A stretch of 64,000 bases of DNA from Arenimonas sp. (GTDB lineage Bacteria; Pseudomonadota; Alphaproteobacteria; Rhizobiales; Rhizobiaceae). Under the pieces are notes generated by a model. It had not been told where the DNA came from. It saw nothing but the letters and a program-made list of their open reading frames with translations, and did not search any database. The translations under genes were made by a program, and so were the position numbers. Shown here piece after piece: positions 1 through 64,000 of the stretch (its first letter is position 1; each line of letters starts with the position of its first letter). The stretch spans positions 1 through 64,000 of the forward strand of contig JAIBEK010000042.1 of NCBI GenBank assembly GCA_019459145.1. Reading direction: 5' to 3'.

Positions 1-105
1 ACCGCCGCCAAATCGGGCTGCATCCGCATGATTAACCTGCACATCATCGACCTCAACAGCCCCGTCCGGCCGGGCAAGGGTGCCATGGTCGTCGTCCACA
101 AATAA
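1..105 (+). CDS. C-terminal end of L,D-transpeptidase (YkuD)-like protein, 5' truncated by window edge
   Basis: Frame 1 reads TAAKSGCIRMINLHIIDLNSPVRPGKGAMVVVHK*; SGCIRM resembles the YkuD catalytic motif S-x-G-C-[IV]-R-[ML]. Confidence 0.65.
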   Translation, partial: TAAKSGCIRMINLHIIDLNSPVRPGKGAMVVVHK

Positions 106-130
106 GATTTCTATGTCTTCCAAACTAAAA

Positions 131-151
131 CGCCGCCGGAGCGATCCGGCG
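131..151. terminator. hairpin between the convergent L,D-transpeptidase-like gene and glcB
   Basis: CGCCGGA-GCGA-TCCGGCG, 7-bp stem, preceded by AAAA (T-run for the minus strand). Confidence 0.4.
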
Positions 152-180
152 ACCTTCTTGTTTCTCTCTTTTCGCTCGGC

Positions 181-2352
181 TCAGCCCGCAAGGCTCGCCT
201 TGAGTTCGAGGCGGCGGCGATGCAGGACCGGCTCGGTATAGCCGTTCGGCTGCTCTCGCCCCTTCAGCACCAGTTCGACGGCTGCCTGAAAGGCGATAGA
301 GCCGTCGAAATTGCCGGCCATGGGATGGTAGGCGGGATCACCGGCGTTCTGGCCATCGACGACGACAGCCATGCGCTTCATCGTCTCGACGATCTGCGTC
401 TCGGTGACGACGCCGTGGTGCAGCCAGTTCGCCATGTGCTGGGCCGAGATGCGCAGCGTGGCGCGGTCTTCCATCAGGCCGACATTGTTGATGTCGGGCA
501 CCTTGGAGCAACCGACGCCCTGGTCGACCCAGCGGACGACATAGCCGAGAATACCCTGGGCATTGTTGTCGAGTTCGCGCTGGATCTCCTCCGGCGTCCA
601 GTTCGGACGGACGGCCACGGGCACCGAGAGGATGTCGCGAAGATTGGCGCGCGGGCGGCTCTTCAGGCCCGCCTGGACGTCGGCGACATTGACGCGGTGA
701 TAGTGCGTGGCGTGAAGAGTAGCGGCGGTCGGCGACGGAACCCAGGCGGTGTTGGCGCCGGCCTTCGGATGGGCGATCTTCTGCTCCAGCATGGCCGCCA
801 TCAGGTCCGGCATGGCCCACATGCCCTTGCCGATCTGCGCATGACCGGACAGGCCGCATTCGAGACCGATGTCGACATTCCAGTTCTCATAGGCGGCGAT
901 CCAGGCTGCCTGCTTCATGTCGCCCTTGCGGATCATCGGACCGGCTTCCATCGAGGTATGGATCTCGTCGCCGGTGCGGTCGAGGAAGCCGGTGTTGATG
1001 AACACCACGCGCTCCTTGGCGGCGCGGATGCATTCCTTGAGGTTGACCGTCGTGCGGCGCTCCTCGTCCATGATGCCCATCTTGATGGTGTTCGGCGCCA
1101 TGCCGATCAGGGCCTCGACGCGCGAGAAGATCTCGCAGGCGAAGGCAACCTCTTCCGGGCCGTGCATCTTCGGCTTGACGACATACATCGAACCGTTGCG
1201 CGAATTGGCGCGACGGCCGTTCGGGCCGATGTCGTGCAGGGCGATCAGCGCGGTGACCGCGGCATCCATGATGCCTTCCGGGATCTCGTTGCCGTCGCGA
1301 TCCAGGATCGCCGGGTTGGTCATCAGGTGGCCGACATTGCGCACCAGCATCAGCGAGCGGCCATGCAGGGTGAGGGTCGAACCATCCGGCTTCGTGTACG
1401 AACGGTCGGCGTTCAGCACGCGGGTGAACGTCTTGCCGCCCTTCGCGACCTCTTCCGTCAGGTCGCCCTTCATCAGGCCGAGCCAGTTGCCATAGACGAC
1501 GACCTTGTCTTCGGCATCGACGGCAGCAACCGAATCCTCGCAGTCCATGATCGTGGTGATCGCCGATTCGAGCCAGATGTCGTTGATATGCGCCGGATCG
1601 GTCTTGCCGATCATGCCGTTCGCATCGATGACGATTTCGGTGTGCAGGTTGTTCTTGACCAGCAGGACCGCCTCCGGCTTCTCGCCAGCGCCGCGATAGC
1701 CGGCAAGCTGCGCCGGGTTGGAAAGGCCGGTGACGCCGCCATCGGACAGGGTGACGAACAGCGCGCCCTTGTCGATCGACAGGCCGGCCACATTGCTCCA
1801 GCTGCCGGCGGCAAGCGGTGCCGAATCATCCAGCAACTGCCGACCCCAGGCGATGACCTTGGCGCCACGCAGCGGATTGTAGCCCTTGCCCTTTTCGGCC
1901 CCGTCGGTCTCGGCGATCGCATCCGTGCCGTAAAGCGCATCGTAGAGCGAACCCCAGCGGGCATTGGCGGCGTTCAACGCATAGCGCGCGTTCATCACCG
2001 GAACGACGAGCTGCGGGCCGGCGATCGTGGTGATCTCGGCATCGACATTGGAGGTGGAAACCTTGACCGCGCCGCCTTCCGGCAGGAGATAGCCGATCTC
2101 GCGCAGGAATGCCTCATAGGCATCCATGTCGATCGGCGCACCGTTCTGCTTGTGCCAGGCGTCGATCTTCGCCTGCATCTCGTCGCGCTTGGCCAAGAGT
2201 GCCCGGTTCTTCGGCGCAAGGTCGTGCACGATGGCCGAGAAACCCTTCAGAAAGACCTCGGGGTCGACCCCGGTTCCCGGCAAGGCCTTTTCGATCAGGA
2301 ACTGATGCAGTTCCTTGTCGATGGAAAGTCCGTGGCTTTCGATAGGGCTCAT
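181..2352 (-). CDS. glcB: malate synthase G
   Basis: Protein [34 protein letters not shown]...; [33 protein letters not shown]; start at CAT 2350-2352, so the 916-aa ORF is over-extended. Confidence 0.93.
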
Positions 2353-2461
2353 GGTGCTGTCTCCTCGCAAATCTGGCTGTAGCTTTGGTGGTGAGACTTT
2401 GATCTGTTCTGATTCATTGTCAATCGAGCACAAATTACAAAGATTTGTGCCGGATTGGAAA

Positions 2462-4468
2462 TTATTCCCCGTGCGCCAGGCGCGGCCTGCCGCTCGCCGT
2501 GGCGATGAAACGCGCTTCGACGAGCTTGCGGCTGCCGTCAATCTCGGGCGCATCGATCTCCTCGACCAGGGCCAGCACCGCATCGACGGCGCCATTCTGC
2601 CGGGCATGTTCGAGCGCCCCTTGGCCTGCCCTTTCGCGCGCAGCCTCGAATGCCATTTCCTCGTCGGTGAATCGGCGGCCGTCTCCGGCGCCGGACAGCA
2701 TGAAGATGCCGTCCTCGGGTGCGGTGACAAAGACGGTGACGGTGGCGCGGACCCGCCCCACCACCGCGCCGACCGCATTGGCGACATCCGCGTCCGCCGG
2801 GACTTCGCAGGCGACCGACAGCATGTCGCCGATCGCCGGGTAGTAGACCGGGGCCGAGGCGCCGAGCCCGACCAGCGGACGGTCCATCGACAGGGCGAAG
2901 CGCACGATGCCCGCCTCGCGCCGCAGCGCATGGTCGATCAGCAGCGAGCGTGCGGGATCGACGTCGGCCAGCCCGGCGTCGGGAAGGATGGCGGAGAGAA
3001 TGACCTCCGCCGACTGGCGCGTCAGCCGGTCGACGATCCGCTCGGCAAGCTCCTCCGGCGAGGCCGCGATCGGCTGTCCGGCCCCATTCTTGCGGCGCAT
3101 GGCGAGCCGCAGGCCAAGCTCGGCCGCGTCTCTATTCCACTGGCCCTGTCGGCCGAGCACATGCATGGCGTCCGACGGCGTGACGCCGCAGATATGCACG
3201 AGCCCGCGCGCCACCAGCCGGTCGAGCGTGGCCAGTTGCGAGGTTGCCGTCAGCAATTGATCGAGCGCCAAAGGCTCCGATCCGATGCGGTCGAACAGCG
3301 CCGCTTCCTGGGCCGCGAGGCCGGCGGCCAGATGATCCGGCACGCCGGTGCGGACCGCAAGGCGCCCGTGATGGCGCCCCATATGGGCCGCGCGCAGCTG
3401 CCGTTCGAGAATATCGATGACCGGCTGGCCATGCAGCGTGGCCGCCAGACTGAGGGGCACGAGCCGGCGCGGTCCGAGATCGATCCGCGCATTCAGGCTG
3501 CGGTCGTCGATCCTCACCTCCGAATCACCGCCGAGGCCATAGGTGCGCATGGCCACCGCCTCGACCATGGTGCGGTATCCGCCGACCACGGCACCGTCGG
3601 CGTCAAGCCGCGGGCGTCCACCCTCGAGGATCGCCACGTCGGTGGTCGTACCGCCGATGTCGGAGACGACGGCATCGGCAAGCCCGGTCAGGTGGCGCGC
3701 GCCGACCAGGCTTGCCGCGGGGCCCGACAGGATCGTCTCGATCGGCCGCAGCCGGGCCTCGGCGGCCGAGATCAGGGCACCGTCGCCGCGCACGACCATC
3801 AGCGGCGCGTCGATGCCGCGCCTTGTGAGGAAGTCCTCGCAGGCGCCGACAAGCCGGTCGATCATCGACACCAGACGCGCATTGAGCAGCGTGGTCAGCG
3901 CCCGGCGCGGACCGCCGAGCTTGGACGACAGCTCGTGGCTGCAGGTTACCGGCAGAGGACAATGATCGCGGATGAAGTCCCGAACCCGGATTTCATGGGC
4001 CGGATTGCGCACGGCAAAATAGCCGGCAACGGCGAAGGACGAGACCGTTTCGCGCAGTTCGGGCAGGGCTGTCTCCAGCGGAGAGAGATCGAGCGGCGTT
4101 TCGGTGCCATGCACATCATGACCGCCGGTGAGATAAAAGACGGGATCGGAGCCGAGCGCATCGGCCAGACCGTCGCGCTTCAGGTCGTCGGGGCCGAAGC
4201 CGATCATGATGAGGCCGGCGCGTCCTCCCTGCCCTTCGACCAGCGCGTTTGTCGCCAGCGTCGTCGAGAGCGACACCAGACCAATCGCCTCGACCGGAAC
4301 ACCGGAGGCTTCGATGACCTTTTCCAGCGCTTCTGCGATGCCGATCGCCAGATCATGGCGCGTGGTCAGCGCCTTGGCCTTGGCGAGGATGCCTTGCGTC
4401 TCGCTGTAGAGCACCGCGTCGGTATAGGTGCCGCCGGTATCGATGCCCAACAGGTAATGGAGTGTCAC
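2462..4468 (-). CDS. hydantoinase/oxoprolinase family protein
   Basis: [15 protein letters not shown]-terminus, [25 protein letters not shown] motifs of the HyuA/oxoprolinase family. Confidence 0.88.
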
Positions 4469-4560
4469 GCCAACTGCCTCGGTCTTTCAGAATTTCACCA
4501 ACACGGATCACGCTGTTATCGCATGGAGAAACCGGACGGCGATAGCTGACAAACGGCAAA

Positions 4561-5979
4561 TCATGGCCGCGTAACCGCAGCCCGCGCGGTGACCCGCATC
4601 GGCAGCCCGCCCTCCGGCTGCACCGTCAGCTTCTGCACCGGCCACGGCCTGGTTTCGTCGGTCACGTCGAAGCGATAGCGCCGCATCAGGATAGCGAGCG
4701 CGATTACGGCCTCCTGCAGGGCGAATGTCGCGCCGATGCAGACCCGTGCCCCGGCGCCGAACGGCAGATATTGGAAACGGCCGATCTTTTCGCGGTTTTC
4801 CGGCAGGAAGCGGTTCGGGTCGAAGACACGCGGCCGCTCCCAGTAGAGTTCATGCCGGTGCAGCGTCCAGGGCATGATCAGGATCGTCGCACCCTTGCGG
4901 ATGTCGATGACTGTCCCGTCAGGCGCCTCGAAGCGATCGTCGGCAACGGCCTGCCGGTTGATCGACGGGGCCGGCGGATAGAGCCTCAGCGCCTCCTCGA
5001 AGGCGGCGCGCACGAGCGGCATCCGCTCCAGCCAGTCGACCGGGTCCACACCGCTGTCGACGACCGCGTCGATTTCAACCTCCATGCGGTGCCGGATGTC
5101 GGGACAGTTGGCGACGCAGAAGAACGTCCAGGCAAGCGCCCGGGCGGTGGTCTCGTGACCGGCGCCGATGAAGGTCAGGATATTGTCCTCGACCTCCTCG
5201 GTGGTCAGGCCCTGCGGGCCTTCGACCTCGAGCAGCAGGGTGAGGAAATCGCGCGGCGCCGATTGCGGGTCCCGCGCGATCGCCGCCTTGCGCTTTTCCA
5301 TGGTCGTCCTGACCAGCGCACGGAACTTGCGCAATACCCCGCGACCACGCAAGCGCGCGAGCCGGGGGATCCATCCCGGTGCCGCCAGCATGTCGAGCGG
5401 ATCGATCCGTCCCATGTGGTGCAACAGCGCATCGACATCGCCGGCGACGTCATCGCCATCGGTGGCGATCTCGCCGGAAAACAGCGTCTCTGAGAGAATG
5501 AGGTAGGTGAGCCCGGTCATGTCGGCGGCGATGTCGCGCACCGTGCCCTGCTGATCCGCGGTCGCATAGCGCGTGGCAAACGCCTCGCTCTTGTCCAGCA
5601 TCTGGCGGGCAAAACCGCGCGCATGGCGCGGGGTGAAGACGGGCGCCATCGCCTTTCGCGAGCGCTTCCACACCCCGCCCTCGGCGGTGAGCAGCCCGTC
5701 GCGCAGGATGGGACGAAGGACCAGTTGACGGACCTTGTCCATCACATAGTTGCCGGCATTGTCGACCAGCACGTGGCGGATCAGATCGGGATCGTTGACG
5801 ATCACGGTGGTGCGGCCGAAGAACCGGGTCTCGATCCAGGGCAGAGTATAGGAAGGCACGCCCCACAGCTCGAGCGGGTTGCGCAGAACCGTGCGAATGA
5901 TCTCGAGCCTCGACGGCGGATGCGAGCGCGGTACGGGTGCCGGGGGTTCGAAAGGATCGGAGCTGTCGACGATTGCCAT
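4561..5979 (-). CDS. cytochrome P450
   Basis: I-helix GAGHETTA, EEALRLYPP (ExxR), heme-binding FGAGARVCIG. Confidence 0.95.
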   Translation of the reverse strand: MAIVDSSDPFEPPAPVPRSHPPSRLEIIRTVLRNPLELWGVPSYTLPWIETRFFGRTTVIVNDPDLIRHVLVDNAGNYVMDKVRQLVLRPILRDGLLTAEGGVWKRSRKAMAPVFTPRHARGFARQMLDKSEAFATRYATADQQGTVRDIAADMTGLTYLILSETLFSGEIATDGDDVAGDVDALLHHMGRIDPLDMLAAPGWIPRLARLRGRGVLRKFRALVRTTMEKRKAAIARDPQSAPRDFLTLLLEVEGPQGLTTEEVEDNILTFIGAGHETTARALAWTFFCVANCPDIRHRMEVEIDAVVDSGVDPVDWLERMPLVRAAFEEALRLYPPAPSINRQAVADDRFEAPDGTVIDIRKGATILIMPWTLHRHELYWERPRVFDPNRFLPENREKIGRFQYLPFGAGARVCIGATFALQEAVIALAILMRRYRFDVTDETRPWPVQKLTVQPEGGLPMRVTARAAVTRP

Positions 5980-6017
5980 GGTACCGCTCCGCGGTGGCGC
6001 GCTCAGCCCGAAGCGGG

Positions 6018-7034
6018 CTAGAACAGGGCCTCGAGTTCACTCAGGCGGTCGTTGACCAACCACCCATAGTAGTTTTCCTGCGGCCAGACGGGCGAAGCGG
6101 CGCCGGCATTGCGGGAGGCAAGCGCTCTCGCCCGCTGCAGCGAATTTCCGACGTTGAACAGCGTGGCCGTCACGCCGGGATTCTTGGAAATGTCCATGCC
6201 GGCGACTGTGCGGTAGTCGTCGATCGCCTTGCGCAGCACGCCCGCCATGAAGGCCAGAGAAATGTCGGGCTCCATGATCGCCTTGTAGACGCCGGCCGCG
6301 TCGTTCTCATCGAGCTTGGCGACGCCCGATTTCTGCGACACCAGGTCCGACAGCATCAGCGCCGTCAGCGGATTGATCTGCCCCAGACCGAAGGTCTGGC
6401 CGGCATAGAAGGGCTGGAAGAACACGGCGCTGAAGCGGTTGTTGGGATAAGCCTTGCCGCCGACGGTTCGACCACGGAACTTGGCTTCCCAGACATCCTC
6501 GCGGCACGACCACAGCTGGTAGGTGCCCTTCATCGCGGCGCAATCGGAAAATTCCGGGCGGGCGACGAAGTCGGCAATCCCCTCGCCGTCATAGGCGAAA
6601 CGGAAGCTGTTGCCGGCATAGGCCGCCGCCTTGACGTAATAGCTCTGCAGGCTGTCATAGGCATCGACGTTGAAGGTATGTTCACCGACGATCGCGCCCA
6701 CCATGTGAATCGGCTCGATGCCATAGGTTGCCGCGGTCTGCTTGATCTTCGAGCGCAGCCGATCGTCGGACGCGAGCAAGTCGCGCACCTTCTCGTATTT
6801 CAGGTCGAACGTGGTCTTGCCGGCCTGGGTGCGCCGTACCGAAGCCCCTGGGATCGGCGGCTGCTCGGCATTGCGGTTGCCTTCGGGCACGACACGGAGC
6901 GGTGCGGCGTTCACACCTGCCGGCGCAAGAACGAGCAGCGCCAGAAAGAATGCCCGAGTAAGTCGACCCACGATACCTTCACCCCAAGTTTTCAATAGAC
7001 AGATTGCTTTCCGGCGCCACCCATACAGAAGCAA
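6018..7034 (-). CDS. DUF1402-like secreted protein
   Basis: N-terminal hydrophobic signal (AFFLALLVLAPAGVNA) and IEPIHMVGAIVGEHTFNVDAYDSLQSYYVKA, as recalled for the rhizobial DUF1402 family. Confidence 0.65.
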   Translation of the reverse strand: MLLYGWRRKAICLLKTWGEGIVGRLTRAFFLALLVLAPAGVNAAPLRVVPEGNRNAEQPPIPGASVRRTQAGKTTFDLKYEKVRDLLASDDRLRSKIKQTAATYGIEPIHMVGAIVGEHTFNVDAYDSLQSYYVKAAAYAGNSFRFAYDGEGIADFVARPEFSDCAAMKGTYQLWSCREDVWEAKFRGRTVGGKAYPNNRFSAVFFQPFYAGQTFGLGQINPLTALMLSDLVSQKSGVAKLDENDAAGVYKAIMEPDISLAFMAGVLRKAIDDYRTVAGMDISKNPGVTATLFNVGNSLQRARALASRNAGAASPVWPQENYYGWLVNDRLSELEALF

Positions 7035-7109
7035 GGCCGTGTTTGTCGACCTTGCCCTGCGTCACATTTACGGCATTCCTTCGGCGGAACCCGCATATTT
7101 TGTCTTGCG

Positions 7110-8417
7110 CTAAAGGATATAGCGCGACAGGTCTGCATCGGCGGCGATCTCGCCGACATGCTCGGCGACATAGGCCGAATCGATCAACACCTTTGAACCA
7201 CCCCGGTCTGGCGCGTTGAACGAGATATCGTCCAGCACACGCTCCATCACGGTCTGCAGGCGCCTTGCACCGATGTTCTCGACCGAGGTGTTGAGCTTGA
7301 CCGCGACATCGGCCAGCGCGTCGATCGCATCTTCGGTGAAGTCGAGATCCAGTTCCTCGGTCGCCATCAGCGCCTTGTACTGCCGGATGAGGCTCGCCTC
7401 GGTCTCGGTCAGGATGCGGCGGAAGTCCTCCTTGGTCAGCGGCTTCAGCTCGACGCGGATCGGCAAGCGGCCCTGCAGTTCGGGCAGCAGATCGGAAGGC
7501 TTCGACACGTGGAAGGCGCCCGAGGCGATAAACAGGATATGGTCCGTCTTCACCGGCCCATACTTGGTCGACACGGTGGTGCCTTCGACCAGCGGCAGCA
7601 GGTCGCGCTGCACGCCTTCGCGCGACACGCCGGCCCCCATGCCGCCTTCACGCGCGGCGATCTTGTCGATTTCGTCGAGGAAGACGATGCCGTCGTTCTC
7701 GGCCGAGCGCACCGCCTCGCGCTGGATCGCCTCATTGTCGATCAGCTTGTCGGACTCGTCGCGAATCAGGTCCGGATAGGAAGCCTTCACCGTCGTACGC
7801 ACCTTCTTGGTGCGGCTACCCATGGCCTTGCCGAACATTTCCGACAGGTTGAGGATACCGACATTGGCGCCCGGCATTCCGGGAACCTCGAAGCCGGGCA
7901 TGCCGCTGCCGCTGTCAGCGATCTCGATGTCGATCTCCTTGTCGTCCATCTCGCCGGCCCGCAGCTTCTTGCGGAAGCTGTCGCGGGTGGCCGGGGAAGC
8001 CGTGGCGCCGACCAGCGCATCGAGGACGCGTTCCTCGGCGCCGGCATGGGCCTTGGCCTGGACCTCGGCGCGCTTCTTCTCGCGCACCAGGCCGATGCCG
8101 ACCTCGACCAGATCGCGAATGATCTGTTCGACGTCGCGGCCGACATAACCGACTTCGGTAAACTTCGTCGCCTCGACCTTGATGAAGGGTGCGCCGGCGA
8201 GCTTGGCAAGGCGCCGCGAAATCTCCGTCTTGCCGACGCCGGTCGGGCCGATCATCAGGATGTTCTTCGGCATCACCTCGTCGCGCAGATCTTCGTCGAG
8301 CTGCTGGCGGCGCCACCGGTTGCGCAGCGCGATCGCCACGGCACGTTTCGCCTCGTGCTGGCCGATGATGAAGCGGTCGAGTTCGGATACGATCTCGCGG
8401 GGAGAAAAAGTCGTCAT
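7110..8417 (-). CDS. hslU: ATP-dependent protease ATPase subunit HslU
   Basis: [55 protein letters not shown]-terminus DADLSRYIL; the 780-aa ORF is over-extended, start at 8415-8417. Confidence 0.96.
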
Positions 8418-8449
8418 ATCGCTTGTTCCAAGGGTCGGAGGAAAGATGA

Positions 8450-8977
8450 TCAGTTGTCGCTGTCGAGCGACTCGACCACGATATTGGCGTTGGTATAGAC
8501 GCAAATCTCGGCGGCGATCGCCATGGCCTGGCGGGCGATCTCTTCCGCCGACTTTTCGCTGTCCATCAGGGCGCGGGCAGCCGCAAGCGCATAATTGCCG
8601 CCGGAGCCGATCGCCATCGCGCCATGTTCGGGTTCCAGCACGTCGCCATTGCCGGTGATGGCAAGGGTGATGGTCTTGTCGGCGACCAGCATCATGGCCT
8701 CGAGGTTGCGCAGGTACTTGTCGGTGCGCCAGTCCTTGGCAAGCTCGACGGCGGCGCGCATCAACTGGCCGGGATATTGCTCGAGCTTCTTTTCCAGGCG
8801 CTCCAGCAGTGTGAAGGCGTCGGCTGTGGCGCCGGCGAAACCGGAGATCACGTCGCCCTTGCCGATCCGGCGGACCTTGCGGGCATTGCCCTTCATCACG
8901 GTCTGGCCGAGGCTCACCTGGCCGTCGCCCGCCATGATGACCTTTCCGCCCTTCCGCACAGTAATAATCGTTGTCAT
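8450..8977 (-). CDS. hslV: ATP-dependent protease subunit HslV
   Basis: [28 protein letters not shown]; adjacent to hslU. Confidence 0.96.
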
Positions 8978-9153
8978 TTACGCACCTGCTGGCCCGTCTG
9001 CCGGGCGTTCGATTGGAACGCGAAATCGCGCGGTTGATCCCTATGTAAGTTGGCCTCGCGCGAATGCAATCTTGTGACGCATAGCCATAAAGCAGGGCCT
9101 GCTTTTGCTGGATATTTAACCGACCGCCTGATAAGGAACCCCCTGACCAAGGC

Positions 9154-9777
9154 ATGGAGCGGACCCTGATGGGCGAAACGATGATCCGTCGCACGGGAAG
9201 CATTTCCCGCAAAACCAACGAAACCTCCGTTTCGGTATCCGTCGATCTCGACGGCACCGGCGCGGCGAAGATTTCCACGGGCGTCGGCTTCTTCGACCAT
9301 ATGCTGGACCAGTTGTCGCGACATTCGCTCATCGACATGGAGATCGAGGTGAAGGGCGACCTGCACATCGACGACCACCACACCGTCGAGGATACCGGCA
9401 TCGCCATCGGCCAGGCGATCTCCAAGGCGCTCGGCGACCGGCGCGGCATCACCCGCTATGCGTCGATCGACCTTGCCATGGACGAGACGATGACCAAGGC
9501 GGCGATCGACGTTTCGGGCCGGCCGTTCCTTGTCTGGAATGTCGCCTTCAGCGCACCGAAGATCGGCACTTTCGACACCGAACTGGTGCGGGAGTTCTTC
9601 CAGGCACTGGCCCAGAATGCCGGTATCACGCTGCATATCCTCAACCATTACGGCGCCAACAACCACCATATAGCCGAGACCTGCTTCAAGGCCGTGGCCC
9701 GGGCACTGCGGACGGCGATCGAAATCGACCCGCGCCAGGCCAGCCGCGTTCCCTCGACCAAGGGTACCCTCGTCTGA
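9154..9777 (+). CDS. hisB: imidazoleglycerol-phosphate dehydratase
   Basis: [45 protein letters not shown]; start could also be 9169. Confidence 0.95.
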
Positions 9778-9876
9778 GGCCCGCCCAGCGAGACCAGCGG
9801 ACAGCAGCTTGAACACCGCTTCGCGGCGCCTCGGCCCTTGTCCGATGGCGTCGTATTCAGGAAAGGACGTTCCACG

Positions 9877-10527
9877 ATGCGCGTGGCGATCATCGATTAT
9901 GGATCCGGAAATCTCCGCTCGGCCACGAAGGCCTTTGAGCGGGCCGCCCGCGAAGGCGGTATCGATGCCGAGATCGAACTGACCGACAAGGCCGAGCGCG
10001 TGGCGACCGCCGACCGCATCGTGCTGCCGGGAGTCGGCGCCTATGCCGATTGCCGCAGCGGCCTTGACGCCGTTCCGGGCATGCACGAGGCGATCGTCGA
10101 TGTGGTCGAGAGGAAGGGCCGCCCCTTCTTCGGCATCTGCGTCGGCATGCAGCTGATGTCGAGCCGGGGCCTGGAGAAGACGATCACGCCGGGCTTCGGC
10201 TGGATCAAGGGCGATGTGGTCGAAATGACTCCGTCCGATCCTACCCTCAAGATCCCGCAGATCGGCTGGAACACGCTCGACCTGCACCGGCCACACCCGC
10301 TGTTTGACGGGATCAAGACAGGGCCGGACGGTCTGCACGCCTATTTCGTCCACTCCTACCACCTTGCCGCGGAAAATCCGGACGATGTCATTGCCACCAC
10401 CGACTACGGCGGGCCGATGACCGCCTTCGTCGGTCGCGACAACATGGTCGGCGCCCAGTTCCATCCGGAAAAGAGCCAGACGCTCGGCCTCAGGCTGATC
10501 GCCAACTTCCTTTCCTGGCAACCGTAA
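9877..10527 (+). CDS. hisH: imidazole glycerol phosphate synthase subunit HisH
   Basis: [44 protein letters not shown]. Confidence 0.95.
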
Positions 10528-10554
10528 GCCTTCTTCAGTATCGGACAAATCCGC

Positions 10555-11289
10555 ATGATCCTTTTTCCCGCCATCGACCTCAAGGACGGCCAGTGCGTGC
10601 GGCTCAAGCTGGGCGACATGGAGCAGGCCACCGTCTACAACACCGATCCCGGCGCCCAGGCGAAAGCCTTCGAGGACCAGGGATTCGAATGGCTGCATGT
10701 CGTCGATCTCAACGGCGCCTTTGCCGGTGAGAGCGTCAACGGCGCTGCCGTCGATGCCATCCTGAAGGCCACGCAAAACCCGGTACAGCTCGGCGGCGGC
10801 ATTCGCAGCCTCGAACATATCTCGAATTGGCTCGATCGCGGGCTTTCGCGCGTCATCCTGGGCACGGTCGCGGTGCGCGATCCGGCGCTGGTGATCGAAG
10901 CCTGCAAGCGCTTTCCCGGAAAGATCGCCGTCGGCATCGACGCCAAGGGCGGCAAGGTCGCGGTCGAAGGCTGGGCGGAGGCCTCGGAACTCGGCGTGAT
11001 CGAGCTTGCGAAGAAGTTCGAGGGGGCCGGCGTATCGGCGATCATCTATACCGACATCGACCGTGACGGCATCCTGACCGGCATCAACTGGGAATCGACG
11101 CTTTCGCTCGCCGATGCCGTCTCCATTCCGGTGATCGCCTCGGGCGGGCTCGCCTCGATGGACGACATCCGTCGGATGCTGGAACCCGATGCCGCCAAGC
11201 TCGAAGGCGCAATCACCGGCCGCGCACTCTATGACGGCCGCATCGACCCGGCCGAAGCCCTGGCGCTCATCCGCGCCACCCGCGCCTGA
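10555..11289 (+). CDS. hisA: phosphoribosylformimino-5-aminoimidazole carboxamide ribotide isomerase
   Basis: [36 protein letters not shown]. Confidence 0.96.
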
Positions 11290-11302
11290 ACGAGGATAGA
11301 CC

Positions 11303-12091
11303 ATGACGCTGAAAGCCCGTGTCATTCCCTGCCTGGACGTCAAGGACGGCCGTGTCGTCAAGGGCGTCAACTTCGTCGACCTGATCGACGCGGGCGACCC
11401 GGTCGAGGCAGCCAAGGCCTATGACGCCGCCGGCGCCGACGAACTCTGCTTCCTCGACATCACCGCTTCGTCCGACAATCGCGAAACGATCTTCGAGGTG
11501 GTCGCCCAGACGGCCGACCACTGTTTCATGCCGCTCACCGTCGGCGGCGGCGTGCGCACGATCGCCGACATCCGCAAGCTCCTGCTGTGCGGCGCCGACA
11601 AGGTGGCGATCAATTCGGCGGCGGTGAACAATCCGGACTTCATCGCCGAGGCGGCCGACAAGTTCGGTGACCAGTGCATCGTCGTATCGATCGACGCCAA
11701 GCAGAGGCGCAAGCAGGAAGCCGGCGGCGACAATGTCAGCGCCTGGGAGATCTACACCCATGGCGGCCGCACCCCGACCGGTATCGACGCCGTGGAATTT
11801 GCCATGAAGATGGTCGAACGCGGCGCCGGCGAACTGCTGGTCACCTCGATGGACCGGGACGGCACCAAGAGCGGATACGACATCGAGCTGACCCGCACCA
11901 TTGCCGATGCCGTGCGGGTTCCGGTGATCGCGTCCGGCGGCGTCGGCACGCTCGACGACCTCGTCGCCGGCATCAGGGACGGGCACGCGACGGCCGTGCT
12001 TGCCGCCTCGATCTTCCACTTCGGCACCTATTCGATCGCCGAGGCGAAGCAGTATATGGCTGAGCACGGAATAGCCATGCGGCTCGACTGA
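11303..12091 (+). CDS. hisF: imidazole glycerol phosphate synthase subunit HisF
   Basis: [58 protein letters not shown]. Confidence 0.97.
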
Positions 12092-12113
12092 GCGCACGCG
12101 AAAGGGATCTGAA

Positions 12114-12437
12114 ATGCAAGACTTCTCCCTCACCGACCTGGAACAGATCGTCGCCACCCGCGCCCAGGCCCGGCCGGACGAATCCTGGACGGCCAAGCTC
12201 GTTGCCGGCGGCCAGTCGAAAGCCGCCAAGAAGCTTGGCGAAGAGGCGGTCGAAACGGTGATCGCGGCGATCAAGGACGATCGCGAAAACCTCGTCTACG
12301 AGAGTGCCGACCTCCTCTATCACCTGATGGTCGTATTGAAAATCGCCGACATCCCGCTTAAAGCCGTGCTCGACGAGCTTCAACGGCGCACGGCCCAGAC
12401 GGGCTTGAGCGAGAAGGCCAGCCGGCAGGATCCATGA
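12114..12437 (+). CDS. hisE: phosphoribosyl-ATP diphosphatase
   Basis: [32 protein letters not shown]...[11 protein letters not shown]. Confidence 0.95.
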
Positions 12438-13429
12438 CCATAGCGACGCGGGACGCCGAGACGCCAGAGATGCTCGACCACTTCCAGGAGAATGGCTATT
12501 CGCCCTATCTGTTCTTCACCTCGGAAGAGTGGTCCCATTTCCGCGCCGACACCCCGCTGACGCTTTCCGCCGACGAGCTGAAACGCCTGCGTTCGATCGA
12601 CGACCCGATCGACCTCGACGAGGTCCGGCGCATCTACCTGTCCTTGTCGCGGCTGCTTTCCGCCCATGTGGAATCCTCGCAGCTGCTATTCCAGCAGCGC
12701 AGCCGTTTCTTGAGCACGGCGGGCGTTTCCAAGACGCCCTTCGTCATCGGCATCGCCGGTTCGGTCGCCGTCGGCAAATCGACCACGGCGCGTATCCTCA
12801 AGGAACTCCTGGCGCGTTGGCCATCGAGCCCGAAGGTCGATCTGGTGACGACCGACGGCTTTCTCTATCCGAACGCCCATCTGGTTCGCCACAATATCCT
12901 GAACCGCAAGGGTTTTCCGGAAAGCTACGACATCGGCGCACTGCTGCGTTTCCTGTCGGCGATCAAGGCGGGCCTGCCCAACGTCAAGGCCCCAGGCTAT
13001 TCGCACCTGACCTATGACGTGCTGCCGAACGAATACAAGGTCATAGACCGGCCCGACATCCTGATCTTCGAAGGCATCAACGTGCTCCAGTCGCGCGATC
13101 TGCCCGCAGACGGCAAGATCGTGCCGATCGTTTCCGACTTCTTCGACTTCTCGATCTATATCGACGCGGAGGAGAAGCTGATCCACCGCTGGTATGTCGA
13201 CCGCTTCATGAAGCTCAGGCAAACCGCCTTCCGCGATCCCAACTCCTATTTCAATCGCTATGCGACGATCAGCGACGAGGAAGCGCTGAAAATCGCCGAG
13301 GATCTGTGGGCCAATATCAACCTGAAGAACCTGCGCGAAAACATCCTGCCGACCCGACCGCGCGCCGACCTCATTTTGCGCAAGGGCGACAATCACTTCA
13401 TCGAGCAGGTAGCGCTTAGAAAATTGTAG
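12434..13429 (+). CDS. coaA: type I pantothenate kinase
   Basis: [36 protein letters not shown]; overlaps the hisE stop by 4 nt. Confidence 0.96.
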
Positions 13430-13475
13430 GCGATAGATCGCCGACTATGGATTTGCTTGCCGCTTTGGCCAGCGC

Positions 13476-14102
13476 TTAGGGATTGACCCGTCGGAGCGTC
13501 AGATTGATCCGGCCGCCATTCTTCAGAAGTGTCGACGTCGCTGGATAGATGCGGTCGACCCCATGGTAGCAGAGCCGCCCGGTTCCGCCGATCACGAAGA
13601 TATCGCCACTCTTGAGCTTCAGCGACATGGTCGGGTCCTTGCGATCGGTGCCGCCGACTCTGAAGAGGCAGGTGTTGCCCAGCGAGACCGACAAGACCGG
13701 CGCCTCGAGATCTTTCTCGTCCCTGTCCTGGTGAAGACCCATCCGCGCGCTGTCGTCATAGAAATTGACAAGACAGGCCTCCGGCGGCTTGTCTGAGCCG
13801 GAAACCTTATCCCAAATGTCGAGAAGCATTGCAGGAATGGTCGGCCATGGTTTGCCCGTGACCGGGTGGTTCGGCTGGTAGCGGTAACCGCGATCCTTGT
13901 CGGTCACCCAGCCGAGCGGGCCGCAATTGGTCATACGGACCGACATTTCCTTGCCGGTCCGGGGCATGGCAGGCACAAAGAGCGGCGCCTCGGAGACGAT
14001 CTCGCGGATGGACGCGACCAGTTGCTCCTGGGCGGCGCGACCGAGAAAATCCGGGTGGTAGCTCAGCCCTTCCGGCAGACTGCGCTTCGCTTTCTCAGAC
14101 AT
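13476..14102 (-). CDS. alkB: AlkB-like alpha-ketoglutarate-dependent dioxygenase
   Basis: MGLHQDRDEKDLEAPVLSVSLGNTCLFRVGG (HxD), YHGVDRI (distal His). Confidence 0.88.
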   Translation of the reverse strand: MSEKAKRSLPEGLSYHPDFLGRAAQEQLVASIREIVSEAPLFVPAMPRTGKEMSVRMTNCGPLGWVTDKDRGYRYQPNHPVTGKPWPTIPAMLLDIWDKVSGSDKPPEACLVNFYDDSARMGLHQDRDEKDLEAPVLSVSLGNTCLFRVGGTDRKDPTMSLKLKSGDIFVIGGTGRLCYHGVDRIYPATSTLLKNGGRINLTLRRVNP

Positions 14103-14143
14103 GGACGAACGGCGGCCCTTCGACCGCCGCCTTCAAATGAATA

Positions 14144-14617
14144 TTATTCGGCCAATTCGGGGATACGCAAAACCTGACCCGGATAGATCTTGTCGGGATC
14201 AGTCAGCATGGGCTTGTTCGCCTCGAAGATGACCGTGTGCTTGGCGCCCTTGCCCTTGCCGTACTGGGCTTCGGCGATCTTCCACAGATTGTCGCCCTTC
14301 TTCACGGTGTAGAAGACCGGGGCCTTGGCCGCGACCGGTGTCGCTGCCTCGGCATCGGCGATCTTCAACTCGTCGGCCTCGACCCTGGAAATGCCGAGCG
14401 TGTTGCCGACGGCGATGACCGCCTTCTCGAAGGCCGATTGGTCCTTGACGGTTCCCTTCAGGACGACCTTGTCCTCGACGACCGCAACGTCCACCTTGTC
14501 GGTTCCCAGATTGTGGGAGGCGAGTTCCTTCTTCACAGCCTCGACATCCGGGGCTTCGTCCTCGTCACCGATGCCAAGCTTCTTGCCTGCATTCTTGATA
14601 AAATCGAAAAAACCCAT
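14144..14617 (-). CDS. BON plus LysM domain protein (Kbp/YgaU-like)
   Basis: MGFFDFIKNAGKKLG; BON-like VVEDKVVLKGTVKDQSAFEKAVIAVGNTLGIS; LysM YTVKKGDNLWKIAEAQYGKG...PGQVLRIP. Confidence 0.88.
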   Translation of the reverse strand: MGFFDFIKNAGKKLGIGDEDEAPDVEAVKKELASHNLGTDKVDVAVVEDKVVLKGTVKDQSAFEKAVIAVGNTLGISRVEADELKIADAEAATPVAAKAPVFYTVKKGDNLWKIAEAQYGKGKGAKHTVIFEANKPMLTDPDKIYPGQVLRIPELAE

Positions 14618-14699
14618 GATCTTCCCTCCGGTCGACATTGCTCGCTACGAGAAACGGTCATTGAGAGACTAGGTTCCATTCGTGGAATGGCAAGCTAAT

Positions 14700-15134
14700 T
14701 TAGTCCCCGCTCGGCCTGCCGCGCATTTTCTTGACCTCGGAGCGGCCCGACTTTTCCTTCAGCCGGCGCTCGACCGAACCCTTGGTCGGCTTGGTTTTCC
14801 GGCGCGGCGGCGGGGGCGGTGCGGCGGCGGCGAGGATCAGTTCCTTCAAGCGCTCGCGGGCGTCTTCCCGGTTGCGCTCCTGGCTGCGGAAGCGGTTCGC
14901 CTCGATCATCAGCACGCCCTCCTTCGAGGCGCGCCGACCGGCAAGCTTGATCGCGTTCTCTTTCACGCGCTCCGAGAGGGCGGGCGATCCGGAAATGTTG
15001 AAGAACAACTGAACCGCGGTCGAGACCTTGTTGACGTTCTGCCCGCCCGGCCCGCCGGCCAGCACGAATTGCTCGGTCAGTTCCCAGCCGGCAAGGGTAA
15101 TGCGGTTGTTGATGAAAAGCGCTTCGCTGGCCAT
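14700..15134 (-). CDS. arfB: alternative ribosome-rescue factor / peptidyl-tRNA hydrolase ArfB
   Basis: AGGPGGQNVNKVSTAVQLFFNI (GGQ) plus basic C-terminal tail RRKTKPTKGSVERRLKEKSGRSEVKKMRGR. Confidence 0.92.
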   Translation of the reverse strand: MASEALFINNRITLAGWELTEQFVLAGGPGGQNVNKVSTAVQLFFNISGSPALSERVKENAIKLAGRRASKEGVLMIEANRFRSQERNREDARERLKELILAAAAPPPPPRRKTKPTKGSVERRLKEKSGRSEVKKMRGRPSGD

Positions 15135-15186
15135 GGTCGGTCTCCGCCTGCTCTATTTCACATTCGAGCGCCGCAGAAAACAGGAA

Positions 15187-15212
15187 AACCCGGCGGGTGG
15201 TTCCGCCGGGTT
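15187..15212 (-). terminator. hairpin downstream of pckA
   Basis: AACCCGGCGG-gtggtt-CCGCCGGGTT, 10-bp perfect stem, 6-nt loop. Confidence 0.7.
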
Positions 15213-15234
15213 CAAGAAAGCCTTGGCTGCCGTC

Positions 15235-16845
15235 TTATTCGGCCGCGATGTTGACGCTCGGAGCAGCGGCGCGGACCGTGTGGTCGACGTGATCCTCGAA
15301 CTTGGCGAAGTTGGTGATGAACATCGCCACCAGCTTCTTCGCCTGCGCGTCATATGCCTCGCCGTCCGACCAGGTCGAACGCGGATCGAGGATCTTGGCA
15401 TCTACGCCTTCGACAGCGACCGGGACGGCAAAGCCGAAGCTCGGATCGATGCGCGTCTCGGCCTTCTTCAACTCGCCGCTCAGTGCTCCGGCGAGCAGGG
15501 CGCGGGTCGCCTTGATCGGCATGCGATGGCCGATACCGTACGCCCCACCGGTCCAGCCGGTATTGACCAGCCAGCAGTCGACATTGTGCTCGGCGATCAG
15601 GTCGCGCAGCAGATTGCCGTATTCTGCCGGATGACGCGGCATGAAGGGGGCGCCGAAGCAGGTCGAGAATGTGGCTTCCGGCTCGGTCACGCCCTTCTCC
15701 GTGCCGGCCACCTTGGCGGTGTAGCCGGACAGGAAGTGGTACATGGCCTGTTCCGGGGTCAGCCGGGCGATCGGCGGCAGCACGCCGAAGGCATCGGCCG
15801 TCAACATGATGATCGTCTTCGGATGGCCGGCGCGGCCGGTGTCCGATGCATTCGGGATGAAGTGCAGCGGATAGGCGCAGCGGGTGTTTTCGGTGCGCGA
15901 GGCGTCGTTGAAGTCGGGAATGCCGGCTTCATCGAGCACGACGTTTTCGAGCACGGTGCCGAAGCGCTTGGTGGTCGCGTAGATTTCCGGCTCGGCTTCG
16001 GCCGACAGGCGGATGGTCTTCGCATAGCAGCCACCTTCGAAGTTGAAGATGCCGTGCTCGCCCCAGCCGTGCTCGTCGTCGCCGATCAGCGTGCGGCTCG
16101 GATCGGCCGAAAGCGTGGTCTTGCCGGTGCCCGACAGGCCGAAGAAGACGGCGGCATCGCCGGCCGGGCCGACATTGGCCGAGCAGTGCATCGGCATGAC
16201 GCCCTTGGGCGGCAGCATGTAGTTCAGCGCGGTGAAGACCGACTTCTTCATTTCGCCGGCATAGGAGGTGCCGCCGATCAGCACGATGCCGTTGGTGAAG
16301 TCGCAGGCGATGACCGTTTCCGTGCGGCAGCCGTGACGGGCCGGATCGGCGCGGAAGGTCGGCAGGTTGATGATCGTCAGCTTGGGCTGGAAGTCGTGGA
16401 GCGCCGAACGCTCGGGGCGGATCAGCAGGTTGCGGATGAACAGCGAATGCCAGGCGAGCTCGGTCACGACGCGGGTCGGCAGCTCGTTTTCCTTGTCGGC
16501 GCCACCGACGAGGTCCTGGACGAACAGATCCCGGCCGGCCGCATGGGCCAGCATGTCCTTGTGCAGGATGCCGAAGTGCTCGGGCGACATGGGCTTGTTG
16601 TTATCCCACCAGATTTCGCCATCGGTGTGGAGGTCGCGGACGACGAACTTGTCCTTGGCCGAACGGCCGGTGTGCTGTCCGGTCACGGCGCAGAGCGCGC
16701 CGTCGGCGGTCAGCACCGCTTCGTTGCGGCGAATCGCCTCTTCATAAAGATCGCGCTCACGGAAGTTGTAGTAGACGCGGGCCGCATCTCCCAAACCGAT
16801 CGCCGCCACCCCAACGAGGGGATTATTTACACCAAGCTCCTCCAT
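15235..16845 (-). CDS. pckA: phosphoenolpyruvate carboxykinase (ATP)
   Basis: [47 protein letters not shown]. Confidence 0.97.
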
Positions 16846-17162
16846 GAGCGCGCATCCTTTATAATAGCAAAGTGACGTTGAATTTCCGGGAACCTAGTGT
16901 TCGAGTTTTCAAAACGCAATATGCAAGCTGGAAAACAATCAATAATTTCAAATATTTAATCGATTTAAATGGAAATATGCATTTTTAAATCGGTTTGCAC
17001 GGGATGCTTTCGGTTGTCATCGAGGGCGTTATGCACCTCATTTCACTGCTAGCTGCGGAGCGCCCCTTTATCTTTGCCACAATTTGTTCCACCTTTATCC
17101 TCAATAAGCGCATCCTAACGTCGCCAAACCCTGGGCTGGGACATTACCAGGAGCCGCGCTTC

Positions 17163-17906
17163 ATGATGACGGAGACCAATACCATGCAGACGATCGCGCT
17201 CGTTGACGACGACCGCAATATTCTCACTTCCGTATCGATCGCGCTTGAAGCCGAAGGATACAAGGTCGAGACCTATACCGACGGTGCCTCGGCGCTCGAC
17301 GGCCTGCTCGCGCGTCCACCCCAACTCGCCATCTTCGACATCAAGATGCCGCGCATGGACGGCATGGAGCTGTTGCGCCGGCTTCGACAGAAATCCGACA
17401 TCCCCGTGATCTTCCTGACCTCCAAGGACGAAGAGATCGATGAGTTGTTCGGCCTGAAGATGGGCGCCGACGACTTCATCACCAAGCCGTTTTCGCAGCG
17501 GCTGCTGGTCGAGCGGGTGAAGGCGATCCTGCGCCGCGCGGCGAGCCGGGAGAACCTGGCGGCGGGCGGCACGGCCAAGACCAGCGCCGAGCAGCAGGCC
17601 CGCACGCTGGAGCGCGGCCAACTGGCCATGGACCAGGAACGCCATACCTGCACCTGGAAGGGCGATCCGGTCACGCTCACCGTCACCGAGTTCCTCATCC
17701 TGCAGTCTCTGGCGCAGCGTCCGGGCGTGGTGAAAAGCCGCGACGCGCTGATGGATGCGGCCTATGACGAGCAGGTCTATGTCGACGACCGCACGATCGA
17801 CAGCCACATCAAGCGCCTGCGCAAGAAGTTCAAGATGGTCGACACCGACTTCGACATGATTGAAACGCTCTACGGAGTGGGTTACCGCTTCCGCGAAGCA
17901 GCGTAA
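17163..17906 (+). CDS. chvI: two-component response regulator ChvI
   Basis: [34 protein letters not shown]; OmpR-type C-terminus; directly upstream of a ChvG-like kinase; start may be 17166 or 17184. Confidence 0.93.
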
Positions 17907-17952
17907 GCGCCGTAGCCGTCTGACACGGGGCCGGCCGGGCAAAGGGTAGAGA

Positions 17953-19734
17953 TTGGTCAAGCACGTTTCCGAAGGGTCGATCGACGAACTGGACAGCCTG
18001 ACCGAACAGCGCCGTTTTCCGGTTCATCCCTTCACGCTCGTGCGTCGTATCTTCGGGCATGCGCTGTTTTCCAGCCTGACCCGGCGCATCGTCTTCTTCA
18101 ACCTCGCCGCGCTGATCGTGCTGGTCGGGGGCATCATGTATCTCAACCAGTTCCGCGAGGGACTGATCGACGCACGCGTCGAAAGCCTGCTGACCCAAGG
18201 CGAGATCATTGCCGGGGCGATCTCCGCATCCGCGTCGGTCGACACCAATTCGATCACCATCGACCCCCAGAAGCTTCTCGAACTGCAGGCTGGCCAGAGC
18301 ATCACGCCGGTGCCGAACGATGAGGATCTCGAATTCCCGATCAATCCGGAGCGGGTCGCGCCGGTCCTGCGTCGGCTGATCTCGCCGACGCGCACGCGTG
18401 CCCGCCTGTTCGATGCCGACGCCAACCTGCTGCTCGATTCACGCCACCTCTATTCGCGGGGCCAGGTCCTAAGGTTCGACCTTCCGCCCGTCGAGAACGA
18501 GACATCGAGCTTCACCGACTGGATCGCCCGGATCTTCAACATGGCTTTGCAGCCGTCGAACCTGCCGGTCTACAAGGAGGCGCCGGGCGGCGACGGATCG
18601 ATCTATCCGGAAGTGATGAATGCGCTGACCGGCGTGCGCGGCGCCGTCGTGCGGGTGACCGACCAGAGCGAACTGATCGTCTCCGTCGCTGTTCCAGTGC
18701 AGCGTTTCCGCGCCGTGCTCGGCGTCCTGCTTCTCTCCACCCAGGCCGGAGACATCGACAAGATCGTTCATGCCGAACGGCTGGCCATTCTGCGCGTCTT
18801 CGGCGTTGCGACCCTGGTCAACATCGTCGTTTCCCTGCTTCTGTCGTCCACTATCGCCAATCCGCTGCGGCGGCTGGCGGCAGCCGCCATCCGGGTCCGC
18901 CGCGGCGCCAAGGAGCGTGAGGAAATTCCGGACTTTTCCGCGCGCCAGGACGAGATCGGCAATCTGTCGGTGGCCTTGCGCGAAATGACCAATGCCCTCT
19001 ACGACCGCATCGACGCGATCGAAAGCTTCGCCGCCGATGTCAGCCACGAATTGAAGAACCCGCTGACCTCGTTGCGCAGCGCAGTCGAGACCTTGCCGCT
19101 GGCCAAGAACGATCACTCGCGGCAGCGGCTGATGGACGTGATCCAGCACGACGTACGCCGGCTCGACCGGTTGATCAGCGACATTTCCGACGCCTCGCGC
19201 CTGGATGCGGAACTGGCACGCAGCGACGCCCATCCGGTCGACCTGGAAGTGCTGCTGTCCAGCCTGGTCGATGTCTCACGACAGATCCGTAGCACCAAGA
19301 AGCCGGTCGAACTCGACTATATCATCGACCAGAAACCGGGGGCGAAGGCGCGCTTCATCGTTCCCGGTCACGATCTGCGGCTCGGGCAGATCATCACCAA
19401 TCTGATCGAGAACGCCCGCTCCTTCGTGCCCGAGGTCGGAGGCAAGATCACCGTCAAGCTGTCGCGGACGCGCGGACGCTGCCTGATCCTGATCGAGGAC
19501 AATGGACCTGGCATCCAGGCCGAAGACATCGACCGGATCTTCGAGCGTTTCTATACCGACCGCCCCGAGGGCGAGAGCTTCGGCCAGAATTCCGGGCTCG
19601 GCCTGTCCATCAGCCGGCAGATCGCCGAGGCGCATGGCGGCACATTGAAGGCCGAGAATATCATCGAGCCGGGAAGCGGCCGCATTCTCGGCGCACGCTT
19701 CATTCTTTCGCTGCCGGTCGAGGCGGCGGCGTGA
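17953..19734 (+). CDS. chvG: two-component sensor histidine kinase ChvG/ExoS
   Basis: TM segments, HAMP, DVSHELKNPLTSLRSAVE H-box, NLIENARSF; TTG start at 17953. Confidence 0.92.
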   Translation: MVKHVSEGSIDELDSLTEQRRFPVHPFTLVRRIFGHALFSSLTRRIVFFNLAALIVLVGGIMYLNQFREGLIDARVESLLTQGEIIAGAISASASVDTNSITIDPQKLLELQAGQSITPVPNDEDLEFPINPERVAPVLRRLISPTRTRARLFDADANLLLDSRHLYSRGQVLRFDLPPVENETSSFTDWIARIFNMALQPSNLPVYKEAPGGDGSIYPEVMNALTGVRGAVVRVTDQSELIVSVAVPVQRFRAVLGVLLLSTQAGDIDKIVHAERLAILRVFGVATLVNIVVSLLLSSTIANPLRRLAAAAIRVRRGAKEREEIPDFSARQDEIGNLSVALREMTNALYDRIDAIESFAADVSHELKNPLTSLRSAVETLPLAKNDHSRQRLMDVIQHDVRRLDRLISDISDASRLDAELARSDAHPVDLEVLLSSLVDVSRQIRSTKKPVELDYIIDQKPGAKARFIVPGHDLRLGQIITNLIENARSFVPEVGGKITVKLSRTRGRCLILIEDNGPGIQAEDIDRIFERFYTDRPEGESFGQNSGLGLSISRQIAEAHGGTLKAENIIEPGSGRILGARFILSLPVEAAA

Positions 19735-20174
19735 GGCCGCTGAGCGCCAATATCCATGCAACGGCGATCGTCGTCGGCACGACCGGGCTCGTCTTTCTCG
19801 GCCCGTCCGGATCGGGCAAATCGCAGCTCGCCTTCGATTGCCTCGCCGAGGCCCGTCTGCATGGACAGTTTTCGGCGCTGGTGGCCGATGATCAGGTGTT
19901 CGTTTCCCGCTTCGGCGTGCATGTCATTGCGTCACGACCGGACACGATCCGCGACATGATCGAACTGCGCCACGGCGGCATAGCCCGGGTCGCCAGCATT
20001 CCCCGGGCCGTGCTTCACTATGCCGTCCTGCCGATCGAGCGGCATGGTGCGGAACGATTGCCCCCCAGGAAGCCAGGGGTGACGCTGTGCGGCGACATAT
20101 GCCTGCCGGCGCTTCATCTTCCGACAGACGTCCGCTTGCCTTTTTCCTTCATAGATGCCTTGATCTCTTCCTGA
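19731..20174 (+). CDS. hprK: short alphaproteobacterial HPr kinase/phosphorylase
   Basis: GLVFLGPSGSGKSQLAFDCL Walker A; position chvG-hprK-EIIA-HPr; lacks the N-terminal domain. Confidence 0.85.
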   Translation: MRPLSANIHATAIVVGTTGLVFLGPSGSGKSQLAFDCLAEARLHGQFSALVADDQVFVSRFGVHVIASRPDTIRDMIELRHGGIARVASIPRAVLHYAVLPIERHGAERLPPRKPGVTLCGDICLPALHLPTDVRLPFSFIDALISS

Positions 20175-20318
20175 ATGACGCTCAACCCGGCAAGGGTGGA
20201 CGCAGTTTGCGCTTGAACTTCGGATTTTCATCGCCAAGATGGCGGCCCACCGATGGACGAAGTACCTGCGTTGCGTTATCTCCGCCATCTGTCTGCGCAG
20301 GCAAGGGGTAATAGAAGA

Positions 20319-20720
20319 ATGATCGGACTGGTGCTTGTCACCCATGGCAAGCTGGCTGAGGAGTTTCAGCATGCTGTAGAGCATGTCGTCGGCCCACAAA
20401 AATTCATCGAAACCGTTTGCATCGGTCCGGATGACGACATGGACCAACGGCGCCAGGACATTCTGGATGCAGTGATGCGTTCCGATGACGGCCATGGCGT
20501 GATCATTCTCACCGACATGTTCGGCGGCACCCCGTCCAACCTCGCTATCTCCGTGATGAACACTGGCCGGATCGAAGTGATCGCCGGCGTCAACCTGCCG
20601 ATGCTGATCAAGCTGGCGGGCGTGCGCGGCGAAAACGATATGGAGAAGGCGCTGGTGGATGCTTCCGAAGCCGGTCGCAAATACATCAATGTCGCCAGCC
20701 GCGTCCTCAGCGGCAAGTGA
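20319..20720 (+). CDS. PTS EIIA component, mannose-type fold (PTS-Ntr-associated)
   Basis: MIGLVLVTHGKLAEEFQHAVEHVVGP; IILTDMFGGTPSNLAISVM. Confidence 0.92.
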   Translation: MIGLVLVTHGKLAEEFQHAVEHVVGPQKFIETVCIGPDDDMDQRRQDILDAVMRSDDGHGVIILTDMFGGTPSNLAISVMNTGRIEVIAGVNLPMLIKLAGVRGENDMEKALVDASEAGRKYINVASRVLSGK

Positions 20721-21007
20721 TCGAAAGCCCCTCCATGCCGAATTCCCGGGACCTCCTGATCATCAACAAGCGTGGCCTGCACGCGCGCGCATCCGCGAAG
20801 TTCGTCCAAACGGTGAGCGGCTTCGACGCGATCGTCCACGTGACCAAGGACGGCACGACCGTCGGCGGCACGTCGATCATGGGATTGATGATGCTGGCCG
20901 CTAGCCCCGGCTGCTCGATCCAGGTGAGCGCCACCGGCAGCCAGGCCGACGAGGTCCTCGACGCGCTGGAAGCGCTCGTCACCGACAAGTTCGGCGAGGA
21001 AATCTAA
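20717..21007 (+). CDS. ptsH: phosphocarrier protein HPr
   Basis: IINKRGLHARASAKFVQTV (His site), GGTSIMGLMMLAASPG (Ser site). Confidence 0.94.
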   Translation: MIESPSMPNSRDLLIINKRGLHARASAKFVQTVSGFDAIVHVTKDGTTVGGTSIMGLMMLAASPGCSIQVSATGSQADEVLDALEALVTDKFGEEI

Positions 21008-21026
21008 CCGCCGCTTAATCATATAA

Positions 21027-21050
21027 AGACATAAAGACCTCTTTATGTCT
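21027..21050. promoter_or_regulatory. 24-bp palindromic operator candidate upstream of ahcY
   Basis: AGACATAAAGA-CC-TCTTTATGTCT, 11-bp perfect arms, 2-nt spacer. Confidence 0.65.
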
Positions 21051-21182
21051 CCTTGCCATCGGCGATAATCCCTGATAAATGCGGATCAGAAACCCGTCTT
21101 TTGCAGAGGGGTCACGAATGGTGCTTGCCTGGCACCCAAAGCGGAACCGGGCCTGCGCCGTCATCCTAGCCGGGAGAGCTTC

Positions 21183-22583
21183 ATGACCGCACACAACGAC
21201 TATATCGTCGCAGACATTGGCCTTGCCGATTTCGGCCGCAAGGAAATCGAAATCGCCGAAACCGAAATGCCGGGCCTGATGTCCTGCCGCGCGGAATTCG
21301 GCCAGAGCAAGCCGCTCAAGGGCGCCCGCATCACCGGTTCGCTTCACATGACCATCCAGACCGCCGTCCTGATCGAGACGCTGGTCGCGCTCGGTGCGGA
21401 AGTGCGCTGGGCATCGTGCAACATCTTCTCGACCCAGGACCATGCCGCCGCCGCGATCGCCGCCGCCGGCATCCCGGTCTATGCCGTCAAGGGTGAAAGC
21501 CTCGAAGACTACTGGCACTACACCGACCAGATCTTCCAGTGGCGCGACGGCGGACTGTCGAACATGATTCTCGACGACGGTGGCGACGCCACCATGTACA
21601 TCCTGCTCGGCGCCCGTGCCGAAGCCGGCGAGGATGTTCTCTCCAATCCGCAGTCGGAAGAAGAGACGATTCTGGTTGCACAGATCAAGAAGCGGCTCGA
21701 GGCATCGCCGGGCTGGTTCACCAAGCAGCGCGACGCGATCAAGGGCGTGACCGAAGAAACCACCACCGGCGTTCATCGCCTCTATGAATTGAGCAAGAAG
21801 GGCCTTCTCCCCTTCCCGGCGATCAACGTCAACGACTCGGTCACCAAGTCGAAGTTCGACAACAAGTACGGCTGCAAGGAATCGCTGGTCGACGGCATCC
21901 GCCGCGGCACCGACGTGATGATGGCCGGCAAGGTCGCCGTCGTCTGCGGCTATGGCGACGTCGGCAAGGGCTCGTCCGCTTCGCTGCGTGGCGCCGGCGC
22001 CCGCGTCAAGGTTACGGAAGTCGACCCGATCTGCGCCCTGCAGGCCGCCATGGACGGTTTCGAAGTGGTCACACTCGAGGATGTCGTGTCCTCGGCCGAC
22101 ATCTTCATCACCACCACCGGCAACAAGGACGTCATCCGCATCGAGCACATGCGCGAGATGAAGGACATGGCGATCGTCGGCAATATCGGCCATTTCGACA
22201 ACGAAATTCAGGTTTCGGCACTGCGCAACCTGAAATGGACCAACGTCAAGCCGCAGGTCGACATGATCGAGTTCCCCAAGGGCAACCGCATGATCCTGCT
22301 GTCGGAAGGCCGTCTGCTCAATCTCGGCAATGCCACGGGCCATCCGTCCTTCGTCATGTCGGCCTCGTTCACCAACCAGGTTCTGGCCCAGATCGAGCTT
22401 TATACCAAGCCGGGCGAGTACAAGAACGAGGTTTACGTCCTGCCGAAGCACCTCGACGAGAAGGTCGCCCGCCTGCATCTCGAAAAGCTCGGCGTGAAGC
22501 TGACCGAGCTGTCGGAAGAACAGGCCGCCTATATCGGCGTCACGCCGCAGGGTCCGTTCAAGGCTGACCACTACCGCTATTAA
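21183..22583 (+). CDS. ahcY: adenosylhomocysteinase
   Basis: [42 protein letters not shown]-terminus [10 protein letters not shown]. Confidence 0.98.
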
Positions 22584-22612
22584 TATTCTTCTGGATATCT
22601 ACCAAATCTGGT

Positions 22613-22648
22613 AGCCGCAGCCTTGACAAAAGCTGCGGCTTCTTTTTT
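22613..22648 (+). terminator. Rho-independent terminator of ahcY
   Basis: AGCCGCAGC-N10-GCTGCGGCT followed by TCTTTTTT. Confidence 0.88.
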
Positions 22649-22782
22649 GGGGCCGACCCTTCCCGCTCATTCCCTTAGGCAGTATTGTTTTAGAACTTGA
22701 TTCGTGGCGCACCCATCAGGTGCGTCGACGAAATGGGATGTCTTGTCGACGATGCGGCACATAGGACGGAGACAGACCGAGG

Positions 22783-25392
22783 ATGTCGGTAAACAAAAGC
22801 GGCCCGTTCAGACGGGATACGGCAGCGGCTATGGATGCCCGGGCTTCGCGGCGGCGAGCCATGGAGCCTGGCGACGAAAGCATGAGCGCAGGCGATAGGC
22901 CGCGCTCGCGCCTCAGGCACGATCTGCTGTCCCATCTTTGGAAGGCCTGCATGGGCGGAACGATCCTGACCGGTCTTTTCGCGCCCGGCCTTGCCCGATC
23001 GCAGACGAGCGTACCGCCGGCCGAAAAGCTCTTCACCTCGGTCGAGATGGTCGGTTATGCCCTCGTGCTCGGGATACTTTCGGCAGCGATGCTTTCGGCG
23101 GGATGGCTGATCCGCCAGCGTGGCCGGCTGGAGGCCGAAGGCGCTGAAATGCGTTCGGCCCTCTCGGACGCGAACCAGCGCATATCCCGCTACCAGGCGC
23201 TGATCGCCGACAAGAACCGCCGGATCGTGATCTGGGACGGACAAAACGGCAAGCCCGAGTTTCTCGGCCAGCTGCCGGCCGAAACCGGCGCACCGCAGAC
23301 CGACGGCGAATTCCTCGCCTTCGGGCGCTGGCTGAAACCCGCCTCGGCCGGCGACCTCGAAAGAGCGATCGAAGCCCTGCGCTACAAGGCCGAAAGCTTC
23401 GACGTCATCATCGAGACGCATCGCGGCGAGGTCATCGAAGTGCAGGGTCGCCTCTCCGGCGGCCGGGCCTTCGCCCGCTTCGTCGCTCTCAACAATCTGC
23501 GTGCCGAGCTTGCCGAACTGAAGATCGAACGCAATCGTCTTAGAAATTCCATCGCCACCTTCGAGTCGCTGCTCGACGCCATCGAGCAGCCGGTCTGGCG
23601 GCGCGACACGGAAGGCCGGCTGGTCTGGGTCAACCACGCCTATAGCGAGGCCGTAGAGGCCGGTTCGCCGGACCAGGCCGTCCGCGAGGCCCGGGAAATT
23701 CTCACCAGCCTCAGCCGCGAGAAGATCAAGGCGAGCGCGACGCCGGAATCGCCGTTCCACGACGTCGTTTCCACCGCGGTCCGCGGCAAGCGGACCTTCT
23801 TCGATGTGGTCGACATTCGCGAACCGTCCGGCTCGTGCGGAATGGCCGTCGATGTCAGCGGCGAGGAAGCGCTTCGCGAGGAACTGGCGCGCACCTTGAA
23901 GAGCCATGCCGAGACGCTCGAGCACCTCGAAGCGCCGGTTGCCATCTTCGACCGCGATCGGCGCCTGCAATTCTTCAACCAGCCGTTCCAGAAGCTCTGG
24001 GACCTCGAGCCGCTGTTCCTCGAATCACGTCCCGATCACGGCGAACTGCTGGATCGGCTGCGCTCGGCGCGCAAGCTGCCGGAGCAGCTGAGCTGGAAGG
24101 CGTGGAAGGAGAACGCGCTCTCCGTCTACCGCTCGCTCGAGACCCAGGCCGACCTGTGGCATTTGCCCAACGGCCAGACGCTGCGCATCATCGCGTCTGC
24201 CCATCCGCAGGGCGGCGCCACCTGGGTATTCGAGAACGTCACGGCCCAGTTCGACCTGGAAAGCCGCTACAACACGCTGCTGCGGGTTCGTGGCGAGACG
24301 ATCGACCACCTGTCCGAAGGGGTGGCGGTGTTCGGTCCGGACGGTCGAATCGAGCTTTCCAACCCGGCCTTCCGTGCGCTCTGGGGCATCACCGAGGCGG
24401 ATTCGAAGCAGGGCACCCATATCAAGGCGATCGAGGCGGCCTGCGCGCCTTCCTATGACGGCGCGGACGGCTGGAAGGGCTTCGCCAAGATGATCACCAG
24501 CTTCGAGGACGAACGGCCGTCGAGCCAGGGAACGCTGGAGCTCTACTCCCGCCTGGTTCTGGACTACGCGGTGACGCCGCTGCCCAACGCCCAGACGATG
24601 CTGACCTTCGTCAACAAGACCGACAGCGTGCTCGCCGAACGGGCGCTGAAGGAAAAGAACGAGGCCTTGCGCAAGGCCGACGAGTTGAAGAACGACTTCG
24701 TCCAGCACGTCTCGTACGAACTGCGCTCGCCGCTGACCAACATCATCGGCTTCACCGACCTGTTGAAAACGCCGGCGATCGGTCCGCTGAACGAGCGCCA
24801 GTCGGAATATATCGACCACATCTCCACCTCCTCGTCGGTGCTGCTGACGATCGTCAACGACATTCTCGACCTGGCGACCGTCGATGCCGGCATCATGCGG
24901 CTCGATTACGCCGATATCGATCTCACCGACCTGCTCGACGACGTCTCGATGCAGATGACCGATAGGCTGCAGGAGAGCAATGTCTCGCTGGAGATCGCCG
25001 CTGCCGCCCATCTCGGCCATATCGTCGCCGACGCGCAGCGGCTGAAGCAGATCCTCATCAAGATCCTCACCAATGCGGTGAACTTCGCGCCGGAAGGCTC
25101 GGCCATCGAGCTGAAGTGCTGGCGCGAGGATGCGGATTTCGTCTTCACGGTTCACGATAACGGCTGCGGCATGTCGAAGGACATGCTGGCGACCGTGTTC
25201 AACCGCTTCTCGACCAATGGCAAGGCCGGAAAGCGCAGTGGAGCCGGTCTCGGCCTTTCCATCGTCGAGAGTTTCGTCAACCTGCATAACGGCACGGTTT
25301 CGATCGACAGCGAGCCCGGACAGGGCACGACCGTCGCCTGCCGCATCCCCTCCGCAATCGGCAAACCGCAAGCCATCGCCGCCGCCCAATGA
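22783..25392 (+). CDS. divL: DivL-like PAS-domain sensor (pseudo)histidine kinase
   Basis: Long PAS-containing N-terminus, phosphoacceptor box FVQHVSYELRSPLTNIIGF with Tyr for His, intact HATPase motifs NAVNFAPEG, DNGCGM, GAGLGLSIV. Confidence 0.85.
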   Translation: MSVNKSGPFRRDTAAAMDARASRRRAMEPGDESMSAGDRPRSRLRHDLLSHLWKACMGGTILTGLFAPGLARSQTSVPPAEKLFTSVEMVGYALVLGILSAAMLSAGWLIRQRGRLEAEGAEMRSALSDANQRISRYQALIADKNRRIVIWDGQNGKPEFLGQLPAETGAPQTDGEFLAFGRWLKPASAGDLERAIEALRYKAESFDVIIETHRGEVIEVQGRLSGGRAFARFVALNNLRAELAELKIERNRLRNSIATFESLLDAIEQPVWRRDTEGRLVWVNHAYSEAVEAGSPDQAVREAREILTSLSREKIKASATPESPFHDVVSTAVRGKRTFFDVVDIREPSGSCGMAVDVSGEEALREELARTLKSHAETLEHLEAPVAIFDRDRRLQFFNQPFQKLWDLEPLFLESRPDHGELLDRLRSARKLPEQLSWKAWKENALSVYRSLETQADLWHLPNGQTLRIIASAHPQGGATWVFENVTAQFDLESRYNTLLRVRGETIDHLSEGVAVFGPDGRIELSNPAFRALWGITEADSKQGTHIKAIEAACAPSYDGADGWKGFAKMITSFEDERPSSQGTLELYSRLVLDYAVTPLPNAQTMLTFVNKTDSVLAERALKEKNEALRKADELKNDFVQHVSYELRSPLTNIIGFTDLLKTPAIGPLNERQSEYIDHISTSSSVLLTIVNDILDLATVDAGIMRLDYADIDLTDLLDDVSMQMTDRLQESNVSLEIAAAAHLGHIVADAQRLKQILIKILTNAVNFAPEGSAIELKCWREDADFVFTVHDNGCGMSKDMLATVFNRFSTNGKAGKRSGAGLGLSIVESFVNLHNGTVSIDSEPGQGTTVACRIPSAIGKPQAIAAAQ

Positions 25393-26927
25393 CCGACGCG
25401 CCATCGAGCCTTTCGCTGACCCTTGCCACGGAGGCGGACACCATTCGCCTGGGCGAGGAACTGGCGCTTGTGGTGAAGCCCGGCGATTGCCTGGCGCTCT
25501 GGGGGGACCTCGGTGCCGGCAAGTCGACGCTGTCTCGGGCCCTGCTGCGGGCGATGGCTGACGACGATTATCTCGAGGTGCCGAGCCCGACCTTCACGCT
25601 GGTGCAGAACTACGACCTGCGTCTTTCGGTGGCGCATTTCGATCTCTACCGCCTTGCCGATCCCGGCGAACTCGAGGAAATCGGCTTCGCCGACGCGCTC
25701 GACAACGGGGTATGTCTGGTCGAATGGCCCGACAAGGCAGGCATCAGCCTGCCGGCAAGGCGCATCGACATTGCCTTCAGCTTCGACCCGCTGGGTGGGC
25801 GTCTGGTAACGATCACCGCTCCGGCGGCGAAGATCGCCCGGATCGAACGCGTGTTTTCGATCCGTCGCTTCCTCGACGCGCAAGGCTATGCCGGTGCCCG
25901 GCGCCGGCATCTGACCGGCGATGCCTCGACCCGCGCCTACGAGTACATCTATCCGGCTGCAGGCGGCACGCGGCGCATCCTGATGGACGCGCCTCGCCAG
26001 CCCGATGGCCCGCCGATCCGCGACGGCAAGCCCTATTCGCAGATCGCCCATCTCGCCGAAGACGTCTATCCCTTCATTGCCATCGACCAGGCGCTGCGCG
26101 AACGGGGTTTTGCCGCGCCGGAAATCTACGAGAGCGATTGCGAGGCAGGCCTGCTGGTGATCGAGGACCTGGGCCCGGACACCGTTCTCGACGAGCACGG
26201 CCGACCGATCCCGGAACGCTACCGCGCCGGCGTCGCCTGCCTCGCCGCCCTTCACGCGACGACCTTCAACCGGGACATCGAGATTGAAGCCGGTCGCATT
26301 CATCATGTCCCCGACTATGACCGGACCGCCATGAAGATGGAGGCCGAATTGCTGATCGACTGGCACCTGCCGTGGAAGCGGGGCGGTGCCGCGGCAACGC
26401 CGGCGGAACGCGCCGAATACCTGGCGATCTGGGACGCCCTGATCGACCAGTTGGCAACCGCTGAGAAGACACTGGTGCTGCGCGATTTCCACTCGCCGAA
26501 CATCATCTGGCGGGGCGAGCAGCAGGGCATCCAGCGGATCGGCCTGATCGATTTCCAGGATGCGATGATCGGTCCCTCGGCCTATGACCTGGTGTCGATC
26601 GTCCAGGACGCCCGCGTCACCGTCGAACGCGACCTTGTCGACCAATTGATGGCCGACTATCTGGCGCTTCGCCGCAGGGAGCCCGGCTTCAACGAGACGG
26701 ACTTCCTCAAGGCCTGGGCCATCATGTCGGCGCAGCGCGCCTGCAAGCTCAACGGGCTGTGGGTCCGTCTGATGAAGCGTGACCACAAGCCCGGCTACAT
26801 GAAGCACATGGACCGGACGCTGTGGCATCTTTCGGTCGCCTTCGAGCATGAGGCGCTTGCCCCCTTGCGCGCCTGGTGCGCAAGGGTTGGAATCGGCGAA
26901 ACCGAATCACCTCCGCAGGCACGATGA
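25389..26927 (+). CDS. TsaE (tRNA t6A ATPase) fused to an AmgK-like sugar kinase/phosphotransferase
   Basis: N-term LWGDLGAGKSTLSRALLRAMA...VPSPTFTLVQNYD...VEWPDKAG (TsaE); C-term LVLRDFHSPNIIW...IGLIDFQDAMIGPSAYDLVSI (APH fold). Confidence 0.92.
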   Translation: MTDAPSSLSLTLATEADTIRLGEELALVVKPGDCLALWGDLGAGKSTLSRALLRAMADDDYLEVPSPTFTLVQNYDLRLSVAHFDLYRLADPGELEEIGFADALDNGVCLVEWPDKAGISLPARRIDIAFSFDPLGGRLVTITAPAAKIARIERVFSIRRFLDAQGYAGARRRHLTGDASTRAYEYIYPAAGGTRRILMDAPRQPDGPPIRDGKPYSQIAHLAEDVYPFIAIDQALRERGFAAPEIYESDCEAGLLVIEDLGPDTVLDEHGRPIPERYRAGVACLAALHATTFNRDIEIEAGRIHHVPDYDRTAMKMEAELLIDWHLPWKRGGAAATPAERAEYLAIWDALIDQLATAEKTLVLRDFHSPNIIWRGEQQGIQRIGLIDFQDAMIGPSAYDLVSIVQDARVTVERDLVDQLMADYLALRRREPGFNETDFLKAWAIMSAQRACKLNGLWVRLMKRDHKPGYMKHMDRTLWHLSVAFEHEALAPLRAWCARVGIGETESPPQAR

Positions 26928-27667
26928 AGATCACCAACGCGATGGTACTCGCAGCCGGGCTCGGCACCCGGATGCGGCCGATTACCAACAGCATGCCGAA
27001 GCCGCTTGTCCGGGTCGCCGGCAAGCCGATGATCGATTACGTCCTCAATACGCTGGTTGCCGCCGGCGTCGAGCGCGCGGTGGTCAATGTGCATCATTTC
27101 GCCGATCAGATGGAAGCGCATCTGGCCGGCTATCGCGGCCTCGAGATTATCGTCTCCGACGAGCGCGAGGCGCTGATGAATTCGGGCGGCGGCCTGGTCA
27201 AGGGGCTTAAGCTGCTCGACCGTTCGCCGGCTTTCGTGATGAATGCCGACCTGTTCTGGATCGGTGAAGAGCCCGGAGCCCGAACCAATCTGCAACATCT
27301 TGCCGATGTCTTCGATCCGGCCCGCATGGACATGGTCCTGCTCTGCGTGCCGCTGGAGCGGACCACCGGGCACAACGGCAAGAAGGACTTTTCGCTGGGT
27401 CCCGATGGCCGGCTCAAGCGCTATGCGGAGGGTGATCCCGCTCCGGTGGTCTATGCCGGCGCGATCGCACTTCTGCCGGACCTGTTCGACGAGGCCCCCC
27501 GGGATGCCTTCAACCTCAACATCTATTTCGACCGGGCCATCGCCAGCGGCCGGCTCTACGGCGTCGAGATGACCGGCCAATGGCTGACGGTCGGCACACC
27601 AGAGGCGATCGGCGAGGCGGAAGAGACCATCCGGCGTTTCGGGAATGCCGGCGGCAAGGGAGCCTGA
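26924..27667 (+). CDS. nucleotidyltransferase family protein, MurU-like
   Basis: MKITNAMVLAAGLGTRMRPITNSMPKPLVRVAGKPMIDYVL; downstream of the AmgK-like domain. Confidence 0.9.
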   Translation: MKITNAMVLAAGLGTRMRPITNSMPKPLVRVAGKPMIDYVLNTLVAAGVERAVVNVHHFADQMEAHLAGYRGLEIIVSDEREALMNSGGGLVKGLKLLDRSPAFVMNADLFWIGEEPGARTNLQHLADVFDPARMDMVLLCVPLERTTGHNGKKDFSLGPDGRLKRYAEGDPAPVVYAGAIALLPDLFDEAPRDAFNLNIYFDRAIASGRLYGVEMTGQWLTVGTPEAIGEAEETIRRFGNAGGKGA

Positions 27668-30600
27668 TGATGGCAAGGACACATCCACCGCGTGTCCTGA
27701 CGATCCCGGCGGGGCTTCCCTTCCTAAAGCTCTTGGCCGAGCGCCTCCTCGACGGGACGCTCGCACCAGCCTGGCGCTATGACCCCGCCGATCCGCTGTC
27801 GCTCGCCAGGGTAATGATCCTCGTTCCCACGCGGCGCGCGGCGCGCGTGCTGCGCTCCGAATTCGTCGAACTGCTCGGTGGGCGCTCGGCCATCCTGCCG
27901 GTCATCCGGCCGCTCGGCGAGACAGAGGAAGACAGCGGCTATTTCGAAGCTGACCAGCCCGCCCTCATCGATCTGGCTCCACCGGTCAGCAGTACCGTGA
28001 TGCTGCTGGAACTCGCACGCCTGATCCTTGCCTGGCGAAACCAGTTGCCGGCCATCGTCCGCAGCATCCATGCCGATACGCCCCTCGTCGCGCCGGCAAG
28101 CCCGGCCGATGCCGTCTGGCTGGCGCGCGCGCTTGCCGAACTGATCGACGCGGTCGAGACCGAAGGCTGCGACTGGGCCGATCTCGTCAAGCTCGATGTG
28201 CGCGACTTCGCTTCCTGGTGGCAGTTGACCGTCGAGTTCCTGAAGATCGCGACCGCCTTCTGGCCGGCCCGCCTGGAGGAGCTGGCGCGCTCGTCGCCTG
28301 CCCGCCATCGCGATGCCGGCCTGAGGGCGGAAGCCCAGCGTATTGCCCGGCTCGAGCCCGGACACCCGGTTATCGTCGCCGGTTCGACCGGCTCGATCCC
28401 GGCAGCCGCCGAACTGACCGCCGCCATTGCCGCACGTCCCGATGGCGTGATCGTCCTGCCCGGACTCGACACCAGCATGCCGCCCGAAGATTGGTTGAAG
28501 GTCGGGCTCGAGCCGGAAGCCGGAAGGCCAGCCGATCCGGCCAGCCGCGGCCACCCGCAATACGGCCTCCACCGACTGCTTCGGCAGCTGAAACTGGATC
28601 GGTCCGAAGTCGAGCCTCTGGGAGCGGCGGATCCCGTACTGGCCGATCGCGCCGAAATCCTGTCGCGCGCGCTGGCGCCCGCTGGTGCCACCGATGGCTG
28701 GCAGGCCTGGCGCAGCGCCTTCGGCGAGACCCGGATTCACCAGGCCTTTTCCGATGTGGCGATGATCGAAGCGGCCAATGAGCGTGAGGAAGCTGTGGCG
28801 ATCGCCGTCGCGCTTCGCCTCGGCCTGGAACAACCCGGAGCCGACGGCGGCGAAAACCGCGTGGCGCTGATCACACCGGACCGCGCGCTTGCCCGCCGCG
28901 TCACGGCCGAGCTTGCCCGCTTCGGCATAATCGCCGACGATTCCGCCGGCACGCCGTTCAGCGCCACGCAGCAGGGCATCCTCACGCAATTGCTTCTGGA
29001 GGCGACACTTCGGCCCGGCGATCCGGTGCCGCTCGTCTCGGCTCTCAAACACCCCCTCGCCCGTTTCGGCATGGACGCCGGGCTCTACCGCGAGGCGGCC
29101 GATGCCCTGGAAATGATCGCCCTTCGCGGCGGCATCGAGCCGGTCGATCTCAGCACGCTTGCGGCGCTGTTCGACAAGCGCCTGGCAGAGCATCGAACCG
29201 ACCGCCACGCGCCGCAATGGCGTCTTTCCCTGGCCCCGGAAGCCATCGAGGCGGCGCGTGACCTCGCCGAGCGGATCGCCAGGGCCGTCGAGCCCCTGGT
29301 GGGCGTCCTCGTCCGCGTCGCCGATGGTCGCGTTCTGACCGACAAGCTGGCGCTTGGCCAATGGGCGGAGCGAACCGGCCGCGTCCTCGAATCCGTCTGC
29401 GGCGACGAACGCGGCGACCTCTCGGCCCTCTGGTCCGACGAGGCCGGCGAAACACTGGCGAGCCAGCTTGGCGAGATCATCTCGACCGACGGTGAGATCA
29501 TTGCCGACGGCCCGCAATGGATCGACATCTTCGGTGCCCTGACCGCGAGTTCGGCCGTGAAGCCGCGCGCCATGCGTCATCCGCGCGTCTTCGTCTTCGG
29601 CACGCTCGAGGCGCGTCTGCAAAGCGTCGACATGCTGGTGATCGGCGGGCTCAACGAAGGCTCCTGGCCGGGGCAGACCACCAACAACCCCTTCCTGTCG
29701 CGCATGATGAAGGCCGAGATCGGCCTGGAACCGCCCGAGCGCCGGATCGGCCAGTTGGCGCATGATTTCGAAATGGCAAGCGGTACGCGCCGCCTGGTCT
29801 ATTCGCGTGCCCTTCGCCAGGGCTCGGCCCCGACGGTCGCCTCACGCTGGCTGCAACGACTGCTGGCTCTTTCCGGCAGCGATCTGGAACGGCAATTGAA
29901 GAAGCGCGGTGACCTCTACCGGCACTACGCCGCGCTTCTCGACCGGGGCGAGCCGCAAGCGCCGGCACAGCGCCCGGCGCCGAAACCGCCGACTGAGCTG
30001 CAACCGACACGGTTCTCCTTCAGCGAAGTCGGACGGTTCCGCCGCGATCCCTACGCGCTGTATGCCCGGCGCATCCTCAGGCTCGACCCGGTCGATGGTT
30101 TCAACCAGGACCCGGGCGCGGCGGAGCGTGGTACGCTTTATCACAAGATCGTCGAGCGCTTCGTCAGCGAGGGCCATGATCCGGCAAGCGCTCAGGCGCC
30201 CACCGCGATGCAGCGCATCGTCGACGAGTTGTTTGACGCCGAACGCCTGCCGATCCATATCGACATCGTCTGGCGTCAGCGTTTTGCCAGCGTCGGGCGC
30301 GCCTTCATCGACTGGGAACGCGACCGCCGGCCGGAGATCCGCAAGACCTTCACCGAGGCGCGCGGCCGGATCGAGCTGACAAACGGCATCACCCTGTCCG
30401 GCGTCGCCGACCGGATCGACCTCAAGGGGGCGAATCATGCCGACATCATCGACTACAAGACGGGCCTCAGCCCCACGCCCCCGCAGGCCCGCAGCCTGCT
30501 CGACCCGCAACTGGCGCTGGAAGCCGCGGCCCTCCAGGCTGGCGCCTTTCGCGAGGCCGGCCGGGCGACGCCGGACAATCTTCTCTACGTCCGCCTGAAA

Positions 30601-30861
30601 CCCGCGGACAGCCTGATCGTCGATCCGGTCAACAACGAGCTTTCCGGTCGCGGCGACAACAAGAAGTCGGCCGTAGACCTTGCCGAGCAATCCGTCGAGG
30701 AACTGGCCCGATTCGTCGAGGCGCTGCGAAGCGGCGAACGCGGCTATGTCTCTCGGCTCATTCCGGCGCAGCAGAACGACTTCGGCGGAGAATACGACCA
30801 TCTGGCGCGCGTGGCGGAATGGTCGACGGCCGATACCGAGGAGCCAGGCAATGACGAATGA
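27667..30861 (+). CDS. addB: double-strand break repair protein AddB
   Basis: LVPTRRAARVLRSEF; VLIGGLNEGSWPG-type motif (MLVIGGLNEGSWPGQT); C-terminal nuclease DIIDYKTG; adjacent to addA. Confidence 0.95.
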   Translation: MMARTHPPRVLTIPAGLPFLKLLAERLLDGTLAPAWRYDPADPLSLARVMILVPTRRAARVLRSEFVELLGGRSAILPVIRPLGETEEDSGYFEADQPALIDLAPPVSSTVMLLELARLILAWRNQLPAIVRSIHADTPLVAPASPADAVWLARALAELIDAVETEGCDWADLVKLDVRDFASWWQLTVEFLKIATAFWPARLEELARSSPARHRDAGLRAEAQRIARLEPGHPVIVAGSTGSIPAAAELTAAIAARPDGVIVLPGLDTSMPPEDWLKVGLEPEAGRPADPASRGHPQYGLHRLLRQLKLDRSEVEPLGAADPVLADRAEILSRALAPAGATDGWQAWRSAFGETRIHQAFSDVAMIEAANEREEAVAIAVALRLGLEQPGADGGENRVALITPDRALARRVTAELARFGIIADDSAGTPFSATQQGILTQLLLEATLRPGDPVPLVSALKHPLARFGMDAGLYREAADALEMIALRGGIEPVDLSTLAALFDKRLAEHRTDRHAPQWRLSLAPEAIEAARDLAERIARAVEPLVGVLVRVADGRVLTDKLALGQWAERTGRVLESVCGDERGDLSALWSDEAGETLASQLGEIISTDGEIIADGPQWIDIFGALTASSAVKPRAMRHPRVFVFGTLEARLQSVDMLVIGGLNEGSWPGQTTNNPFLSRMMKAEIGLEPPERRIGQLAHDFEMASGTRRLVYSRALRQGSAPTVASRWLQRLLALSGSDLERQLKKRGDLYRHYAALLDRGEPQAPAQRPAPKPPTELQPTRFSFSEVGRFRRDPYALYARRILRLDPVDGFNQDPGAAERGTLYHKIVERFVSEGHDPASAQAPTAMQRIVDELFDAERLPIHIDIVWRQRFASVGRAFIDWERDRRPEIRKTFTEARGRIELTNGITLSGVADRIDLKGANHADIIDYKTGLSPTPPQARSLLDPQLALEAAALQAGAFREAGRATPDNLLYVRLKPADSLIVDPVNNELSGRGDNKKSAVDLAEQSVEELARFVEALRSGERGYVSRLIPAQQNDFGGEYDHLARVAEWSTADTEEPGNDE

Positions 30862-33800
30862 CGAGGCAACCCTGCCATCCAGGGATGATCCGGCAGCCTC
30901 GCTCGACTGGACCAGCCTGCAGCAGGCGGTGGCCTCCGACCCGGCGAGATCGGCCTGGGTTTCCGCCAATGCCGGATCGGGAAAAACCCATGTACTCACC
31001 CAGCGGGTCATCCGCCTGCTGCTTGCCGGCGCAAGGCCGTCCTCGATCCTGTGCCTCACCTATACCAAGGCCGCCGCTTCGGAAATGTCGAACCGCGTCT
31101 TCTCGCGGCTGGCGGAATGGGCAACGCTGTCGGACGAGGAACTGGGCAAGCGGCTTTGCGCAATCGAGCAGCGGCAACCGGATCGCCTCAAGCTGGCGGA
31201 GGCTCGGCGACTGTTTGCCCGCGCGCTGGAAACCCCCGGCGGCTTGAAAATCCAGACCATCCACGCCTTTTGCGAGGCGCTGCTGCACCAGTTTCCGCTG
31301 GAGGCCAATGTTGCCGGCCATTTCACCGTTCTCGACGACCGGGCCGCGCATGCGGTTCTGGCGGAAGCCCGCCGCTCGCTTCTGACCGCCACCTCGTCAG
31401 AGGATGATGCGGAGCTGGCAGAGGCCTTTTCCCAGGTTCTGAGCATCGCCGACGAGAGCGGGCTTGAAACGCTGCTGGGCGATCTCGTCGCCAACCGCCA
31501 TGCGGTGCGCGCCTTCGTCAAGGCAGCGGAGCCGTCCGGCGGCGTGGATGTCCTGCTGCGCCGGGGACTGGATATTGCCGAAGGCACCACGGAGGACGGT
31601 CTGCTTGCCCAGGTCTGGCCCCTGCCCTCGCTCAGTGGACCGGTGCTGACCGCCTTTATCCTGCTCGCGCGGGAAAAGGGGAATCCTACGGTTCATGAGG
31701 TTGCCGATCTCCTGGAGAGCGCCGCGCACGAGCCCGACGCCCGCAAGCGGCTCGGCATCGTCGAGGCCGCGTTCTTCACCAAGGGGGGCAAGCCGAAGGC
31801 GGACAGGTCGCTGATCGCGGCGGCCATGACGAAGGCGGACCCGCAGCTTCACGAGGCGATCGTCGCAGCGCGCGCGCATGTCGCCGCCTTTCAGGATCGC
31901 CTGCGCATATTCCGCATGTACCAGGCGACCATGGCGGCGCTGACCCTGGCCGGACGGCTCGACGAGGACTATGAGGAGCTCAAGAAGAAGCGCAGCCAGC
32001 TCGACTTCGAGGACCTGATCGTCCGCACGGCGGAGCTTCTGCTGCGCAGCGATGTCGGTCCCTGGGTCCACTACAAGCTGGACCAGGGCATTGATCATAT
32101 CCTCGTCGACGAAGCCCAGGATACCAGCCCCGTTCAATGGTCGGTGATCCGCTCGCTGCGCGAGGACTTCTTCTCCGGCGAAAGCGCCCGCAGCCTGTCA
32201 CGCACCTTCTTTGCCGTCGGCGACGAGAAGCAGTCGATCTACTCCTTCCAGGGCGCCCGGCCCGAACGGTTTTCCGAAGAGGCAAAAGCAACGGCACGGG
32301 CTGTCGCCGCCGGCAAGCAATTGTTCACGCCCGTCCGCCTGCCGCTCTCCTTCCGCTCGACCTTGACCGTGCTGTCGGCCGTCGACCAGGTCTTTTCCGT
32401 TGCCGGCAACGCCCGAGGACTTAGCGCCGGTGGCGAAGAAGTAGTTCATCTTTCGAGCCGGATCGGCCATCCCGGTGCGGTCGATCTGTGGAGCATGATC
32501 GCGGCGGAGAAGCCCGACACGTCCGAGGATTGGACGGCACCCTTCGACGCGACACCGGAAAGCGCGCCATCGGCGATCCTGGCGCGGCGCATCGCCTTCA
32601 CGATCGAGCAATTGCTCGGCAAGGAAACCATCATCGAGAAGGGCAAGCGACGGCTGATCCGCGCCGGCGACATCCTCGTTCTGGTTCGCAAGCGTGACAA
32701 TTTCGTCAATGCCCTCACCCGCGCGCTGAAGCGGCGCGACAATATCCCCGTGGCCGGTGCCGACCGGCTGAAGCTGACCTCGCATATCGCCGTGCAGGAT
32801 CTTTTGGCGCTCGGCCGTTTCGTTCTCCTGCCGGCTGACGATCTTTCGCTTGCGGCCCTGCTGAAGAGCCCGCTGTTCAATCATGGCGAGGCGGATCTGT
32901 TCGACCTGTCCGCCTATCGGCCGGCGGATCGTGGTCTCTGGGCGCATATGCGCATCGCAGCCGAAACAGATGGCCGCTGGGACGAGACGGTCAGGCGCCT
33001 TGAAGCCTTCCTGACCCTGTCGCAATCCCTGCCCGTCCATGACTTCTATGCGCGCGTGCTGGGTGTCCATGGTGGAAGACGGGACTATCTCGCGCGCCTG
33101 GGCTCGGAAGTAAGCGACATCCTCGACGAATTCCTGAGCTTTGCCCTGGCTTTCGAGACCGCCGGCCTGCCCGGCTTGCAGGCCTTTGTCTCGACGCTGG
33201 AGACGGAAGCACCCGAGGTCAAGCGCGAGCAAGACAAGGACCGCAACGAGGTCCGGATCATGACCGTCCACGCCTCGAAGGGGCTCGAGGCGCCGGTCGT
33301 CTTTCTCGTCGATGGCGGCGGCAAGCCGTTCAATCAAAACCATCTCGCCAAGTTCCGCCTGATCGAGGGCGGGCAAGATCATGCACCGTTTCCCGTATGG
33401 GTGCCGAACAAGACGCTCTCCAATAGCCTGGTCGAGGCCGATGTGGAGCGGCGCCGGCAGATGGCGGAAGAGGAATATCGCCGCCTGCTCTACGTCGCCA
33501 TGACGCGGGCGGCGGACCGTCTGATCGTCTGCGGCTATCGCGGCGTGAACGATCCCGGCGAGGTCTGGCACCAGATGATTGCCGATGCTCTGCGCGACAA
33601 GACGGAACTCTGTCAGCCGGTTGAATATTCGAGTCCGGACGGCGCCTGGGAAGGATTGGCCTGGCGGCAACCCGAGCCAGAACGGGAATTCGAGAGCGAA
33701 ACGGGGGCGCTTGCCGATGCGCAGGAGGAGAACTTGCCGGAAGGGCTGCTCCGCCCTCTTGCCGCCAGCCCTGGTCTGCCACGCCCGCTCAGTCCTTCCG

Positions 33801-34402
33801 GCGCGGGCACCCTGGTCATCGACGAGGCTGACGATGCGCTCGTGACATCGCCGCTGTTCAGCGGGCGGGAGCAGGCCGGCATCGCCCTGCAGAAGGGTCG
33901 TCTCGTCCACCGCATGCTGCAAGTCCTGCCGCAGCTTGTGCCTGCCGAGCGCGAGGCCGCCGCCCGTCGCTATGCAGCGCGGGCCGCCCGCTTCTGGCCG
34001 GCGCCCGAGCGCGACGGGCTGGTGCGGACGATCATGGCGGTGCTGGAGAACCCCGATCTTCATTCGGTCTTCTCCAATGACGGGCAAGCCGAAGTCTCGG
34101 TGATGGGCAGTTTCGTGCTGAACGGCGAGGAGCGCGCCGTGTCCGGCCGGATCGACCGCATGGCTGTCGTGGATGGCCGGGTGGTCCTGGTGGACTACAA
34201 GACCAACCGCTCACCACCCCGAAGCCTGGCCGAGGCGCCGCTCTCCCATCGGGCCCAGTTGGCGATCTATCGCGAGATCCTGCGCCCGCTCTATCCCGAG
34301 CATGGCTTCGACTGCCTTCTGGTCTATACCGAAACCGGGGCGGTAATCACCCTGGACGATGACACGCTGTCGCAGTCCCTTGCCGCGCTCAAGCCATCGT
34401 GA
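30851..34402 (+). CDS. addA: double-strand break repair helicase AddA
   Basis: SANAGSGKTHVLTQRVIRLLL; ILVDEAQDTSPVQW; FFAVGDEKQSIYSFQGA; MTVHASKGLEAPVVFLVD; LVDYKTNR. Confidence 0.97.
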   Translation: MTNDEATLPSRDDPAASLDWTSLQQAVASDPARSAWVSANAGSGKTHVLTQRVIRLLLAGARPSSILCLTYTKAAASEMSNRVFSRLAEWATLSDEELGKRLCAIEQRQPDRLKLAEARRLFARALETPGGLKIQTIHAFCEALLHQFPLEANVAGHFTVLDDRAAHAVLAEARRSLLTATSSEDDAELAEAFSQVLSIADESGLETLLGDLVANRHAVRAFVKAAEPSGGVDVLLRRGLDIAEGTTEDGLLAQVWPLPSLSGPVLTAFILLAREKGNPTVHEVADLLESAAHEPDARKRLGIVEAAFFTKGGKPKADRSLIAAAMTKADPQLHEAIVAARAHVAAFQDRLRIFRMYQATMAALTLAGRLDEDYEELKKKRSQLDFEDLIVRTAELLLRSDVGPWVHYKLDQGIDHILVDEAQDTSPVQWSVIRSLREDFFSGESARSLSRTFFAVGDEKQSIYSFQGARPERFSEEAKATARAVAAGKQLFTPVRLPLSFRSTLTVLSAVDQVFSVAGNARGLSAGGEEVVHLSSRIGHPGAVDLWSMIAAEKPDTSEDWTAPFDATPESAPSAILARRIAFTIEQLLGKETIIEKGKRRLIRAGDILVLVRKRDNFVNALTRALKRRDNIPVAGADRLKLTSHIAVQDLLALGRFVLLPADDLSLAALLKSPLFNHGEADLFDLSAYRPADRGLWAHMRIAAETDGRWDETVRRLEAFLTLSQSLPVHDFYARVLGVHGGRRDYLARLGSEVSDILDEFLSFALAFETAGLPGLQAFVSTLETEAPEVKREQDKDRNEVRIMTVHASKGLEAPVVFLVDGGGKPFNQNHLAKFRLIEGGQDHAPFPVWVPNKTLSNSLVEADVERRRQMAEEEYRRLLYVAMTRAADRLIVCGYRGVNDPGEVWHQMIADALRDKTELCQPVEYSSPDGAWEGLAWRQPEPEREFESETGALADAQEENLPEGLLRPLAASPGLPRPLSPSGAGTLVIDEADDALVTSPLFSGREQAGIALQKGRLVHRMLQVLPQLVPAEREAAARRYAARAARFWPAPERDGLVRTIMAVLENPDLHSVFSNDGQAEVSVMGSFVLNGEERAVSGRIDRMAVVDGRVVLVDYKTNRSPPRSLAEAPLSHRAQLAIYREILRPLYPEHGFDCLLVYTETGAVITLDDDTLSQSLAALKPS

Positions 34403-34477
34403 GATACCGCATATTGAAATTTCGCGGCGAGACATCACATATCTGGTTACAAATCGATACCGGCAAAGGAGCAGCCC

Positions 34478-34798
34478 ATGGCTACGGTAAAAGTCGACAA
34501 TTCCAATTTTCAGGCTGAAGTTCTCGAATCGGCGGAACCCGTGGTCGTGGATTTCTGGGCCGAATGGTGCGGTCCGTGCAAGATGATCGGCCCGAGCCTG
34601 GAGGAAATCTCCAACGAGCTGGCCGGCAAGGTGAAGATCGTAAAGGTCAACATCGACGAGAATCCGGAAATCGCCGCCAAGTTCGGCGTGCGCTCGATCC
34701 CGACGCTTGCCATGTTCAAGGGTGGCGAAGTGGCCGACATCAAGGTCGGCGCAGCACCGAAGACCGCCCTGTCGAGCTGGATTTCCAGCGCCGCCTGA
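34478..34798 (+). CDS. trxA: thioredoxin
   Basis: [35 protein letters not shown]. Confidence 0.97.
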
Positions 34799-34820
34799 TC
34801 CGTAGCGATCATCGTCATGC

Positions 34821-34849
34821 AAAAAAGCCGGGCTCGCCCCGGCTTTTTT
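34821..34849. terminator. bidirectional terminator between trxA and folC
   Basis: AAAAAAGCCGGG-ctcgc-CCCGGCTTTTTT, 12-bp perfect stem with A/T tails. Confidence 0.93.
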
Positions 34850-36192
34850 CATTTTGGCGGCGTGCCATTGTCGGCCAGCACATTGCCGACGAGATAGAGC
34901 GAGCCGCCGATCAGGATGCGGGGCGGCGGGGCGGCGGGATCGACCCGCTCGACGATCTCGCGAAGCGCATCGGCAACCGAGGCCATGGGCGCTGCCACAA
35001 GACCAGCGTCAAAGGCCGCATGGGCCAGAACAACCGGGTCGAGCGCCGCATCCGTCCCTCGGATCGGCACGGTGAAAACATCCTGGGCTATGTCGGCGAA
35101 GGCACGGAAATAGCCGACCGGGTCCTTGGTATTGATCATGCCGGTGATCAGGTAGAGCGGTCGCGACTGGCGTTCCTCGAAACCTGCCATGGCTTCGGCG
35201 ATCACTTCGCCGGCACCGGGATTGTGGCCGCCGTCGACCCAGATTTCAGCGCCGGCGGGCGCTTCGGCAACCAGCCTGCCTTCGGTCAGCCTTTGCAGGC
35301 GACCCGGCCATTCGACGGACGTCATCGCCTTTTCGGCCATGGCTGTGGTGACCTCGAAGCCGGCGGCCTTGACGGCACGGATGGCGGCGGCGGCGTTGCC
35401 ATACTGGTGTCGTCCGGGAAGCCGCGGCAAGGGAAGGTCCATCAGCCCGAATTCGTCCTGATAGACGAGCCGGCCGAATTCCTCGTGCGCGCCATAGTCC
35501 TGACCGAAGACAGCTACGGGACAGGCCAATCGCTCGGCCGTCGTCACGAGAACATCCCGCGCCGACTCATATTCCTGCTGGCCGATCACCACGGGAAGCC
35601 CGCGCTTCATGATGCCTGCCTTTTCAGCGGCGATCAGTTCGACCCGGTCGCCGAGATAGGGCTGGTGGTCGAGCGAAATCGGCATGATGACCGAAACGGC
35701 CGGCTTGGTGATGACATTGGTCGCGTCGAAGCGTCCGCCGAGGCCGACCTCGATGATCGCCACGTCGGCCGGCTGCTCGGAAAAGAGCAGGAAAGTCACT
35801 GCTGTCAGGATCTCGAACACGGTGATCTGCTGGCCGCCATTGGCAGCCGCGACCCGTTTCAGCGCATCGGCAAAGAGTTCGTCATCGACGAACTGGCCCG
35901 GCCCGCCCTTGACGCCGATCCGATAGCGCTCGTGCCAGCGGACCAGATGGGGCGATGTGTGGACGTGGACGGACAGGCCCTTGGCTTCGAGAAGCGCCCG
36001 GCAGAAGGCCGTGACCGAACCCTTGCCGTTGGTGCCGGCCACATGGATGACCGGCGGCAGCCGGTCCTGCGGATTGCCGAGCAGTTCCAGCAGCCGGCGA
36101 ATGCGCGTGAGGGAGAGATCGAAGCCCTTGGGGTGCAATCCCAGGAGCTCGTCGATTACCTGTTCTGCCTTGCTGAAGGCGGGCTCGGCCAT
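34849..36192 (-). CDS. folC: dihydrofolate synthase/folylpolyglutamate synthase
   Basis: VIHVAGTNGKGSVTAFCRALLEAKGLSVHVHTSPHLVRWHERYRI. Confidence 0.96.
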   Translation of the reverse strand: MAEPAFSKAEQVIDELLGLHPKGFDLSLTRIRRLLELLGNPQDRLPPVIHVAGTNGKGSVTAFCRALLEAKGLSVHVHTSPHLVRWHERYRIGVKGGPGQFVDDELFADALKRVAAANGGQQITVFEILTAVTFLLFSEQPADVAIIEVGLGGRFDATNVITKPAVSVIMPISLDHQPYLGDRVELIAAEKAGIMKRGLPVVIGQQEYESARDVLVTTAERLACPVAVFGQDYGAHEEFGRLVYQDEFGLMDLPLPRLPGRHQYGNAAAAIRAVKAAGFEVTTAMAEKAMTSVEWPGRLQRLTEGRLVAEAPAGAEIWVDGGHNPGAGEVIAEAMAGFEERQSRPLYLITGMINTKDPVGYFRAFADIAQDVFTVPIRGTDAALDPVVLAHAAFDAGLVAAPMASVADALREIVERVDPAAPPPRILIGGSLYLVGNVLADNGTPPK

Positions 36193-36238
36193 GTTTGATT
36201 ATTCCGCTGCTTCGCCTCGATCGGCAGAGAATTTCGGC

Positions 36239-37147
36239 TCAGGCCGAAGTCTTCTGCGGTTCGGCCTTTGCAACCGGCACGAGTTCGCCGACCGCCACCG
36301 GGCGCTTCAACATGATCTTCAGCACCCGTGCCAGGAGCGACGGAATGTCGTGACGCTTGGCCACCATATCGATCATGCCATGTTCCAGCAGGTATTCGGA
36401 GGTCTGGAAGCCTTCCGGCAGTTTCTCGCGGATCGTCTGCTCGATCACGCGCTTGCCGGCGAAGCAGATTTCCGCACCCGGTTCGGCGATGTGCAGGTCG
36501 CCCAGCATGGCATAGGACGCCGTCACGCCGCCGGTGGTCGGGTTGGTCAGGACGACGATGTAGGGAAGGCCGGCTTCCTTCAGCATGTTTACCGCGACCG
36601 TGGTGCGCGGCAGCTGCATCAGCGACAGGATGCCTTCCTGCATGCGCGCGCCGCCCGAGGCGGGGAACATGACCAGCGGGCTCTTCTCGGCGAGCGCGCG
36701 CTCGAAGGCCTTGACGATCGCCTCTCCCGCGGCAATGCCGAGCGATCCGCCCATGAAGTTGAACTCGTGCACCACGGCGACGAGCTTGACGCCTTCGACA
36801 GTGCCGAGACCGGCGACAATCGTGTCCTCCTGGTCGGTCTTCACCCGGCTGTCCTTCAGACGGTCGGCATATTTCTTCGAATCGCGAAACTTCAGCGGGT
36901 CCTGCGCCACCTTCGGCTGCGGCAGGGCCTCGAAATGACCGTCATCGAAAAGATCGACCAAACGGGCCTTGGCCGGCATCTTCATATGATAACCGGAGGC
37001 GGGGATCACCCACTTGTTTTCTTCGAGGTCCTTGTGGAAGACCATCTCGCCGGTTTCGGGGCACTTGATCCAAAGATTTTCGGGAACCTCGCGGCGGCCC
37101 AGCATGGAATTGATCCGCGGGCGCACGTAATTGGTAATCCAGTTCAC
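36239..37147 (-). CDS. accD: acetyl-CoA carboxylase carboxyltransferase subunit beta
   Basis: [41 protein letters not shown]. Confidence 0.97.
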
Positions 37148-37185
37148 TTGACTAACTCCTGACTGTCCCAGGCCATATGGGAAGA

Positions 37186-38025
37186 CTATTCGGCGGCGGC
37201 AAGGCGGGCGGCATGAACGCCGGCCGACAAACCGCGCACGAAGGTGGCGACCGACTGCACCGTATCGGCGGAGGCACGGCCATCCTTGTCGAGCGAGGTG
37301 GCCACCTGGTTGACGATCGCGGTGCCGACGACGACGCCGTCGGCATTGGCGCCGATCAGGCGGGCATGTTCGGCGGTCTTGACGCCGAAGCCAACGCAGA
37401 CCGGAAGATCGGTCTGGCTCTTGATGCGACCGACGGCACCCGCAATCTTCGACGGATCGGGCAGTGCCGAACCGGTAATGCCGGTCATCGACACGTAGTA
37501 GACGAAGCCCGACGTGTTCGTCAGAACCTTGGGAAGACGCTTGTCATCGGTCGTGGGCGTCGTCAGGCGGATGAAGTTGATATCCCGCTTGCGGGCCGGG
37601 ATGCACAGTTCATTGTCCATCTCGGCCGGCAGGTCGACGATGATCAGGCCGTCGATACCGGCTTCCAGCGCGTCGTCGAGAAAGCGCTCGACGCCGTAGA
37701 CATAGACCGGATTGTAATAGCCCATGATGACGATCGGGGTCGTGTGGTCGGTCTTGCGGAATTCGCGCGCCATCTGCAGCGTCTTCTTCATCGTCTGGCC
37801 GCCCTTCAGCGCGCGCTGGCCGGCCAACTGAATGGCCGGGCCATCGGCCATCGGATCGGAAAACGGCGCGCCGAGTTCGATGACATCGGCGCCGGCGCCA
37901 GGAAGCGCCTTCATGATTTCCAGCGAGGTCTCATAGTCCGGATCGCCGCCCATGAAATAGGTGACGAGCGCCGGTCGGCCCGCGGCTTTCAGTTCAGCGA
38001 ATTTCTTGTCCATACGTGCGGTCAT
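37186..38025 (-). CDS. trpA: tryptophan synthase alpha chain
   Basis: [48 protein letters not shown]. Confidence 0.97.
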
Positions 38026-38026
38026 G

Positions 38027-39247
38027 TCAGAGCCCCATTCCGAGAATCTTGCCGACAGTGAAGATGTCCTTGTCGCCGCGGCCGCAGAGATTCATGACGA
38101 TGATCTGGTCCTTGTCCATCTTCGGTGCGCGCTTGATGACTTCGGCGAGCGCATGGCTCGGCTCGAGCGCAGGAATGATGCCCTCGGTGCGGGTCAGCAT
38201 CTGGAAGGCGGCGAGCGCTTCGGTATCCATGATCGGCACATATTCGACGCGGCCCTGGTCCTTCAACCAGGAATGCTCCGGACCGATGCCCGGATAGTCG
38301 AGGCCGGCCGAGATCGAATGGCCTTCCTTGATCTGCCCGTCCTCGTCCTGCAGCAGATAGGTGCGGTTGCCGTGCAACACGCCGGGAGAGCCTGCCGTCA
38401 GCGAGGCGCAATGCTCTTCGCCGTCGAGGCCCTTGCCGCCGGCTTCGACGCCGACGATCCTGACCGACGTATCGTCGAGGAAGGGGTGGAACAGGCCGAT
38501 GGCATTCGATCCACCACCGACGGCGGCGACCAGCATGTCAGGCAGCCGGCCTTCGGCCGCCATCATCTGTTCGCGGGTTTCGCGGCCGATGACCGACTGG
38601 AACTCGCGGACCATTTCCGGATAGGGATGTGGACCGGCGGCCGTGCCGATCATGTAATAGGTATCGTCGACATTGGTCACCCAGTCGCGCAGCGCCTCGT
38701 TCATGGCGTCCTTCAGCGTGCCGTGGCCGGCCGTCACCGGCTTGACCTCAGCCCCCAGCAACTTCATGCGGAAAACATTTGGCGCCTGGCGTTCGACATC
38801 TGTGGCGCCCATGTAGACGACGCAGGGAATACCGAAGCGCGCGGCAACGGTCGCCGAGGCAACGCCATGCTGACCGGCGCCGGTCTCGGCGATGATGCGG
38901 GTCTTGCCCATGCGCTTGGCGAGCAGGATCTGGCCGAGGCAGTTGTTGATCTTGTGGCTGCCGGTATGGTTCAGTTCGTCGCGCTTGAAATAGATCTTCG
39001 CGCCGCCCAGTTCATCCGTCAGCCGTTCGGCGAAGTAGAGCGGGCTCGGACGGCCGGTGTAATGCGTGTTGAGGTGCGCAAGTTCGGCCTGGAATTCGGC
39101 ATCGGTCTTCGCCTTTTCCCACTCGGCTTGCAGGTCGAGGATCAGCGGCATCAGGGTTTCGGCGACAAAGCGTCCGCCGAAAATGCCGAACAGGCCGTCT
39201 TCGTCGGGCCCTTCACGGAAGGAATTGGGTCTCGGTGTCTCGTTCAC
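38027..39247 (-). CDS. trpB: tryptophan synthase beta chain
   Basis: [58 protein letters not shown]. Confidence 0.98.
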
Positions 39248-39918
39248 TGTGCGCTCCCTGAAGCCGGCTCGCGAACAGAAGCCCGTTCGACCGCCGCGAA
39301 AAACTCGTCCATCTTGTCCAGATCCTTGACGCCCGGAGCACTTTCGACGCCGGACGACACATCTATGCCGCGCGCACCGGTTTCCCTCAGCGCATCGGCA
39401 ATATTATCCCTGTTGAGGCCACCGGAGAGCATGTAATCGACGTCCGGGTCAAGCATCCGCAAGACCCGCCAATCGAAGGAAACCCCATTTCCGCCCGGCA
39501 GATCGGACCCTGCCGGCGGCTTGGCGTCGAACAGGAAACGGTCCGCTATGCCGATATAGGGCTCGATGCGCTTCAGGTCATCGGGTTCGCGGATGGAAAA
39601 TGCCTTCATCACCGGCAATCCGCTGACGGCCTTGATGCTCAGCACACGCTGCGGGCTCTCCGCGCCATGAAACTGCAGTATATCCGGCCGCACCAAGGCA
39701 ATGATCTCGTCGAGATCGTCATTGTCGGCATCGACGGTGACGGCCACGATCTTGGCGCGTCCCCTCACCCGGTCGGCCAGAGCGCCAGCCAGGTCCGGCT
39801 CGATATGGCGCGGGCTCTTGGCGAAGAAAATGAAGCCGACATGAGTCGCGCCACGCTCGACGGCACGATCAACGGCCTCCGGCGTCTTCAATCCGCAGAT
39901 CTTGATATCGGGTCTCAT
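39244..39918 (-). CDS. trpF: phosphoribosylanthranilate isomerase
   Basis: [39 protein letters not shown]. Confidence 0.96.
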
Positions 39919-39990
39919 GGCTGCCGAGTTCGCACGAAAACGCAAAAGAGTCGAGCCAATTTGCGACGGGAGCCGTTCGCCCCGGCGACT

Positions 39991-40746
39991 TCAATCGAAG
40001 TCTATGGCGTGCAGCCGGGTACCGTGCCGCTTCAGCCAGGCTTTTGCCGTGTCCATATGCGGGCAGAGATCGCGGCAGAGCGCCCAGAACGCCGGCCCAT
40101 GGTTCATTTCCCTCAGGTGGGCGACTTCATGTGCGGCAAGATAGTCGATCACCGGTGGCGGGGCCATGACGATGCGCCAGGAGAAACTCAGTTTGCCGTC
40201 CCAGGAACAGGAGCCCCAACGGCTGCGGGTGTCCTTCATCGTCAGGGACTTGAAGGGCTTGCCGACCGCCCTTGAATGGCCGTTGACCAGAACCTCCAGA
40301 TCGCGCCGCGCTTCCTTCTTGAGGAAATCGCCGATGCGTCGGCCGAGATGGTCTTCCATGCCGCTGACACTCAGGACCGGGCCGATCTCGGAATCGATCG
40401 TTTCGGTCAGGCCGCGCAGCCGGCCGGAATGGATGATGCGATGGGCTACGCCGCGCAGCAGGATCTCGCCGCCGTCCGCCAGACGCGTATCGGCCGAAAA
40501 CTTCGCCAGCTTCACTTCCAGCCAGCCGCGATGGCGCTCGAGGAAGTCGGCGATCTCACGTTCCCGTAGACCCGGCGGGACGGTCATCTTCAAACCCCGT
40601 CCGCCCGGTTCGATGCGCAGCGTGATGCGGGTGGCGCGCGGATTGCTGCGGATCACCAGCGGCATTTCACGACCGCTCACATCGAGCAGTCGGCTCGAAG
40701 TCGCCGGTGCCTTTGTCCGGACGGGTTTCTGCAGGAAGGAAAACAT
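39991..40746 (-). CDS. YgjP-like/M48-type metallopeptidase domain protein
   Basis: SRWGSCSWDGKLSFSWRIVMAPPPVIDYLAAHEVAHLREMNHGPAFW (HExxH); start at 40744-40746. Confidence 0.88.
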   Translation of the reverse strand: MFSFLQKPVRTKAPATSSRLLDVSGREMPLVIRSNPRATRITLRIEPGGRGLKMTVPPGLREREIADFLERHRGWLEVKLAKFSADTRLADGGEILLRGVAHRIIHSGRLRGLTETIDSEIGPVLSVSGMEDHLGRRIGDFLKKEARRDLEVLVNGHSRAVGKPFKSLTMKDTRSRWGSCSWDGKLSFSWRIVMAPPPVIDYLAAHEVAHLREMNHGPAFWALCRDLCPHMDTAKAWLKRHGTRLHAIDFD

Positions 40747-40834
40747 GGACCTCGTCTTAGCCGATTCGCCGGAAACGCGCAGGAAAAAGCCGGCACGCCA
40801 TGGTGCCGGCCGATTGCTTTTCTTGGCCGTCAGG

Positions 40835-41269
40835 TCAGACGCCGGAGGCGCCCGAAGCCGCGTCATCGCCGTTGCGGCGTTCGGCGGAGCGTTCCCGCAT
40901 GAAGCGGTCGAACTCTTCCTGATCCTTGGCCCGGCGCAGTTCGCGCGCATAGCGGTCGAAGTCGGCGCGCATCTCATCGAGCTTGCGACGTTCTTCTTCG
41001 AGGCGGTCGAGTTCGACCTTGCGCCAATCGTCGAAGGCCGTGTTGCCGGTCGTGAAATGGGCGCCGCGGAAACCGCCGCTGCGGCACTTGCTGAACAGGC
41101 CGTCCGCCGTCTGATTGGCGTTCTGCTTAAAGGAGCGGAAACGATCACCAAAGACAATATAGGCCAGCATGGCAAGGCCGAGAGGCCAGAACACCATGAA
41201 GCCGAGCACCATCAAGGCAACGGTCGCCGGCGTCCAATCCGGTCGAAGCAATGCTGACTGGTTCATCAT
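40835..41269 (-). CDS. DUF2852-like small membrane protein
   Basis: WTPATVALMVLGFMVFWPLGLAMLAYIVFGDR then charged coiled-coil region. Confidence 0.8.
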   Translation of the reverse strand: MMNQSALLRPDWTPATVALMVLGFMVFWPLGLAMLAYIVFGDRFRSFKQNANQTADGLFSKCRSGGFRGAHFTTGNTAFDDWRKVELDRLEEERRKLDEMRADFDRYARELRRAKDQEEFDRFMRERSAERRNGDDAASGASGV

Positions 41270-41323
41270 CGATTACCCTCGCTTTCGTCGGAGGCGGTAT
41301 GCCGCCGATGAAAACGATGTGGG

Positions 41324-41355
41324 AAACGCTCTCCTCGGGTTCAAGGAGAGCGTTT
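41324..41355 (-). terminator. hairpin downstream of phaZ
   Basis: AAACGCTCTCCT-cgggttca-AGGAGAGCGTTT, 12-bp perfect stem. Confidence 0.75.
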
Positions 41356-41401
41356 TCGCAATCGGCTAATATACTGAAAGCCTCACGAAAAACGTGAACA
41401 C

Positions 41402-42682
41402 TCAGGCGGACTTGCCGCCCTTGATGACGCGTCGTACCGGGCTCTGCTTTGCGCCCCGCGACTGCTGGGTCGCAAAGGCGAGGATTCGCGGAGCGATTTC
41501 CTTGCGGAAACGCGAACCGTTGAACACACCGTAATGTCCGACATCGGGCTGCAGATAATGCATGCGCTTGTCGTCGGGAATGTTCGGGCAGATGGTCTGG
41601 GCAGCGCGGGTCTGGCCGACGCCGGAAATGTCGTCGTTCTCACCCTCCACCGTCAGCAGCGCGACATTGCGGATCGCCTTTGTGTCGACCAGCTTTCCAC
41701 GATGCAGCATCTCGCCTTTCGGCAGCGCGTGCTTGATGAAGACGGTATCGACCGTCTGCAGATAGAATTCCGCGGTCAGGTCCATGACGGCCAGGTACTC
41801 GTCATAGAAGTCACGGTGCTTCTCGGCCGAATCCCCGTCATTCTTGACGAGGTGCATGTAGAAGTCCTTGTGGGCGATCATGTGCCGGTCGAGGTTCATC
41901 GACATGAAGCCGGACAATTGCAGGAAACCGGGATAGACCGCCCGCATGAAACCCGGCTGCGGCCAGGGTACGTTCATGATGACGTTGTCCTTGAACCAAT
42001 CGAGCGGCTTGTTCTGGGCCAGTTCGTTGACCGCAGTCGGATTGCTGCGGGTGTCGATCGGGCCGCCCATCAGCGTCATCGACGACGGGTAGAGCGGGTC
42101 GTCATTGGCTTCCATCACCGCCACTGCGGCCAGAACCGGGACGGAAGGCTGGCAGACCGCCACGAGATGCGTATCTGCGCCAAGATGGTGGACCATCTCG
42201 ATCACGTAGTCGATATAGTCGTCGAGATCGAAGCCGCCGTCGGTGACAGGCACCATGCGCGCATCGATCCAGTCGGTGATGTAGACGTCGGCGCCCTGCA
42301 TCAGCGCTTCGACGGTGCCGCGCAGCAGCGTTGCATAATGACCGGACATCGGCGCGACGATCAGGATGCGGGGACCGGGTTCGGCGCCGGCCGGCAGGTC
42401 CCGGCGGAAATGGATCAGGTTGCAGAACGGTTTCTGCCAGACGATCTCCTCGCTCACGGTCACTGTCTGGCCGTTCACCGTGGTCGTGGGCAGGCCGAAT
42501 TCCGGTTTGCCATAGCGACGCGTGACGCGCTCGAAGACTTCCAAGCCTGCGGCAAGGGTCCGCCCGACCACGGTGTGAGACAGCGGATTGAACGGATGAC
42601 GATAGGCGAGCCGCATGGCGTCGGCCGTGGCCCGGAACGGAGCCATTGCCGCATGGTTCATTTCATAGAGCTGGTAGAACAT
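41402..42682 (-). CDS. phaZ: intracellular polyhydroxyalkanoate depolymerase
   Basis: MFYQLYEMNHAAMAPFRA; LVAVCQPSVPVLAAVAVM lipase-like box; YLQPDVGHYGVFNG. Confidence 0.92.
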   Translation of the reverse strand: MFYQLYEMNHAAMAPFRATADAMRLAYRHPFNPLSHTVVGRTLAAGLEVFERVTRRYGKPEFGLPTTTVNGQTVTVSEEIVWQKPFCNLIHFRRDLPAGAEPGPRILIVAPMSGHYATLLRGTVEALMQGADVYITDWIDARMVPVTDGGFDLDDYIDYVIEMVHHLGADTHLVAVCQPSVPVLAAVAVMEANDDPLYPSSMTLMGGPIDTRSNPTAVNELAQNKPLDWFKDNVIMNVPWPQPGFMRAVYPGFLQLSGFMSMNLDRHMIAHKDFYMHLVKNDGDSAEKHRDFYDEYLAVMDLTAEFYLQTVDTVFIKHALPKGEMLHRGKLVDTKAIRNVALLTVEGENDDISGVGQTRAAQTICPNIPDDKRMHYLQPDVGHYGVFNGSRFRKEIAPRILAFATQQSRGAKQSPVRRVIKGGKSA

Positions 42683-43006
42683 GAAATCTCGCCGCCTTCT
42701 GGTTTCCGCTGTGTCGCGGTGTGTCGTCGATCTGTAAAACTAGCAGAGTTTGGTTAATTAGGAACTGCTTTGTTCGGTGTCCTTCTCCTGCTTTCTGGGG
42801 AAGGCAGCGGAGGTTATTGTGCAAATAATCGCATCCGGAGGTTAAAGTTCCACCGGCGAAACTGGTCAATGTTCTGATAAGCTAGGCCGTATGGCCGGTC
42901 CGTGGCCCTTGCAGGTGCAGGATTGGCCTATATTTATCAGGACGATCGCCTTTTGCGGTCGCCAGGCCCTCCCCCTTCCCTGTTCCCTCCGGAGTCGATC
43001 TGCCCC

Positions 43007-43609
43007 ATGACCATCAGCAACAGCCGCACGTCCGAGTTCGACATCGATCCCGCCTTCCTCGATCGCTGGTCGCCGCGCGCCTTTACCGGCGAAGCGATGG
43101 AGGAAAAGGATCTGCTGACGATCCTCGAGGCGGCCCGTTGGGCGCCGTCCGCCAGCAATTACCAGCCATGGCGTTTCGTCTATGCGTTGAACACCTCCCC
43201 GGATTGGCAGGACTTCGTCGCCTTGCTGAACGTATCGAATCAGGCTTGGGCCAAGTCCGCCTCGGCGCTGGTCTTCCTGTTTTCCGATACGTTGAGCCGG
43301 AGGAATGACGGTTCCGAGCCACGGCCGCTGCGCAGCCACAGTTTCGACACGGGCGCCGCCTGGGCGATGCTATCGCTGCAGGCGCTGCACTCGGGCTATC
43401 TTGCCCATGCCATGGGCGGCGTCGATTTCGAGCGCGCCGTGGAACTGCTCGGCGCGCCGACCGGCTTCCGGGCCGAAGCCGCTGTCGCCATCGGCAGGCG
43501 CGCGGATCAGGACGCCTTACCGGACCACCTCAAGGCCCGCGAAGTGCCGAACGGCCGGAAGAACCTGGCCGATATCGCCTTTGCCGGCCGATTTCCGACC
43601 GACAAGTGA
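43007..43609 (+). CDS. nitroreductase family protein
   Basis: RWSPRAFTGEAMEEKDLLTILEAARWAPSASNYQPWRF. Confidence 0.92.
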   Translation: MTISNSRTSEFDIDPAFLDRWSPRAFTGEAMEEKDLLTILEAARWAPSASNYQPWRFVYALNTSPDWQDFVALLNVSNQAWAKSASALVFLFSDTLSRRNDGSEPRPLRSHSFDTGAAWAMLSLQALHSGYLAHAMGGVDFERAVELLGAPTGFRAEAAVAIGRRADQDALPDHLKAREVPNGRKNLADIAFAGRFPTDK

Positions 43610-43625
43610 ACGCGCGTTAACCAAA

Positions 43626-43641
43626 TGTTTCACGTGAATCA
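43626..43641. promoter_or_regulatory. parS (ParB-binding) site candidate
   Basis: TGTTTCACGTGAATCA, 15/16 to TGTTTCACGTGAAACA. Confidence 0.75.
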
Positions 43642-43663
43642 CTCGTTAGCCGGATTCACGTGA
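43630..43663. terminator. inverted repeat between convergent nitroreductase and gyrB
   Basis: TCACGTGAATC-actcgttagccg-GATTCACGTGA, 11-bp perfect stem, 12-nt loop; no clear T-run. Confidence 0.45.
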
Positions 43664-43669
43664 TCTTTG

Positions 43670-46150
<2,481 letters not shown>

Positions 46151-46245
46151 TCAGCAGCTTCAAGCGCATGGACTATAGGAGGTTTGGGTCAAGTTCCAAA
46201 GGCAGGACAGGGAAATCCAGTGGACAGGCGGCGTTTGTCAGACCG

Positions 46246-46611
46246 TCACGCGGACTTTTCCGCTCCTTCGAGGAGAATTCTCAGATCTCTTACCACATCG
46301 GGCGAAAGGACGCGAATCTTCCGCGCCAAATCATTGGCCAATGCGGTGTATTCCGCCGGCATTCCGCAGGTGTCGATCACCACGCGCGGATCGGACGCGT
46401 CGGCAATCATGAAAAGCTCCTCCGCCTCGTCCCAGATGATATTGAAGTAACCGGCCACACGCTGCAGAAAATCGAAGTTCGGACGGCCCCGCCGGCCGTG
46501 TTCAAGGGCGGAAAGATAGGCCGGCGAAACGCCGATGGCGGCAGCCATCTGCTTCTGCGACACGCCTTTCCTTTCGCGAAGACGACGCATGGCCTCGCCG
46601 AACGGGGTCAT
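46246..46611 (-). CDS. XRE-family helix-turn-helix regulator
   Basis: MRRLRERKGVSQKQMAAAIGVSPAYLSALEHGRRGRPNFDFLQRV. Confidence 0.92.
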   Translation of the reverse strand: MTPFGEAMRRLRERKGVSQKQMAAAIGVSPAYLSALEHGRRGRPNFDFLQRVAGYFNIIWDEAEELFMIADASDPRVVIDTCGMPAEYTALANDLARKIRVLSPDVVRDLRILLEGAEKSA

Positions 46612-47162
46612 CGCCGCTCTCCCGCGCCGCGCGACAGGCGAACATAAAGCGCGCCCTCGCCGCCGTGTTGGCGGGCGGCCGGCTCATAGGATGAGATGAG
46701 GAAGCGGAATTCCGCCTTGGAAAACCACAGCGGGACTGCGCGCTTGAGAGCACCATCACTGCCGAGCGAACTGCCCTTGCCGGTGATGACCAGGACATGG
46801 CGCAAACCGCGCTCGTGCGCCCGGATCAGGAAATCGAGAAGGATGCCATGAGCCTCGCTCTGGATCAGGCCGTGCAGGTCGATGCGGGCTTCGAGCGCAA
46901 GGTGCCCGCGCGACAGCTTGCGCTTGACCGGTTTCTCCAGCGGGTGATGAACCCCGCCCGGCCTCTTCTGCGGCTCGACAGACGCCCCTGTCTCAACGAC
47001 CGTTCCGGCCAGCCGAGGTGCGCTCGGCTGCACGACCGGCTCCGCCAGTTCCTCCTCGAAGGCCAGAAGGTCCTCGAGGCGATCCGGCATCGGTCGTGTC
47101 GAGCGTGCCACCTTGCCCCACAGGATGCGATCTTCCGTGCTGAGTTTGCCTCTGCCCGCCAC
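46608..47162 (-). CDS. Smr/MutS2-type endonuclease domain protein
   Basis: IDLHGLIQSEAHGILLDFLIRAHERGLRHVLVITGKGS. Confidence 0.9.
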   Translation of the reverse strand: MAGRGKLSTEDRILWGKVARSTRPMPDRLEDLLAFEEELAEPVVQPSAPRLAGTVVETGASVEPQKRPGGVHHPLEKPVKRKLSRGHLALEARIDLHGLIQSEAHGILLDFLIRAHERGLRHVLVITGKGSSLGSDGALKRAVPLWFSKAEFRFLISSYEPAARQHGGEGALYVRLSRGAGERR

Positions 47163-48265
47163 TAGCCGAACCTCGATGCCGCCTGCTTCGGAACCAGTAT
47201 ATAGAAATCGGCGGCATCGCGCACCGCGCCCGCCAGTTCGCCAGCCTCGTCGCCGGAGCCGGTGAAAATGTCGCCGCGGGCCGGGCCGACGATCGCCGAT
47301 CCGGTCTCCAGCGCCAGCATGAGCCGGGCGAAGGGCCGACCCTGGTCGAGCCTGGTTAGGCTCGGCGAATGGATGAAGAAGGGATAGCCGAAGCTGTGGA
47401 TCAGCCGATCGACGGCGAGCGAGCGCCCAGGGATCAACGGCACCTTGGCCGCGGCGATCGGCCCGAGTGGGGAATCCTCGACCTCCGCTTCGCGAAAGAA
47501 GATGTAGGATCGGTTCTGCCAGAGCAGTTCATCGACCTTGTCGGGATGGGCGGCCAACCAGGCGCGGATCGCCTGCATGGATATTTCAGCCATCGGGATT
47601 TCGCCCCGATCGACCAGCAGCCTGCCGATCGCCGAGAAGGGATGGCCGGCCTTCGCGGCAAAGGTGATGCGCTTCAACGCGCCGTCGGCAAAGCGCAGCC
47701 GCGCGGCACCCTGAACGTGGGCGAAAAAGACATCGACCTTCGACTTCGCCCAGGCGATCTCCAGACCCCTGCCCTCCAGGAAGCCCTGGTCGATCGCGCG
47801 TCGATCGGGATAGGCGGAAATTTGGCTGTCCGCCTTGCGTCCGAAGACATAGTTCTTGTCGAGATCAGCGGGACGGTTGGAATCGTCAAGATCGATCAGA
47901 TCATCCGGCCGGCGATAGAAGGGATAGCGGTAGATCTCGTCGGGGACGGCCGCGACCTCGACATCCGGCTCGTAGAAAGCCGTGACGAAACCGCGCGCAC
48001 CATCGTTGGGCTCGACGCGGAACGGACGGCACTCGGCTTCGAAAAAGGCTCGGGCGTCCAACGCATTGGCCGGACGGAAGCTTTCAGCCACGTCGAGCAA
48101 AGGCATGAGATCCTCGGACGACAAGCCGCTTTCGCCGGTACGGTAAGGCTTGATGTTGAGTATATGGTCGCGGCAGGCATGCAGTGCCGCAAACAGGGCC
48201 GTCGGATCGTCCTCCGTCCAGCCGGGCAGAGCATCGAAGCCGACCGGCCGGAGAACGAAATCCAT
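47162..48265 (-). CDS. mltA: membrane-bound lytic murein transglycosylase A
   Basis: AFYEPDVEVAAVPDEIYRYPFYRRPDDL; DVFFAHVQGAARLRFADG; IMVGPARGDIFTGSGDEAGELAG-like C-terminus (IVGPARGDIFTGSGDEAG). Confidence 0.92.
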   Translation of the reverse strand: MDFVLRPVGFDALPGWTEDDPTALFAALHACRDHILNIKPYRTGESGLSSEDLMPLLDVAESFRPANALDARAFFEAECRPFRVEPNDGARGFVTAFYEPDVEVAAVPDEIYRYPFYRRPDDLIDLDDSNRPADLDKNYVFGRKADSQISAYPDRRAIDQGFLEGRGLEIAWAKSKVDVFFAHVQGAARLRFADGALKRITFAAKAGHPFSAIGRLLVDRGEIPMAEISMQAIRAWLAAHPDKVDELLWQNRSYIFFREAEVEDSPLGPIAAAKVPLIPGRSLAVDRLIHSFGYPFFIHSPSLTRLDQGRPFARLMLALETGSAIVGPARGDIFTGSGDEAGELAGAVRDAADFYILVPKQAASRFG

Positions 48266-48276
48266 GCTATCCGCCC

Positions 48277-48975
48277 TCACGCATCCGCTTCGGTCGCGAC
48301 AAGCTTCCAGTTCGGGTCGCGCGAGCGGACATCGCGGGCGAAGGTCCACAGGTCGTTGACCTCGGTCACCTGCTCCGCATCGCCGTCGATCAGCGTTCCG
48401 GCCTTGTCGTAGGTTGCGCTGATGAGCTGGCAGATGATGCGAACGGTGATCTGCTCCTCATTGTCACGCACCGCGGCCTGGGTGATTTCCGCCTTCTCGA
48501 TCCCGACGAAGGTCGACTTGACCACCTCGCCGCGGGATTCGCGATCCGCGATCACCGCCTCGAAACCTTCGAACACGTCACGCGACAGGAGGTTCTTCAA
48601 GGTCTTGCGGTCGCCATCGGCAAACGCCATCACGATCATCTCGTAGGCCATGCGGGCGCCGTTGAGAAATTCCTTCGGATTGAAGTTCGGATCGTGCTGG
48701 GTGAGTTCGCGCAGCGCCGTGTTGAGCGCGGTACCGGGCTTGGCAAAGGCATCGATGGCGGCAAAACGCTCATCGCCGCCCGCCTCGTCGCGCTTCGGCA
48801 ACGTTACCACCTTGCCATCATCGCTTCCCGGCCCCTTCGCCAGATCGCGGGGGCTATAGGGATCGAAGGGCGGCTTTTCATTGCCCGTCCGACGACCCAG
48901 CACGCTGCGCAGCTGCAGGAAGATCAGAACAGCGGCAACCAGAAAGAAGAGAGTGACGAAATCGTTGGAGCCCAT
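48277..48975 (-). CDS. Tim44/TimA family adaptor protein
   Basis: N-terminal TM, FLNGARMAYEMIVMAFADGDRKTLKNLLSRDVFEGFEAVI, VNDLWTFARDVRSRDPNWKLVATE. Confidence 0.92.
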   Translation of the reverse strand: MGSNDFVTLFFLVAAVLIFLQLRSVLGRRTGNEKPPFDPYSPRDLAKGPGSDDGKVVTLPKRDEAGGDERFAAIDAFAKPGTALNTALRELTQHDPNFNPKEFLNGARMAYEMIVMAFADGDRKTLKNLLSRDVFEGFEAVIADRESRGEVVKSTFVGIEKAEITQAAVRDNEEQITVRIICQLISATYDKAGTLIDGDAEQVTEVNDLWTFARDVRSRDPNWKLVATEADA

Positions 48976-49131
48976 GGCAATCGGTCGGCCTTGTTTAAAT
49001 TCTCGGTCGTGTCACCCATATAGTCTGCGAACGCTTATCATTCAAATAGCCAATCGGCTTTCTTTGAAATGCCGATACATCCCTCTCCTGGCCTGACCGG
49101 CCGGGTTGCGAATTCGAACCGGAGCAACTCC

Positions 49132-49629
49132 ATGCGCATACCGTTGGCGATCCTACTTCTTCTGCCCCTGGCCGAGATCGCCGCCTTCGTCATCGTCGGC
49201 AAGTATGTCGGTGTCCTGGCGACCGTAGGCCTCACCGTGCTTTCGGGTGTCGTCGGTCTTGCCCTGCTGCGGGTCCAGGGTGCAGGCGTCTTGCGGCGCC
49301 TGCAGACGGAGAGCCAGGACGGACGGAACCCGGCGCGCGAGATCGTGCACGGCGCGATGATCGTCATCGCCGCCTTCCTGCTGATCATTCCCGGCTTCCT
49401 GACCGACATCGTCGGCATTCTGCTTTTCCTGCCTTTTGTGCGTGATTTCGCCTGGTCGCTGGTAAAACCGCATGTGACGGTCATGCGGGAAAGCCGCTTC
49501 ACCTATCGGACCTCGGCCAACGGAGAGGCTTCACCGCGGTCCACGGTGATTGACCTGGACGAGAGGGACTACCGCCACGATCCGAACCGGCCCTCGCCAT
49601 GGTCGGTCGACGACGAGCGCAAGGACTGA
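49132..49629 (+). CDS. FxsA family membrane protein
   Basis: MRIPLAILLLLPLAEIAAFVIVGKYVGVLATVGLTVLSGVVGLALLRVQG; LLIIPGFLTDIVGILLFLP. Confidence 0.92.
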   Translation: MRIPLAILLLLPLAEIAAFVIVGKYVGVLATVGLTVLSGVVGLALLRVQGAGVLRRLQTESQDGRNPAREIVHGAMIVIAAFLLIIPGFLTDIVGILLFLPFVRDFAWSLVKPHVTVMRESRFTYRTSANGEASPRSTVIDLDERDYRHDPNRPSPWSVDDERKD

Positions 49630-49719
49630 GACAGGCTGTCAGCCCAGCGGCGCGAGGGTTGTAAGGCGGGTGGTGAAATGTTAGATGGCCTCAGCAAATC
49701 CAGCCGCGAGGAACGCCCT

Positions 49720-50196
49720 ATGGCCAACGACGATCAGGGAACGGCAAGCCCTTCCCTCAATATTCTTGCTCAGTACATCAAGGATCTTTCCTTTGAAAAT
49801 CCCGGCGCGCCGCGTTCGCTGCAATCGCGCGACAAGGCCCCGGCGATCAACATCAACGTCAATGTCAACGCCAATCCGCTGACGGATTCCGATTTCGACG
49901 TCGTGCTCGCGCTCAACGCCGAAGCCAAGGACGGCGACAAGGTTCTGTTCGCGGCCGAGCTCGTCTATGGCGGCGTTTTCCGCGTCACCGGCTTCCCGCA
50001 GGAACACATGCTGCCCGTTCTCTTCATCGAGTGCCCGCGCCTGCTCTTCCCGTTCGCCCGCCAGATCATCGCCGACGCGACCCGCAATGGCGGCTTCCCG
50101 CCGCTGCTGATCGATCCGATCGATTTCGCCCAGATGTTCGCCCAGCGCGTCGCCGAGGAACAGACCCGGGCCAAGGTTCAGGCCGTACCGAACTGA
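49720..50196 (+). CDS. secB: protein-export chaperone SecB
   Basis: [52 protein letters not shown]. Confidence 0.96.
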
Positions 50197-50223
50197 TCCT
50201 CGGAGTTCAGGCAGGAAATCCAG

Positions 50224-50248
50224 AAGGCCCGGCTCGTTCGGGCCTTTT
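50224..50248. terminator. terminator between secB and dnaQ
   Basis: AAGGCCCG-gctcgtt-CGGGCCTT followed by TT. Confidence 0.75.
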
Positions 50249-50262
50249 GCTTATCCGCTTGG

Positions 50263-50961
50263 TCAGTTGTATTTGGCCCAGATCGCCTTTTCGCCGAGGC
50301 GGGTCACCAGGGCCACATGACCCTCCCGTTCACCGGCGGATATCCTTGGCGGCAGCGCGCGCGGCCGCTCGTAGCTGACATCGATGACCTCGATCTCCTG
50401 TCCGCCCCGGGCGCGACCCTCCTCCACCGGCATCAGACCGAAGGCCGCCTGCCGGCCGCCGAGCATCTCGATATAGACCTCGGCCAACAGTTCGGAGTCG
50501 AGCAGCGCGCCGTGTTTGGTGCGGTGCGAGTTGTCGATGCCATAGCGCCGGCAAAGCGCATCGAGCGAATTCGGCCCCATCGGATGCTTGCGACGGGCAA
50601 GCGCCAGCGTGTCCACGACTACCTCACCGGGCACCGGTGGCCGGCGCAGCCGCTCGAACTCGGCATTGATGAAACTCATGTCGAAGCTGGCATTGTGGGC
50701 CACCCAACGGGCGCCGTCGAAAAACGCCAGCATCTCGTCGACGATCTGATCGAAGGTCGGCTTGTCCTTGAGGAACTCGTCGGTGATGCCGTGCACGGCC
50801 AGCGCGTCGGGATGAACCCGCCGGTCGCCCGGATTGATATAGACATGGAAACTGCGCCCGGTGGGGAAATGGTTCAGCAGCTCGATGCCGCCGATTTCGA
50901 TCACCCGGTCGTTCTTGAATTCAAGGCCCGTGGTTTCCGTATCAAAGACGATTTCACGCAT
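50263..50961 (-). CDS. dnaQ: DNA polymerase III subunit epsilon
   Basis: [58 protein letters not shown]. Confidence 0.97.
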   Translation of the reverse strand: MREIVFDTETTGLEFKNDRVIEIGGIELLNHFPTGRSFHVYINPGDRRVHPDALAVHGITDEFLKDKPTFDQIVDEMLAFFDGARWVAHNASFDMSFINAEFERLRRPPVPGEVVVDTLALARRKHPMGPNSLDALCRRYGIDNSHRTKHGALLDSELLAEVYIEMLGGRQAAFGLMPVEEGRARGGQEIEVIDVSYERPRALPPRISAGEREGHVALVTRLGEKAIWAKYN

Positions 50962-51559
50962 CCGATTTTCTTACCTTTCCCGCCCGTATGTCCGCCACGA
51001 CATCCACCACCTGTTGCCGTGCCGCCTCGATGCCGTGGCCGGTATCGATGACGAAATCGGCGCGCCGTCGCTTCTCAGCATCGGGCATCTGCCGCGACAA
51101 GATCATTTCATATTTTTCAAGCGTCATTCCCGGCCTTTCGAGCACCCGGCGACGCTGTATGTCCGCATCGCAGCTGACGACGACGACCACATCGACCCGA
51201 TCCGCGCCGGCGGTTTCGAACAACAACGGGATATCCAGCACCACCATGTCCGCACCGGCCGCGCGCTGCTCATCGAGAAAGCGGACTTCCCTCTGGCGCA
51301 CCAGCGGATGGACGACGGCTTCGAGTTCCTTGAACTTAGCCGGATTCTTCGCCAGATTCTCGGCGAGTTTCGCACGATCGACACGACCCGCTCTGACCGC
51401 ATCGGGAAAGAGCCGGCCAATCGGTTCCACGGCTTCCCCCCGATAGAGATCGTGAACGACCGCATCGGCATCGTTTACGGCTATGCCCTGCTCGGCAAAC
51501 AGGCCGGCCGTCGTAGACTTGCCCATGCCGATCGATCCTGTGAGGCCGACGACGATCAT
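50954..51559 (-). CDS. coaE: dephospho-CoA kinase
   Basis: [39 protein letters not shown]. Confidence 0.96.
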
Positions 51560-52419
51560 GGATGCGTCTCGAGATCGGCGATGATCAGATCGCGGAGCGA
51601 CTGGTCGACGACAGGACGCTGGCCGAACCATTTTTCAAAACCCGGCACGGCCTGGTGCAACAGCATGCCCAGGCCGTCGACGGTGGCCAGGCCGATCTGC
51701 TCGGCCTGCAAAAGGAACTCCGTCTTTAGCGGCACATAGACGATATCCGTTACGACGGCGCTCGACGCCAAGGTGCTGAAGGGGAGCGTTGGGACCTGCG
51801 ATCCCGCCATGCCCAGCGACGTCGTGTTGACGAAGACATCGGCACCCTGCATGACCTCGGCGCAAGCATCCATTGCATGTCCATGCACCCGCGGACCGAA
51901 GCGGTCGGCGAGTTGCAGCGCCCGGTCGACCGAGCGATTGACCACATGGATTTCCCGAAAGCCGCGCTCGCGCAGGGCCTGGATTATAGCCCGGCTCGCC
52001 CCGCCGGCGCCCAGCACGACCGCCCGTTCGGCGTGGCGATCCCAACCCGGATGGCGATCATCGAGATTGGCAAGAAAGCCGATACCGTCCGTGTTCGTCG
52101 CATGCAGTTTGCCGTCCTCAAGCCAGAGCGTGTTGGCAGCGCCCAGTTCATCGGTCAGCGCATCCATCTCGTCGGCAAGTCGAAACGCAGTTTCCTTGTG
52201 CGGAATGGTGACGTTGCCGCCGCAGAGACCAGGCGAGCCACTCTTCAGATCGGCGACAAAGCCTGCAAAGTTCTCCGGCGCCACCTCGATCTTCTCATAG
52301 GTGCCGGCGATACCCAGTGTCTTCAGCCAATGGCCGTGGATCAGCGGAGAGCGGGAGTGCTTGATTGGGAACCCGACGACGAAGGCGTGATAGTTAACTG
52401 TTTCACGTGAATCAGCCAT
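51556..52419 (-). CDS. aroE: shikimate dehydrogenase
   Basis: [46 protein letters not shown]. Confidence 0.96.
52399..52414. promoter_or_regulatory. parS site candidate inside the 5' coding end of aroE / 3' end of maf
   Basis: TGTTTCACGTGAATCA, identical to the 43626 site. Confidence 0.82.
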
Positions 52420-53011
52420 CGATTTCTCCCAGGGTGCGCAACTGACCCAGCAACGGCAGCAGCGGCAAGCCGAGAATGGTGAAGTAATCGCCGGTAATCG
52501 AATTGAATAGCTGGATTCCGATCCCCTCCAGCTGGTAGCAGCCGACGCTTTCCATCACCTTCTCTCCACAGCAATCCAGATAGCTTTCGAGAAATGCGTC
52601 GGAGAAATCGCGCATGGCGAGATCCGCCGTCGACAGATGGCGCCACAGTTCCCTGCCCCCGCGCACCAGAACGATACTGCTGTTCAGGCGGTGCGTCTCG
52701 CCGCGCAGGGCAGAGAGGGTTGACCTCGCCTCGGTGCGGTCCGCAGGCTTGTGGAAGACCCGCTGTCCAAGCGACATGGTCTGGTCACAACCGATGACCA
52801 ACGCTGTCGGGAAGCGTTGGCTGACCTCCAGTGCCTTTGCCGCCGCAAGTTCGACGGCCAGGTCACCCGGTCCAAGGTCCCGCGGGAGTAGATCCCGCTC
52901 GACCGCACGTTCGTCGATGTTCGCCGCAACCGCCTGAAATGCCAGTCCGGCATTTTCCATCAGCTTGCGGCGAGACGGACTCGCGGAGGCGAGAACCAGT
53001 GTTTCGGCCAT
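52412..53011 (-). CDS. maf: Maf family nucleotide pyrophosphatase
   Basis: [32 protein letters not shown]. Confidence 0.94.
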
Positions 53012-53049
53012 GGCACAACATTCCTGAAAGATTGTCCGCTGGGGACGGC

Positions 53050-53886
53050 TTAACGCAGCTTCATTCGAAGGGCAACGATAGCAACGGCCGTTTCCTCGAT
53101 CGAGCGCCGCGTCACGTCGATGATCGGCCAATTGTTGCGGGCGCAGAGCATGCGGGCGTATTTCAGTTCCTCGGCGATGGTCGCACGATCGATGTATTCG
53201 CTGCGGTCATAGCCCGGCGTCGCCCCAAGCTCACGGTTCTCGCGCACCTGGGAAATCCGATCGGAGGTGGCGATCAGACCGACGATCAGCGGTCTCGTGG
53301 CGCGCATCAGACTATCCGGCAGCGGCACACCGACGACGATCGGGATATTCGCCGTCTTGATGCCGCGGTTCGCCAGATAGATGCTGGTCGGCGTTTTCGA
53401 TGTCCGGCTGATGCCGATGATGACGACATCGGCCGCATCATAATCGCCTGCCGACTGTCCGTCATCGTGATCCATGGTAAAATTGAGCGCTTCGATCCGG
53501 GCAAAATATTCGGCATTCAGCACATGTTGCGCGCCCACCCGTCCACGTGACGGCGCGCCGAGATAGGACTGGAACTTCTCAATGACGGGCGCGAGCACGT
53601 TGACGCTCGGCACGCCCATCTCCCGGCAGGTGGTTTCCAGCAGATTGCCGAGATCGGGATCGACGATCGTATAGAGAACGATCCCCGGTTCATCGTCGAT
53701 CGCCTGAAGAACCGGCAGAAGCTGCCGCTTGGAGCGGATCAGGGGATAGACGTGCTCGATGGCGTTGGACGCCTTGAATTGCGCTGCCGCGGCACGGCCC
53801 GCCGAGATGAGAGTCTCACCCGTGGAGTCAGAAATCAGGTGGAGATGAAAGAAATTTTTCCGGTTCTCCACGTTCTTCTCGATCAC
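53050..53886 (-). CDS. pyruvate,water/phosphate dikinase regulatory protein (DUF299 kinase/pyrophosphorylase)
   Basis: [57 protein letters not shown]. Confidence 0.94.
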
Positions 53887-54272
53887 CTGTTGATAAGTCG
53901 GGAGAAACAGACCTAGCGGCGCGGGGCATGACCGGGCAAGGGGAAAAGTGCCGATTTATCCACACCCCTGCCTGACCGGGGTGATTTTCAAGGCACCTGT
54001 GGATTGTGGTAAGACGTCGCATCCATCCCGTCTTGTTCTGTGGTTATCCACAGGGTGAGCGGCTTTTGGCTTCAGACAAACCATTGTATTTTATCAATTT
54101 TATAAGGTTGTCCCGGTTATCCCAAGGCAAGTACCTCAAAATCATTCTCGTCATGTGAGACCTGGGGACGACTGGGGTTTGTCTGTGGAACAGCTTTAAT
54201 CCTTGATAGCCACAGACTCTTAGAAATAGAAGAAGATTCAATTATCTTTTCTTTTTTAAGAGGGCAGGCGCC
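53887..54272. other. probable chromosomal replication origin (oriC)
   Basis: Intergenic between DUF299 gene (-) and hemE (+); perfect DnaA boxes TTATCCACA at 53956 and 54044, near-box TGTTGATAA at 53888, weaker boxes, AT-rich patch 54081-54107, GANTC at 54215 and 54235; hemE-rho-mnmEG-rsmG-parAB neighbourhood. Confidence 0.85.
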
Positions 54273-55307
54273 TTGAGCGGTAGCGAACGGAAGATTCTCG
54301 AAGTTCTGAATGGCAGGACAGTGACCCCACCGCCGATCTGGTTGATGCGGCAGGCGGGGCGCTACCTTCCCGAATATCGCAAAACCCGGGCCGAGGCCGG
54401 GAGCTTTCTCGATCTCTGTTACACGCCCGACTTCGCCGTCGAGGTGACGCTCCAGCCGATCCGTCGCTATGGCTTCGATGCGGCGATCCTGTTCTCCGAT
54501 ATTCTGGTCATTCCCGATGCCCTGAAGCGAAATGTGCGCTTCACCGAAGGGCATGGACCGCAAATGGATCCGATCGATGCCGACGGCATACGGGCGCTTC
54601 AGCCGGACGCCTTCATGGAGCACCTGGCGCCCGTCATCGAGACCGTGCGGCGTCTGCGTCTGGACCTGCCGGTCGAGACCACCCTGCTCGGCTTCTGCGG
54701 GGCACCGTGGACGGTGGCCACATACATGATCGCCGGTCACGGAACGCCGGACCAGGCGCCTGCCCGGCTTTTTGCCTATCGCTATCCGGAAGCCTTTGCT
54801 CAGCTGCTCGATCTGCTGGCCGACATGTCCGCGACCTATCTGGTTGCCCAGATCGATGCCGGCGCGGATGCGGTGCAAATCTTCGATTCCTGGGCAGGGG
54901 TGCTGGGCGAGGAAGAGTTCGACAAATACTGCACCAGGCCGATGGCCCGGATTATTGCCTCGGTCAGGGCGCAGCGGCCCGGCGCGCGCGTCATCGCCTT
55001 TGCCAAGGGCGCCGGCCTGCTGTTGAAGGATTATCGGCAGAAGACCGGTGCCGATGCCATCGGGCTCGACTGGACGGTGCCGTTGAGCTTTGCCGCGGAG
55101 TTGCAGAAGGACGGGCCGGTGCAGGGCAATCTCGATCCGATGCGGGTTGTGGCGGGCGGTCTGGCGCTCGAGGAAGGGATTGATCGAATCCTGGACAAAC
55201 TCGGGCATGGTCCGCTGATCTTCAATCTCGGCCACGGCATTACGCCCCAGGCGGATCCGGAAAACGTGACGGCCCTTGTCAGGCGCGTGCGCGGCATGAA
55301 GGACTAG
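54273..55307 (+). CDS. hemE: uroporphyrinogen decarboxylase
   Basis: [66 protein letters not shown]. Confidence 0.98.
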
Positions 55308-55311
55308 GGCC

Positions 55312-55848
55312 ATGGAACGGCAGACGGACGCGGCACCCGGACGGAGAGCGGCCATCAAGGCGGCAACCGCGCTGGTGTTTTTCGGGGCAATCGCTCTGGC
55401 GATCGTGGTGTTCGGCGACGATGCCGCCTATCCCTGGATCAAGGCGCTGCATGTGATCGCCGTCATCTCATGGATGGCCGGCATGCTCTACATGCCGCGG
55501 CTGTTCATCTATCACGGCGATTGCAAGCCGGATTCGGATCAGGCGCGCACCTTCAGCATCATGGAGGAACGCCTGATGAAGGTGATCATGAACCCAGCCA
55601 TGGTCGTTTCCTGGGTACTCGGCCTCTACATCGCCTGGAGCGTTTACCAGTTCCAGGGCGGGTGGCTGCATGCCAAGCTGGCGGCGGTGTTCGCTCTTTC
55701 CGGAGTGCACGGCTATTTTGCCAAATCGGTGAAGGCGTTCGGCCGTGGCGACTATGTCGGCAATGCCCGCTTCTGGCGTTTGATGAACGAAGTTCCCACG
55801 TTGCTGATGATCGCGATCGTCATTTTCGTCGTGGTCAAGCCGTTCTGA
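55312..55848 (+). CDS. hemJ: protoporphyrinogen oxidase HemJ
   Basis: WIKALHVIAVISWMAGMLYMPRLFIYH; adjacent to hemE. Confidence 0.92.
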   Translation: MERQTDAAPGRRAAIKAATALVFFGAIALAIVVFGDDAAYPWIKALHVIAVISWMAGMLYMPRLFIYHGDCKPDSDQARTFSIMEERLMKVIMNPAMVVSWVLGLYIAWSVYQFQGGWLHAKLAAVFALSGVHGYFAKSVKAFGRGDYVGNARFWRLMNEVPTLLMIAIVIFVVVKPF

Positions 55849-56049
55849 GACGCTCGGTCTTCGGCTTCAGCCATTATTTTCGGCTGATTTTGCTTTTCGC
55901 TTGCGGGCAAAAGGCTGAATCGCTATTTTCCCGCAATCTCATCTTCTCGGCTTGCGTAACATTCTGTCATTTGCGGCCCTCGCGATCGTACCGAATTCAA
56001 CCGGCTCGCCATCCCCTTAAAAATAATCAGAAGAACGTGGTCCATCTTC

Positions 56050-57315
<1,266 letters not shown>

Positions 57316-57349
57316 GTTCGTCGGGTCTGCTCTGGTCCTGATTTTGCAG

Positions 57350-57375
57350 CGAGCGGCGGGTCATACCGCCGCTCG
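57350..57375 (+). terminator. GC-rich hairpin downstream of rho
   Basis: CGAGCGGCGG-gtcata-CCGCCGCTCG, 10-bp perfect stem; no U-tract. Confidence 0.55.
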
Positions 57376-57416
57376 ATTCGCTTCCGTTCCAAACACCGCG
57401 ACGTGTATCGAGGTTC

Positions 57417-58751
57417 ATGTCCATGCATCGCCAGTATAGGGAGACGATATTTGCCCTGTCCTCCGGGGCCGTGCCGTCCGGGGTGGCGATCGTGCGGGTG
57501 ACTGGGGCCCAGGCCAGGATGATCTGTGAAGAGCTTGCTGGCTCCTTGCCTTCACCGCGACAGGCAGCCCTTCGTTCGATTCGCTCCCGCAACGGACTTC
57601 TCCTCGATCAGGCGCTGGTCCTGTGGTTTCCGGCGCCGCGGTCTTTCACCGGGGAAGACTGCCTGGAACTGCATTTGCACGGCGGCCGGGCGCTGGTGCG
57701 CGCTGTCCTGGAGGAAATCGCCTCGTTTGACGATTGCCGCATGGCGAAGGCCGGGGAATTCTCACGCCGTGCCTTCGAGCATGGCAAACTCGATCTCGTC
57801 GAGATAGAGGGCCTCTCTGACCTGCTGGCGGCCGATACGGAGATGCAGCGACGCCTTGCTGTAGAACAAAGTTCCGGCGGTCTCTCGGCGGTGTACGAGC
57901 TCTGGCGCGCGAAGCTTGTCGAGGCCCGTGCGATGATCGAGGCGGAACTGGATTTCTCCGACGAGGGCGATATTCCAGGTTCTGTATCGGAACGCGTCTG
58001 GGCCGATATGCGCGAGTTTGCCGGCGAACTCGAACGCGCGCTGGCCGATCTTAAAACCGGTGAGATTATCCGCGACGGCTTCAAGGTGGTGATCGCGGGA
58101 CGCCCGAATGCGGGAAAATCTAGCCTTCTCAATGCTTTAGCTGGGCGCGATGTGGCAATTGTGACCGAATATGAAGGAACGACGCGCGATATCCTGCATG
58201 TCGAACTCGATATCGGCGGGTACGCGGTTCACTTCTATGACACCGCTGGCCTTCGCGAGACAGCCGAGCCGGTGGAGCGAGAAGGTATTCGTCGGGCCCT
58301 GGCCAAGATGGAGGAAGCGGATCTCGTGCTTTCTCTTTGCGATGGCTCTGAAGCGGTCGACTTTGTGGATTTGCCCGCGGGTTTGCAAGCGATTCAGGTA
58401 CTAACGAAATGCGACCTGATGACCGATTCGGAACCGAAACCGAATGGCGACATTCTGGTGTCTAGCGCATCGGGGTTGGGTATTGATGACTTGAAGCAAA
58501 GGGTGCTTTCCCACGTGGAGGCAAGGGTGGGGGCGTTTTCCCTTGCGATTCCCAGTCGTCTGAGGCATGGACAGCAGCTTAATGAGGCGCTTCAAGAGGT
58601 GCGTCGAGCGATTGCCGACACCCATCTAGGCCTGGAAGTGCGCGCGGAGCATCTTCGGCGAGCGTCTGACGCCTTGGCGCGGATTACCGGTCGCATCGAT
58701 GTGGAAATGCTGCTCGGAAAGATCTTTTCCGAATTCTGCGTCGGCAAGTGA
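57417..58751 (+). CDS. mnmE: tRNA uridine-5-carboxymethylaminomethyl(34) synthesis GTPase MnmE
   Basis: [56 protein letters not shown]-terminal FSEFCVGK; start may be 57423. Confidence 0.97.
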
Positions 58752-58764
58752 TTCACGTGAAACA
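58749..58764. promoter_or_regulatory. parS site candidate at the mnmE stop codon
   Basis: TGATTCACGTGAAACA, reverse complement of TGTTTCACGTGAATCA. Confidence 0.82.
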
Positions 58765-58816
58765 GGTTCAGCGCGTTCAAGGGAACCGAGATCTTGCCGA
58801 ACGGTCGAGGACTGAG

Positions 58817-60691
58817 ATGACAGATAATAGCTTTGATGTGATCATCATCGGCGGCGGTCATGCCGGCACGGAGGCGGCAGCCGCCGCGGCGCGCCTGGGT
58901 GCGAAGGTTGCCTTGCTCACACATCGGGCCGATACCATCGGCGCCATGTCATGCAATCCCGCCATCGGCGGTCTTGGCAAGGGCCATCTGGTGCGCGAAA
59001 TCGATGCGCTGGATGGGCTCATGGGACGCTGCGCCGATCTTGGCGGTATCCAGTTCCGTATGCTGAACCGGCGCAAGGGGCCGGCGGTCTGGGGTCCTCG
59101 CACGCAGGCCGACCGAAAGCTCTATCGCCTGGCAGTTCAGGCCGCCTTAGCGGGGTTCAACAACCTCCACATCATCGAGGGTGATGTCGCAACCCTCTCT
59201 GTCGACAAGTCTGGCGCGGTGCATGCGGTGACGCTTGCCGATGGGCGGGACTATGCTTGTCGCGCCGCAGTTCTGACCAGCGGCACCTTTTTACGTGGTC
59301 TCATTCATATCGGCGATCGGAAAATTCCCGCCGGCCGCATCGGGGAAGCTCCGTCGGTTGGTCTAAGCGCAGTGCTTGCTGCGGCCGAACTGAAGATGGG
59401 TCGGCTGAAGACGGGTACACCGGCGCGGCTCGATGGCAAGACCATCCACTGGGAGAGCCTGGAACGGCAGGAAGCCGATTCGGAGCCGATACCATTTTCC
59501 TTCATGACTGATCGGATTGACACTCCGCAGATTAGCTGCGGAATTACCCGGACGACCGAAGAAACGCATAAGATCATAAGAGACAATATACATCTTTCGG
59601 CTATGTATTCAGGTCAGATTGAAGGTGTAGGCCCGCGTTACTGCCCTTCTATCGAAGACAAGATCATGCGGTTTGGCGACCGAGATGGCCACCAAATCTT
59701 CCTGGAACCTGAAGGGCTGGATGACGATACAGTCTATCCCAATGGAATTTCTACGTCTCTCCCAGAAAATGTGCAGCAGGCTTATATTCGATCCATTCCC
59801 GGACTGGAGGATGTGCGCATTCTGCAATGCGGCTACGCAATCGAGTATGACTATGTCGACCCGCGGGAACTTCAGCCGACGCTCGAAGTGAAGAAGATTC
59901 CCGGACTCTTTTTGGCCGGTCAGATCAATGGTACGACCGGTTACGAAGAGGCCGCGGCTCAAGGTCTCGTCGCCGGGATCAATGCCGCACGGCTGGCGGG
60001 TGGCGGAGATGGCTTGGTCTTCAGCCGAACCCAGTCTTATATCGGCGTGATGATCGATGATCTGACGAGTGCCGGGGTGACCGAGCCCTATCGTATGTTT
60101 ACATCGCGGGCCGAATACAGGCTTTCGCTGCGCGCCGACAATGCGGACATGCGCCTGACTCCTCTCGGTGTTGAGTTGGGGGTCGTCGGAGAGGCGCGTG
60201 GGTCCCGATTCAGTGCCTATGCGGCACAAAGGCTGTCGACCTACGCGGAACTCGAGCAGCGCAGTGTTACGCCCGTCGAGGCGCTGAGTGCCGGGATCGC
60301 CGTGAACCAGGATGGGAAACGCCGCAGTGCGCGGGAGCTTCTCTCCTATCCGGATCTTTCCTGGTCCGACCTGTGCCGGATATGGCCGGATCTGAGCGAG
60401 GTGTCGGAGCGGGTCGCCACCGGCGTTTCAATTGACGCACTTTACTCGAATTATATCGTCCGGCAATCGGCCGATATTTCCGAAGTGATGGGCGAGGAAG
60501 ATCGCCGCATTCCGGCGGAGTTTGACTATTCGGCACTGCCGGGCTTGTCCAACGAGTTGAAGCAGAAATTGACGTCGGCCCGGCCCTGGTCGGTGGCTCA
60601 GGCGAAGAGGATCAATGGCATGACGCCGGCTGCGGTTTCACTGCTGATTGCATGCCTGCGCAAGGTCGAACCAATGCGCAAAACGGGATGA
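58817..60691 (+). CDS. mnmG: tRNA uridine-5-carboxymethylaminomethyl(34) synthesis enzyme MnmG
   Basis: [65 protein letters not shown]. Confidence 0.98.
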
Positions 60692-61347
60692 CAATGAAGA
60701 GCCGTTCTATGGAAAGCCTGGGGATGAACGTTTCACGTGAAACGTTCGAACGCTTCGATCGTTTTACGAGTCTCTTCCACAAATGGGCGCGAAGTATAAA
60801 TCTCGTGGCACCGTCCACCAGGGAAAATCTCTGGGAGCGCCATATCGCCGACAGCGCCCAGATTTTCAAGATTGCTCCGGGTCCGAAACATTGGATCGAC
60901 CTGGGAAGCGGCGGGGGTTTCCCCGGGGTTATCACGGCAATCTTGCTGACGGAACAGGGCGCTGGTTGGGTCGATATGGTGGAAAGCAACCATAAGAAGG
61001 CCAGTTTCCTCCGAACGGCCATTACCGAGACCGGTGCGCGTGGTGCCGTTCACGCGATCCGGATCGAAGATGCGCAGGACAAGTTGCCAAACTGCGATGC
61101 CATTTCCGCCCGAGCGCTGGCCGAGCTCGACAATTTGCTCGATTTAGTGGAACCCTGGGCGCTACGAAATCCGCAACTCCGCTGTTACTTCCACAAAGGT
61201 CGGGATTACCGGCTGGAAATCGAGAAAGCCCGTGGTCGGTGGGGCTTCGATCTGATAGTACACCAGAGTGCCATCGAGCCTGACTCCGTCATTCTGGAGC
61301 TGGCGGAAATCCGGCGCCTTAGTCAACCAGCGGCAGGTGCGGAATGA
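60688..61347 (+). CDS. rsmG: 16S rRNA (guanine(527)-N7)-methyltransferase RsmG
   Basis: [49 protein letters not shown]; exact start uncertain (60688, 60694, 60709 or 60724). Confidence 0.95.
60726..60747. promoter_or_regulatory. parS site candidate, 22-bp perfect palindrome inside rsmG
   Basis: GAACGTTTCACGTGAAACGTTC, core GTTTCACGTGAAAC. Confidence 0.9.
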
Positions 61348-62138
61348 CTCTCGAGAAAAATCGGATCATCACCATTGCGAACCAGAAGGGCGGCGTCGGC
61401 AAGACGACGACCGCGATCAATCTCGCCACGGCGCTTGCGGCGATCGGTGAGCGCGTTCTGATCGTCGACCTCGATCCGCAGGGCAATGCCAGCACGGGTC
61501 TCGGCATTGATCGCCGGGATCGCAAGCTGTCGTCCTATGATGTCCTGGTGGGAAGCCATTCGGTCAGCGAAGCGGCGCTGGATACGGCCGTGCCCAACCT
61601 GGCAATCGTCCCTTCCACGCTCGATCTGCTCGGTTTCGAAATGGAGATCGCGCAACAGCCGGATCGTGTTTTCCGGCTCAAGAAGGCACTCAATACCGAC
61701 GAGGCACGCCGTTACAGCTATGTGCTGGTCGATTGCCCGCCCTCCTTCAATCTCCTGACGATGAATGCCATGGCTGCGGCCCATTCGGTTCTGGTGCCGC
61801 TGCAATGCGAGTTCTTTGCCCTGGAGGGGCTCAGCCAGTTGCTCGAAACCATCAATCAGGTGCGCCAGACGGTCAATCCGTCGATCGATATTCAGGGCAT
61901 CGTGTTGACCATGTTCGATGCGCGCAACAATCTGGCCCAGCAGGTCGTCAGCGACGTGCGGATGCATCTGGGGGAAAAGGTCTATACGACGCTGATCCCC
62001 CGCAATGTTCGTGTGTCCGAGGCGCCGTCCTATGGCAAGCCGGCCATCCTCTACGATCTGAAATGTGCCGGGAGCCAGGCCTATCTGCAGCTGGCCTCGG
62101 AGGTTATTCAGCGCGAAAGACAGCGCAAGGCAGCGTAG
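61344..62138 (+). CDS. parA: chromosome partitioning ATPase ParA
   Basis: [49 protein letters not shown]. Confidence 0.97.
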
Positions 62139-62170
62139 TGGCCGGCGTTGGTTGTTATGGAGTATAATAT

Positions 62171-63052
62171 ATGAGTGACGATCTTTCCAAGCGGCGCCTC
62201 GGCCGGGGGCTGGCCGCCCTGATCGGCGAGATGGATCAACCGCTTCCGGTCGGCGACAGCCGACCAAGCGTCAATCCTGATCGTTCGGTTCCGATCGAAT
62301 TCGTCGCTCGCAACCCGAAGAACCCCCGTCGCTATTTCGATGAGGCTGAGTTGCAGGATCTTGCCGGATCGATTCGCCAGCACGGCATCGTCCAGCCAGT
62401 CGTGGTCAGGACGCGCGACAAGGATCGGTTTGAAATCATAGCCGGCGAACGACGCTGGCGCGCGGCGCAACTTGCGGGTCTGGTGGAGATCCCGGTGATC
62501 GTTCGCGATGTGGACGATCGCACGGCGCTCGAACTGGCGATCGTCGAGAATGTCCAGCGCGCCGACCTTAACCCGCTCGAGGAGGCGCTCGGCTATGAGC
62601 AGTTGATCGCCGAGCATGGCTACACCCAGAACGATCTCGGAGAGATCATCGGCAAGAGCCGCAGCCACGTCGCCAATAGCCTGCGCCTGCTGAAGCTGCC
62701 CGAGCCGGTGCGCGACATGCTGGCGGAGGGCAGCCTGTCCGCGGGTCATGCCCGTGCGCTTGTTTCGACGCCGGATCCCGTGACGCTGGCCAAGACCATT
62801 GCCGCGAAGGGCCTTTCGGTGCGGGATGCGGAAAAGCTCGCCCAGACCCATATCAAGGCGCAGAATGCTCCTCCGGCGGAGCCCCGCGAGCCGAAGGATT
62901 CGGATACAGTGGCGCTCGAGCGCAGCCTGACCGACCGGTTGGGGCTGGCGGTCGCGATCAATCACAAGGGCAGCGGCGGTCAGATCAAGATCACCTACCA
63001 GAGCCTCGAGCAGTTGGAAGAGATCTGCCGCCTTCTCGAAGGCCGAGGCTGA
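62171..63052 (+). CDS. parB: chromosome partitioning protein ParB
   Basis: RRLGRGLAALIGE; IRQHGIVQPVVVR; IIAGERRWRAAQLAGL; IIGKSRSHVANSLRLLKLP. Confidence 0.97.
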   Translation: MSDDLSKRRLGRGLAALIGEMDQPLPVGDSRPSVNPDRSVPIEFVARNPKNPRRYFDEAELQDLAGSIRQHGIVQPVVVRTRDKDRFEIIAGERRWRAAQLAGLVEIPVIVRDVDDRTALELAIVENVQRADLNPLEEALGYEQLIAEHGYTQNDLGEIIGKSRSHVANSLRLLKLPEPVRDMLAEGSLSAGHARALVSTPDPVTLAKTIAAKGLSVRDAEKLAQTHIKAQNAPPAEPREPKDSDTVALERSLTDRLGLAVAINHKGSGGQIKITYQSLEQLEEICRLLEGRG

Positions 63053-63057
63053 CGCAG

Positions 63058-64000
63058 TCAGGCGCGACGGTTGCGTCGCGCCGATTGCAGCGTCGAGGAT
63101 AGCAGCGTCTGCATGGCCAGGTTATCCTCCAGGGCCGCCTTCTGGCGGCTCTGCAAGATGGTCGACTGGATGCGACTGGCCTCGCGACCGAGGTCCTTGG
63201 ACGTCCAGTTGCGCAGCGCCCGCTCGATGATCGGCTTGCGGCGGAAGTGAATGCCCCTTCCATGCGACTGCATGACCTGGCCGGCTTGTTGCTGGCGCTC
63301 TTCCATTTCGATCCGCATCAGCTCGAGCTGCTGGAATTGCCGCATGCACGACTGCAGCACCAGGAAGACGGGCGTCTTCGACGTAACAATCTTCTGTATG
63401 GCGTGCAGGAAGGCGTCCGGTTCGCCGGAGAGCACGGCATCGACCACTTCATCGGTAGAGATCGCGCTGGCATCGCCGATGATCTCCGTGACGTGCGATT
63501 CGTCGATCATCGGCTCGTGCAGGCAGTAGAGCAGAAGCTTACGGATTTCGTTGCGTGACGCTATGCGGTCGCCGCCCAGCGATTCCGCCAGTAATTGCCG
63601 CGCCGCCGGCGTGATCCTCTGGCCGGCCGCGGACAGTTCCGTGTCGATCAGGGCATTCAATGCCTTGGCGTCGTCCTGATAGCAGGGAACGATCGCCACA
63701 GTGCGTGCCGGTTCGGCCACCTTGCGCAGTGCGGAACCCTTTTTCAGGTCGCCCGCCTCGATGATCACCGTACAGCCGTCGGGCGGCGTTTCGGCGATGA
63801 TCTGCAATCCGTCGACCAGAGCCTTTTCATTGGCCGCGCCGCGAACCCAGACGACCTTGTCGCCGCCGAACAGGCCAAGCGCGTTGACCTCGTCCATGAG
63901 TCGCCCCGGATCGGAGGTGATGTCGCCGATATCGAGCCGAGTCAGGGCGAAACTATCGGCCGGATCGATGCCTGTCGCCGCGGCGATCTGCGCAGCGCGT
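63058..64000 (-). CDS. holA: DNA polymerase III subunit delta, 5' end beyond window
   Basis: ALGLFGGDKVVWVRGAANEKALVDGL; GGDRIASRNEIRKLLLYC; frame stays open to the window edge (RAAQIAAATGIDPADSFALTRLDIGDITSDPGRL). Confidence 0.93.
   Translation of the reverse strand, partial: RAAQIAAATGIDPADSFALTRLDIGDITSDPGRLMDEVNALGLFGGDKVVWVRGAANEKALVDGLQIIAETPPDGCTVIIEAGDLKKGSALRKVAEPARTVAIVPCYQDDAKALNALIDTELSAAGQRITPAARQLLAESLGGDRIASRNEIRKLLLYCLHEPMIDESHVTEIIGDASAISTDEVVDAVLSGEPDAFLHAIQKIVTSKTPVFLVLQSCMRQFQQLELMRIEMEERQQQAGQVMQSHGRGIHFRRKPIIERALRNWTSKDLGREASRIQSTILQSRQKAALEDNLAMQTLLSSTLQSARRNRRA
63061..63082. terminator. hairpin at the parB/holA convergent junction, inside holA coding
   Basis: GGCGCGACG-gttg-CGTCGCGCC, 9-bp perfect stem. 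Confidence 0.5.

Follow-up and report, generated by a model that had tools for sequence, protein, structure and literature searches.

The window analyzed here, a stretch of 64,000 nucleotides, opens a 120,382-bp contig in a draft genome of 4,547,671 bp and 70 contigs. The host is a Ciceribacter-like, rhizobium-like member of the Rhizobiaceae; its hemE matches that of Ciceribacter sp. T2.26MG-112 at 95%. A 386-bp intergenic gap (53887–54272) lies between the minus-strand COG1806/DUF299 gene and the divergently oriented hemE on the plus strand (Table 1), and a preliminary description had proposed that this gap is probably the chromosomal oriC. Profile searches confirmed the gene names and directions it had assigned on both sides, namely the minus-strand dnaQ-like exonuclease gene, coaE, aroE, maf, and COG1806/DUF299, and the plus-strand hemE, hemJ, rho, mnmE, mnmG, rsmG, parA, and parB. 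An Rfam scan of 53–55 kb at a permissive threshold returned zero matches, indicating that the origin bears no RNA known to Rfam.

Table 1. Features of the COG1806–hemE gap and its surroundings, in window coordinates
Feature	Position	Strand	Remarks
COG1806/DUF299 gene (PpsR-like regulatory kinase/pyrophosphorylase), left border	53050..53886	-	profile search, NF003742, 332.8 bits
Putative oriC region (chromosomal origin)	53887..54272		divergent gap COG1806/DUF299–hemE
DnaA box, one mismatch (TTATCAACA)	53888..53896	-	in 20/58 close relatives
DnaA box, exact	53956..53964	+	offset kept in 57/58 close relatives
Weak DnaA box, two mismatches	53998..54006	-	better box at same offset in 19/58 relatives
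Weak DnaA box, two mismatches	54039..54047	-	overlaps exact box at 54044; overlooked in the preliminary description
DnaA box, exact	54044..54052	+	box at same offset in 35/58 close relatives
Secondary AT-rich zone, unwinding candidate of the preliminary description	54081..54107		includes one-mismatch IHF-like match at 54092
Weak DnaA box, two mismatches	54117..54125	+	motif match
Weak DnaA box, two mismatches	54184..54192	-	motif match
Best-conserved origin block (TTTAATCCTTGATAGCCACAGACTCTTAGAAATAGAA)	54195..54231	+	ATAGCCACA (54206–54214) at position of ATCCAC in other orders
GACTC, CcrM (GANTC) site in block	54215..54219		in 79/82 relatives with hemE at least 65% identical
Predicted DNA unwinding element	54219..54259		least stable 40-bp step window of 50–58 kb
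GATTC, second GANTC site, AT-rich zone	54235..54239		motif match
hemE, right border, TTG start	54273..55307	+	profile search, TIGR01464, 408.4 bits
parS, GTTTCACGTGAAAC	60730..60743		sole exact match in genome; 6.5 kb from gap, beside parAB
parA	61344..62138	+	profile search
parB	62171..63052	+	profile search

The exact DnaA box is rare in this genome, where four copies occur, two of them inside the gap; the reversed word has 23 copies. Both exact boxes (TTATCCACA) and the one-mismatch box TGTTGATAA lie where the preliminary description had put them, as do its weaker candidates TTATCCCAA (54117), TGTGGAACA (54184), and ATAGCCACA (54206), while TGTGGATTG begins at 53998 and not at 53999. Compared with local shuffles of the gap, the cluster exceeds chance at every level of stringency: two exact boxes were observed against 0.002 expected, three with up to one mismatch against 0.07, and five with two mismatches against 0.9. 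We dropped the reading of ATAGCCACA (54206–54214) as an ordinary DnaA box because the word is not retained as such in relatives, which carry ATAGTCACC, ATAGACACC, or CTACTCACC at this position. The two exact boxes elsewhere in the genome (genes named by eye from ORF translations) fall between a YbjN-like/proC pair and lgt (G000:C29:100445-100453) and close to genes for haem transport and a PhzF-like protein (G000:C48:3735-3743); these are possible DnaA-regulated or titration sites. Neither the full-length dnaA candidate nor the best gcrA match is adjacent to the origin; both are on another contig (G000:C35:163907-164113 and 41605-42120).

We compared the gap with 80 loci holding the best hemE matches, taking gap statistics from those with COG1806 upstream, and defined a close set of 58 Rhizobiaceae loci whose hemE is at least 75% identical. 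Across this close set the COG1806–hemE gap has a median length of 388 bp and a coefficient of variation of 0.008, in contrast to 0.51 for the hemJ–rho gap of the same loci. DnaA boxes with up to one mismatch recur at fixed offsets, chiefly 66–72 (57/58 loci; 0.00 in shuffled sequence) and 156–163 (35/58), with minor groups at 2, 111–115, 121–124, 145–150, and 222–228. Farther afield, 47 of 58 loci drawn from the order and class have COG1806 and hemE in divergent orientation, with gaps of 292–864 bp. One record titled Bacillus subtilis SK6B4 (JAHREI010000001.1, L078) contains an alphaproteobacterial hemE/COG1806 origin locus, its hemE 68% identical, and is therefore mislabelled or contaminated.

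The gap coincides with a switch in strand bias, both on its own contig and at the orthologous locus of two closed relatives. Cumulative GC skew, suggested as a check in the preliminary description and computed for the 120,382-bp contig of this draft genome only, reaches its minimum at 52,961, approximately 1 kb away from the gap; keto skew on this contig is noisier and is lowest at 32,749. KOPS motifs on this contig are unevenly oriented only on the left side of the gap (1 plus, 10 minus); on the right side the orientations are mixed (6 plus, 10 minus), and the counts were therefore left out of the argument. For the closed chromosomes of Shinella sp. H4-D48 and Rhizobium leguminosarum Norway, we sampled twenty 20-kb stretches each. 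In Shinella, which has the locus at approximately 32 kb, both keto skew and KOPS (GGGNAGGG) fall on the plus side between 0.18 and 1.85 Mb; between 2.0 and 3.47 Mb they are mostly minus-sided, some samples being mixed, so that the sign changes near the record start and near 1.85–2.0 Mb. The R. leguminosarum locus, at 4.509 Mb, is therefore not at the record start; here the keto skew is −586 at 4.42 Mb and has switched to +202 by 4.60 Mb, with the reverse change near 1.84–2.08 Mb. Each of these two chromosomes has only two parS matches, all within approximately 7 kb of the orthologous locus.

Toward hemE, the conserved block 54195–54231, independently recovered as a shared piece by a family-wide DNA search, directly precedes the thermodynamically weak stretch 54219–54259 and overlaps its start. 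Besides the IHF-like match listed in Table 1, there is a second one-mismatch match at 54196; it is present in 41/60 relatives, within a block that is conserved anyway. The gap contains just two GANTC sites, one of them the near-invariant GACTC of the block. In the final 100 bp before hemE, GANTC is enriched 6.1-fold over shuffled sequence in close relatives and 3.4-fold in a set of approximately one genome per family; the seven other palindromes built on this pattern show no enrichment in the latter set. CTNAG (3.5) and AGNCT (1.9) also exceed expectation in the close set, as expected of words that sit in a conserved block shared by descent. Elsewhere, in the hemJ–rho gap and in crude intergenic samples, GANTC ratios are approximately 0.4–1.5. 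A more than 1.5-fold excess of GANTC in intergenic DNA has been published, as has the presence of such motifs in the origin of Caulobacter (PMC3973325); the present comparison refines this by placing the concentration of GANTC at the presumed opening site. In Brucellaceae and Aurantimonadaceae (L061, L063, L064, L074, and L077) the block holds several GANTC sites approximately 6–10 bp apart (GACTCTAAGAATC...), a series resembling a small array of repeats within the AT-rich zone.

DnaA also has a known role in transcriptional regulation, and the gap could conceivably be nothing but a divergent promoter at which it controls hemE and COG1806 as a transcription factor, with the real origin elsewhere. 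The divergent genes that flank the gap and a −35-like CTTGAT inside the conserved block fit such a reading; it is nonetheless very improbable given that the skew minimum and parS are found here, that two closed chromosomes switch replichores at the orthologous locus, and that the gap length is constant to approximately 1%, which would be unexpected for a promoter region. These same observations, with the flanking genes shared with the Caulobacter origin Cori (PMC1914354) and the box offsets held across approximately 58 Rhizobiaceae, bear out the identification of the gap as an origin, and judged from its sequence features it is almost certainly the place where replication of the main chromosome starts.

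Within the origin, nearest-neighbor calculations of DNA stability over 40-bp step windows point to 54219–54259, beside hemE, as the probable unwinding site, and not to the AT stretch 54081–54107 favored in the preliminary description. That stretch does exist and is the second least stable zone of the gap; its sequence is unconserved, though AT content climbs there in relatives too. The weakest window lies 6–26 bp from hemE in 60/71 relatives, as in this genome, and 126–196 bp from hemE in the other 11, which makes it improbable that unwinding begins at 54081–54107. The lowest stability of the entire 64 kb was calculated for the step window 16938–16978, away from the origin. An alternative of more weight, though still the less likely one, accepts the gap as the origin and takes the block 54195–54231 to be chiefly the hemE promoter, perhaps of a GcrA type with a methylated GANTC, lying outside the unwinding element. 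TTGATA (54203–54208) and ATAGAA (54226–54231) are separated by 17 bp that include GACTC, the genome codes for a GcrA-family protein, and transcription of hemE from the Caulobacter origin plays an important part in replication (PMC8959179). Against a mainly promoter role, GACTC is kept in Brucellaceae and Aurantimonadaceae and the −35-like part is not, the block aligns with a box-plus-tract module shared across orders and abuts the least stable DNA, and the oriC gap of Sinorhizobium meliloti has been reported to be without transcription (PMC2245857).

We therefore favor, with high confidence, the reading that the 386-bp gap is the oriC of the main chromosome of this Ciceribacter-like Rhizobiaceae member and would operate from the strong boxes toward hemE. 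DnaA would bind first at 53956 and 54044 and then extend across the weak boxes; at the hemE end it would engage the conserved block and melt the AT-rich 54219–54259, where the helicase would be loaded and from which forks would depart both ways. Methylation of GACTC by CcrM may, if it acts here at all, affect opening or hemE transcription. The unwinding repeats of E. coli contain GATC sites. By analogy, Rhizobiaceae and related families may have a rewired unwinding module, in which the conserved block with its near-invariant GACTC replaces the DnaA-trio and the methylation state (full before firing, half after) modulates melting or re-firing; we regard this as rather unlikely. Depletion or excess of CcrM in A. 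tumefaciens brought no measurable change in ori1 firing (PMC11514494), and a strong methylation switch is therefore unlikely under the conditions used there.

This analysis locates a replication start in an unfinished genome. The origin is an ordinary member of the known hemE-linked alphaproteobacterial class, and its near-invariant CcrM site is a testable feature. Comparison across the family yields a base map open to experiment, with near-rigid 388-bp spacing, a DnaA box in 57/58 loci, and an opening site predicted beside hemE. The methylation site at that presumed opening point merits testing, and the strong, specific positioning of CcrM sites there throughout the class allows a direct test of whether methylation acts on DnaA-dependent origins outside Dam/SeqA bacteria.

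In an anchored comparison, other orders show at the position of the block AATCC..(T/A)ATCCAC followed by a triplet-like tract poor in G, which reads CTACTACTA in distant orders and is CAACAA-like in nearer ones; AT-rich DNA comes next. The distant alphaproteobacterial loci, with their ATCCAC box, CTACTACTA-like triplets, and AT-rich DNA by hemE, thus resemble the basal unwinding system of the Bacillus subtilis type, which uses DnaA-trios (PMC8287927), and the Rhizobiaceae block occupies the equivalent place in that layout. Searches of the gap and its relatives for standard DnaA-trio modules (a box, a spacer of up to 16 bp, and at least three trios of standard polarity) gave none that was convincing, with no run of four or more repeats in any group, and the A-centered triplets of the window (TAG AAA TAG AAG) are carried by the strand opposite the expected one. 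Because standard trios were not found in Rhizobiaceae, we treat the likeness as a lead and not as membership; the block is possibly a deviant form of the trio system.

A close, experimentally studied counterpart is the 404-bp Cori of Caulobacter crescentus, which, like the Rickettsia origin, is flanked by hemE and COG1806 (PMC1914354), in agreement with the placement beside hemE cited in the preliminary description. The two origins share these genes, a similar length, strong and weak DnaA boxes, and GANTC sites, and parS lies approximately 8 kb from the origin in C. crescentus (PMC6399470) versus 6.5 kb here. They differ in CtrA control: Cori has five CtrA sites (PMC8959179, PMC6399470), whereas our origin holds no TTAA-N7-TTAA box with up to one mismatch, and such boxes occur in 16/60 relatives against 16.7 in shuffled sequence, with no excess in Rhizobiaceae. 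In this respect the gap is like the oriC of S. meliloti, a member of the same family (SMc04880, annotated at 477 bp; PMC11476347), which is without CtrA motifs and without CtrA binding (PMC4433202). The S. medicae locus (L018) differs from ours in that the first offset lacks a DnaA box within one mismatch of the consensus word; its gap measures 391 bp, and it matches 36 of the 37 bases of the conserved-block consensus.
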